Below, piece by piece: positions 1 through 64,000 of a DNA stretch of 64,000 bases. Within the stretch, counting starts at the first letter, position 1. Every line of letters begins with the position of its first letter. The translations under genes were made by a program, and so were the position numbers. The notes beneath the pieces are model-generated. The model was not told where the DNA came from, searched no databases, and saw only the letters and a program-made list of their open reading frames with translations. Origin of the DNA: Membranipora membranacea (taxonomy: Eukaryota; Bryozoa; Gymnolaemata; Cheilostomatida; Membraniporidae); contig OU612072.1 in NCBI GenBank assembly GCA_914767715.1, positions 2,110,001 to 2,174,000 on the forward strand, given 5' to 3'.

Positions 1-33
1 TGAATGGCCAGAAATGGTAGAATGGTAGAGAAT

Positions 34-348
34 TGGGGGTCAGAAAAGATTGACTTTCTATGCATCGTTGGAAAGCTGCCAAGCTAATGATTGCCAACAG
101 CTCATCAAAAATATGATTGGGTGGCGTTGCGTTATCAAGGAAATGAAGCCAAAAAGGCTGTCTTTAGCGAAGTGGATGGCTGAGCTGAGCTGTTCAAAAA
201 TTCCTAGCAATCAAATTAGCTCAGCCATCCACTTTCCTTGATAAAATGACGCAAGGTCATTCAACCCAATTTTTTATGAATTTTTATCGATCAGTAGCTG
301 GGCATCTTTCAGACGGTGTATTGAAAGTCAATATTTGCTGACCCCCAT
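34..348. mobile_element. Foldback element inside duplicated unit, copy 1
   Basis: The ends are inverted copies of each other: 'tgggggtcag' at the left and 'ctgacccccat' at the right. The arms continue inward through 'ttgactttc' and 'gttggaaag' to a central stem made of 'ttatcaaggaaa' and 'tttccttgataa'. The centre has 'ggatggctgagctgagctg' against 'ctcagccatcc'. There is no coding capacity, so it is a MITE-like palindromic element. The second copy, at 9612-9928, keeps a longer matching stem. Confidence 0.75.
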
Positions 349-1463
349 GTCTCTAGCTGCTGGAGTAGCAAAAAATGTACTCCCTCATTTAACTTTATTC
401 ATTGAAACCAACATGGGCCCCGTTCTTGCGATTCAAAATCGTCATTGGATGAAAGATAAATGCAATAAAAAGAACATGATAAGCTACATTTATTTTTTGA
501 TATTTTCTTTGCAAATTATATAAATGACCAGACAGACTACAAAAACTGCATAGTCTAAAAAGTTAGGCTAAATGGAAATTTAATCAAGATAATTGATAAA
601 GGAATTTGTTTACACAAAATCTTCATATTTTTTATACTTTCCTATTAACAGTCTGAATAACATTGCAGATCATCCGGTTGGCTGTTTACCAAATAGGATT
701 GATGATATTGCAAAACAGAGTCCAACATATTACCACTACTTTCTAGCCTCAACTCCTACTCATGAAAACCACAAAGTCACAGCAAAGATCAATATTATTT
801 TGGACACATTTATGATAATTTATTCACATCGTTACAAAAGTGGGGCTTGACCTTTTCCCTTGGTTGGGAAACTATAAGGAAAGGTTTCCTTTCCAATACA
901 TTAATTTGTTTGTACCTGGAAAGGCTTAACAGAATGGTAACCATCACTTAATTTAATATCTACTTAATCTAATTTACTAGATCCAAAGATCATAGCAATG
1001 AAATCAGATAACATGTAATAATCGATGACTTCTAAATGACCAATTTTATCAACTAGTTTTACCCATTATGAATAATGGGGTTATGTCTTTCGGAGAAATC
1101 TCCGTTGATTACTTACAGATGAGACCATACTTTTGCAAAGTTTTATATAGGCTATAAAGGAAGCAGATGAGACCTTTTTCTGTAAAAACTCCATGGTTTC
1201 AGCTAACTACAATTGCTCAAATTATTCTGTAATTTAAAAATTTGATATATATGCTGAAATAAAAAAGTATCCATACATCTTAATTTTTTAATACAATTAA
1301 AATTAAATAATAGTATATTAAAATATAAAATGGTGATGAATCACAATGAAATCCAGTGTTAAGAAGGAAGGTGTCTTGAAATATGCAGCTGAATTCTTTT
1401 TGCAAATAAAATCCATATATATATTTATTAAGGCATTGGATTAAATAAGCTCATGTCCATTTA

Positions 1464-1709
1464 TAGTCTTGATACCCTGTGATACCATGTGAGAAACCTT
1501 GGTGTTGCTTGGTTTTTTGGTTCCGGTATCAGTACGGATTCTGATGGGGCACAGGAGCATTTGAGGTCGGATGCTCTTCCTGACACCACGGTGATCCGCC
1601 GGGATTCGAACATGTGTCTTCTCGATTGAAAGACCCATGCCCATAGATTTAAAAACACTGTTTTTAAATCTATGCCCATGCCTTACCCTTTTCACCTCGG
1701 CTGCTCCCT
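1464..1709 (-). mobile_element. tRNA-derived SINE (family A), copy 1
   Basis: On the minus strand the element starts with a tRNA-like head, 'gggagcagccgaggtg', followed by a box-B-like 'gttcgaatccc'. A non-tRNA body follows ('catccgacctcaaatgctcc'). A second copy lies at 11041-11256. This copy is interrupted inside its head by a 33-base hairpin at 1642-1674 flanked by short direct 'atgcc' repeats; copy 2 lacks it. The tRNA head is too altered to be a working tRNA gene. Confidence 0.7.
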
Positions 1710-2599
1710 AAGTTATTGGATTAAATAAAGAATTGTTTTGTATTACAATAACATTTAGTATATACATGTTATTTGGAATCTTTTTTCTGCAATCAATATT
1801 TTCCAGTTGGATTCATATAATATTTGAAATTCATTATTATTATTTCTCTTTATTATAATGATATATTTATAATACTATAAAACATAATAAACATCAAATT
1901 AAATTCGCAGTAAATTTGTGTCCCAAAATGTGGGTCAAGCATAATCTGCCTATGTAATTCTGCTCATTTTGTTTCTATCTTAGTTTCCCTGGCTGCCAGA
2001 CCAAAAAGTGTGATCTGCTCCAATGATAGCTATTTATAAAAAATTACAAATATATGGTCTCATCTGTTCAGCGCCCCCTATAATAAGGGACAACTCCTGA
2101 CACAACCCAATTGTTAAAATAATAATAATTATCACTGCACAGTCCATGGCACTCACTAACCCAGCTCTTTCAATAACTGCATCAATATTTTAATGGTTGC
2201 ATGTTTCAGTTTAGTAATGTGGCATCGCTTGTCCTGACAAGTTTTGTCGTTGGGTGGAGGGGAGTGGGCAACATAACAACAGCAACAGGCTATGATGTGA
2301 CCATGAGTATGAACCATGAATCCAGATCAGTTTTTGAATGGTAAATTAAACAACTAAAAACTTGCTCTAAATTTCAACTTGCTGCGTAAAATTTGATAAA
2401 CTTTGTTTACTGTTTTATAGTGCTAAGGAATTATATACTTTGATGGGCAGATGTATAATTCAGGGTTCAACCAATTGGTTTGAATTGTGCTCGTTGAACT
2501 GTGCTCCAACCTGCCTGCTCACTGAGAGCTGAATGTGGTGGCTGCGCCCTTAAATTGCCTCCATTTCTAATCTTCGGACAGAGAGAGATTATTGTCATT

Positions 2600-4065
2600 C
2601 TGCTTGAGAAACTAGCCTGCCTCTGCATGCATGTCCTCTACGGTCAGTTCTTGGGAATAAACATATTCCTTCACCATCAGTTGCCTGCCCCATTCCTCTA
2701 GAATGGCCCAGACGCTTCATTTTCTGAATCAACAGATATGTCACTAAGATAACATCAGTTATCTGACATTGTTGTCATTGAAATATGTTGCCCTAAACTA
2801 AGGATCATAAATTTAATGACATGTGTTGAATGATGTTAGACAAATTGACTGTTGCTAATAAACTAACTCTGGTTTTGCTATTTGGGGCTTGTATCATTCT
2901 ACAGTCATGGTAGTTATGCAATTTGCAGGATTTGCTTGGATATTTCCTCTCTTATTGCTACATTAATCTCACTTCATATAGCCTGGAATGAATGAATGAC
3001 CGCCCTTATTCAAAAGGAAAGAAATTCTGGCTGAGATTTTTCTTCACTACTTGGGTATTTCCCAAGCATGAGGCTACTTTTCCCAGAGTCTGACTGGAAA
3101 ACTCTCATACCTGGAGCAATATGGTAGGTGGCATGAATAGAAACCAATAGATATTGCAGTTTTAGTGCTCAACTTTATGACTTTTAATATTTAAGAGCAG
3201 ACAACTCCAGCAAGATCCTGCATTGTTCTCAGACTTTCCCCCGCTGGGGGGCTGTCGGGCGGGGGCCAAAGTCTGGGGGCTCAGACTGCGGTCATGGATG
3301 TTTATATGATGAGCATATTATGCAGTCATCGATGAGGTTATGTATTGTTTGTTTTGACAGCAATGTTATATTTTACGTAGGGAGAGCCTTGCCAAAGATT
3401 ATAAAACGTTGGCCATGTAGATATAACCGCATCCACTAGGATAGTGTGTGTAGTCAACAAAGATGTTGATGTTTGACCTATTTAGCTAATATTGTTGAGG
3501 AATTTCTATCAACACTGCGCACTAACAAGACATTGATGTCAAATATCACACACTTTTCTGGGTTAATTTTATGCGAGCATTTTTGATACTGAGCCACCTA
3601 GTGGTTTAATAACAATGTGCATTTTGATGAACTAGTTTCAACGCCTTCATTTCAGCTGAGCTAAGAATAATAAAAAGAAATAATCCAGCTTGCAAAACTA
3701 CCATTATATATTCTCTACAGATATAATGTTTTTTATTGTTGTAGAAGGTATTTTGTGCATTTTGAAGACAAATCAGCAACTAAAATATATATTCTTTCAC
3801 AATAACTCATTATCGTTCAAGAGAGTGTATGATGTAGAAAGATTTTAAGAAGTTTTGTAATCTATTTGCTAGGATCGACGGTGATATGGCTGAAACAGGG
3901 AAATAGAATCAATTTGCTGCAAATGTTCCCATAAGCAAAAAGGCTTATATTATTGTCAATGAAATTGTATAACCTTTGACTTTTGCAGATTAATGAGGCA
4001 AGGCAGTTAAAAGGAAACATAGTTGTGTTTGCAATAGAATAATATGTCAGTATAGATGTTTTGTT
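2600..4065. other. Intergenic, no gene seen
   Basis: AT-rich sequence without a supportable gene. The one notable patch is a G/C-rich imperfect hairpin near 3230-3275, where 'agactttcccccgc' faces 'gcgggggccaaagtct'. Confidence 0.6.
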
Positions 4066-4069
4066 GTAT

Positions 4070-4075
4070 TTTATT
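4070..4075 (-). promoter_or_regulatory. Polyadenylation signal of cysteine-rich peptide gene
   Basis: AATAAA on the minus strand, 67 bases beyond the stop codon at 4142. It is the first canonical signal downstream of the small secreted peptide gene. Confidence 0.6.
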
Positions 4076-4141
4076 GAGGTTGATCATTGTTTGAGTTACA
4101 ATACACAATATGCAATGGAGATATTCACCAACAACATAATG

Positions 4142-4938
4142 TTATTTGTCACCACGTGCCATCATTGGACAACAGACATGGACATCACCACAATGACGCT
4201 TTTTCCTATCGAGACCACGGCTACCTACTGAACCAGGTCCAATTCCACCGCAGCCGCCGCATGATTCCCTGTAGCTGTAACAACCCATCATATTTGTTTG
4301 ACCTTTGCGGAATCCAGGGCGACAACCACATGCGAATTGTTGACCGGATGCTGTAAAAAGAAATTAATTACACTCAATAAAGAAAATGGCCTTTGTTATG
4401 TTATGCTTCATTTTTGCATCCATATTATCAATAGTTAGTAATTTCGATGGTGATTCAGATAAGACTCACCTGGATATGGAAACCCGAGAGTTAGAATCAG
4501 CACAGCAACAGTGAACCCCAATCTATCCAAAAAAAAGAAAAGAATAGTAGTAAAACAATGGAATGCGAGGAATACGTAATGTATTATTCTATGATACCGC
4601 ATACTGGTAATAGACATATGGAGAGACAAAGATGGTATGGAGTTCTCGTCAAATTTTTAACTTCAACTTAAAACTTGACTAAACGTAAATTTCAAGGGAC
4701 CATCTGCGATTGTGATCCAGCTGACAAGAATGCCCCATAGGAACCACATTAAAATTTATTTGAGACAGCCATTTAACAACAAAAACTAAATTGGTCACCA
4801 AATGCTACAATGTTGGATATTTGTATTGAAGTGAACATTCTAAGACAGGAAGCAGTTTTGTTTTAAATTAACCAATACAAATTATATCAAATTATTCTAA
4901 CCTCAACTGATCTAGTGCACTTACATGAAAAAATTCAT
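4142..4938 (-). CDS. Small secreted cysteine-rich peptide (91 aa, three exons)
   Basis: Minus-strand exons are 4925-4938, 4470-4522 and 4142-4350, with GT-AG borders and closing phases (14+53+209 nt). The product has a hydrophobic signal peptide (residues 1 to about 23). The mature part has eight cysteines at 30, 32, 46, 53, 56, 76, 82 and 83, rich in Gly/Arg between them. RKKR at 71-74 is a furin-type site that would release a 17-residue tail containing three cysteines and an RGD at 88-90. A TATA box lies about 95 bases upstream of the ATG and a poly(A) signal downstream. I do not recognise the cysteine pattern. A secreted host-defence or signalling peptide is possible, but that is inference. 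The 14-base first coding exon was chosen because it gives the ATG, a good donor and a coherent signal peptide. Confidence 0.72.
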
Positions 4939-5027
4939 TGTCGACAATTGCGGTAGCTGTGGATGAAAAGCTGTAGTTGTAGTCTTCAATTGAATAGTCA
5001 CTGATTTCCTAAGTTCAATAGTCCCTG

Positions 5028-5033
5028 TTTATA
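5028..5033 (-). promoter_or_regulatory. TATA box of cysteine-rich peptide gene
   Basis: On the minus strand 'ctatataaacaggg' lies about 95 bases upstream of the start codon at 4938. Spacing suits a short 5' leader. The same leader is recognisable before the related sequence at 13102, where the TATA motif has become 'gatgtaac'. Confidence 0.6.
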
Positions 5034-5039
5034 TAGCAT

Positions 5040-7175
5040 GAAAATGCAACATCATCGAGCTTAATTAGAGTTTCCTAGTCTCTCTGATTCATGAGGAACA
5101 AGTTTGATGGATGGATTGTATGGATTGGTATCTTCATAGAGTAACAATGAAAGCATAAACCTATTTAAGTGACAATTTTTGCTGAGTGTAGAAAAGTGAT
5201 TGATGGCCGACATGAACTTGAGCTAAATATTTATTACACCATCTCCATGTTCTCACAGCTAATGGTGCATAGTAGGGGCATCGCGTACACAATTGATTAG
5301 GGGGGAAATCTCAGAATTGTTTGCTACATAACACTACATAGTGAGATACTTTTACACACAACCTGTAGTAATTGAAATGTTATTACACCCAACCAAGGCT
5401 TCCTGCACTGATCATTACTGAGTCATCATCCTAATTACTGAATGTTATTCTCAGCTGTTTTTATTCCAGTCATTGTCTCCTCCAGCCAGTACAATAGCAC
5501 ACTATTTAAGTTGTAAGTTGGAAAAGGTGGCTTGCAAACATTGCAATAGATCTGGGAACTGGTGTGTTCTGGGCTGTCGCTGACACATAATCGGAAAACC
5601 CTGACTGGCATTCTGGGATGCCATCGGCTTAGCTGGAAAACCCATGACTGGTGTTATTCAACTACCTTCTCGAGCACACAATCATACAGATTGTTTACAA
5701 GCCATTACTACTAACATGCTCACCTAACTGACCTAACTAGGTTACTTACTTGCCACTCTTGGTACCCATATCGAGTTCATACAAAGGGTTTACAGGCCAT
5801 TACTTTTCACCAGCTCAATCTATCTGACCTAACAAGGTTACACACTAATCATACAGCATTGGTATCCATTCCAATCATTCTCTCACCTGGACATACTGAC
5901 TGACAAACTCAGCATCTATCTCTCTGGTCAATATTATATACATCTAAACCTTATTGCATACTGATATAAACCTTAGCATTGGGCTAAGTTGAACCACCTT
6001 GTATTAGCATCCAACCACGTATCACACATTGGTGAAAGTTTTTTTTGGTAGGTCAAATTATATTCATACTAGAAATGCCGCGATCATAAATGCAACAACA
6101 CTTCAGGGGTGTTGATAACATACACTCAGGTTGTCGATTGAGTTTATGATGGATGGCCAATTGGCAGTGACATAATAAGAGCAAATGAAAATGGCTGTCC
6201 TTTCCATACCACCTATGAGGTAGACAGCCTGAGTATCGTTGTCCTATTATGTGGCAGGCTTCCCCCCACAATTTTTCTCGGTGATAACAGCCATAGAATA
6301 TAGCGCAGCAAACAACTTTGGAGGCCTACAGGCCAATAGCAATCTCCACCTGCTTGGTGGATAGCTTATTGTGATATAAAATAGAGTATAAATAGTGAGG
6401 TGTGAAAATAGAGTAGAAGGTTAGAGTCTAGATTACTAGCCACAGTCCCTGGCATGAATGTTAATTGTGTGTCGGATGACCATACACTTTTGGAGGACTG
6501 GATGCTCAGAATAATCATCTGCTTCGTGGATGATTATCAAGGTATAACAAGCTATAAAAATAGATTGAAAAAGCTGAGTTTTTTTTGCCTGATATGTGGA
6601 GTTGGAATAAATCTGAAATGAGAAAATTAAAAGCTTACCTTAATCATTCATCTCCGATTAAATAATATCCATTTTTGAAGAACACTGTACACCAATGTTA
6701 GACCAATCTCAATATGGTGGTGAGTTTAATTGTACTCTTTTTTATTATTCATTTTTGGCACGATAAAGTAGATAAGATAATTAATTGTAGGGAATGAATT
6801 AGATAACCATTGAATGGTATAAATGTGGCAACATGGGAAACTCTAATGGCAGCACATTTACGTCTCCATCACTGCAGAATCAGTTTGAGCAATGTTAACT
6901 GATCAACATATCAAAAACTACGACGCATGTCTATGTCTACGCTTATTGATCATAGCTATTTTTTATCTTTGTTACAGTTACAAACAACAACAATTTTACA
7001 GTGCCTAACATAGTACAAACTCACCCCATTGCTCGGTTTCAACATCACTATACCACAATTAATTGTAAGTGGTTTTACATCTACATTTAATTTATTACCC
7101 TGTAATGTTTGAAACCAAGATTGCATATCTTTTGGCAAAACTGAAATATTATTCTTTTTAATTTCCGGGACAGTT
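5040..7175. other. Intergenic, no gene seen
   Basis: There is no open frame with recognisable protein character. Around 5690-5850 a segment of roughly 110 bases is loosely repeated ('gtttacaagccattac' / 'gtttacaggccattac', each followed by 'ctgacctaac'). Confidence 0.6.
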
Positions 7176-7180
7176 TTAGA

Positions 7181-7452
7181 GGTTGATTAAAAGGTTGATT
7201 AAAATCCGATGTCTTATCACTCGCCTATCTTGAGGCATGGGCGGCGAAATATTATTGCCTTATTGGCGAGGCCGCAATATCTGCGCCAATTTGCTCTCTG
7301 TTTGCAGGCCGGTCGGAGCACATCTGGGGGACCAACCAATCCCCAGTAGAAGATGGACTGCAGTGGGATTCGAACCCACGACCTTCAACACTTGCGTGTT
7401 GAAGTCCGGCGCTCTTACCAACTGAGCCACCTCCTACTCCTACTCCTACTCA
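7181..7452 (-). mobile_element. tRNA-derived SINE (family B), copy 1
   Basis: On the minus strand a tRNA-like head ('ggtggctcagttggtaagag', then 'gggttcgaatcccac') is joined to a body with 'ggtccccc' and 'ccgacc'. It ends in a repeated tail unit, 'aatcaacctttt'. Homologous copies are at 53279-53502 and 62958-63226. In the anticodon-arm region the head has a perfect hairpin, 'cttcaacac' gcaa 'gtgttgaag', which does not fit a normal tRNA, so I call it a SINE and not a tRNA gene. Confidence 0.8.
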
Positions 7453-7454
7453 TA

Positions 7455-9220
7455 GGTTTTGACCAAATGGCTTTGAAGACCTGCTGTATAAAGAGTTGAT
7501 TAATTTGAATTGTTAGATTACCAAATGAACTCAACGCCACCCTTCGAATAAGGAAAAGTATTTGGCACCGCAAAGTCCGATAAATATAATTCTAACGTAT
7601 TACACATATTCAGTTCACTTAACCCTGACAGCTTTATGATGTGCACTGGTTTTAAAGGTGGTGAGAGACAGCCTGTGCCATAAAGTAATACGAACTTTGA
7701 AGTGAAATCATCATTGCATAGTTTCCTCAAGGAGATGATCGATATTTATTTTACAGCCACAGCCAACCCTGGTGATAGCTATACAAGGAACAGTTTCACG
7801 CATAATCCTTGTTATCCAAATCAGTGGGAGGTGGTTTATCCATCATCACTCTTGTTAAAGGGTTGAGGAAATATACATCAATGAGCGATGATGTAGCATT
7901 TGAGCACACACCAGCAACAGAGGCTAAATAGATAAAGCCTACTATAAATAGTCATAGGGTATTCATACAAATTTGGCTGTAATATTTGTCAAATTATTTT
8001 TCTGTAATTTCTGATGTCAAGAAAAAATGCCTTATGTCATTACAAAAAACAGTCCAGATAAAGTTTATCATGAACGAAAAATATATTACTAAATTTATGA
8101 AAACTTATCCATATTGACTTGTAATAATATGTTTTCAATGTGTTTTCTCTTTATTAGAACATAATTTGAGTTAGTTTGCTTATCTTTGAAAACGCTTCGC
8201 TGCCCTAAGCAAGAATTATTATACTCAGCATAATATCAAAGATGGTCATCAATAGATCATTCCTTCCTTGGCTTTTCTTCAAAAAATTGATACAATTACT
8301 TCAATCGGCTCCCTCAATATACAATATATTTCCGTCACAAGATATCAACAGGTGATCTAATGCGCTCATCAGCCTTGGAGGCTATGCCAAAACCTTGCCA
8401 TGGGTAGTTTAAATTAGGTTTTGCATTATCCATTGAATGGAATTGCTAAGCAATCACCTGGACATATCTGCGTATTTAAATTAGATATCTGCATGCAGAA
8501 TCATCACATTACGAACGATACATCATTGTATTGATACATTCAGAAACTTCAGATTCTCCTGAGATAAATAAAGCTTTTTGGTAGAAAAAAAAGATTTTTT
8601 TCTGCCCTTCTAACATTCTCCTTGTCTTGGCAATCAGTCCCAAGACATGAAAAATAATCAGGTCAACTGAATAAAAAGTTGCCCTCCCTCAACCAACTAA
8701 GGAAACTTATTGGTATGGAAAACTTAGAACTAATGTTCACAGCCAATGATAGGCTTTTATGTTACTCACATATTTTTTCCTTTAATCTGACAACCGGTCA
8801 CCACGCCGGTCTTGAAAGAAACTAAGTCTGTCAATTTCCCTCCCACCTCCCTATCACTAACCTATGTCGTCCGTTGTGGAAATTCTAACAATTTCCTGAC
8901 GATGGTGTTCATTTGTTCGTCAATTCTGCACCAGATTAACAACATCTAATACTATGGCAAGTACCCTGTCTGCCAAACAACATAAAAAGTGGCGTTGATT
9001 GTCACTTTCGGTTACAAATGCGTGAAGCGCCCCTTATTTTTTTCCCCTATAATGTGTTACATTGTAAGAAAGAAAAAAAGACTTTTATAGTTACATTTGA
9101 TATTCCTGGATAAACAAAATCTTCCAAACTTGCATTGCAAATTTAACAACCACATCCAGTACTACACACACTCACACAGCCAGTCAGCTTATATAACTGG
9201 AGTCAATAGAAAAAATATTA
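7455..9220. other. Intergenic, no gene seen
   Basis: No supportable coding region, RNA gene or clear repeat was found in this AT-rich stretch. Confidence 0.55.
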
Positions 9221-9224
9221 TTAT

Positions 9225-9600
9225 TGTTTTGTTCAAGCACTGGGGAGACCATATTTCAAATCAAAAAAATTATCAAGAAAAAATTTGAGGGCTTATTTAC
9301 ATTTCGTCGTCATATTTATTTACTAACATCAATTTTGACTATGCTAACCTACTGTATAGAAGCTTGGGGCAATGTCTTCGATACAAATTTGAAGAAAATA
9401 CATCTGATCCATAAAAAGATGTTGCAAATGAACACCTTTTGATGAGCACCCGACACCATTCTTTCTAGGAGCCAACATGTTGTTAAACCAACAGATTTAC
9501 AAACAAAAAATTCCAGACTGCCAACGTATGGAACAGCCTTCCTGATACCGTGACGGCAGTTGGTTCCACGGGAACGTTCCGAATGGCCAGAAATGGTAGA
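9225..9600 (+). pseudogene. Fragment of a non-LTR retrotransposon (LINE) reverse transcriptase C-terminus
   Basis: The frame starting near 9224 reads through LTYCIEAWGN followed by a helix ending in HKK. This matches the thumb region of LINE reverse transcriptases (YxIExWGN then QKK). A shifted frame continues with EHPTPFF and then NVWNSLPD near 9525-9560, the usual LINE terminal motif. It is broken by stops and frameshifts and has no catalytic YxDD region, so it is a dead 3' fragment. It abuts the second copy of the 2.5-kb unit. Confidence 0.7.
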
Positions 9601-9611
9601 ATGGTAGAGAA

Positions 9612-9928
9612 ATGGGGGTCAGCAAAGATTGACTTTCTATGCATCGTTGGAAAGCTGGCAAGCTAATGATTGCCAAAAGCTCATCAAAAATATGATTGGG
9701 TGACGTTGCGTCATTTTATCAAGGAAATGAAGCCGAAAAGGCTGTTTTTAGCGAAGTGGATGGCTGAGCTGAGCTGAGCTGTTTAAAAATTCCTAGCAAT
9801 CAAATTAGCTCAGCCATCCACTTTCCTTGATAAAATGACGCAAGGTCATTTTTTATGAACTTTTATCGATCAGTAGCTCGACATCTTTCCAACGGTGTAA
9901 AGAAAGTCAATATTTGCTGACCCCCATG
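9612..9928. mobile_element. Foldback element inside duplicated unit, copy 2
   Basis: Long imperfect palindrome with ends 'atgggggtcag' and 'ctgacccccat'. Arms of more than 100 bases pair, including 'gcgtcattttatcaagg' against 'ccttgataaaatgacgc'. The loop carries three tandem 'gagct' steps here against two in copy 1. Confidence 0.78.
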
Positions 9929-11040
9929 TCTCTACCTGCTGGAGTAGCAAAAAATGTAACCCCTCATTTAACTTTATACATCGAAGCCAGCATGGGCCCC
10001 GTTCTTGCGATTCAAAATCGTCATTGGATGAAAGATAAATGCAATAAAAAGAACATGATAAGCTACATTTATCTTTTGTTATTTTTCTTTGCAAATTATA
10101 TAAATGACCAGACAGACTACAAAAACTGCATAGTCTAAAAAGTTAGGCTAAATGGAAATTTAATCAAGATAATTGATAAAGGAATTTGTTTACACAAAAT
10201 CTTCATATTTTTTATACTTTCCTATTAACAGTCTGAATAACATTGCAGATCATCAGGTTGGCTGTTTACCAAATAAGATTGATGATATTGCAAAACAGAG
10301 TCCAACATATTACCACTACTTTCTTGCCTCAACTCCTACTCATGAAAACCACAAAGCCACAGCAAAGATCAATATTATTTTGGACACATTTATGATAATT
10401 TATTCACATCGTTACAAGAGTGGGGCTTGACCCTTTTCCCTTGGTTGGGAAACTATAAGGAAAGGTTTCCTTTCCAATACATTAATTTGTTTGTACCAGG
10501 AAAGGCTAAATAGACTGGTTACCATCACTTAATTTAATATCTAATTTACTAGATCCTTGTGTAATCAAAGATCATAGCAATGAAATCAGATAACAGGAAA
10601 TAATCGATGACTTCTAAATGACCAATTTTATCAACTAGTTTTACCCACTATGAATAATGGGGTTATGTTTTTCGGAGTAATCTCCCTTGATTATTTGCAG
10701 ATGAGACCATATTTTTGCAAAGTTTTATATAGGCTATAAAGGAAGCAGATGAGACCTTTTCTGCAAAAACTCCATGGTTTCAGCTAACTACAATTGATCA
10801 AATTATTCTGGAATTTAAAAATTTGATATATATGCTAAAATAAAAAAGTATCCATATATCTTAATTTTTTAATACAATTAAAATTAAATAATAGTATATT
10901 AAAATATAAATCTTGATCAATCACAATGAAATCCAGTGTTAAGAAGGAGGGTGTCTTGAAATATGCAGCTGAATTATTTTTGCAAATAAAATCCATATAT
11001 ATATTAAGGTATTGGATTAAATAAGCTCACTTCCATTTAT

Positions 11041-11256
11041 AGTCTTGATACCCTGTGATACCGTGTGAGAAACCTTGATGTTGCTTGGTTGTTTGGTTCC
11101 GGTATCAGTACGGTTCTACGGACCGGATTCTGATGGGGCACAGGAGCAGTTGAGGTCGGATGCTCTTCCTGATACCACGGTGATCCGCCTGAAATCGAAC
11201 ATGTATCCTCTCGATTGAAAGACCCATGCCTTACCCTCTTCACCACGGCCGCTCCC
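11041..11256 (-). mobile_element. tRNA-derived SINE (family A), copy 2
   Basis: Minus-strand head 'gggagcggccgtggtg', a degraded box B ('gttcgatttcagg'), then the same body as the copy at 1464-1709. It lacks the 33-base hairpin insertion found in copy 1. Confidence 0.7.
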
Positions 11257-12099
11257 TAAGTTATTAGATTAAATATACAATTGTTTTGTATTACAATAAC
11301 ATTTAGTATAAACATGTTATTCAGATTTTTTTTTCTGCAATCAATATTTTCAAGTTGGATTCATACAATACTTGAAATTCATTATTATTATTTCTCTTTA
11401 TTTTAATGATATATTTATAATACTATATAACATTATAAATATCAAATTTAATTCGCAGCAAATTTGTGTCATTCTGCTCATTTTGTTTCTATCTTAGTTT
11501 CCCTGGCTGCCAGACCAAAAAGTGTGAACTGCTCCAATGATAGCTATATTATAAAAAATGTACAAATTTATGGTCTCATCTGTTCAGCGCCACCTATAAT
11601 AAGGGACAACTCCTGACACAACCCATTTGATAGAATAATAATTATCACCGCACAGTCCATGGCACTCACTAACCCAGCTCTTTCAATAACCGCATTAATA
11701 TTTTGATGGTTGCATGTTTCAGTTTAGAAATGTGGCATCGCCTGTCTTGACAAGTTTTGTTTTTGGGTGGAGAGGAGTGGACAACATAACAACAGCAACA
11801 GGCTATGATGTGACCATGAATATGAACCATGAATCCAGATCAGTTTTTGAATGGTAAATTAAACAACTAAAAACTTGCTCTGAATTTCAACTTGCTGCGT
11901 AAAATTGGATAAAGTTTGTTTACTGCCTTACAGTGCTAAGGAATTATATACTTTGATGGGCAGATGTATAATTCAGGGTTCACCAATTGGTTTTAATTGT
12001 GCTCGTTGAACTGTGCTCCGAACTGCCTGCTAACTGAGAGCTGAATATGGTGGCTGCGCCCTTAAATCACCTTCATTTCTTATCTTCGGACAGAGAGAG

Positions 12100-13020
12100 A
12101 TTCTAACCACCCCCCCCCCCACAACTGCCATTGTCATAAGGCTATATGCTGGGTACTGAGACAAATCTTGTGTTATCCTTAGCCAATAAACTGATCTATC
12201 TTTATTACATGTATACATTATATCGGCTCTCCCAGCTACCCGTTATCATTGTCCAAGAATGTCTTTTTAAGGAAATTGCACAATTATAATTGGCTCAACT
12301 TCAATATGGTCACCGATCAGTTTCACATGGTTGAGTTGTTCAAAACAAACAGGTACACCAGGAAACATTCATCATTGGTCAATGACTCAGCATTCCCTGA
12401 GTAACTGGACAGTCAGTAATGGGTATGTAAGTGGTCCAATCTAGATACTGAAAGTCATTCAGTGAAGTAATTCCATCACAGCAACAGGGCTCACTTCTTG
12501 AGATCTACCAGAAGTATATCATGAATTCCATGTGAATATTATAAGCATTATCAGTTTGTTATCAATTTGGTATTTACGAGGGAGAGGGGGGAATTCACTT
12601 ATTTGGCTTACATCCTATGAAAAATCGCTCAAAAAGTAAATTTGGTTTAATTTATGATAACTAAATAATCTCAATTGTTGTGAGCGAGCTGTCATCACAA
12701 GCTTATTGCATTTGCATTGAGACACTCAAGACGACCTCAGTTTAACAGATATTGTGATGTTATATTTATAGTAAGAACTGGCAGTAGTCTTTAGTTTCAG
12801 TGTGTTCAAAATGGTCTATGTTTATGATCTATATCGCTGTTCTATACCTTGGATAAATTTAAATTGCATGGCACAGAGTTTTGACTCTGATTTCCAAATT
12901 ATTTGATCTCATTTGTTACACAGTGTATTTCCGGACAATTATTTTCCATATTGGTGATGCTATTGTTATTCATTATCCTTTTATTCTATTGATATTTGTC
13001 TCGCTTGGTCGTTCTTTCCC
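12100..13020. other. Intergenic, no gene seen
   Basis: Holds a poly-C run at about 12109-12121 and otherwise featureless AT-rich sequence leading into the relic peptide gene. Confidence 0.5.
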
Positions 13021-13101
13021 CGATGTAACAGAGGGTATCAACTTTGATTCAATTTGACATGTTCAAACAATCGAGGCAGTTTTTCATAGCTACAGCCTCA
13101 C

Positions 13102-13364
13102 ATGAATATATACGCCTTGTCTTTAATATTTCGTAGCTTTGCAGTCAGCTTAGTTGTGTTGGTTCTGACCCTAGGACTATCCCAAGGTAAGAGAAGTTTC
13201 CTTCTATAATTCAATTTGAATTGCCATTTGAAATGAGTTAAATAAAAAGTCTTAATTATACCAGCTGTGCTTTATGAATGTTGCGGTTTTACCTTACAGT
13301 TACAGGTAGGGTTCATATGGGATGTGAGAATAATTGCCCTGCTGGACAGATAGAAGCTCCATGA
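13102..13364 (+). pseudogene. Decayed paralogue of the cysteine-rich peptide gene
   Basis: Exons 13102-13186 and 13300-13364 would give about 49 residues: a signal peptide closely like that of the gene at 4142-4938 (VLVLTLGLS here, VLILTLGFP there), then a short tail with two cysteines and a stop. One base shift after the stop restores MMGC-DHY, matching MMGC-YSY of the intact gene, so the second exon looks frameshifted. The 5' leader is also homologous but the TATA motif is altered. The first intron is missing: the signal-peptide frame runs through where the relative has a 402-base intron. A short functional product cannot be excluded. Confidence 0.55.
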
Positions 13365-13464
13365 TGATGATGGGCTGTGATCATTATGTAAGACTTTATG
13401 GTTGTCCTGGAGACCTAAATGGATGAGCCAGAAGAAAGCCTTCATTTGGTTCATTTTACTGTTG

Positions 13465-14795
13465 TCCACCACATAGTGACTAAGATAACTTATTTTTGTT
13501 AAGTAATGAATCTACTTTGATTCTGTTCTTCGGCTTTGGATAATAAGCTTGCTACTGGTGATCAAATATGATACAGTAGACCATTCATGCACACATTTAT
13601 TTGATCACTTCGAAATCAGTTTAGTAAAGGAAAACAATGAATGCAGCCTCTTTGTTCTGGTCTCAAATGGCCTGTTTATCTCATGCAAAGTAATATATAG
13701 AAGATATCTGGGTCCCTGTATTCTGCCCTAAGCTTGCATAATTTAGTAACCAAACAGGATATTTTTAGAATATCGATGACCATTAATATCTGATCTAAAG
13801 ATGTTTTGAGCCTATCCTGTAAAATCACAAATTTCCCAGATACAGTTTTGGATGCTCAGGGCAAAGTCTTGAATCGTGCAAAAACAAGCAAGCTTCCTAG
13901 CCACTTATTACGCTCTTTACTTGGCTGATTTGTTTCGCTCACATACATTAGCATATGATTTAAGGATAATTGGGTGGCTTTTTTTTCATGAAGCATTATC
14001 TATTAGCATCTAAAGAAGTGCAAATGGGTTTCTAATGTAATTTTGCTGCTGTTCTGTTAAATAACTTACTAAGGCCATATAACAATCCTAGTAATAGTAT
14101 TGGGACAGCAAATCATTATTATGTATGTATGTATTATTTATGAAAATAAAATCAGCAAAAGTTCCAATATGGGATAACATTATTTAACATATTTAAACCA
14201 CTAATATGTAAAATGATAAAATGAAAATAACAGCATTATGTTGTGATAGGCAAAGGCAGGCTTCTCCTTAACCCCAATAAATATTGACATTGAACGAAAA
14301 TAAATATTTTTAATATCTCATTACTAGATGGAATTGAAATCTGATTCCATAAAAGTTCATTAAAATATATAAACCTATAAAACCTATAAAATGTACCAAT
14401 GCTTGGAAATAGCTTGCCTCTTAGCCTTTGTGACCTGATATTACAAACACAAGAGTAGCCAAGCCTTTGATCAGCCAGCTTTTCTAGACAAAAATGTGAT
14501 TCCAAAAGTTAGGGAAAAAAGAAGATTCAGCGCAAGATGAGTGATTGCCAATCAATATATGATAACATGTGATATTAAACAGAAATAAGTGAGGATATAT
14601 CAGGAGCGAGAATGAGATAGAAATAATTTAAAGCCTAATAAAGGTTGACAGTCGGTCAGAGGATGAACAACAGAGCCATCCCCTCCTGGATGCCCTGGGT
14701 ATGACTGTAAGCTTATATATAGAAAAATATTATCTTTCTCTACCCGGTACAAATTGCACCTAGTTATATATTGAGCCAAGACATGTTGCTTTGGT
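13465..14795. other. Intergenic, no gene seen
   Basis: No coding region, RNA gene or clear repeat that I can support. Confidence 0.5.
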
Positions 14796-14799
14796 ACGA

Positions 14800-16337
14800 T
14801 TAGTCTACATGATAGAACTCAGATATAAGTTTAGCCAGATTCATAGCTCTCACTTGAGGAGACATGAGTATTCTGTGTAAGAGTCTCATGTCTGAAGTCG
14901 ACTGAACCTTCCAGAAGCTGAGCACCTGATCCATCGGATCTCTAAGTCTAAGTCTCCTCCAGAACTGAATAGTTTCTGTAGAGACTCCGATCAGATGACC
15001 AAAGTGTCTCCAATCCCCTCCTATAACACATAACAGCGTTATACTATACAACACTAGGGGTACTGTGTCATATTATTTGAAGGTCTACCAACAGTTATTT
15101 TTTACTGGTAAGCATAATAGCACCAAGGACAGAGTTGTTTCTGTATATCTACCTCAAGCTTGAAGTAAAATGCCATGACTTTTGTGTAGCGACATTGTTA
15201 CATAAGGTTAAAAAAGAAGGTTTGTAATGAGGTATAGTACGTTCGACTAGATACACAACATTAATTCTGGAGGTTACCAGCTAGGCTACCAGCCATAACC
15301 CAGCCGGGCTCTGATTCGATATTAGCATCTATTAACTTACTATGAGATTTCTCGATGCTGAGCTCGTCACAGATAGCTTCTCTTATCTCTGGTATTATCA
15401 TCTTTATATGAGTATCACCGGAGTACTTTCTGATTGGCTGTAATAAGGTCATTGTATGGAGGAGGAAATGTAACATAAAGTAATGTCTTGTTATTACTGC
15501 ATGCCAGTGTGACTTAGATACCTAATCTTGGCAAAGTCGAAAAAATAGGCAAAATAGTAATAATATGCAGATATTTTTTGACCATGAAGCATAGCGGCAA
15601 ATGTGCTTAGGTGCACTGGTGACATGATAACCTACCAAATATGGAAGTGACAGTTTTAAACAGTAAAACTAAACAAGATAAAATGAAAGTACGATGATAC
15701 TGGTAACAATATCTTTAAAATAGCCAATGCAACCTAGTATCACTCCTGATACATAGTTGCAGCAGGTTATCGGGAAATCCTTTTTTGGCAACAATCAGGC
15801 AATCAGCCTGATTTCTTTGCTGGAAAGCCAGATTGAAGCATGGAATCTCATTATATTTTGTAGTGATGACCGACTGTGCATTATCTATTTAGGGTCAGAT
15901 ATATAACTCTTACCCTGGGTAGAGAGACAAATCCAGTCTCCATACTTCTCAGATACTCAGCATTCAGATCAGCCTGAGGTGACTCATCTTCAATGGGAGG
16001 AAGCTGGGTCAGATTAAACAATCGACCTCGTGGCTCATCACCCTTAGGGGCGGAGCTGTACAATGACTCATCATTCTGAGGGGCTGAGCTGTACAAAGAT
16101 GGAGATCTATGAGCCTGTGACCCGCTGCCGACCCTGCTGCTGTACTGGTGTGTAGAATTATACATCTGACTCTGAGCAGGAGCGGATACAGGTCTGGTTA
16201 CCGGATCCTCTGTGTGAACGAAAAAAAATTGATAAATAAGGCTGGACATTGACCCGCTGGTGAATGGTTGATTATTAGTCTTCAACTGGAATTGTTTGGA
16301 TTTCAACAAGAATGATGTTTTGGACAATTTTAATGTT

Positions 16338-16398
<61 letters not shown>

Positions 16399-18855
16399 CT
16401 GGTTGTAGCAGACTCACCCAACAGAAGATCCTGCTTCAGTTTTTTCAGCAGGAACTTCATTTCATGGGGAGATGAGGATTTCATTGCCTCGTTTACCCCC
16501 TGCATACAAGCTAAGTTCTTCCGCATAATACACTATAAATAACATATAAAGGTCAGATTTCCTGTACCCTGTTGAATATTGACATTGTCTTAACAAACAA
16601 ATCTGACGCCAAAGTGCAAATATATATATTTATATGAATATATAAACATTTGACCGTCACAATAAATAGTTCATTTACAACATTTGCTCAACTAGATTCT
16701 ACGACATTGATCCACAATGGAAAGAAGAAGTTTTATGATAGGGGAAGAGCCATCATTTACGCAGATAGAGTGGCAATAGTTATTTATTGTAACTTACTGA
16801 AGAACCGATAAGGGAGAAGATTTCCCAAAATTTTCACTTTTAGAGCAAAGATAGGGTAACTGGTGTAAATGATGCCAAGGTAAGGCAGCTAGTTAAAAAT
16901 GGGATTCCCTCAACTCTTCTCCTCGAATCAGGCAACTTATAACTCGGGCACTCTGAATAGATCAGAGTAATCTTAGATATAATACTAACCTGGTAATTAT
17001 TATTCTGTTCAGTGACTCGGTCTTCTAATTCTTCTATTCTTTCTTCTATCTCTGATTTGTGGGATTGTCTCCCCCGTAAATCATCGATAATCGTCTGAAC
17101 CATCTCTCTGACATACCCCTCATCTACATCTGATCAATGATAAGAATAACTTATTAACTCAAGTGTGACATTCAAAATGGCTCCAAACCCAAAAATGTAA
17201 AGGCACAAAGGAATTTTTGCTCACCCTGAATATGAAGAGCCTTTCAAAATTACCAAATCTATGCAAACCACTAACCTCACACACAATCAACACAATCACA
17301 GGCCATGGACAGTTCAGGTATCGCCTGACTTAATTAAGATTAGCCGATGAGCCCTCATGTCCTGGTTGTGGTGCGAACCAGAATGACAATATTCACTATG
17401 TTCACCATTGTCCAAAATACAGTACTATGCATACCTGCACCTGTACTCTGATAATACAATCATGTTGTATTATCCCCCATTGAAGACAAGTATTTAATTT
17501 AATTTGAGGAGTCATAAAGAGAAATAAGGCCAGCAGGCAAGCAAGCAAAGCTGAATTAGTGAGTTGTGTACTCTTTGATGTTAAAGAGATAACTCCTAAT
17601 TCAAAGAAGTCAAAAAGCCAAAACTTTGCATCATTACACCAGGGAGATTGGGACATCTCTGTTTCAGACTCCCTGATAATACTGACTGATAGTGTGTGGA
17701 ATACTATAGTATGATCTGATTACCGACTAACCTATGACATCATTGAGAGGCTCAAGAGGGAACTTTTCTCTGTTTCTATGAGCGATTATCTCAGGTAGAA
17801 TGATCTGTAACTTAAGTCTCAATCTCTTCTCTTCTGTGTCAGTCAATCCTAAATCATTCCTCACTGACTTTATCTATAACATGTAATAAGGTGATGATGA
17901 ATCGACATCCTCGTAGACTTTATTTAAGATATAATATATATAAATCACTCCCAGCAGGAACCACATATGATATATGATAAAAAAGAACATACATGATTCC
18001 TCATAGACATAACGTATGATACATTATTTAAATCATTTCTCACAGAGGTTATCTATAACAAACAGCCTCAAAGAACTATCCTCACATTTTATTAGTTGAT
18101 ATTATTATAGATCTTTACTCTCAGTCAATAAAATATTTGTATTCAAGACTTGCCAGTCTCCATCACATATAATTATAAATTCAATCAATATCAATGTTAA
18201 TCAATAATTGCACACTTCCATAACAAACAATCTATCCAACCATATTTACTATTGTAAGCATATCAGAATTAAACCACTGCTGACACGCAAGTGAAAAAAA
18301 CCGATTGAGGCTATTATCTTAGTACTGTCCCCTAATGGATCAAATGAGATCAGTCCAGCAATCAACATCAGAGAACAAGATAAATGACCAAGTGAAATTT
18401 TTTTTGTTTTTTGTTTACATTGATTTCATAAACTAATTTTGACAATCAGTTTGTGCAAAATTCTGACATGATTTATATTGGAGCCATACCAAATTCAATG
18501 GGTACACATTTCTCTGAATGGCAGCGGTAGTTTAATTATCTCAGATCTGACCAAAAGGGCCCAGTGGTTTAATAGGCTGAAAAGGATATGAATAAGATCA
18601 ATTGTATACATTTACGATGTATTCAGATTGATCAATAAAGTAATCGTCGATCACTCAAAAATACTGAACAGCTACTGCAACCTAGTCAATCATTCAGCTC
18701 ATACTTTCTGACAAAAACTAACGCTTACAAAGATATTCACACACCTGATCATTGAGTTCATCTATCTGCGTCTGTTTCTTGTTGATATCCTCCTTCAGAA
18801 GGTCAAGAGGTGACGGCTTCTTAGCAGATTTACTGCGGCTCTTCGGTGCAGGCAT
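14800..18855 (-). CDS. Coiled-coil protein with C-terminal death domain (373 aa)
   Basis: Seven minus-strand exons close in frame: 18745-18855, 17732-17873, 16990-17129, 16418-16532, 15914-16209, 15341-15437 and 14800-15020. The N-terminus is basic (Lys/Ser/Pro-rich, 1-20). It is followed by a charged helical region (about 20-165) with a strong coiled coil near 105-130 (IEERIEELEDRV). A Ser/Pro/Tyr-rich linker follows, with a repeated LYSSAP motif (about 170-268). From about 276 to the end there is a death domain: GDWRHFGHLIG, a later W, and LLHRIL then LAKLI occupy the helix positions of that fold. This layout suggests a cytosolic adaptor that self-associates and recruits death-domain partners. 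I do not recognise the specific family. The ATG at 18855 is the only one giving an open first exon. Confidence 0.82.
16340..16394. repeat. CT/AG dinucleotide microsatellite
   Basis: About 27 CT units in an intron of the death-domain gene. The long artificial Leu/Ser and Arg/Glu frames across it are a repeat artefact. Confidence 0.97.
17235..17430 (+). pseudogene. LINE reverse transcriptase 3' fragment in an intron
   Basis: A plus-strand frame near 17340-17410 reads CPGCG then HYVHHCPKY, the CxxCG...HYxxxCPxY zinc-binding motif near the C-terminus of many non-LTR retrotransposon polyproteins. Flanking sequence is shared with 29490-29650. It is antisense within an intron of the death-domain gene and is too short to be functional. 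Confidence 0.6.
18269..18535. mobile_element. MITE-like element with TTAAAC ends, copy 1
   Basis: The ends are inverted: 'ttaaaccactgctg' left and 'cagcggtagtttaa' right. The right arm ('caatcagtttgtgcaaa...') is homologous to an arm of the longer palindrome at 57557-57924. It lies in the first intron of the death-domain gene. Confidence 0.5.
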
Positions 18856-18859
18856 GATT

Positions 18860-20030
18860 AACTACTTCCGTCTCTATACTAGTGAGGCCTGAGTTCCTGC
18901 AACAAATACCTAGAACATCAAATAACTTGCCCATTTGTCATAATACCACAGCCCAAATCTAAGTCCAGTTCATCGTCCTTCAGTTTTGAAATGAATACAC
19001 CAGGTTTTCTTATCTTTATTTGTTTGTCATTAAGAAGTAATAAAATATGCACAACCTTAAATACTATACAACTGCTGTAACAGCTTGCTTAGTTCAGAAT
19101 GCCCCAATCTGACAACATCAAAAGTTTGGCGAAATCATTAATAAGACGGCCATCTTATTCTTTTCCGTAACAACACAAACACTGATACTCCACTAATGAC
19201 AGACATGGTAAGATGAGATAAGGTGTCAATCTAAACTGAATCCACAAAGGAACTGATCTACTAAATCATTCTTCACTATTTAGGCTGGGGTTCTCTTGTC
19301 GCCTGCTGTGAAGAGCCAATAAGTTGATTACAAAGCCATTGCAGAATGATGAGTCTTTTACTTGGCGAAATGTGAACCAAGAGCACAGGAGTAGAATTTT
19401 TATTCAAACGGTCAACTCTCTCACTTTTATTCCCAGTGGGACTATGAAGCATTTCTAAGTAGTAGTAGTAATTATTATTACGACAGCAATGGAGAGCAAT
19501 ATCTGGGATGTAACCTTTCCTATATTGTGAAGTGTGTATTAAACCAACAAATTATCTCATACCAAATAGTTAAATTAATATGTTGGTCAGAAGGTACCAT
19601 GGTGATCTACTGTGTGAACAAAGCGGCTTTATCGTTTTCATTTTTGATTGCTGTTGATAAGTTTCACTGCGCAATGTGGACCATGACATTATCTCTGTCA
19701 ACTAGATTCAGCATTATCATCAAACTCTACCAGTTACAAGAGTGACAACATTTGCTTGTGATAGCTGAATCAAGGCCCAAGTCCTTCGCTGTTTGGAATC
19801 ATCTCTAAAAGTTGCTTGACTTATTTAATAAAAATTCTACTGCAGACTGTCAGTGTTTACAATGGCTTGTACTGAGGTGTAGGATAAGCAGTGTTTAATA
19901 GTGGCGGATAGCTTTCCAAGTCCTCAGTGCCACTGACAGCCGTAACCAAGCGTACTATTATCTAAGCATTAACAATCCACATCCATGTTAGCAAATGTGT
20001 TAGCTCTAATTGATGCGTTGGCAGAAGAAG
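18860..20030. other. Intergenic, no gene seen
   Basis: Upstream region of the death-domain gene. I see no clear TATA or other core promoter motif and no second gene. Confidence 0.5.
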
Positions 20031-20052
20031 AACCAGGGCCAGGACTATCAGG

Positions 20053-20130
20053 AAGGTATCTTTGACCTCGACCAGATGCGGGTTCATACCCACTACTCTC
20101 GGGTCTCTAAGCAGACGCTCTACCAAATTC
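20053..20130 (-). mobile_element. tRNA-derived SINE head fragment
   Basis: On the minus strand 'ggtagagcgtctgc' followed at tRNA-like spacing by 'gggtatgaacccg' resembles A- and B-box regions of a tRNA. The 5' part is missing, apparently cut by the adjoining foldback element. It is a SINE remnant rather than a tRNA gene. Confidence 0.45.
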
Positions 20131-20138
20131 ACTATCAG

Positions 20139-20463
20139 CACAGACAGCAGGTCACTGACAGTTGATTTGATGAGTTGCAACCTTGTGTGTGTGTGGTTTG
20201 TGTTTGTTGTGGTGAAGATGGGAAGCTTGCATGAACCAAGTTATCGCGGCTGCGAGTCACTTCTCTCTCATTGGTCAGAATATTAACCTCTGACCAATGA
20301 GAGTCAAGTGACTCATCTGAGCAACGTAATTGGCGGGTACAGAAGCTCCACCGCCGCGATAACTTGGTTCATGCAAGCTTCCCATCTTCACCACAACAAA
20401 CACAAACCACACACACACAAGGCTGCAACTCATCAAATCAACTGTCAGTGACCTGCTGTCTGT
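20139..20463. mobile_element. Foldback MITE with 8-bp target duplication
   Basis: Nearly perfect inverted arms of about 115 bases run inward from 'acagacagcaggtcactg' to 'ataacttggttcatg'. They face each other across a short centre that itself contains a hairpin ('cattggtcag' / 'ctgaccaatg'). Both sides are flanked by the same 8 bases, ACTATCAG (20131-20138 and 20464-20471). An 8-bp duplication is typical of hAT-type elements. It has no transposase, so it is non-autonomous. Confidence 0.8.
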
Positions 20464-20474
20464 ACTATCAGTGC

Positions 20475-22930
20475 ATGTGATCGCAGAGTCTTTAATCATT
20501 AAGGTCAGCCAAAAAACTACTGCTGGTCCAGTGGCAGACATTCTAATCACTGTACCAAGTCGACTAATGAAGGATACTATGTATGAAGTTATTTTAGGCT
20601 TAGCCGTATCAACAAAAATGATACTAGACTTAGGCAGAGTACACGCTTGCACGCACCAGTGGCCATGTTTTTGTTGTTGCATGTGATACCGATTTCAGAC
20701 AAAGTACTGCTAGCAAGATACAGACAGAGAATAGATGGCATAGGATTAATTTGTATCATAAAAATTGTTGATGATTCCAACATCATTCTACTAGCACATA
20801 ATAAACATTTATTCAGTGTGGCTGACTGTGGTCATCCCACTTAGCAGCCCAGCAAATATTGATGAAGTATGTCAAGTGTGGCAAGAATGCAAGCAATTAT
20901 GATAGATGTGGAATAAAATCACTAACCTCAGATAGCTGTTTACTCCCTGCTAAGCAACTGAGTACTTTTCATTAAAATATGTGGGTTTAAATGTAACAGC
21001 CCGTAGCAAAACTGAAATCAATAGATCTCAGGCTATACTTATTGAAATAATTTTAAGTGGGCTCACTGAGTTGACAATAACAAGTGTAGGCAACTCTTAA
21101 TATCAAAGAGGAAACAATCCTTCATTCATTCATTCAGAGAAAGCTGTTCGCCATACAAGATCACCATAATCATGAGGTTCCTATACAAAAACCAAACATT
21201 AAAATGAATAGTTATGTTTATTTATAATGCCCAATTCTCAGGTATGAATATCAAACTACTCAGGAGATTCCCAATCATACTTACTCTTGCTAAGCAACTG
21301 AGCATATTTTACAATAATAAAGAGGAGCTTTCTAGGACGTACCCATTTTTATGCACATTAGAAAAGGTTCATATGGCTATTTCTGAGGAAAAAATATTGA
21401 CTCGCTAAATGAATATTGGACATGGGCAGACAACTGCTTATACTGGAGATGCTCCCATCATCAAATTATAACGTCTTAAAATAACGAATGGATCAATGGA
21501 ATAAATCGATTCAATGAATTTATACAAACATTGCTTTACTACCAAGGGCAAACAATCCTATATAAGCTAAGAGCTCATATGAGCTAAGAACAGAAGGTTT
21601 GCTGCAGTTTTGAGTAAACTGGTCGAGCAGGTAGCTTGAGCATACTAACATAGAACATGTAACATAACTCAGTTATGAACCTCCCGGGGTTTGTTGGTAT
21701 AGACTTTAATGCCTGTCAATACGGTAAGGTAAAAAAGACAGTGCTCACAATGATACAGTATTAAAAAAGAATTGTTTGAATGAATGTTTACATTTCTAGT
21801 ATTCGAGATTGTCCTATGATTTTTAGAGTTGTGATAACTGAAGGCAGAACATGATACAGTCCATTACCCAAAATTTACCATTACAAAGCCCTTACTCACA
21901 AGTATTTGATGTACACAGTTATCAAGTATGGTTACATGGACATAAAGCTATTGCCGAGCAGAATTAGACCTGACCTCCTAAATTGTCAGCTGAAGATAAT
22001 AATGATCAAGAGTTTGCACTCAATATCGCTCAGAATCACTATTTAAGTCACACATAAATATGATGATAACAATGCGGAGAAAACTCTGTATGTATTTAAT
22101 GCTTCTCAGTTTTAATATTTAATAATAATACCCATATCACTGACGCATTGTCATCTTATAAACAAAATTAACAACAGTCAAATACTTATCAGAGTAAACC
22201 GTTATATATGCGAATCTTTGCAAAACAGTCAATGATACCATTGCAAACAGCTGACATAATAATTAGGCATAATAGCCGAACGGAATATCCGCTGACTACA
22301 TCACACCACATTGAATAAGTTATTATTATCAGTGCGTATTGAAAAAACAACATGGCCATAAGAATGGACCTGCCTCGATAATATCCAAGAAAGACCTTTG
22401 ACTGCGCTACATGGATGAAAGCTACGTTTTACTTATTCCTTTCAGCTTATATGCGAGAATACATGCTATAACTGTAGCAGCAAATGATTGAAATCAGAAG
22501 TTAGCCCTCACCTAAACTGAGGGCATAACTCCTGACCTTACCCCAAGAATGGGATTTTGTGTCAGAGACCCCGGTGGAGATGTGCCTACATCAGGAGACA
22601 CCAGGAGACAACAGCAGATGAGTTAGGCATAATTCAATGACTAACCAATGACTAGGGATAAATCAAAGCTAATAGATTATTATACTAATATAGCATCTCA
22701 TAATCAGAATAACACAAACTTAGCCTTTTATCAAAATTAATGACCTGATTGACAAAGTGAGGCAGAGAATACACAGTGTAGGAAATAAAGATATAAAAAA
22801 TACACAGCTGAGGAGGACAGGTGACTCCTGACTCAGTACAATATGTACTAAGCTTCCTTAGTACATTTGCACTGAACTCGCAGTTAGCGCTCGCTCAGGT
22901 CTGCCACTCATAATGATTCATGAGTTATTT
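20475..22930. other. Intergenic, no gene seen
   Basis: Convergent-free spacer between the MITE and the 3' end of the alpha-SNAP gene. Short frames here show no conserved motif, and I found no poly(A) signal for alpha-SNAP of the canonical AATAAA form. Confidence 0.5.
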
Positions 22931-22934
22931 ATGA

Positions 22935-25900
22935 TTATTTGAGGTCTTCATCGCCTTCAGTTATCTGTTTTTTGATACGTAGAAGTATAGAAGTCATCCA
23001 CTGATCGAGTCTAGAGATGCTGTCATAATCCGTCACAGCTGCTGTAAAATCCTCTTCATTCTCATTCTCCAAAGCTGGTAATATTTTCTGCAATTAAAAT
23101 TATAGAAATAAAGTTTCAATATCAATATTTAGATTCGACTCATGAGGAACCTAGTATCAGAAGTGTTATCATAGAGGATGATTCAAGCTATACTGTGGAT
23201 GGTTATAAATAAAATTTAGCTAGTGATTCCATTTTTATGGTTCATTATACAACAGTACAAAATGTGTATCTAAATATGAATATATACATAATAAGGCATG
23301 ACTTCAGGTTCAATCGTGAACAGATTCCCGTCAAAAGTTGATAATTGGAGGCAGTTAGGGAATTACAAAATAATATTACGTCCAAAATAAGAGCTCTATA
23401 ATAAGTAGCCTGTCTTGACAAGCTTCGTTCAGTGGGGTGTTTCAACCCCTTTCCTCCCCACCGAACAAAGGTTGTCAAGACAGGCTACTTAATATTAAGA
23501 TGTGTAAGTTAGCGACTTACCTCAAGGAATTTACATTCTCTGCTGTCAGCAAAGGCAGGCTGCATATCCTTATATTTATTCAGAGCCAGCTGTCCATTCA
23601 GAAAGTCTATACACAGATGACAGAGAACAGCTTTGAAAAAGTGATCCTTTGCGCTGTACTTGAGTAAAGTGTTATCCATAGCGCTGGTTCCTAACTGAAA
23701 ATGCAACGCAAAACCTGTTAGAATCACCAAAGCTTTACAGTCACTCATTAACTCATTGGTAAGACTGGGAAAAATCTTAGATTGATAGTACACCTTGGAC
23801 AAATTGGGGAGATAAAATATAAAATCAATATAATAATTGGGTATCGTACTTGGTCAAACCGGTGAATTTAGTCTTCTGAAAGTAGGTTTCAAGTTTCGAA
23901 AGTCATGGTATTAAGTAACATTAGTAAACCTGAATTCTCATTCACAAGACTTTTTCACACAAACCACTCGTTGAATGGTTTGGTATAAGAGAGGCAAAAA
24001 ACTCCATGTGAAGAGCTATCTTAGTGCTTCATCAACCAAGACAATAATAGTCAAACAAACATATGGGTGAAAGATGTCTGCAATCTTAGAGTGACTTTTT
24101 CCGGCGGGGGCTTCACGGATGTTCAATCATCTTCGAGTAACACTTGTATGGACTATGTGTAAGCTACATTAAGTTGGCTTACAGTGTAAAACACAATTTT
24201 TATACATAGAAAACAGACATGATATTAGTATATTTCATATACGAACCATCTCAAATAGTTGAGTGGCCTTCTCAAAGTCCGGAGGATCTTTCTGTACACA
24301 GAGTTGTGCGACCTTGAGACTATTTTTGTTAGCGGAGCTTGTGGATTCCTCTCCTCTGTAATAGTCTGCTGCAGTCTCATAGTGCTTCAGAGCCTTAACA
24401 ATATACAAAAAGTAACAATATATATAGCCTGATAGTGTAAAGTTAGCCTGTCTTGACCCAACAAAGCTTCTCAAGACAGGCTAGTGTAAAGTAGCCTGTC
24501 AAATCCATCATTATAGTTAAATCGAGGAGTAGCAGATTTCATGACCTAATATGATGTACTGCATCAAGTGAAACTGTCGTTTTTTGATGCTATGTATGCA
24601 GCACAGTAAGTGATAACAAATGACCCCATTAGCCTATAATGATATGTAATTGTATTATATGTACATAACATAACATAACATAGATGTGACAAAGTGTACA
24701 ATAACTCAATATCTAACTGTAAGTAAAACGATGATGACTGATTATAATCAATTATTTAGATTAGTAAAGTCGATATATTCAGAAAGGGACTTACATTTCT
24801 ACTACTAACAGCTAGTGCTCAATACATGCAGCTGAGTAGATAAGATGTGGGACTGATAAATCAATGAGGATTTTATACTGATATACTGATAGTTAGTTAA
24901 CCTGCTATACATATTACTCATATTGCCTCAGAAGTTTGTAGAGTTTATCAGTAGATATGAAACTGAATTCATTGTCGCCGAGTAAGTCAGATAATATTAC
25001 ACCAAGAATAACACCCAGCAGTATACAGTGAGTGAGATATCCTAATGCAGACAGTGTACTCACGGGTATCACCATAGGTCTAAACCATCCTCTGAATACT
25101 AACAAAACAGTGACCCTGCTGTCATATGGGACTTTTATAGTCATTCTGACCTAGTGACTGCCTATCCTAGTGACAAACAAATCCAAATGATGAGCAGATT
25201 AAACTTAAGCTGTCCAAATATAGCTGAGAATATCGACTTCCTCTTCATCATGGGAAAGTCCCAGTCAATCCTATTTACTGCATTGACTCAGGATTCAAGA
25301 TAAAAGTGCTGATACCTGCTAAGTACAGCACATACCTACACATCACATACCTACACATCACATACCTACACATCACATACCTACACATCACATACCTACA
25401 CATCACATACCTACACATCATTGTATTTAGGGTAAAGTACTCAATTTGGTTTTGCCTAATAAAGTTATCAAATTATCGATGGAGCCTTGACCAGCTAGTT
25501 TTACCAACTTGCTGTAAATAATAAAATGGCAAAATAAGGCCTTCGGGCTCCTGCATATGAATTATATTTTTTATCTATCACCGAAAAAAATCCTGCACGG
25601 ATTCATCTTCGCTGGCTTATCAGCAGTAGACAAGACAGCCTTGTCCCATTTTGCTCAATAGTTTCAGTTCCACTGGCAGGTAATTTTCAGTTCATATTAT
25701 AATTTGACTAACTGTATAATAATCGGCATTATGTAGAAGCTAGTACTTAATATGCAGATGTACGTAAAGTAGAGGTCAGTACAATAAGTAACAATAGTAA
25801 ATATAAGTATACTGTATATAAGTGTAGCAGTGGGCGAGGTGAGTGTACTTACTGTGTGCTGACTGGCTTTGCACTGTAAGTGTATCATAACTTACCATCT

Positions 25901-27556
25901 CGATATCGGCTGTGTCCAGCTCACAGATCTCAGCTATAGTAATATGATGTTTAGCTGCTATAGTAAATCTACCCATATCTGTATATATCTCTATAGCTTT
26001 ACCCAAACAGCTGATAGCCTGCTGGGGATCTGCCTTCCTGTACAAGAACAAAATATACCCCATCACACACCATATCCCGGTAATCATACATTGGCAAAGT
26101 CTACTTTGGCACCTACTCTACTTTGTGATCGGCGCAATGTGTATCTCAGATGCAAAAGTTTTTGTGAAAAGAGACTTTTAGTTTAGTTTAGTTTCAGAGA
26201 TATTGTGAATTGACTAGCAGCAGGGTATCTAGAACTAAGACCAACAGGGTAACCTATGTCCTAAAACAGGAACTGACTTAATAATTCATACCTGAAACAG
26301 TTACCAGCGTCTACATATGCTGTCGCGGCGTCATGTCGGCTGCCAAGCTTATTCTGTAGAGCAGCACATTCACAGAACGCTCCTCCAGCAGCTACAAAAT
26401 ATCGTGGACAGTACTAATCCACGCTCACAAAAAATACCACATAACCACTCAGTGCCATTGCCAGTTGTGAAGTATCTAGTTCAACTTTTTTTGTGGTACT
26501 TACTAACTTGATACCGTAGAACACTTTGCACAACTTGAAGTATTACTACCAGATTACTCACCACTGAGCCATCCACCGTTATGCAATTTCAAAGCCAACA
26601 AACCTTGAGAAATTTCAAATGCACCCAGCAATTCATTATTATACTACGAATTACTAACCTGGCCAGTTCTTTGCCATTTTGAAATTGTTTGCAGCTTTGC
26701 TGTATAAATCTGAGGCATCTTCCAGTTTAGCTGATGCACTACAAAACAGAGTGATATTTTATTACAATAGGCCTGTATGAAATCGAGATCAAGATAATAC
26801 TATGATAAGGAACAATACATCGTAATGAAAACAATAACCTGGTAGTCTACTGAAACTTCCCCCCTCCATACTTTAGTGATTGGATTGGTAGGTCTACTAC
26901 AACTACACCTATGACAATGGCACATTGGAATAAGCTGAGAATTATTTTCAGATCTGTGATTGATATAGTAACACATGCTCGGTGAAAGAGAATGAATAAG
27001 AAGTAATCCAACCCAGTCATCTATCTGAGGCTTCTGAATGACTCATGCTGAGTAACTAAGATTGTGTTCTGAGTCGTCCATTTTTTATTATAACCTGATT
27101 ATATTGATTGGTCTACAATACTTAACAATAACTTTTGAGGAGCTTCATCTAAGTTGCCTAGCATTTATTTTACAGGATAAGCTTAATTTTCTATCGTTTA
27201 TTCTCCTGAGCTCACTTGTGTTCATCTTGGATAACTTAGTCTCAGGCACCCACCCAGCATGTCTAATTATGATTTAACAACAAGCATAACTTAGCAATAC
27301 CACCACTGAACTCAATACCCTTTGCATCAACCATATTCGAGACTCTAATAAGTAGGACAGCTGAGTAGTGGTTCAGTATAAGCAAGGAGTCAACTCCTTG
27401 GTATAAGTAGCAATTCACCTTTGAATTGAAATGAAGGGGATCAAAATCAACTCACCCTCCTAACAGATTGGTCATGAAACCTGTGCTTGACTTTATCTTC
27501 TTCTCTGCCTCCTGCATGAGCTGTAGTGCTCTTGCTTCACTTTGATCTCCAGCCAT
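22935..27556 (-). CDS. NAPA: Alpha-soluble NSF attachment protein (alpha-SNAP, 298 aa)
   Basis: Seven minus-strand exons close exactly in frame: 27456-27556, 26659-26738, 26292-26391, 25896-26037, 24247-24393, 23521-23694 and 22935-23087. The 298-residue product has the family's usual length (about 295). It shows the TPR-like helical repeats with signature stretches such as [31 protein letters not shown] and LLKYSAKD. It ends in the conserved [13 protein letters not shown] and a Glu/Asp-Leu tail needed to stimulate NSF. alpha-SNAP binds SNARE complexes in the cytosol and recruits NSF to take them apart after membrane fusion. Sequence similarity favours alpha/beta over gamma-SNAP. The donor of exon 5 is the weaker GTTCGT. 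It is divergent from DYNC2LI1, sharing a short promoter region. Confidence 0.96.
23403..23490. mobile_element. Short foldback element, TAGCCTGTCTTGACA family
   Basis: 88-base hairpin: 'agtagcctgtcttgacaa' faces 'ttgtcaagacaggctact', with a second paired block 'gtggggt'/'cccca' inside. It lies in an alpha-SNAP intron. Shorter relatives occur at 24444-24482 and, more diverged, 34699-34727. Confidence 0.65.
24444..24482. mobile_element. Minimal foldback insertion with 10-bp direct flanks
   Basis: A 39-base hairpin ('tagcctgtcttga' / 'tcaagacaggct') flanked on both sides by AGTGTAAAGT (24434-24443 and 24483-24492). The direct flanks suggest insertion with target duplication. It lies in an alpha-SNAP intron next to exon 5. 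Confidence 0.55.
25329..25420. repeat. 15-bp tandem repeat in alpha-SNAP intron
   Basis: About six copies of a 15-base unit (cacatacctacacat), in the intron between alpha-SNAP exons 4 and 5. The frame it opens (repeated YLHIT) is an artefact. Confidence 0.95.
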
Positions 27557-27662
27557 TCTCTTGGTAGCCAAAAGACACTTTACACTGAATTTTCCTCCAA
27601 ATTTTAGGGTGATTCTGTAGTACCAAATAAATTAGCAAATTTTATCTTATTGATTTCAAAAC

Positions 27663-27717
27663 CGGAAATGATGTTGTTTTGATAGGTCACGTGTGGAATT
27701 CCCCACGTGTGGCCAAT
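27663..27717. promoter_or_regulatory. Putative bidirectional promoter of NAPA and DYNC2LI1
   Basis: The 310 bases between the two divergent start codons (27556 minus, 27867 plus) hold two palindromic CACGTG boxes (27688-27693 and 27704-27709), 16 bases apart. A CCAAT box is at 27713-27717 and an ETS-like 'accggaaat' begins at about 27661. No TATA box is seen, as expected for housekeeping genes. The role is inferred from position and motif density. Confidence 0.5.
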
Positions 27718-27866
27718 CAACTGCAACATAACTTTCAGTGCTGAACTCCATATCCTGTCAACATGATGCTGAAAAGAACAATTTCTTGAAAATTGATTGC
27801 CTGAATTTCATTTCTCACTTCATTGCTCCTGTAAGGATATCTACAAGAAAATAAACAGGGATCAAA

Positions 27867-30800
27867 ATGGTGAAAAGGTGAATTGAAATTTAATATTTGC
27901 AAGAAGAACATCACTTGGCTTATAGTTCTTCAGATAATGATAAAATACTACAAAGTGGCAAGCATCAGTTGAGTAGTAGAGTGTAGTAGTAGAGTAGTAG
28001 TAGTAGTAGTAGAGTAGTAGGTGGCACCTGATCATTTTTGCAATCAAGCCACAGTGGTAGGGAACCCATTGTCCTGAATCTCTAACAAACTTCTACTATT
28101 CATTCAACACAGCCCAGCATTCTTAATCATCTCAAGACGAGAATCTTTGTAAAATATTAGTAATTTTCATAATTGTCAACAAAAAAGTCATACTACATCC
28201 TGATTATGCAGGATAGTTTAGATATAGATAGATTGTTCTATATCATGTGACTACAGCTTGAGGATTGTTTTGTTATTACAGTAAAGGTGACAGTTTATGG
28301 GATATCGGTATAGCGCAGAAGGCTGCTGCTGATAAAATTGAAGATCAAAGCGAGGAGAAGAATCTTCTCATCCTCGGCAATAAAAACTGTGTAAGATTAT
28401 TAGTACACTCAATGATAGCTGCTCCTACTCCTGATCAAGGCATCAAGGCTAACATACAATCTGACAGAAATATGACAATTTTTTACATTACAGAAAAAGT
28501 CCAGTTCTCTATGAGCAGTAGCCATTTTAACGTAACAAAATTATAGTCAAGGGCTGCTGTCTGTGCAGCCCATGTTGCGTGCTAAGACAGACTTTAGGTA
28601 CTTAGTCCAATCCAAAACTCGGGTGTTGTGAGATCTTTGGTAGGTGCTATGAGACATGTTTTACAGCGCAAAGCTGTATGACATGTCCCATAAAGCACCT
28701 GCATGAGCGACTCATGCATCCCCTAAAGCGCAAACAACGATACTTTATGCCTTGAGTGCTGTAAGAAATGTCCCATAAAGCATCTACCACATGTGTTACG
28801 ACGCCTCCAGCGACTGACTTTAGTGCCCATTCAGCACAGCATTCATTTTTATAACGTAATAAAATAATTTACAAGAAATAAATTTATTTATTTCGATATC
28901 ATTCAGTCCCAAACGGCTAGCAAAATTTTGAGTTCTTCAAGAATTAGATGCGAGTCTGCCTGCTTTGTGAACATAGTCACAAAATCTGAATAGTGTTTAT
29001 ATTTGATACTGAAAATTAAGAAAATTTCTTAAAACTGGAGCAGTGGATCCTATTTCCAGATGATGAACTTGAGCATACATTATGATCATATCCAATTGAC
29101 AGTACAGTGGAAAAATAATCAGCCTGAATTAATTGGTACAAATTGATTTGTTTGGATCAGTCATTTTCGGCAGTTTTTCGCTTGTAGTTTTGTTTTGGTT
29201 CTCATCAATTTGAACTGTGATTAATATGAAATACATCTGGCACTGTAATAAAGAAAAAGAAAAGAATATATTTTATTCACCCTGATGGTGCTCTATTTTT
29301 TGTGTTACAGGGAAAGACAACTTTGGTTCTGAGATTTCTAGACAGAGATGAGATACCCAAACCTACCACAGCATTAGAGTACACATTTGGTCGTCGAGCC
29401 AAGGGCCACAACTCTGTATGTATAATTAATTCAATATATTATGCTTATTATCCAATCTCTATGCTCATATGTACTGAAGAGTGTATGCAAATCTTTGATA
29501 TTAAGAGCCTTTAAAAATTACAAAATCTCTATAAACCACTAATCTCAGACACAATCAACACAATTACAGGCAAACTAAGTTTAGCCGAAGAGCCTTTGTG
29601 TTTTATGGTTGTGGTGCAAATCAGGATGATCACATTCACTATGTTTACTATCGTCCCAAATACAAAAGTATTAGGAAATTCCCCATTACGAAAACCACTC
29701 ATACTTTAGAATTAGATAAACCAACTGGCATCCGGATACACCTAAAAACGCAGATAACCAGTGAATCTGTATAAATAGAATTATAACTTTTCATGGACAA
29801 TCATTATAGTTTACTTCTAACATATATCTCATGGTTTATAGTGTACTTCTAACATATATCTCATGCTTTCTTGCCACAGCGCCTATGTGTTATCTGCACA
29901 AGCCTGATATGTAATTATGCCGTGTTATTTTTGACAGCTGAAAGATGTCGGCCATATTTGGGAACTGGGAGGTGGAGCGTTACTCTCTAAGCTGATAGAT
30001 GTACCGATCAATTCTCAGAACATCATGTGAGTTAATGAGGTCCTGGTTAATACACGGCTCTTCTTCCTACCATATGATTTATAGATCTCATTGTAGCTGT
30101 CTTGGAAACCTTCTACATCAAAGTTGTTGTGTTGACCCTCCGACTTTTAGATAGTAACTGGTTAACATCACAAGGAAAACATAAAGTATAGTATGGTATT
30201 AAATGATCGGGCAGTAATTCTTCAATAGAAACTTACTCTCATATTTTCGATACCTTACCCTTGTGACTTCATCATAGAGCGATATGATGTGGGAATATTT
30301 TCTTTGCTCAGGGACACAAGTGTAGTATTAACCGTTGACCTCTCCGCACCTAATGACATCTGGGTTACGATGGAGGTGTTACTGAGCTACCTAACCAACA
30401 GAGTAGAAATTTGTCTAACTGAGGCGGCTCGTCGGGATAGTCAGCTGTGGGATAAGGTCAAGGCCAACACAAGAGAGAGGCTCGGTGGAGATCATCCTGT
30501 AAGTTATCTCGAATCCTTCCTGCCCTGTCCCGTGTATGCATGTTATTGTAATCAATTAAATAGTATTACCATATCTATAAACTAGTTTTAGGTTGGTGTT
30601 ATGTGATATAAAAAACTGTTGTTCTGCTGTGTTTTTCTCACAAAAGCTAAGGAGGTCTACAGAAGTTTCATACCGGTTGTACTGCGGCATGTGGTTAAGT
30701 GATTCGAAGCATCATTCATGTTAAGGAGGCAGCGTCTTTCTGAGACCACCAGACCGTACAAATGAAGAATTCACTGATGGAGTATCTCTCTGATCCTTTC

Positions 30801-32729
30801 CTATTATTACTTTACATAGGAAGATATCACTGTCTGCACTTCTTGATATATTAGATCACTGATTCAGAATTGTCTATACACCATAGTCAAAAACGATTAA
30901 TTAACACCGCCGCACATTGAACACTTATACTGATACCTATATACTTACAGGACATTGATATGATGGAGCCGTTTAGGATCCCACTTGTTATAATCGGTAC
31001 AAAGTTTGATTTATATCAGGAGCTGGATCCAGAGAAAAAGAAAGTCATCGCTAAAACACTCAGATTTATGGCTCATACTTACGGGGCTAGTTTATATGTA
31101 AGTTCATATAGTAGTCTATGAGTAAGTCGATTTCATTGGTGTCTTATATAAAAATCAAAATGAGGCTTTTGAGGGCAGTCGCCTCAAATATGCTTTTAGG
31201 TTACATTGATCTATTGAACTTTATATTTTCATATTTATAGTTCACAAGTGTGAAGATTGAATCTTCAGTGAATAAAGTCAGGAGTACCATATCTAGTCTG
31301 GTGTTTGGTACGCAGGTAAATAAGGCAACATCTCAGGTTGATCACGGAAAGCCACTTGTTATACCTGCAGGATCTGATTCTCTGCAAAATATAGGTAAGA
31401 ATCTTCAACCAGCTATATCACCAAAAAAACAAACAGTTAGTGTAGCATCCAACTGACCTTTTTTTTTATTCAGTGATCTGAGCATAATTAATCTATACAA
31501 TTTATTACCTATATTTGTTGGGAGCGGTAAAAAGCTCAGTTCACCAGCACACCTTGTTTCAGTGACTGACACAAATGAGAAGGATTTTTCATGCATCACT
31601 ACGGTTCACTGCTGTATATAGTGTTTACATATCAACATTTGAGCCATCACCAGTTTACTGTTACACCTGCTATTGACCGCAGTATATAACAGCCCTACAC
31701 ACGCCGTGACTGTTACATGCATAATATGGTGATAGCGTAGTGGTAGGTAGTACATATCGGAAACTACTAAATATTTGGTCTAGGTAATTCATTGTGAGTG
31801 CAAGACAAGAGCTAAAGTCTGTTTTACATTATTATATATAAATGCAATGCTTATTGATTTTGTAGGCACACCACCGATCTCAGATGATGATATCGGATCT
31901 ATACCAGCTCGGAATCCTGTAGAGTTGTGGAAGCACGCCTTCTGTAAATACTTTCCTCAAAACGCAATAAGAAATAAGCCTCAGGATGATCCATCTAAAG
32001 ATGTTCAGGTAAGAGTATGTATGACACTCATGCACACTGTGCGGTCAGTATCATACAGTAACGCAGATATTGATGAAGCAATGGCTAGAGTATAGCTTCA
32101 TTCCTGTATCTGTCCGCTAGTCAATTAATAATTTAGACTGTAAAATACCAAGGGAAACCTTTTATGTTTCATGAGGGCAAACAATCAAATATTAGGCTTA
32201 ATTTTAAATGGTCAGTGAAAGGTAACCACATAGCCTACTGGCTTATTGCATTGTCTATTCATTATGCAGGATCAGTTTAAGGTTTCTTACACAAGTTGGA
32301 GTTGTCCTCACAACTTCAGTGAAAAGATAACTTTGATTTTCATCAAACTTTTACTAAGTATTTTTCCTCTCAGCTCTTATACATGAATGTTATCATGGTC
32401 ATCCAAGATATGTTGAAACATTTTTACTTTCAATAAAGATGAATGTATTGTTGGAATCAAAGGAAGAAGGGGATCTACTCACAGGATGATAAATAGCATT
32501 TTAATTGAATTGCTGATTAGTTGATTATACTGAACTGAAGAATGGTTATCTGGTGTAAGCTGATACTTGTTTTTCTTATATTCTTGTGTTCTGTTTGTAG
32601 TTCTCTGAGCCAGTGATTGATAAGCTCAGATTGGAGAAGGATAATGAACTAGAGAGATACAGGAAAGCTTCGGAGAGAAAAATGAGGGAGCTCGAGAAAC
32701 AAGCCCTGCAAGACGGTATCCTAATTTAA
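27867..32729 (+). CDS. DYNC2LI1: Cytoplasmic dynein 2 light intermediate chain 1 (357 aa)
   Basis: Nine exons close in frame: 27867-27877, 28282-28390, 29311-29415, 29938-30026, 30312-30498, 30951-31097, 31241-31394, 31866-32008 and 32601-32729. The protein is a Ras-like GTPase-fold subunit of the dynein-2 motor that drives retrograde intraflagellar transport in cilia. Visible features: an N-terminal SLWDI helix, a P-loop GNKNCGKTT (36-44), the family block [46 protein letters not shown] (the TKxD-like base motif) and a charged C-terminal helix. Length fits the family (about 350). The 11-base first coding exon (MVK plus two bases) is my best choice; it has a good donor and correct phase but is less certain than the rest. 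Confidence 0.94.
27965..28021. repeat. TAG trinucleotide repeat
   Basis: Interrupted run of tag/agt triplets in the first intron of DYNC2LI1. Confidence 0.9.
29490..29790 (+). pseudogene. LINE reverse transcriptase 3' fragment in DYNC2LI1 intron
   Basis: Shares an extended match with 17235-17430 ('accactaacctc', 'cacaatcaacacaat', 'ggttgtggtgc', 'cattcactatgtt'). The zinc-motif frame is further decayed here: the first cysteine pair is lost and the frame is shifted. It is a non-functional remnant. Confidence 0.5.
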
Positions 32730-32734
32730 CAATA

Positions 32735-33690
32735 AGATCTACTTGACAGTATTTTTTCTGTCAATGATCTCTGCAAAACTGCGTTCTTATCTACCAACAA
32801 GCTCTACAACACGGTATCCTCACCTTACAATGAGCTCTGCAAGTCGAAAGCATCCTGTTGTAACTTGTTTGATCACAATCAGGCTATTGCAGCTGTTGGT
32901 GTTAAGATCAGACACTTGCCTGCAATATATAGCTGCAACAACATTACAAAACATATTGGTTGAGGCCCTTGGGTGATTCAATAATGCACAGTCAGAAATT
33001 TGACAACACAACAAGGTTATCAAGAAAATAAGTGGCATTATATTCAGTGGTTGGCATGATTTTTGTTATGATAATTTGTTGATAAATGAGCTCATCTGAA
33101 CAATAACAGCCTGAAGGATTTATTATTCACTGGTTTATAGAAGGGGGAATTCCCCTCATTAGTAAATCAGTCTACAAATATTACACTTTCTTCACACAGG
33201 CAAGATAAGCTTTTGATTCAAACTCACTGATGTCTATTTTTGAAGAACTATATCCATCCCTATGAATCAGCTTTTTATGAAGAAGTTGAAATCGTTTGTG
33301 ATCACTTCAATATTGATTGCTATTCATCTTTCTCACATAAAATAAAAATGCATTGGGGCACTGCTGTGGTCATCAATCTTAAGAGGCCATTTGAAGGTCT
33401 AAGGTTAAAAGAAGTATTTATCTTATTTGTAAATGGGTTGACTAAAAGGTCAGTGCATTGTTTGCAGGTATGTATCACTCGCTCTATCAATGTACTCTTA
33501 CGATTGATAATCATAATTTGGATACTGTCAAAACAATGCTCAGTATCAGAAGGTCTCAGCGATGAGACATCAATCAATAGAGCGTATAAAAAAGTTCTCT
33601 CACTCGCATTCCTCAGACTGCCATATAAAGTTCATCACACATTTAGTAGATAACCTGTTTAGTAGTTAACTTGTTTAATAGTTAACTTGT
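32735..33690. other. Intergenic between DYNC2LI1 and the first Mab-21-like gene
   Basis: No TATA box stands out. A 137-codon frame at 33240-33653 has no recognisable motif and starts without context, so I do not call it a gene. Just before 33700 there is a short repeat of 'tagttaacttgtt'. Confidence 0.5.
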
Positions 33691-33699
33691 GTAGTAGAT

Positions 33700-36600
33700 A
33701 TGAGCTCACTGAAGGACTTGTGGGACAGTCTGACTCGGACCACTCCTCCTCCATACAGATATGATTACTACTCTGGTGGAGGCAGCAGCAGTAATAATGA
33801 TTCACTCATTCTGTATATTGTAATCATTGCCGCGATTATAATAGCTGGAATACTGGTACTATCCTGCCTCGTCTGCATGATCAGGGGCTGCGTATGTATA
33901 TACAAGTCATCTTATCAATTTTGTCTGTTACCTTTTTCTCATGTTCTATGTGCGAATTAGCGTCTACTAACTTTTAAATTAAATGACTATCTAACAGGCC
34001 TGCACAGAATCTAAATCACTGTCAAATACTTGTTCATAGTAAGTTGTACTTGAATCTTTGAATCGCTTTGACACTATTTGATGATCAGTTATCAGAGAAA
34101 TAGGTGATGACTCAGCATGTTAGCACCTCACAAACAGATTAAGTGTGATTACACTTTGCGGGGCTTTAAGAAACTGATTGGGTTGTCACAAACACAAGGA
34201 TGTTTCTGCAGGGTGCTGTTGCTATGATATTGAAAAAGCGAGATGATATTTATAGACAAGGTTTAGAGACAGCGTTTGACTCGATGTTAAAACTAATGAC
34301 CTTGATGTTCTGTATAGTGGTTCGCCCAACATTTTTGTAACTTATTCTCTAACTAAGAAGCCCTCGCCATGTATTTGCTATTTGGCATGTTGATGATTGC
34401 AGTGAAGTAAGCCAGAGGAGCTCTCTTCGTTACCTCGCAAGACAAGTTTCTTTGCTTATTTTTGGTTATGTTGAGTGAAAACCTAGACCTCACTATATTT
34501 TGTTATGTTGTTATCTCAGTGTAATTTAGCAAGGAAACAGAACTGCCCTCTGTTGTGTAGAATATGTAGGCGATCATGTCGCTCTCAATGTGGAACTGCT
34601 TATGTTAGCCCAGAGGAGGCAATACTCAGACCATATGAAGGCGTGCTAGGTAAGTTAATCATGACATCACTTCCAAGCAAAGAGTAACAGGGTACCTGGC
34701 CTGTTTTGATAACTTGTCAAAACAGGCTTCAGACACCCTATTACTCCTGTTTTCCAAGTCTCATTTTTGCAAATATCATTTCCTTGCGCTCCATATGTTC
34801 AGAATACTATAGATAGATAGAGGTTATTTTTACCGCTCAAAATATTGCAGGGTGATGTGGCTATCATAATGAGAGTGAGTGTTACATAAAAAACAAAAAC
34901 TAAAAATCAGTATGTATTTAAAATGTCTTTGATGAAGGAACACCATATTTGTAATTCAGAAATACGCATTCAACAGCGTATTGCATTGTTACATCATCCA
35001 GGGACCTGATTGGTGTAATCTATTTGCTTATTGCAGAGAATGATGAGTTGTTTATGAAGTCGGTAACAGATAATCAGATATTAAAGTCTGTGGTTTGTGA
35101 GATTAATAGAAGTTGTCTCCACCTAAATCTGGAGCCTCAGATAGTCGGCTCACTAAAGGTACACCCTCAAGCTAGTAATAATCAGACTATCTATCTCTGT
35201 CTCAGTCTGTTTCAGACTTTCTAACACTATCCCAGACTACGTCAGATTATTTCAGTCTTTCTCAGACATTCTCAGACTATCTCTGTCCGCTTAAGATTAT
35301 CTTAGACTTTCTCAGGCTATCTCAGACTCACTCAGAGTATCTCAGACTATCCCTGTCCGACTCTACGACTAGATATATTTTCTCCGGCTTCACTTTGGCT
35401 ATTTATCATAAAAAATATTTGTGCAAGGTTTGTTCATTCTCTGTTACATAATTTGAATCATTCTTATTTGGGATGAGATGCTGCATTAAATACTCTGAAC
35501 GATCGGACTCAATCATTACTTGCAGCTCAAAAGGAAAGCCCCATCAGCTTGTAATCACTTGATCAAGCAAAAAATCACCTTCCGGAATTCTGAATAGCGC
35601 ATAGAATTATTAACATTGTTTGCTTTCCATGACTTTTCCAATGACTAGTACAAATTTCTCAAAATGAAGTATTGACAATTGGAGGGTCGAATTACATTGC
35701 TGATCTTATCGTTACCTGATATTTCAGCAATGAAATATTTCCATCAAAGATTATAAAGCCTGGGATAACCTTAACTAAAACATTGCTGTTTACCCAATTG
35801 AGAATACATCCTCCATACACTTGATAAAACATTGGTGTTCTTCCACCTACCTTAGCTTTCTCACATGATCATAAGATCCCTGGCCGTACCTTGATCCATG
35901 TGTACAAGATTGAATTTTCTATGGAATATGGAATCAAACGAAGCAATAAATGACACTTTTGTATTAATTAGAAATTAACTCTCCTCTTTTCAGGAGCGAT
36001 TAGGAAAACCTACAAGAGTAATCACAGAGGAATACCCGACAGGTTTACCTAGTAGGAGCCCTCTCTGCACAGACATAGATGTTATGATGATTTGTAAATC
36101 ACTGTCCACTACACACAATCCACTTGTCTTTGATAGACTCATTATCATACCATCCTCTTCAAGTCTTGGTAATTCTAACCCCTTTATTCAATGTATACTA
36201 GCAGAATTATATTTATTGGTCTTAAAACCTAGTTCATCTTACTGATCTGATGCATATAGGGTATAGATTTCTTAAGGTGCAGAACATTCAGGCAAATCTA
36301 CAAAATCTATCATAAATGCATTAAAATCTCCAGAAACTGAAAATTACTCGTCATTTTAAGGGTGTGGACCTAAAGTATTTACTTTCATTCTTCGCACAGG
36401 TTTTGCTAAACTACAGATACCTTATGCTGTCTATACTCACAGCACTATGGGATTCGTACAGTCTTTGAGTGCCAGAGTTGATCACTTTGCAGGGAATACT
36501 AGGCAAACATCTCACTACCTCTCAGCAGAACTGGTATGCGTAATTAGTCATCTATATATAAACTGTGTTTTTATTAAATTTCGGAGTTGTCGCTTGGTGT

Positions 36601-39600
36601 CTGCGAGAAGACAACTCAGGACTACATAACTGGAAAGCTGACTAAAATTTTATAATAAATGAGAGAATCACAGTAAAACATCAGAAAACTTTCACATAGT
36701 TGAAGAATGTTTAGTTGGTGTGCAAGATAATTCGGCATCAGATAGTGATGTGATAGTTATATCTCTGCAGGTCAAGCAGACCCTTCTAGGCTCACTGAGA
36801 AATCTACATGTGAAGAGGCTGATGAAGAAGACAAAGGCAAAGCTTCACCATCACAGTCGAGCCCTTAAGGTGGAGCAGCGCGGTCCAGCAGTAAAGGTAG
36901 TGATCAGACAACAGATGTCATCATGTACTCGATGTTGTATGTTAGGACAGTGTAGTCTGAGGTTATGCTGCTGTATGACTGCTTGTTTAAGAGATGGTAA
37001 GTAATACTGTCATTACTATAGGGCTGTTGACTACGACAACTGAGGGCGGATATTAGAGTGCTTCATCTCTAGCAAATACTTTGAATTGTCCCCTCTTTCT
37101 TAAGAGATTTCGATCCAATGTGACTCAACATTAATAGTATGTTTTTTTATGCTGTGATTGATCTATGCTATCTAGTCTGACGTTAGCCTTTACTTTCTGA
37201 CTTTTTGCAAGCCTCATTTTGCATGTTACTCTCTACGTTGATTGAGTTATTCGTTTAGTTGTGAGATAGATCATGACCATGTTGCTGTTGAAAAACCATT
37301 GATTTTTGCTGCTACATTTATATCAATACAGATGATTTAGATGTGTCATTTGAGGGAGATTTCACATTTGCGCTGAGAGTTGGTGAATGGCCTAGTCTGG
37401 CTACTGAATGGATACAACGACCGAGAATATGGCCTCACCCCAATGTCATACAGGTAACTTTAACTGGTCTGATCTGCAATTTTTTGCACTGACCCTTTTG
37501 CTACTGCACTTATGCAGGAGATTTAGGAGATTGTATTACAGGCATTAAAATTTTGTTTTGCCTGCAAAATTAGATTTCTACAGTCAACGCTTCTCTCTCA
37601 TGTCAACCCATTTGAATCAAAAACATCCAGGAAGCACAATGACTAAGTTCTAAAATGATGATGATAGTGATAATGGAACTGCCCACAACTCTATTGTGGG
37701 AAATTCCCTTGTCGAAGCAAACCGATGAACTGGTTGAACAGGCTAAGACAGGTAGTTTTGCTATAATTTCAGCATGTTATGTGAAAGCTGTTTAAACTTC
37801 TAATTTTGACAGTCAATAATTAGCATCCATCGTCATTGTGTGCAAAAATGATTATGATAACATTGTCAGAACAAAGCGGTCCGTTAAATTTTGGTTAAAT
37901 TCAATCAATCAACCAGGTCGCAAGGTCTTTATTCAAAAGTTTTGTGTCCAGAGCATCACAAACATTACTGAACACACTCTTTGTTTATTTAGTGTGTACT
38001 GAGTCGGGGATGTGCTCTAGTACCAAAATCTGACTGGGGAGAGGAGTTATTATGGAGATACAGTTTCTCAGAGGCAGAATATACTCTGATCAATAACGTA
38101 CCACCTCCTACACTCAAAGTTGTACTGTCTATTAAAGTAAGTACATCACCTACACTCAAAGTTGTACTGTCTATTAAAGTAAGTACATCACCTACACTCA
38201 AAGTTGTACTGTCTATTAAAGTAAGTACATCACCTACACTCAAAGTTGTACTGTCTATTAAAGTAAGTACATCACCTACACTCAAAGTCGTACTGTCTAT
38301 TAAAGTAAGTACATCACCTACACTCAAAGTTGTACTGTCTATTAAAGTAAGTACATCACCTACACTCAAAGTTGTACTGTCTATTAAAGTAAGTACATCA
38401 CATACACTCAAAATTCTACTGTCTATTAAAGTAAGTACATCACCTACACTCAAAATTGTACTGTCTATTAAAGTAAGTACATCACCTACACTCAAAGTTG
38501 TACTGTCTATTAAAGTAAGTACATCACCTACACTCAAAGTTGTACTGTCTATTAAAGTAAGTACATCACCTACACTCAAAGTTGTACTGTCTATTAAAGT
38601 AAGTACATCACCTACACTCAAAGTTGTACTGTCTATTAAAGTAAGTACATCACCTACACTCAAAATTGTACTGTCTATTAAAGTAAGTACATCACCTACA
38701 CTCAAAGTTGTACTGTCTATTAAAGTAAGTACATCACCTACACTCAAAGTTGTACTGTCTATTAAAGTAAGTACATCACCTACACTCAAAGTTGTACTGT
38801 CTATTAAAGTAAGTACATCACCTACACTCAAAGTTGTACTGTCTATTAAAGTAAGTACATCACCTACACTCAAAGTTGTACTGTCTATTAAAGTAAGTAC
38901 ATCACCTACACTCAAAATTGTACTGTCTATGAAAGTAAGTACATCACCTACACTCAAAGTTGTAATGTCTAACAAAGTAAGTACATCACCTACACTCAAA
39001 ATTCTACTGTCTATTAAAGTAAGTACATCACCTACACTCAAAATTGTACTGTCTATGAAAGTAAGTGCTCTGAACAGCCATCTCTAAAATAATAGGAAAG
39101 AGAAAACATAGAATAGACCTCAGTCAACATCTTGTGTTCACTGTAACAATGGTGATTGTTGGTACTGTTTGTACTTGTAGGGACTTCTGAAGAGATATAA
39201 CTGCCCCCTTAAGTCATACGCCCTCAAGTCAATGATGCTCTGGTGTCTAGAGGCACACCGAGAAGATCCTGAGATACTCACAGACTCTCAGAATCTACCG
39301 AGAATATTTGATTGTCTCCTCAAAGAATTCCTCAACATGATCAGAGAAGGTACGTACAAAGTGACTCAGAGAAAATGCTAATCCTCATAAAGTAATGGCT
39401 CAAAAAGAATCTGATCCAATAAAAATCCACAAGTTTTCCCTCGCTCGATTGTTACAGTTGATATCATTGTCGATTAAATAGAATGATTTTGATAACAAAA
39501 AAGATAGTTGCACTCTGATGGTTAAGGGTGAGGAATTGTGAACATATTATCCAGGTTCAATTTGAGTCGGATTTTATTTATGCCATTCAAATCAGATCGA

Positions 39601-40155
39601 TGATGATGCATTGTGATTTTATATTCATTTAGGCCGCTGTAGACATTACTTTATGAGAGAAATCAATCTTCTTCAGGAGGATAACATACAGAGAATAGTT
39701 GAGATCCTGGAAGAAATACTCGCTGATCCCTATAGCTATCTCACAACAAGGTTAGCCTCAGAACTTTACAGTGAGGTTATGTCAAAACAGGATAGGATTT
39801 ATCCCTATGTGCTTTAAGATTATTTTTAAAAAAATTTTTATACTGACAGCATTAAAAATCTTCTTTTTTTTTGACGAGACCACGGTTATTTTCAAACAGA
39901 ATCAACTGAGACATCCGTATTGTAATGTTATTAATTATTTTCAACCCTCGTACCCCCCCCCCCCCCCCTTTCCATTTTTGCCCCCCCCCCTTACACTTGA
40001 CACTGATATTTGTTTCAGATCTTACATAGCTTATTTATTATCATTCTTTCTACTGTAGAGCATTAGAGAAGAGTAGATGTTGCGCTCTGAGTACAATGAT
40101 TTGTAGATTGATGTGTGGATGTCATGATACTGAATCAACTCTGGATATCTACTGA
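33700..40155 (+). CDS. Membrane-anchored Mab-21/cGAS-like nucleotidyltransferase-fold protein 1 (542 aa)
   Basis: Eleven exons close in frame: 33700-33891, 34520-34649, 35037-35158, 35994-36168, 36400-36533, 36771-36996, 37332-37453, 37993-38136, 39181-39349, 39633-39750 and 40059-40155. Order: short Pro/Tyr/Gly N-terminus (1-35), one transmembrane helix (about 36-61), cysteine-rich juxtamembrane segment (64-90), then the Mab-21 fold. G145-S146 and D175-x-D177 match the nucleotidyltransferase GS...DxD motif. GPAVKVVI (289-296) and D336 in GDFTFAL supply the third acid. The C-terminal half has LKSYALKSMMLW, typical of Mab-21. Extra cysteine clusters are at 303-323 and in the C-terminal tail. 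The acids being kept makes an active enzyme possible. The membrane anchor recalls ITPRIP-type Mab-21 proteins. Tandem paralogue at 41603. Intron 8 begins with a minisatellite of splice donors. Confidence 0.88.
34699..34727. repeat. Small hairpin, diverged TAGCCTGTCTTGACA family
   Basis: 'gcctgttttga' faces 'tcaaaacaggc' across 7 bases, in intron 2 of the first Mab-21-like gene. Confidence 0.4.
35170..35365. repeat. Degenerate TCAGACTATC tandem repeat
   Basis: Loose array of roughly 10-11 base units around 'ctcagactat' in intron 3 of the first Mab-21-like gene, starting just after the exon 3 donor. Confidence 0.8.
38137..39060 (+). repeat. 42-bp minisatellite made of exon end plus 5' splice site
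   Basis: Exactly 22 units of 42 bases with no length change; only point differences. Each unit is 12 bases of intron start (gtaagtacatca) followed by a copy of the last 30 bases of exon 8. GTAAGT donors therefore stand at 38137 and then every 42 bases to 39061, 23 in all. In the plus frame every unit is open (14 codons beginning VSTSPTLK), and the frame runs on to a stop about 8 codons past the array. The paralogue at 41603-49546 has no such array at this intron. The 350-codon minus frame over it is a repeat artefact. Confidence 0.97.
39949..39988. repeat. Poly-C tracts
   Basis: Two runs of C separated by a short T-rich spacer, in the last intron of the first Mab-21-like gene. Sequence length here is error-prone. 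Confidence 0.9.
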
Positions 40156-40159
40156 ATTT

Positions 40160-41600
40160 ATATATGAGTATCGTATACGCAGTCGGAACATTCACAGGTT
40201 CAAGGCAGTTTTGAGGCATCATAAAAAAGTTATAAAGAAACTGCTCCCATTTATCTAAGTTGCTCCCAAAGCGGATATTGTGCAGGAAAAAGCTTTAATA
40301 TACGTCAAAATAAATCTTTCCTAATACAAGTGCCATATTATCATCGATTTTTACTGGATTTACTATTTTTACTATCCCAAATCACATAGAAGCCACCATG
40401 TTAATAGGTATCTTTTTCTAGTTCTATTGCTGAAGCAATATTTCACAATAGGATTTTCTCAGATAATCCCAAAATATAATTTGATCATTTGCAAACCGGC
40501 GTCAAATGTCATTTATATTTAATTAAGCTGTGATGTTATGTTTATATGTAAACAAATGGATCATTTGCTGTTACATGATTGGAGTGCTGATGAGATTTCA
40601 AAACAAAAAGCTTGGGTGCTCTGGCCCAAAAAAATCATACTATAAATAAAAGATCTGCATCTTCTTCAGTTTAAGCGTTCAATATTAATTCCGTTATTAC
40701 ACCGGGGGATCTCCTAGATGTATTAAAAACAATTTTTAGGTATAGTGGGTGGACACTGTCTTTGGCAATCTCTCTAACAGGACAATCGATCTCCGCGTGG
40801 AAATTTAGGAAAATTTGGGCAATCACACAGCCGTTATTACAATTTGGCCTGATGATATCTGCCGATTAATATTCTGTGTATGAAGCTAAAAACACCGGTG
40901 TCAAATCCGTTGACGTATTCAGCCTAAGAAAAGGCACTGTTTGAATTTTTTTTCCATTCATTCTTTCACTATTGTGCACTTAGTCCCAGACCACACTAGG
41001 GGCGGCTTACAATGGCTCCAAAACCCCATGCTTGTGTTACTCCGAAACCTTGCATCCGCCTCTCAGGAATTTTGCCTCCGCTATCATTCTTGCTACCCTG
41101 TTGAATTAAGGGCTCCATGTGTTAATCAATAAACTATGGATATCAACTGCATTAATCAGATTTTCAATATTGTAACTCAGTTGAAATATGAACTCGCATT
41201 AAAAAACGATTCTGATACAATAGCACTGTTCAATGCAGCTTTTCTCGCTCAAATAGGAAACATGCACAATGAATTGTATATAGTAGATTATTGATTTTTT
41301 GTTAATTTCTATGACTCAATCTTCTGCACTGAAGAAAATTCCCCACTTTGGATTGTACAACTCTCAAAAGCTCCACTAATAGTATTATATTAGTAGGTGT
41401 TAATAAACGTCCATACAAGCTCAAGTTCATCTATCTAGCGCTGCAGTTTATACTACAACTTTTGCAAACATTTATGTTACCTGTAAGGTAAGTTGAGGAG
41501 GGATTTCCTAGTTGCTAGTTATTTGAGTTTGCTGTCATAAGAGTTTCATTGCCATACGATTCAAGCATGATTGCTACAAAGATACATTTATATTATTTTT
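40160..41600. other. Spacer between tandem Mab-21-like genes
   Basis: Contains a poly(A) signal AATAAA at 40309-40314, 154 bases past the stop of the first gene. No promoter motif for the second gene is clear and no other gene is seen. Confidence 0.55.
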
Positions 41601-41602
41601 AG

Positions 41603-44600
41603 ATGTCTCAAGTGGTAGATTTTTTTAATGGACTCTTTACAACAGCTCCACCTCGATATGTCAACACTTATTACACAGGCAGCGGTGTAGATGATGAAAC
41701 ATGGTGGTGGATAGGCATCATCGGAGGAGCATCTGTTGGCGGAATTTTGTTTCTAGTCCTTCTTGGCTTTGCTATACGTGGATGTGTAAGTCTCAAATCA
41801 TGTTATAATACAAGTGGACATCCCTATATATTGTGTCAGATCATCAAGTGGACTAACAGGCTCTATGTGCCTCAGTATTCTTACGAGCTAGGACAAATCC
41901 TCACTGCTATACTATAGGGTAGTTCAATGAAGTTCAAAGTCAGGGTCTCAGATGAGCTGTGAGGCAGCTTCTCACACTGTTCAAGGACCATCTACCCAAT
42001 TCAAAAGTTGCATGATACAATTTTCGATTTACACTGATTCACTTTTTCATCTTTCCCTAGCTAGGCAAGATATCATAAGATATCAAACCATCCTCTGACC
42101 TTCTGATATTATATGGATTTCAGTGTCAGTGTGCCAGGAAGCAGAACTGTCCTCTGTTGTGTAGAATCTGCAGAAGATCGTGTCGTTCTCAATGTGGGAC
42201 TGCAGATGTTAGTCAGGAGGAAGGGATCCTCCGCCCATATCAGGGAATACTTGGTTAGTTTGAAGGTCATTATTTCATTACTTCAATTCGAGTGAGCTTT
42301 GTTGCAAAAGACTTTCGATGCCCAAACATCATGGCGCAATTATAAAGATTGCAAAGTGCGGCTGCAACCCCTTCTATCTTCGACATTACTTCATCTGTGG
42401 TTTCCTGTAGAGTTTCTTGATTTTCCTCCCAAGAATAAACCGCCAATTGTAATCAAAAGTTCCAAGGACACTAAAAAATATTCAATAGGGGATTTTTGTG
42501 AATATCATGACAGCGTATCAGGTAAATTTTATTTTGTGAAGAAAATGAGAAGTTGATGAAGAAAACCGTGATCGAACACCCGATCCTCAAAAATATTGTG
42601 AGCCAGTTGAACAGAAGCTGTGAACAGTTTAAATTCGAGACTAAGCTTGTTGGATCTCTGAAGGTAGTATATTTGACCACTTCCCTGTTTAATTACTACA
42701 TTGATCAGTTGAGACCAAAACTTAGTTGTTACAGAAGTTATCACAGCAAGCCTTTGCATACCATACTAAATAGGAAATATTGACACCTGACACGTTGATA
42801 ATAAAATGTTTTGAGAAAACCAGTTTGCTTTACTTATTCACTCACGCCAACTATGAGCACACATGCATGAGAATCAATATGAATACGCTACCCTTCAGTT
42901 CACCTACAGCCAGATTTTTCTGTCATCATCATTCTCAACAGTGTACCACAAATGTTTGGGAATACAGTGCTTAAAACAACAGATCAGTACACAATTTTTT
43001 TTGCATTGTCCAGGAGAGATTAGGCAAACCTACAAGAGTGATCACTGAAGAATACCCAGCAGGATTACCTAGTAGGAGTCCTCTATGCACAGACATAGAT
43101 GTCATGATGATCTGTAAATCACTACACACCACTCACAATCCACATATCTGTGACAAGCTTATAATCTTCCCGTCTATATCTTCAAAGGGTTCGTCATCAG
43201 TATTCAGATATACAGAACTAGATTGCTACAGCCAATCTGTCAATGGGTTGGGACATTGATATAGCATTTTATATCAATGGGTTGGGATCGATAAATCAGT
43301 TGTCAGTGTCACTCATAAAAAGAAAGTGAACTCTATGGGATTCCACCAAAGTAAGCGTACTGCTGCTAGATTCATTAAGAGAAAACAATTGAAATTTTAT
43401 AAGCACCACTAAATCTGATGAGAAAAAATGTTGAAATAAAAAATTCTTACACAAAAAGTGGAATCGCAAATCTGAGAACCAGAAAAAAGGTGTTTATGTC
43501 AGTAGTATCAACAATCTACAGAATGAAATTTCCTTTCACGGCCCTATTTGTATAATATTATATTGATTGTAGGTTTTGTGAAGGTGATGGTACCCGCTGC
43601 AATGTATCAGAGTAAGATCACAGACTTTATCAAACCTCTCAGTGTCAAGGAGGACAATGATGAAGGAAAATTTACTCAGACAACATACTTCCTCTCTGCC
43701 GAATTGGTAAGTAACTTCTCTGTAATAATCTTTTAAAAAAATTTAAATTGTTTTCTTTCGTTAGTTGTAAATAGCAAAGGACTGCAGGTAGCTACGCAAA
43801 ATGACTGTGACACCTAAATAGACGGAAACCTGATCCCGATTTAATAGCTCTAAACTTCTTGGTTGATGATGTAGCATAATTGCCTATTGATGTTTTTGAA
43901 CTACCTGAGACAAGTATAGGATGCTGTTTTTTTCTCACGAGGAGATGGTAGGATTATATCTTCATAATGGCCAACAGATTTGATCAACTATATAATAAGC
44001 AAAGGGTGAGTTGTTTCCCGAGCTAGTTCCACGCTGGGGATAATTTAGGCAGCCATATCAGGTTGAGTCTATCTGAGGCTTTGTGATAATAGCATTCAAT
44101 CAAATAACCCTACGCTACAATATAATTCTCAGTGGAGAATATAGTTCAAACCAAAAAGTTGTTAAGAAATAAAATGCACGAATATTAGAAATTCCCAGCC
44201 TTTTCAGCACTTACCTTTATTTTTGTGATCCTAGAGAAGAAAATGTGCTGACAAGAGAAAGAACAACGATCATCTTCCTCGCTTTGTTTTCATTTCATTG
44301 TCTGTCTGCTTTCCCATGTTTCACTTGATGTACCATCACTGTTTTTTATGAGATTCGAGGATCGATATTGTTATATCTGTTTTCCAGGTTAAAAGTTCAT
44401 TGTGTTCAACACTTAGAAAGCTGAATGTCATGAAGCTTGCACAAAAATCTAAAGCTAAATTACATCACCATCGTCGAGCGCTAAAGGTGGACCAATGTGG
44501 CCCAGCTGTGAAGGTTGTGATCAGACAACAGATGTCATCATGTACAAGATGCTGTATGTTAGGACAGTGTAGTCTGAGGTTATGCTGCTGTATGACCTGC

Positions 44601-47600
44601 TGCTTACAAGATGGTAAGTATTGAGTTTTTGAAGGTTGATACTGAGACTGCTTTTGACTGCTAGTGACGTATTTATACACCGATTCTCTCAATTTGAATT
44701 CAGTTTTCCGATTTGAAAATTAATTTTAGTGGCGCTGAGTTAAGTATCCATCAGGCAACCTGCTTATTGATCATAAACTGCTTGTCCATAAATATCAGAT
44801 AAAATATCTTTGTTGGTATTATTTATTTCAGAGGAATTAGATGTGTTATTTGAAGGTGACTTTACCTTTGCATTGAAAGTGAGTGAATGGCCATCTTTGG
44901 CAGTAGAATGGATTAACCGTTCACGGAGCTGGCCCTCTCAAGAGTTAGTCAAGGTACCACATTATTGATTATCCGAGCATATTGTGTGCTAACAATAAGG
45001 TCCTCGTTAATGTAGGCTATGTATTGTTTTTGAGATACAAAATTGCTATTTGATTCCTGTAAAGATTATCTTTATTTTCTATCATGGATGTCTTCCATTG
45101 TGCGAGTAGTCAATTTTTACATCTTTGAAAGTGAAAATCATCTTGGTGTGTGTTTACCGGTTGAAAGGGTCAGGATTGCTAATCGCTTCTCAGGCAGATA
45201 TGGAAGAATGGATGCATAGCTTTATACTTCTTCTTTCAAATAGTTGGTTGACTATAGACCATCAGAAAAGGTACCATGTTATCTTACATAATAAGCCCTG
45301 ATCATGCGCTGGCCAGATAAGGTCCTTAACCCGCATCAATGTGTATAATGGAACAAAATGTAAAAAATAAAGATAAAGGTAGGTACTTCAGCTACTTTTA
45401 TCTTGTAGACCATCCTAAACGAAGGCTGTGCTCTGGTACCAAAGTCAGAATGGGGCCAATGGCTATACTGGAGGTATAGTTTTTCTGAAGCAGAACGGAC
45501 CTTGATAGGAAAGATTCCCTTAGCTACACTGAAAGTAGTCCTCGCTATCAAAGTAATTAATAAGTGTCTCATAATGCGACTTATATTGTTGTATCAGACA
45601 TACATCAATAAAAAAAGAGGCAGCAGACATGTCAGTCATCATCAAAAATCATCTCTCTTATGGTTCCCGTTGCTGCAAATAAGTGAACATCATATTAGTT
45701 TTTATTTTAGCTTATGTCAAAGTGTATGGTTCATTTGTCAACTTGAAAGATCTAACACTTAAAAAGCCTGTTTGTGAAGGTCTAGGATGCAAAGCAGCAT
45801 TTAGAGCTCTAGGCAGAATTGAATCTTTCCAATGAAAACAAAGAACTTTTCTTTTCTGATAGATTAAAGTGGCATAAAACCCTGGCACCACTAGTTATGA
45901 ATCCACTTGCAATTTACTTTCACAGATAGGCAGCGTACTCAACAATGAAAATCCTAGGTATAAGCTCCGGTTCTGCACCGCAGGGCAGTCAGCAGCCCCT
46001 AAACCCCTATGGCTTCAAAAAAACTGAATTAAATTGGGAAGCTATGTTTTGTTTATAATCTCATAGAAAAGCGTAATTTCTTTTTATTGAAGGCAAAAAC
46101 ATTGTTTTTGTAGATGATTTTTCAATTGACATGCCTGTGTATGTATTAGATTGAAACAAACGAAAGATAGCTGCTTTACTTCCAGAAACAAATAATTTTC
46201 TACATCAACATTTTCCAGCAATACATTTATTTTAAGAGTATTAACACTTGGCCAATCATATTGGGTATGCCTGATACTGAAACAAAATGGTGGAAGAGAG
46301 TTTGCTATTAACATAATTAAAATTTTCTAATTTAATATTTGATTCTAACATGCAAGTTTAGAAAGAGTAAATCATTACGCATCAAATATCAAAATATAAC
46401 TTTTATGGTTGTCTGCTCCTTTAAGATGCTTTTTGTCCGTTGGTAAACAAGCGATCATCACTTAGTTTACTTGTCGAACTTTTCTAGTGTTTATTGGATC
46501 ATGCTAACTTATTATTATTAGTACTGCTCCCTGCAAGAGAACATCTTGACTATGTCCACTTTTGATGTGTATTTTTACATATATGTTTTATAGAACTATG
46601 AAAAATAACTGGTAATATTTATTCACATTTCAGGGATTATTGAAGAGATATAACTGTCCTCTAAAGTCTTACCCACTAAAGTCCATGTTACTCTGGTGTA
46701 TGGAGAAGCCGATGGATAAACCTGACTTCTGGTCAAACTCTGAAAACTTATCTGAAATTCTTGAATACCTACTCAAGGAATTTCTCAACATGATCAAAGA
46801 AGGTTTGACTTTAATAAGATTCATTTACGCAACTACGTAGAAAATAAGATGAGAAATAAAACACTGCAATGAACGAACGAAACATGAGAGTATTATTTTA
46901 TGGTTTTATCATGAATGCCTACAGCGCATACTATGAGAGCCTGTGTCTTCATGATGTGCCTGCAATTGTTCTGTTTCATTCAATAACATGGCTCTCAGGT
47001 TGCCACTTTATTCATTGACTTTGTAGTGGAAAAGCAAAATCATTGCCCTGGTTTATGGTAGCAGTATTTAACTATCAATCATGCTCCTTTTGTTGGTCTA
47101 GGTGTTGATTGCAATCAAATGCCAATACCAGCAATCCAGCTAACATTTGAGCACAATAACTAACTATTTTTAAGAACATCCTAAAAACCTACGATTCCTT
47201 GAATAATCAGCAGATTGGGAAGCTTTTCAAGGCTTAAGGCTAAGAGAGAAGTACACCTGTATTATCTCGTATGGATCCTTTCTTGATTCTTTAAAGGCAA
47301 ATGTAGTAATTATTTCATCCGTGAGATAAACTTGCTGGAAGAAGAAAATACTCCCAGGATTATTGAGATACTAGAGAAACTTGCTAAGAATCCTTACCAA
47401 CACTTAACAACCAGGTGATGTACTGCGATTAATAAATAAATGGGTAAGTGGTCATTTCGGCCATGTCACGCCCTTGCATAGCCCATACATCGCCTATACC
47501 ACGCACAACACATCGCACCTGATAGCCCATACCTCGCCCAAGTTTAAACTGCTGTGTGGTGTATGTGCGATGTACCAACATGGCCCACCCTCGCATTTTC

Positions 47601-49546
47601 CAGCCACTCACTTGCTATGAATCGCCCTGGTCAGTCCTGACTTGTCCTCTTTCAAAATCATGAGAGTGCTGGCGCAGGCAATCCCCATCAAGGCTCAAGC
47701 TGCCCTCTTGTTGTTAACTTTTACGTCGTCAGCGACCGGACGTCTCTCAACAGTGTAATATTGTCTGCAGTAGCTGTTTATAAAAATTTACAAAACTGTC
47801 AATTTCTTTAATATTTTTTACTTAAACTATTATCAAGCTATATTTTCTTTTGTGCAATAATATTTTTTAAATAGTTTTATGATATCAATCCAACGGAATA
47901 ATTTTTAAACAATATTTTATTTCTAAATGTGACTAGTTGATAGTAAGTTTAGTTTAGGTCCAACACCTCTATTTATTTCCCCATTGCTTTACATGCAAAC
48001 TATCTTGACTTGTCACCTCAATAGGCCTGCTTCAAATTCTTTAAATTTTCTAACCAGACCACTCAAAATGATGGTATGCTTCTGCTCTTCCATATTGGCG
48101 ACTATTGGTTAAAATTGCCTGTCAGAATTTTTCAGTGGCTCCATATATCATTAGCCCACCCTTATGCATTGATCGTCCTAAAATGATTTTACAAAAAAAA
48201 TTTCAAAGTTCAAATCAATTGCCATTTCCATTGCAAATACACCTGAAAATATTCACAGGGCTCATAATCACTGATAGCACTGCTTTTGAATTAGCCACAG
48301 CCTCATATGTCATCAGTCATACTAATTTATTTATTGGAGGAGGGGTGCAAAGGTGTATTACCTTATTACTTTTATAGCACAATATGACCGGAAATAAAAT
48401 CAATGGACTAGAGGTAAAGTGCTATATCTGAAATAATATATTATTTAAAAATATTCCATTAGAATTATATCATGGAACTATTTTTGGTCACAATTTTTGC
48501 CACAGCAGGTGCACTGCAAATATTGATTTTCTAGTGAATTATAAATCAATAGATCATTAGCATGATTTAAGATATTAATTATGGCTCAATGTAGCCTATC
48601 TTGACAAGACACGCTATGCTCCATGTAATTAATGTCAAAAGTTTTTAGGATTTAAATGTGAGCTTAACAAATTGGTAAAAGTAAGTCTCATAAAAGAAAT
48701 TTTGGTCCATATTATTACTCCCCGCACAAGCAAATCCCTGTAGATGGACTACAAAGTGTCTGCAGTTAATGCTGGATCTGAATTACACTCTTTAATAATA
48801 GTTTCAGTAAAAAATATTAAAGAAGGTGACAATTTTGTAAGACATCCGGTCGCTTACGATGTAAAAGTTAACAACAAGAGGACAGCTTGAGCCTTGATGG
48901 GCATTGCCTGTGCGAAAGTGAGCCAGCACTCTCATGATTTTGAAAGAGGACAAGTCAGGACTGACCAGGGCGATTCATAGCAAGTGAGTGGCTGGAAAAT
49001 GCGAGGGTGGGCCATGTTGGTACATCGCACATACACCACACAGCAGGTAAACCTTTGGCGAGGTATGGGTGGTCAGGTGCGATGTGTTGTCCGTGATAAA
49101 GGTGGTGTATGGGCCATGCAAGGGCGGGAGTGGGCGTGACATGGACGATGCACACCCCCGAAATGATCACCTGCCAATAAAGCTTGATGACCAATCGAAA
49201 CTTGGATTTACATTGAACCAAGTAGTGTTTGAAGATTTTTTTCAAAAAATAAAAGTTATGTGTACACTTATCATCAGTACTTTGATAGAGGCGCCTTTGC
49301 AACTCTTTCCGTATCAAAAGACATGAAAATTACATTGAACAGATTCAGTGACTAAGATTGACTACTAATACGGGCTATACTACAGTATCATAAAATTTAT
49401 AGATATAAAGTTCATAGTAAATAGCATGGCTAAATTTATATTTTTATAGAGCATTAGAGAAGAGTAGATGTTGTGCTCTGAGCACAATGATCTGTAGACT
49501 GATGTGTGGATGTCATGACACTGAATCAACTCTGGATATTTACTGA
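41603..49546 (+). CDS. Membrane-anchored Mab-21/cGAS-like nucleotidyltransferase-fold protein 2 (539 aa)
   Basis: Eleven exons: 41603-41785, 42124-42253, 42542-42663, 43014-43188, 43573-43706, 44388-44613, 44832-44953, 45409-45552, 46634-46802, 47297-47414 and 49450-49546. Exons 2-11 have exactly the same lengths as in the gene at 33700, so the two arose by tandem duplication. Only exon 1 differs (183 against 192 nt). Architecture is the same: short Tyr/Gly/Thr N-terminus, WWW at the start of the transmembrane helix (about 34-58), cysteine-rich juxtamembrane part, GS...DxD (acids 172 and 174), third acid about 333, cysteine loop about 300-320, and cysteine-rich tail ending LDIY. Two donors are weak: GTTCGT after exon 4 and GTTTGA after exon 9. 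The last intron holds a 1.7-kb inverted-repeat element. Confidence 0.87.
47442..49175. mobile_element. 1.7-kb element with long terminal inverted repeats
   Basis: Arms of roughly 400 bases (about 47442-47860 and 48790-49175) are inverted copies. Outer ends read 'tggtcatttcgg' and 'ccgaaatgatcacc'. Shared inner blocks include 'gctgtgtggtgtatgtgcga', 'cacttgctatgaatcgccct' and 'gttgttaacttttac'. The arms have diverged by several indels. AATAAA-like bases flank both ends and may be a target duplication. No transposase is visible in the 0.9-kb centre. It sits in the last intron of the second Mab-21-like gene. Confidence 0.75.
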
Positions 49547-49549
49547 ATC

Positions 49550-50555
49550 AAATCCGGATATTTACTGACGCTGTATATTTTTGGAGGACTCACATGCCCA
49601 CTGGCGGATCATTTACTGTATCTGCTTCGGATATTTACTTTTTATATGTAGTAATATGCAGAAGAATCATGTTTTGTTCACTCTGTGTCTTGGCTGGTCT
49701 TTTATTTTGAGGGATAACCATAAAACAACAAGATTGTACTTCCCATAGAAGTCAAACGTACTGAAGAGCTCACACTGTGAACATTGTGTATATAATCAAT
49801 GAATTATACTTAGTGCATGGTACTAAGCGTCTTCATCCTTTAAAAAAACAGGTGTTTAAAGAAACAAAAGTGCCTGATCGAAAAGTCCCATGAGCAAGCA
49901 AAATCATTCTTTGACACATTTACATTTTCTATCCATTACTCTTGAATCTAAAAATAATGTCTTCGAAAATTTTCAAATTAGAAATCCCTCCATCCTCCTC
50001 CGCATACTTAAGTTTCAGCCTTCAATCATTATTCAACAGTAAAATGAATTACATCCATGTTTCATTAGTACTTTTTTGTAGAAGCATTGTAATTGGTCCT
50101 CTTGTAATCATTATCCCTGAGATACCAAGAGATGAGTTTAGCCTGATTACATCATTCTGAAGCCTAAATGTTTTTCTCTCATCAGATCTAATCATGAAAA
50201 CTTGAGATTTCAAGAATTTCAATATCAATCAGGATACAGCCTTTGTGAGCCAGATATCAGTTTTATTTCTGCGGCATATCTCTATAGCTTCAACTAAATA
50301 TGACTCTTTATTATAAAACTCAACATAATAAATACAAAGGATATGTCAACAAAACTTAAAATAATAAATATTCAAAGTTTGAATACACTGAATATTGTAT
50401 TCGATGGGTGTAGCCTTTGCTGCTTGAGTTGATATATTGTTGCTCATAAACTTCATGACTTTAACATAGCAGTACTTCTTTTTATAAGGGTTTTATCTCA
50501 TAGAAACTGTCAAATATTTCTCCTTCTATATTCATCATTGTTATATAGGTTAGCA
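49550..50555. other. Spacer between convergent genes, no gene seen
   Basis: Lies between the stop of the second Mab-21-like gene and the stop of the minus-strand receptor gene. Just after 49546 there is a short run of repeated 'gatatttactg' derived from the coding end. Confidence 0.5.
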
Positions 50556-50561
50556 CCCATC

Positions 50562-53500
50562 TTAGGCTGTGATTTGCGCTTTGGCGGGCGTTACAGGTTG
50601 AGCTTGAAGTTTTGCTTCAGGTTTAACTTGAGGTTCTACTCCAGTTTTAAATTGAGGTTCTGCTTCAGTTTTAACTTGAGGTTCTGCTTCAGATTGTACC
50701 TGCACCTTGATTTCATCTTCTTTACCTTTCACATCCATGTTTCTATAAGAAGAGTGTCACACAATTATGCGCTTTGTTCCTTTGGCATAATAAACCCAGA
50801 TAGATTCTGTGCTAGATTGGTTGCCAGGAAACCTTTGACATCACTGTCAAAACCGGCTCCATCTTATTACCACAAAACTTTTGGATGGCTTAGCATAACA
50901 TTGTCTTTCCATATGTGACAATAGGATCAGTATTATTGGGTATTTTACTCACCCAGCTTTGTTAGCACGAGTCACATTGTCCAGCTCCTGAGTCGGGGTA
51001 GATGCTTGTATTTGTGCTCGTCTTATGACACCTCGATCTGTTAGAATATTTAAACATACACAATATTATATCAATGAAGAAAATGATAGCCATATGACAG
51101 GCCTCCAGGTGAGTGGGGATATGGTAAATAAGTTTATTCACAGATTAGATTTTTTTTTATCGCACATATTGACGTCTTTCGATGATCTTCTCAAAGTGGC
51201 AGATTCTAATGATAATAAAAACAACTAATGATAATGATTGTGAGTACAACGAAACTGAGCAAAATACTCATCCATTCTCAACTTTTCATAAGCTTACTAC
51301 GCACTTTTCAGATCTCTCCAGGCAAGGAAAACACAGACAACAGTTACCATGAGAAACACTAAGCTTGCCACAACTATTACTACTATAGTGGTAGAGGATA
51401 TGTCACATGATGTGTCTCCCTTATCATGGTGCCAGGTGACCTTCCACATCACCTTTAGTTTCTCTGTGAGAATACAGAGTAAACTATAAAACTGTCACCA
51501 TCGATATAAAGCGAAGGGTAAACTATCATTCATGGTATCATAATACTTCAGGTATTTTATAACTTATTGCCGTATTGTGTTATTTCCCATCTGTACCTCA
51601 ACAAATCACAAGGAATGATTTTGATGGACAACTTGATGACATCATTATTTTTAATTAGTAATACCCCTTTTATTTAAATTTTTGTGTAAAAATTATTTGC
51701 TCAATAGGTGACAATTAAGTGATACAATTTGTTATATTGGAGCAACACACATTTCCACGAGTTGCAGCAGTAGTTATAGCTTATATAAGTTCCCGGGTGT
51801 ATCACAACCATGCAAATCTTCAAGGGTTCACAATCATATTCAATTGAGTTAATTTTAGTTAATTGTGTTTATTAATTCTATTAAGTTAATTGGGTCAATT
51901 CTATTTATCTGACTTCAATTTTTTATATTATTTCATTCTATAAGGTGAAGATCGGGTATTGGCAGGCAAAAAAATTGGCAAGCACTTACTTTCCAAACCA
52001 TGTACAGAGCCAGTACATTTGATATTTTCTACTTCACCCTTCTTTCTGCTGCATGGCATAGCTATCCATTTGTTTAAAACCCCTCCGACAGGAGAAGACC
52101 ACTTCCATTTAGGCCGAGGATGAGTAAGTGTTGTTATATCACACTCCAGTGAGCACTGTTTGGTCGTCATACATCTCTTAGTCCTCTCTGCTGGTAGACT
52201 CCAGTTTCGAGTTATGTCTGTGATAAATTATCAAAATCCATATTATATTCATATTTATTGTAGATTCCTTATTTTTTTTGTATTTTTTGTTTTTTATATA
52301 GCTTGTAATTGATGGCATGCAATAGTATTGCAAGCTCCATTTTTCGATGCTCTCCTACTTTAAAAAATAGGTTATGAACTAAACATTTCTCAGGCCATCC
52401 GCTTCTCTAAGATTTCCAACAGCTCAGTCATCCACACTCATGGATGATCAGACAGCACCAGGGACTCAGACAAAGATCCTTATCTGACAGTGTATCACTT
52501 AATGAACCGATCTGATATCAATAATACATCAATATTAGAATCTGTATGTGGCCTTTAATGTAAAGGGGTTAACTTAATTTGTTATGGGCAATTATCGTTC
52601 ACTTGCACCTGGTTGGCTGATTTCCCCTCAATCTAATCTTTATCTGAGTGGTCGATATAGTGATGCAGTGACAGATTCAGGCCTTTTTATGAGGTTCTAT
52701 AAGTTTTAATCTCTGGTTGACTTACGCAGAGGGAAGACGGTAATAGTTTTCACATTGTCACTCCAGTTTGTATGGTACATATCTCTACAGGACAGCAGTA
52801 AACCTTCTCTGTCTGCAGGTGATGTAACGTAACGGCCATTCATCAGAGCTATCCTTTCCCCTGAGACATGTTTTACTAAATAAACATGGTGGTATTACAG
52901 CTTCAGAAACATCATGTATGAATGCTAACTCTACTGTTAACAGCATTCGAACAGACGAAAGTAATGATAATCATTTTTCAACTCTACATGCTATGAATTG
53001 AAATCCATGACATCGAAGCACAATCTAGGTTCTTGTAACTATACAAAAATATGATGCAGAAGAAGGTTGCAGTGGTTTTTTGTAAGCGCATACAATATAA
53101 AGACTTGGTCAAGGTTGATCCAATTTTCCTGAATTGCAAGTCTGTCCCATTCTACTGATGACCTGCCCTCGGCTGGCAGAGGGAGCTACTCCAAATTCAG
53201 ACAATTTGTATCAAACTCGATCTAAGTTGAACTGTTTTAAATCTAGCCAGGAAGAACAAACAAGGTAACTAAGTCGAATGGTTGATTAAAATCGAAGCAT
53301 GGGTGACAAAATATTGGTTGCATTAGGGGCTAGGCCGCAATATCTGCTCCAGGTTGCTCCTTGTTTGCAGTCAGGTCGGATCACACCTGGAGGCCAACCA
53401 AACCCTAGTAGTCGATGTACTGCAGGGAGAATCGGACCCAAGATCTTCAACACTTGCATGCTAAAGGAACTGCACTTTAGACAACTGTGCCTCCTCCTAA

Positions 53501-54509
53501 TATGTGTTAAGGTAGTCCCAATATGTGTTATCAGGAGAATATAACTCACAGTAGCTGTAGTTACTGAGGGGAGACGATGACTGACAGTGTACAGTGAGTG
53601 TCTGATTTTCTACCACCGGGACAGGAGTGACTGTGATGGTCAGATTATGAAGTTCATCTTGGAATATAGAATGTAATAATGAGTGTTGATAATCAAATAA
53701 AAGACATTTACACTACTGTAGTCTATTAATTTGAGGAATCACCCCTGAATTGCATGCATAGTTGCAAATGCCTTTCTGAATCATATACAACAGTGAATTC
53801 TGTTATCGTTGGGGCATGTTTCCTGATTTGTTTTAACTCTGTTCTTTTAGATTTAGGTCAGCGTGATTAATGGATCTTATCCAAGAAAACCATAAGTTCT
53901 ATCTTTAAAAGCCTATTAATAACAATAACTACAAGTACAAGTACAAGTACAATTAATAATGCAGTTTTATGAAATCTGCCATTTTTTAAAACCTGAAAGC
54001 TTAGTTAATTAAGGGATTAGTTTTTAAATGATTTTTTTCTAACAAATTAACAGTTTTGTTTTTGTGCATAATGTCTTTTTGTGGCACTTAAGGTCATAAT
54101 GTTTCGCTGTAATGTTCTAGCTAAAAGAAACAGCTTGGGAAGCTCTTGAAGTTGTCCTCTCTTTTAGACTGAGTGAAAAACTCCAAGATCTCACAGAGAA
54201 AAGATTGGAAATAATGTACGAGTGTATATATGCATTGCCGTGTATTTGAGTCCTAACTTATTCCGTTAATTGAACTAAAGCCAAATCGTATAACTACAAT
54301 TTCCTAATCATAATTGAAAACAAATAATTAGAATGGGGCAAAAAGAACCATCTTTAGTTCAGTGTGCAGAATCTCAATGTAAAACATGAGTAGTTTGGCT
54401 TGTTATGTTTGAAACAAGCGGGTAACCTACCTGTTTGAGCTTCAGTGGTTTGTGCTGTTATCAAAAGGAGGAAAAGCGACAGCGTCAGTATTATCTGCAG
54501 TTTCCTCAT
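50562..54509 (-). CDS. Single-pass Ig-like cell-surface receptor (329 aa)
   Basis: Seven minus-strand exons close in frame: 54431-54509, 53550-53657, 52726-52875, 51990-52217, 51305-51463, 50953-51037 and 50562-50742. A signal peptide (1 to about 24, LSLFLLLITA) leads into an Ig-like domain split over exons 2-3 (about 27-112): LTVHCQS supplies the first cysteine and LLLSCRD the second, with several N-glycosylation sites. A second cysteine- and tryptophan-rich segment (about 113-205, including KWKW) is not a clear Ig fold. One transmembrane helix (about 214-236, VVIVVASLVFLMV) is followed by a 90-residue cytoplasmic tail. The tail has three 8-residue repeats of the type EPQVKTEA and no recognisable signalling motif. 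Ligand and family are unknown. Exon 5 ends at A|GTGCGT, chosen because it joins exon 6 in frame. Confidence 0.8.
51665..51790. mobile_element. Solo arm of the TTAAAC MITE family
   Basis: Matches the right arm of 57557-57924 ('attatttgctcaataggtgacaatt' region, shown in part, then 'tttccacgagttgcagcagtag'). No partner arm is visible nearby. It lies in an intron of the Ig-like receptor gene. Confidence 0.4.
53279..53502 (-). mobile_element. tRNA-derived SINE (family B), copy 2, degraded
   Basis: Homologous to 7181-7452 over its body ('gccgcaatatctg', 'tgtttgcag', 'ggtcgga', 'accaa') and tRNA-like head, but with many changes in the box regions. It is located in intron 2 of the Ig-like receptor gene. 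Confidence 0.65.
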
Positions 54510-56091
54510 TTCAAACGTCTCCTACAATCATAGAAATAATACCATCAAATGTGTAAGTGGCGACTCATACAACCCAGTTTACATATAGAATAATTCTAAG
54601 TTTGATTCGGATTAATACATATCGTGAAATGTTTGAAAAATTATATGATCAACCTTTTAATTACAGTTGATTTTAACAGTAATATAATATGATTAAATAC
54701 ATTATTATTGTCTCACCTATGGTCTTCTATCTATCGTGTTTCATCACAGGGGCTGCTCTATCTCACTAACTACTACTTCTATTCAACTAATATTCAATAA
54801 ATTAGACCGATTGTTTGGGGAAGCACCATGCTATGCCATTGCTCCAAACATAGTGAATTTAACTAAATCAAAATCACGCCTAACAAAGTCTATAGATCAT
54901 CACAAGTAGTTTTCCGGATTCAACAATTGACTGGAGTATTGTCTGCTCCAGTCCCTAACCAAAGCTGAGACAAATTCCGGCCTCACCATTCTGTAATCTG
55001 CTTCCAGTGGGAAGAGAAATGCTTTTTAATTTGCCATGTGCTCTTCTCCCATAGCAAAGCATGAAGTTTCTATTAAAATCATTGTCATATAATCGGAAAA
55101 ATTGTTTTAAAATAGGCCAGAAAGAAATGTCAAATAACTATACAAGGAAGTTAAACATGGTTATCAATTTTTTGGAGAGTTCATTTGACATCAAACAATG
55201 AATTTGCAAACATAAGTGTCAATTCAGCCAATTTAAACGGAATTTTGGTTTGATCTGTTGTCATCTCGTAGCGATCCCGAAAATTTCTATTAGAATTACT
55301 GTCAGATTATTGCAAATCATTTAATAGTCGATCAAACATGCACATTATACTTCTAAACACACTGTCAAATATATTTTGTCAGTTTTTGTGAATTTCCTCT
55401 CTCAGCAATCAATGAATTCAGACAGGGGAAATTCACGGAAGTTAAGACTCATAGTCTGTTGGCAGCTTATGCAAAAAATTGCTACCTCCTTTACAAAATT
55501 AGGTTCAATTTCAATCTCCGAAACTGGCTTCAAATGTTTGTATGGATCTGATTTTTAATGGTGGCTTGAAGTTGGCTGCAGTTCTATGACTGAAAAATTT
55601 CTCTCCAGCTCTTTGGGCTTTCTTGATGCTTCTTTCAAGAGTTAATTCCATGATTTCAACGTTTTCTAACATTAACAATGTCACAGGGATGCTCTGCTCT
55701 AACTAACTAATACTACGACTCTACAACAATAAACTAAACCTAAAAGTTTTCTGGACACAACAGTTATATACTTTTATTGGCAACCAAAGTCATCTCATTC
55801 GAAATGTTTTGCACTTAGTGTCAGAAAAACTTTTTTTTAAACAAAAAATGAGAAACAGAAAGGATTGAAGCAGTTGATTGAAGTGTGGGCTGACCTAAGC
55901 TGAGGTATACACAGGAGTCACCCAAATATACTCTGATTACAGTGGCAGGGAAATAGATTATTATTTTGCTTGTCCCCTTGTCCCATCCCAAAACATGAAA
56001 TTTCTATTAAAATTATTGTCAGATCATTCGACAAATTGTTAAAAAAAATTGCCAAAAAGAGATGCCAACCAAGCAGTGGCGTATATTACCA

Positions 56092-56205
56092 CTCACGGCC
56101 CATGGAATTCCGTGAGTGGCTGAGTAGCTCAGTGTGTAGAGCGTCCGCTTTATACTCACTGATAACAAGATTGTTGCGGGTTCGAATCCCTTCAAGGTCA
56201 GTTTT
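56092..56205 (+). mobile_element. tRNA-like sequence with Pol III terminator
   Basis: 'tagctcagtgtgtagagcg' (A-box/D-arm-like) and 'gggttcgaatccc' (B-box/T-arm-like) are spaced as in a tRNA and followed closely by a run of eight T. The acceptor ends do not pair and the anticodon arm is not normal, so it is a tRNA pseudogene or SINE head. A small hairpin ('cactcacgg' / 'ccgtgagtg') precedes it. Confidence 0.5.
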
Positions 56206-57556
56206 TTTTCAAATGGGTGCTTTATAACTGGAGCATTTTTACCGTAATCTTCTACTGCTATTGAGTTGTTTTCAGAAAGTACCCAACAGCTCAGTGAGCT
56301 ATTAAAATACCTCTCTGCTTGCACTATTTTGCTATCGATATGCAAAAATTTCCGTGGTGGGAGGGCGCCCTCCCACACCCTCCCCGCCACGCCTACGGCG
56401 TGTGGATCGGGCTGCGCCGATTATTATGCTCATCTCTGAAAAGTCAGTGAGTGAAATTTTTTAGAATATACGCCCCTGCTACCAAGACTATAAATAGTTA
56501 AATATGCTTATTTGTTTTTTGGGAAATTTTATCCCAAACAAAACAATGAATTTGCAAATATCAGTGCCAAGTCAGCGAATTGAGATAAAACAGTGGTTTG
56601 ATCTGTTGCCATCTCGTAGCAAACTATGATATTTCTATTAGAATAACTGTCAGATTATGGACAAATTGCTTAATAATTGATCAAACATGTGTATGAAACT
56701 TCTAGATACACTGTCATATATAATGGGTTTGCTTTTGTCAATATCCAAGTAGTAGCCTTATATGGTTGCGATACCCCAATATAACACGTTTATACATCCA
56801 CCATTAAAGAAAAGCTTCCTTTCAATTTTACGGTCTCTTCAAAAATTTGCTACAAATGTGCAAAATGTCTGATATTTTTATGGCGGCTTTGTATTGACTT
56901 TTACGATGACTAAAAATATTCTTTCCAGCACTTCGGGCTTTTTTGAGGATACTAAAAATAGGATGTAGTTCAATTTCCGACAAACTTCTAAAATATGTGC
57001 TTTAACAATAATGCTCTCATACAGGGTACTGTTCAGAATCTAAAATTTGTTTATTTGGGGATTCAAAAATTACCTGAAATGTTTTTGTATAGTTTAAAAA
57101 TCAATTTATTACCCAAGCACCATTGTTCAATTTTATGAACATTTGATTTCAAAATTATGATGGAAGACCCATTTAATCATACACTTATTCCCAAATATTT
57201 AAAGCAAGTTGTGCAGGAGGCAGCAAAATTGAAAAATAAGTTCCGCTGTGATGTTGTAGTTGTATTTTTGGCTTAAACTTACATCCACTAATTTCAAAAT
57301 GCTTTTTCGGAGTTTTGATGATTCTTTTCCCGCTTTTATTGGGCTAAATTAATATACTTAGATGTCTAATGAGAAAAACATGGTTAAAATAAGGCAACCA
57401 AAAACACACTGTCACAGGGGCACTCTGCTTTAACTTATTACTTCAACAACATTACAGCGATAAAATGAACCTATCGTTTGGACAAGCGCAATGATGCGCC
57501 GTTGCAACAACATAATGACTTTTACTTTAGGAGCACAATATGCACCTAGCATAGTC

Positions 57557-57924
57557 TTAAACCACTGCTGCCACACAGCCAAATGTGTGCTTATAGAATT
57601 CCTTATAGCTCAAAACTAATAAAATGAGGCTGCAATCTCAGCATTGTCACCTAATGAGCAAATAATTTGCACAAACTGATCATCAAACTTAGGGTATGAA
57701 ATTAATTATCTACCGGCACGGGTGACATAGTTACCGTCTTACTCATGCATACTGTACACGTCATTAGCTGGTGCGTAGATTTCATGCCCTGATTGTGAAG
57801 ATCAGTTTGTGCAAATTATTTGCCCATTAGGTGACAATTATGAGATTTAAGTCTCAATTAATTATCGTGGAGCTATGCCGAATTCAGTGAGCACAAATTT
57901 CCATGAGTGGCAGCAGTAGTTTAA
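57557..57924. mobile_element. MITE-like element with TTAAAC ends, copy 2
   Basis: Inverted ends 'ttaaaccactgctgccac' and 'gtggcagcagtagtttaa'. The arms continue through 'aaatgtgtgc' and reach 'attgtcacctaatgagc' against 'gcccattaggtgacaat'. The palindrome is about 370 bases long with no coding capacity. Related to 18269-18535 and 51665-51790. Confidence 0.65.
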
Positions 57925-60075
57925 GTTTAAAACCCAGGACTCACACTAATTTGCTCTGCTCTCAGTGGGGGCGAAACTTAGCAAAACATTGCATTGCTAT
58001 AAAAAATTACTGGCAGAATATTCAGCAAATGGTTAAAAAGTTGACCAATAAGGTATGCTACATACCAAAAGCACTGCCAAATATAATTTATCACTTTTTG
58101 TGTGAATTTTATCTCACATCAAAAGTGAATTGCAACAATTTGTGTCGAGTCAGCGAGAAAAATCCCCTATTAAATAATGATTTTGCAAAATTAAGTGTTG
58201 AGGTTCAGGATAGAACGGAAATTTTGCATGACAAGACTCGAGTTATCTTAGGTTTACTATTCAAAATCCAGCTGTATCCACTGATCTTCAAGTGAGCCAA
58301 ATCCAGACATCCTTTAATTTCACTCAACTTATAAATATATTGCAATGGTAACAAAGTTCCCGTTCATTTAATTTTATTACTGTATGATATTCAATGGTAT
58401 CATGAGGTATATATGTACTACCAATGGACAAGAGAAATAATAGGACTAAAAATCTTTTATTGTGCAAATGAATTGCTGTCACAGGCACTGCAAGAAAATG
58501 TTGTACAAGCTCTGACATCCAATCTGGTAAATATTGGCTAACAAGGCAAGACGATGTTCTAGTAAAGTGGGTGGTCTGGTGAGTTTGTGTTAAAATTTTA
58601 TCAAGTTGGGAATCGGCAGTTGAATCAAAACTTTATCTTATAGCAAACTATGACATTTCTATTATGATTACTGTCAAATTATGGACTAATTGTTTACTAA
58701 TTGTTTAACATGAACATGATGTTACCGATCACACTGATACAAGGGTGCTCTGCTCTGACAACTAACTACTACTACTACTACTACAACTCTAGAAAGATAA
58801 ACTAAACCTGTTGTTTAGCCAGGCACTATGCTGTGCCATTGCTACAAACAGAATGGATTTTACTTAGGGCACATGCACCTACCATAGCCTTAAAGGGCAT
58901 CCAAGGTTTCGCAGCAATGCATTAATGGGTAGCAAATAATGTGCTGGGCAGCGTCAGCTTTGTGCATTACGCGATGCAAAACTCAAAGTAGTTGCTGACT
59001 CTAAGCTGGGTAACACTTCAGTTTAGGGGAGGTTCCAAGACTTTGCTGTAATAATTATAGAGCACAGGCTAAATAATAACAGGAACAGGAAACTGCTATG
59101 TGGTATTCTCTTTTAGCTGAGTTTGAGTACCTGATGGAAGAAATGTTTCACAAGAATTCTGGCTGAATAATCATCCGAATTATATTTTGTCTTTTGCCCC
59201 ATGCAGAAGGTGCAATCTGCTATTAATCAATGGCCATCAATGAGAAGTTGTTTGAAACCTTGGTTGCCCTTTAAGTTGCTTTTTAATTTTCTTGACCCTG
59301 CAATTGACATGAGTGGGCTTAGGTCAAGTGCTCAAACGGTGCAAGATGCTGGTAGAGGCATTTCATTATTAACCACTTTCTCCCCTCCAAGCACACTGTC
59401 AAATAAAAATATTAATGTATTGGGGATGTTAATGCACATGAAAGAATGACTTTGCAAAATTAAAAGCCGAAGATCAACATGGATTGAAGTTTTGGGATGA
59501 CAAGACTCAAATCAACATGACCTGGTGAGATCGCGTAAACAGTTTATGAAATGGGAATCAGTGAGTTGAAATACAGTTTTTTTTATTCTGTTCCCATCTC
59601 GTAGCTAACCTGCCAATTCTATTAGAATTACTGTCATATTATGGACAATTTGTTAAATAATTGATCAAACATGCACACATGATTCATCAGAACCGCTGTC
59701 AAATATAATGGCCAATTTTTTGTCTATTATACGCCACATCAAGTGATGAATTTGCTAGGCTTGAAATCGAGGGAGGGTCGGGACAATGAGAAATTTTGGG
59801 ATGACAAGACTCAAAACAACTTGTGTTTCAGCAATCTATTCACAGAGCTGACTGTGAAGTTTCTTACCATTACAAAGATATTAAATTGGGCCAAATCCAG
59901 GCACCTCTCAATTTTTACCCCTCCTTCATTAATCACGACCCAACGTTTCAGTTCAGTTTCAGTTTATCGCTTTATGATCCAATATTATTATCTGACTTAC
60001 GAAGTCTTCCGTCTAAAAGTCATTCATCATGCTTACAATTTGTCTTCACTGTACTGCATGAAAATGTCAAAGAAT

Positions 60076-60117
60076 CATTCAGAACAGACATCGGTGCACC
60101 GATGTCTGTTCTGAATG
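60076..60117. repeat. Perfect 42-bp palindrome
   Basis: The 21 bases ending 'gacatcggtg' are followed with no spacer by their exact reverse complement ('caccgatgtc...'). It could extrude as a cruciform. No element or gene explains it. Confidence 0.95.
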
Positions 60118-60606
60118 CAACATGACCTCAGTCACAAGCTGCTATTAGAAGAGAAGATATCAAAGTGAAATGGGTGATGTGTTGAAATAAAATTTGAGTG
60201 TTATCTATCGTCATCTTAAAGCAAATCAAGGCCAGCTAACACTGACACTACTTCCTTAAAGTAAATCCAATAAATCCAGTAAATCCAATAATATCCAACA
60301 TATTTAGTAATATGTCTTTTAAGGATTTACTGAATGTGAGTGAATTAAAAGTGAGCTTCTATGCTGCAATTTTGTTGTTGTCAAATGCTGTAAAAGCAAT
60401 AACATGAGCTCTAATTATTTAGCTTTATCATGAACCAATTGTCATTCAGACCCCTACCCTACCCTACCAGTAACATAAAGAGATACGTCATTGTGACATG
60501 AGACCAATCTCTGATTCTCTGCATTATGACCCCAGTCTAGGTTTCTGTGGCATTTAGAGAAACCTGTTAAAACAGTGGTCAATTTTACCTGCATTTGGGT
60601 GGCCCC

Positions 60607-60734
60607 GTAAGATGGTAAGTAAGACGGTAAGTAAGATGGTAAGTAAGATGGTAAGTAAGATGGTAAGTAAGATGGTAAGTAAGATGGTAAGTAAGATGGT
60701 AAGTAAGATGGTAAGTAAGATGGTAAGTAAGATG
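60607..60734. repeat. 12-bp tandem repeat (gatggtaagtaa)
   Basis: About ten and a half units, one with a T-to-C change. Frames across it on both strands (MVSK, YLPS and similar) are artefacts. Each unit happens to contain GTAAGT. Confidence 0.97.
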
Positions 60735-60739
60735 CGAGC

Positions 60740-61330
60740 GAATACAAATACTGGTGTCTGGAGCAGGAGTTATTTTAAATGCAGTCAATTCAAATCAAGC
60801 TTGATTCACAGTTGAGAATGCAACCTTCTACCAGTAATCAGTAGCTCAAGTACAATAATACATGTGTCTACCTGGGTGGTGATCCTGTAAGTTCATTGTG
60901 AAATTCAGTGACATGTCAGGTGAGGAAATTTCCTCAGTATTGGGAAACAAGGTAAGTTACTCAACAATTAGATCTGATCAGGGACATGCAGGACAAGGAA
61001 GTGCAAGTCAGGTTGCATTCGAATTATACTACAAAATGCTGGACTCAATGAGGATGTATCATGGTCTGTTATCGGTACACTGACTGAGCGAATTTTGGCA
61101 TTATTTTCACAACAATCTTTTGGCATTGATAATCTTACGTTGGTGACATATTATTCTCTAAAGCCCTGTGATCACCAAATATTAAGAGTGAGTGAGCAAG
61201 TCATAATTGTGATGCAAAGGCTCAGGGTTCAGTTTTTCATTTACAGTATAAAACCAAACGACGCAGCATGATATATCAGTATGTGACGGACAGCTGAGAA
61301 TACAACATCAGTTGTTTGCAGAGCTCTATA
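60740..61330. other. Region upstream of peroxidase gene
   Basis: No gene seen. A 'tataaat' at about 61326 lies only about 10 bases before the ATG, too close to be the TATA box for that start. Confidence 0.4.
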
Positions 61331-61336
61331 AATATT

Positions 61337-63986
61337 ATGGCCTCAATAGTGATTAAACTCTGTTTAATTTATGTTGCGCTCATTGCTACTACAAGGTAAG
61401 AAACATTACAATACTTTGCGTCTCATAGCGAAATAATCTTCATCAAACCTTTCTGGACAGTTGGGCATCTCATTATAAAAGTTGTGTATCTGGGCTGTTG
61501 GTGTGGGGATGTCAAACATCAATAAAGTTATAACACTCTGACTGATTTGATAACCTGGGAAAATGAGTGTTAATCATTATCATTCCCAGATTTCTCCTTC
61601 AACCTAGACAACCATGGAAGGTCTCCTCAATCTTATTTGTTTCACTGTTGGCCCAATAAATAATGGAGCTTCAAAATGTTGAGTTGGCGGACACATTTTA
61701 TTGGCTTTATCAGTCTCTTGATCATTGATTTACAATGGTTTATATGCTTAGTCTTTAGAATGGTAAAAATACCTCTCTCATTCATAATTGTGTTATTTCG
61801 TATTCGTTAAACTGGTGTACTCTAACTCGTCGTTTTGTAGGTCGCAGAGTAACGATCCAGATACCCTGTTCCATTGTGACACACAACACTGCTCTCGTTC
61901 TGTGAGCTCACCAGATGACAACAAGTTCTCTCTCGATAATCTGGCTCTCGTCTTCAATCAGCTTCTCCAGAAATCTAAGTAAGTCAGGGCCGTAGGGGTG
62001 TGAGTCAGAGCAGAGATGGGACAGGGCAGGGGTGTGAGTGAGGGTAGGATTTGAGAAATGGGGACTGATGCAAAGCGGTTCTTGTGAATTTTATAGTACC
62101 ATGAATTATACGGCTAGAAATTGAATTTAGTATGGATACCTATCGTTGGAGTTTATTCTTGCTATAAAATTTTCATTGAATTGAAAACTCTTATAACTTT
62201 GAACATAGTAACCATCATAAAGGGTATCAGGGAGTAGTTTTAGCTGGCATAGAACTGCCATTTACCTCAAAATCCCGTACAAGTTAGCATCATTTGTTTG
62301 GTCCACTTGTCCACTTATTTCATTTGCAGCGAGACCCAGCGTTCCCCTTCTGATCTTTTATAATATCACTGACAGTTACAAGTCATGCTGCAATCGGTCA
62401 AAATTGAACGGTCAAACCAAAAGTGATCGTTGTCCAAACTGATCGGTTAATCGTTGTCAGTCAATCGTTATCGGTCAAACGATATGCAAAAAAATCCACA
62501 AATATTAATTGATGGATATTTTATCCAGCACCCACACAATGATTTTGAAAAATTAAGAGCAGAGGCTTAAGACAGAGGGGATTTTAAGATCACAAGACAC
62601 CTATGAACTTGTTTACACAATATTGTTGATGTTATCATTGTTTAAGTGACGGTTTTTTTCTTTGAGAAAATAAAATTGGTTTTGGGTAAAAACTCTAACA
62701 GATCAGAAATAGCATATTTATGATTTCAGAATTATTTTTGTCTTTTTCTCTTGTAGGGGGATAACCGTGAATGCTCGTAAGTAGCTATAATATCAGTGGG
62801 AATGAACGCCATTGCATTCCTAGGACATTTATATTTTAGCAAGCTTGATAGTCGGTTATCTTATCGGATGCAGGCATCAATAATTTGATCAAATGAAGCC
62901 ATGTGTATGCTGTGATTTGTCTTCTCACAAGTCTCTTTGGCAATCTTCATGAATTCAGGTTGATTAAAAAGGTTGATTAAAATCGGATGTCATATCACAC
63001 GCCACATCCTGAAGCATGGGCTGCGAAATATTATTTTGCCTTAATGGCAAGGCTGCAATGTCTGCGCAGTTTTGCTCTCAGTTTGCAGGAAGGTCGGAGC
63101 ACACCTGGGGGCCAACCAAACCCCAGTAGATGATAGACTGCAGCGGGCTTTGAACCAACGACCTTCATCACTTGCGTGTTGAAGACGGCGCTCTAACCAA
63201 CTGAGCTACCTCCTACTCCTATTCAAGATCAATACTATAAAATTCTGCAACTTCAATAATATGTCAATATTAATTTTCTTGATATTATTGACAGCCTTAC
63301 TCAAGAATCCATTTCTCATCAAGCCTATATGTGACAGAAGGGCGGAGTTCAGGACTATTGATGGTACATGCAATAATTTCATAAATCCTCGAAATGGAGC
63401 AGCTAAAACACCACTGACTCGTCTAGCACGGAACAGATATGAGGATGGTGAGATATTACATAACATACCAGCTAAGTTGAGTGAACCCAATTAAATTTTT
63501 GACTTAGTTAGGTTGCTCGGACTAAATGCATAAATCAGCATGAAGGGGTGTTTGAGCCGTTTATTTCGGCAAAGTATCTCCGAATCTTGACAAATTTTGT
63601 GAGTTTTGTAGATGCCCTTATATAACACCTGTTTTTGCTTCTGCCTGAAACATGTTGCTGCAGCACGATCCTACAAGGCAATATTTGGACTCGTAGCAAC
63701 CAATTCATAGTCCTCCCAGAATATTCCCTATAGAAAAAAACATACCATACTGAATCTCTAACAAAACATCTGATGCTTGTGTTTTAGGCGAGAACAGTGT
63801 AAGATCAACACTGTTTAAGTCAGGGGGAGCTCTCCCTACAGCCCGCCTCGTCTCCAGAACTGTGATAGATCAGACCAGTAACCTAAGTTCTGAGCATAGC
63901 CACTTAATGATGGCATACGGCTCATTCCTTGATCATGACATGAGCCTAAGTCCTGAGACTGGTGGTCCCGAGGCATCAGTTATAGG
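61337..63986 (+). CDS. Secreted animal haem peroxidase, 5' part (continues beyond window)
   Basis: Five exons are visible: 61337-61395, 61841-61978, 62757-62776 (only 20 nt), 63295-63447 and 63788-63986. They join in frame for 189 codons plus two bases and end at a GTGAGT donor. A signal peptide (1 to about 21) is followed by a short pro-region and then the start of the peroxidase domain: CDRRAEFRTIDGTCNN, GAAKTPLTRLARNRYEDG, TARLVSR and MMAYGSFLDHDMSLSP. In the last motif D172-H173 correspond to the haem-linked Asp and distal His, and D174 to the calcium-binding Asp of the myeloperoxidase/peroxidasin superfamily. These enzymes use hydrogen peroxide to oxidise halides or proteins outside the cell. 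The proximal His and most of the domain lie past the window end. No N-terminal LRR or Ig domains are present, so it is not a classic peroxidasin. Confidence 0.9.
62958..63226 (-). mobile_element. tRNA-derived SINE (family B), copy 3
   Basis: Close to the copy at 7181-7452 over full length: head 'ggtagctcagttggttagag', hairpin region 'cttcaacacgcaagtgatgaag', body, and duplicated 'aatcaacctttt' tail. It is in the intron between peroxidase exons 3 and 4. Confidence 0.8.
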
Positions 63987-64000
63987 GTGAGTTATATAAA

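Follow-up and report, generated by a model that had tools for sequence, protein, structure and literature searches.

Which of 23 equivalent 5' splice sites is used when a tandem repeat has multiplied the end of an exon, and what does the choice do to the protein? The question is raised by a 64-kb stretch of Membranipora membranacea DNA (contig OU612072.1, positions 2,110,001 to 2,174,000; the whole stretch analyzed is called the window), in which a 42-bp repeat lies across the exon 8/intron 8 border of a Mab-21/cGAS-like gene, gene A. The original prediction described the array as a possible tunable length switch. The features discussed are summarized in Table 1.

Table 1. Features of gene A, its repeat array and paralogue B (window positions; a slash marks the exon/intron border)
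Feature	Positions	Strand	Remarks
Gene A, Mab-21/cGAS-like, 11 exons	33700..40155	+	phases consistent, one open frame ending TGA
Exon 8 of gene A, 144 nt	37993..38136	+	acceptor tttatttag; ends AAA, phase 0
30-base part of the unit in the exon (zeroth copy), PTLKVVLSIK	38107..38136	+	equals positions 13-42 of the commonest unit
First donor, AAA/GTAAGT	38137..38142	+	position of the single donor of paralogue B
Repeat array, 22 units of exactly 42 bp (commonest: VSTSPTLKVVLSIK)	38137..39060	+	each unit opens with the donor GTAAGT
Last (23rd) donor, AAA/GTAAGTGCTC	39061..39066	+	only donor followed by unique intron sequence; would leave 120 nt of intron
Exon 9 of gene A (GLLKRYNCPLKSY...)	39181..39349	+	starts in phase 0; aligned with the paralogue from 46634
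Paralogue B, exons 1-10	41603..47414	+	single intron-8 donor AAA/GTAATT (45553), without array

The exons of gene A were set by splice signals, guided by alignment to the tandem paralogue, gene B. Pfam and relative searches were run with a 315-aa query, a rough join predating the gene model. This query matched PF03281 (44.2 bits) and PF20266 (42.5 bits; cut-offs 24.1), and gene A has both the Mab-21 NTase and the Mab-21_C domain. With the same query, the best solved relative was cGAS-like receptor 1 (8gjy_A, E 2.2e-15), and the best named relatives were coral cGAS-like receptors, including Montipora cGLR1 (E 1.8e-16); a profile built from A, B and two proteins of corals picked out 14 proteins at E of 1e-5 or below. 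The catalytic comparison took a G-S plus acidic triad as the motif. The putative third-Asp column (D229) was invariant in all four aligned sequences, and A and B both have a GSL and a DID, matched by eye, which are out of register with GS and E-F-D of the coral proteins and spaced further apart. A hydrophobic segment, judged by eye, is located at the N-terminus. Over exons 2-10, 67% of the residues of A and B agree; because dN is 0.25 with synonymous sites near saturation (0.73 differences per site), A and B look constrained. With its open frame across 11 exons, the host gene A also looks intact.

Two Cys-rich stretches were observed in both paralogues. The first (CTRCCMLGQCSLRLCCCMTACLR in A; 36771-36996 and 44388-44613) is at the end of exon 6, is flanked by the GPAVK strand on one side and by the strand carrying the putative third catalytic Asp on the other, and is the top of six A/B blastn pieces with 87% DNA identity over 160 bases. 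The second, an exon encoding QNCPLLCRICRRSCRSQCGTA (34520-34649 and 42124-42253; 84% protein identity), follows directly after the N-terminal hydrophobic segment, an order that suggests a cGAS-like protein anchored in the membrane. Intron 3 of gene A contains, from its 24th base, a degenerate 10-bp array (35182-35351; TCAGACTATC, 17 copies) that repeats acceptor-like pyrimidine-CAG motifs. Elsewhere in the window, the minus strand carries exon pieces of an alpha-SNAP-like gene (22938-27631; PF14938 on one piece, the others identified by eye) and an open frame with a Death domain match (14803-15072; PF00531, 25.0 bits, cut-off 22.6). The exon pieces on the plus strand at 28262-32726 we take to be a dynein-2 light intermediate chain gene. 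Rfam gave 0 matches in the window.

The repeat was reported by TRF as a single array (38107-39066; period 42, 22.9 copies, 97% matches, 0% indels, score 1815) and, phased on the donor, resolves into 22 units of exactly 42 bp, so that the predicted number, length and position of the units proved correct to the base, both by TRF and unit by unit. The array itself is plainly more than chance. Its sequence is that of a minisatellite (tandem units of ~10-100 bp, high identity, many copies), and it is also a boundary repeat, spanning the exon 8/intron 8 border with its exonic part in 23 copies in A vs. one in B. The units are of seven types in the order AAABAACDAAAADAAAAAEFGE; 14 of the 22 are identical, and units 19-22 are all variant, with most other units identical. 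The frame of gene A runs through the array with 0 stops, the remaining two plus-strand frames having 25 and 20. An antisense open frame of 364 aa crosses this same open repeat and was for that reason rejected as a gene. The 23 donors do not differ from -3 to +6 and share the 9-mer AAAGTAAGT, of which the plus strand of the window has one further copy; the donors are thus equivalent, as predicted. As there is no stop and exon 9 begins in phase 0, the expected range of added residues likewise stands: any of the 23 donors gives 14n residues, with n = 0-22 (0-308). Some junctions would be recognizable by unit variants: the exon end CTATGAAA joined to GGACTTC is possible solely from donors 38935 or 39061, CTAACAAA joined to GGACTTC solely from donor 38977, and CCACCT directly 5' of the 30-base copy is unique to the first donor. 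The in-frame state of the array is not remarkable. By chance it would arise with a probability of about 0.3 (one period in three is a multiple of 3), and eight of the nine other introns of gene A are stop-free in phase 0 over their initial 12 bases.

Two other minisatellites of the window recall parts of the unit. At 60607-60734, a 12-bp repeat of 10.7 copies reads GGTAAGTAAGAT in one phase, a donor-like array on the plus strand; among the 28 listed tandem-repeat rows of period at least 6, some of them overlapping, a unit with GTRAGT is limited to this one and the 42-bp array. In the SNAP gene region (25325-25420), a 15-bp repeat ACATCACATACCTAC of 6.4 copies is similar to the ACATCACCTACAC portion of the 42-bp unit, a likeness that is probably fortuitous.

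Paralogue B has intron 8 at the same position and in the same phase, and no TRF array was found between 39066 and 49520, an interval covering gene B. All nine of exons 2-10 are equal in length in A and B, the start of exon 3 and the end of exon 10 of B having been set with A in view and the last B exon lying outside the model; exon 1 differs, with 192 nt in A and 183 nt in B. Since B has the same intron with one donor and no array, and exon 8 (45409-45552 in B) has 144 nt in both, the ancestral protein was most likely without units, that is, the zero-unit protein probably represents the ancestral state. The same comparison is what a purely intronic repeat would give, in which the first donor (38137) is always used, the other 22 stay unused and the frame is open simply because coding sequence was duplicated: exon 8 would stay at 144 nt as in B, and intron 8, measured from the first donor, has 1044 nt in A, comparable with 1081 nt in B.

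The exon 8/9 border is located at LSIK/GLLKRYN, opposite LRILK/ALKEGL in the alignment with the coral relative. In the coral protein P0001, this corresponds to residue 274/275, ten residues into the Mab-21_C match (265-359), and a predicted helix (261-282) crosses the insertion point, in a poor model (pLDDT 34.9) that we treat as weak. Each unit repeats PTLKVVLSIK, and therefore the last unit used would rebuild the start of Mab-21_C, making the surplus equivalent to an insertion ten residues upstream. The effective insertion would thus correspond to one immediately ahead of PTLKVVLSIK, close to where the NTase domain borders on Mab-21_C. The original placement in the helical half is in this respect half right: the insertion point itself seems to be in the first Mab-21_C helix, but the repetition shifts the surplus to the domain border. 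This rebuilding of the junction by every unit might be a structural reason why any donor is tolerated. Human in-frame tandem splice events are described as selected against in structured protein regions (PMC2279118), which, as far as that account extends, speaks against easy tolerance in a helix. When cGAS chains were compared with the coral protein, extra CC...C residues were found within about 4 residues of the equivalent insertion point. These residues are presumably the zinc thumb.

The interval from SFSEAE to LKSY, which includes the insertion site, is 40 residues long in 10 of 11 measurable relatives and 39 in the other (15 retrieved), and 34 in A and B. The wider family varies in length at this site, the cGAS chains being longer and the chain of mab-21-like 1 (5eog) seven residues shorter. 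This variation, and the position beside cGAS-specific extra residues in a host gene related to cGAS-like receptors, favor a selected length switch, in which donor choice or a change in copy number would tune the spacing of the NTase core and Mab-21_C in an immune sensor; so does the fact that all donors are in frame and that each rebuilds the helix start. The single length in 10 of 11 close relatives argues against such a switch, as does the in-frame chance of about 0.3, and is what a purely intronic repeat would show.

The variants among the units bear on the same two readings. Eight distinct changes were counted, seven non-synonymous and one synonymous, where 62 of the 88 non-stop changes of the exonic part are expected to be non-synonymous without constraint; over the same 30 bases, A and B differ by five synonymous and two non-synonymous changes (Fisher p 0.04 for the two sets, with small numbers). 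No unit change creates a stop, for which the chance is 0.77. The units would thus seem to carry no sign of protein-level constraint, with eight distinct changes being too few to exclude a weak one. Variants that look unconstrained are consistent with a repeat that is purely intronic and are a further point against a selected switch, which we regard as very improbable. Of the original switch proposal, the anatomy, the open frame and the constrained host gene have held up; the unconstrained unit variants and the one length of close relatives weaken its functional part. No variants were found in the 12 donor-side bases of the units (0 of 15 variant cells), and the donors could possibly have been kept, which would go against the explanation that we prefer below. 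Selection to keep the donors was nevertheless rejected as not significant by distinct change (p 0.07-0.16); the value of 0.006 applies if the cells are independent, which they are not.

The splicing signals were compared with those of the rest of gene A. Each unit has three AGs, all with A at -3 and with 50-61% pyrimidine upstream, whereas the 10 acceptors of the gene A model have C or T at -3 and 61-83% pyrimidine (exon 9 is preceded by ttgtacttgtag). Multiplication of acceptors by the array was rejected because of the A at -3 of all three unit AGs. The array donor 9-mer scores 7.75, within the range of the nine other donors of gene A (1.5-10.4), vs. 3.45 for the intron 8 donor of B, on a donor score table. 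The exonic copy and five units fold no better than shuffled sequences (z -0.33; 71 of 200 shuffles at least as well). The mean unpaired probability is 0.31-0.33 at the first 18 donors and 0.36-0.59 at the last five; all 23 (0.31-0.59) fall inside the 0.21-0.68 of eight other gene A donors, those of exons 2-7, 9 and 10. RNA structure hiding the donors was rejected on the basis of the shuffle test and of this accessibility, which is like that of the other gene A donors. As the donors are equal in 9-mer and similar in accessibility, position or bound proteins must decide the choice between them. Speaking against constant use of the first donor, nothing in the identical stretch from -3 to +6 favors the first site, and folding is alike at the first 18 donors and slightly freer at the last five; we consider a purely intronic repeat unlikely, though well worth keeping in mind.

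When two 5' splice sites compete, the SR protein SRSF1 is reported to favor the intron-proximal and hnRNP A1 the intron-distal one (PMC5585400). As these two proteins, in the description given there, push to opposite ends, donor use biased to an end would be expected, with internal donors minor. The preference of SRSF1 is in line with a constitutive exon extension, in which splicing starts from the intron-proximal last donor (39061) and the protein normally has 308 additional residues; the last donor alone leads into unique intron sequence and would leave an intron of 120 nt behind it. The reported preference of hnRNP A1 points the other way (PMC5585400), exon 8 would reach 1068 nt, and paralogue B and the relatives measured are without such an insert. 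AlphaFold2, run on exon 8 and the array alone, returned a row of strands with a mean pLDDT of 85.5 and a pTM of 0.85, the exon 8 part being low, which could be taken to favor an extension with ordered strands. Confident beta-solenoids for perfect repeats are, however, described as a known AlphaFold2 artefact (PMC11795689), and a Foldseek search with the array model gave 23 matches at E up to 10, the best at 0.62, with no solved fold matched. An ordered beta-solenoid insert was rejected on account of this artefact class, as the source presents it, and the lack of a Foldseek match, and no conclusion is drawn on the fold. Constitutive extension is in our judgment improbable. The original prediction held exclusive use of the first donor to be what refutes the switch; it does so, but is not the sole alternative, as exclusive use of the last donor likewise ends the switch idea.

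The explanation that we prefer, with a probability of roughly 0.55, is that the array is a minisatellite of recent origin that is tolerated, with donors used mainly at one end and in-frame isoforms forming a minor ladder. A tandem duplication would have copied the end of exon 8 and the start of intron 8 of the cGAS-like (Mab-21) gene and grown to 22 units, each supplying the half-helix TLKVVLSIK, which must join GLLKRYN. Splicing from any donor would then keep the start of Mab-21_C intact and place 14n residues between Mab-21_C and the NTase core; as any donor leaves this start intact, we infer that the array is tolerated rather than selected. Donor use would be dominated by one end, either the ancestral first or the intron-proximal last donor, and the intermediate donors would give minor in-frame isoforms and no regulated switch. 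The all-variant units 19-22 beside otherwise identical units appear to fit the pattern of a young minisatellite. Rather doubtful to us is a graded isoform ladder, in which the cGAS-like sensor would be made in up to 23 lengths via identical in-frame donors, with modules beside the zinc-thumb position and copy number heritably setting the range.

How the unit arose can be followed in part. Within it, ACATCA links GTAAGT to the CCTACACTC of the exon, and the unique downstream intron (GTAAGTGCTCTG at 39061) shares only GTAAGT with the unit. The proposed intronic origin of 12 bases of the unit therefore stands for GTAAGT, common to the downstream intron, but not clearly for ACATCA, whose source was not found in either flank of the array. 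A GTA that occurs both in GTAAGT of the intron and in GTACCACCT of the exon is, as a conjecture, a possible microhomology behind the duplication.

With 23 identical 5' splice sites at a regular 42-nt spacing, one acceptor and a frame that is always kept, the locus is a natural experiment on donor choice. The pattern of donor use, at the first site, at the last or spread over many, would show directly if position by itself governs the selection of 5' splice sites in this animal. Were several donors to be used, an immune-sensor-like enzyme would have in the minisatellite a heritable dial for its length.

The array can be compared with several known systems. Like the cGAS-like receptors of the Mab-21 family (8gjy_A; Montipora cGLR1), gene A has both Pfam domains and the third-Asp column, but it differs from them in its N-terminal hydrophobic segment, its Cys-rich stretches, an identity of about 33% and the donor array. 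Competing 5' splice sites of one intron are also found in the subtle tandem donors (PMC2423196, PMC2279118), which are described as mostly two sites a few bases apart (PMC2423196); here, 23 sites with an identical 9-mer are 42 bases apart. Intron gain by duplication across an exon-intron border is known from a potato RdRp gene, and fission-yeast genes have multiple 24-bp AGGT-containing duplicates, with introns spanning two or four copies (PMC4974935). The array resembles the potato case in the duplication across the border and the fission-yeast case in the repeated copying of a splice-signal segment, but these create a new intron (PMC4974935), whereas intron 8 of gene A is also present in the paralogue and has had its donor alone multiplied. 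Intron gain by tandem duplication was rejected for gene A, as intron 8 is present in B at the same position and in the same phase and the unit AGs have A at -3. The closest parallel may be drawn with young duplicated genes of the human genome, in which variable internal tandem repeats at exon-intron boundaries have been surveyed (PMC2812944). As summarized in that survey, these have on average four 30-bp units, are mostly expanded in primates, and in 66% of the intron modifications there is also a transcript that keeps the repeat. The array shares with them, in the features that the survey sets out, a minisatellite across the exon-intron border of a duplicated gene and a copy number that differs between paralogues; the alternative transcripts reported there to keep or remove the repeat (PMC2812944) would correspond to the isoforms predicted for gene A. 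Compared with the human repeats described with novel introns (PMC2812944), it has 22 units with a genuine donor each, no good acceptor, and all are in frame. Border minisatellites that alter splicing have thus been described before, and the array is of that kind, but with a genuine donor multiplied 23-fold, in frame, in a cGAS-like gene.
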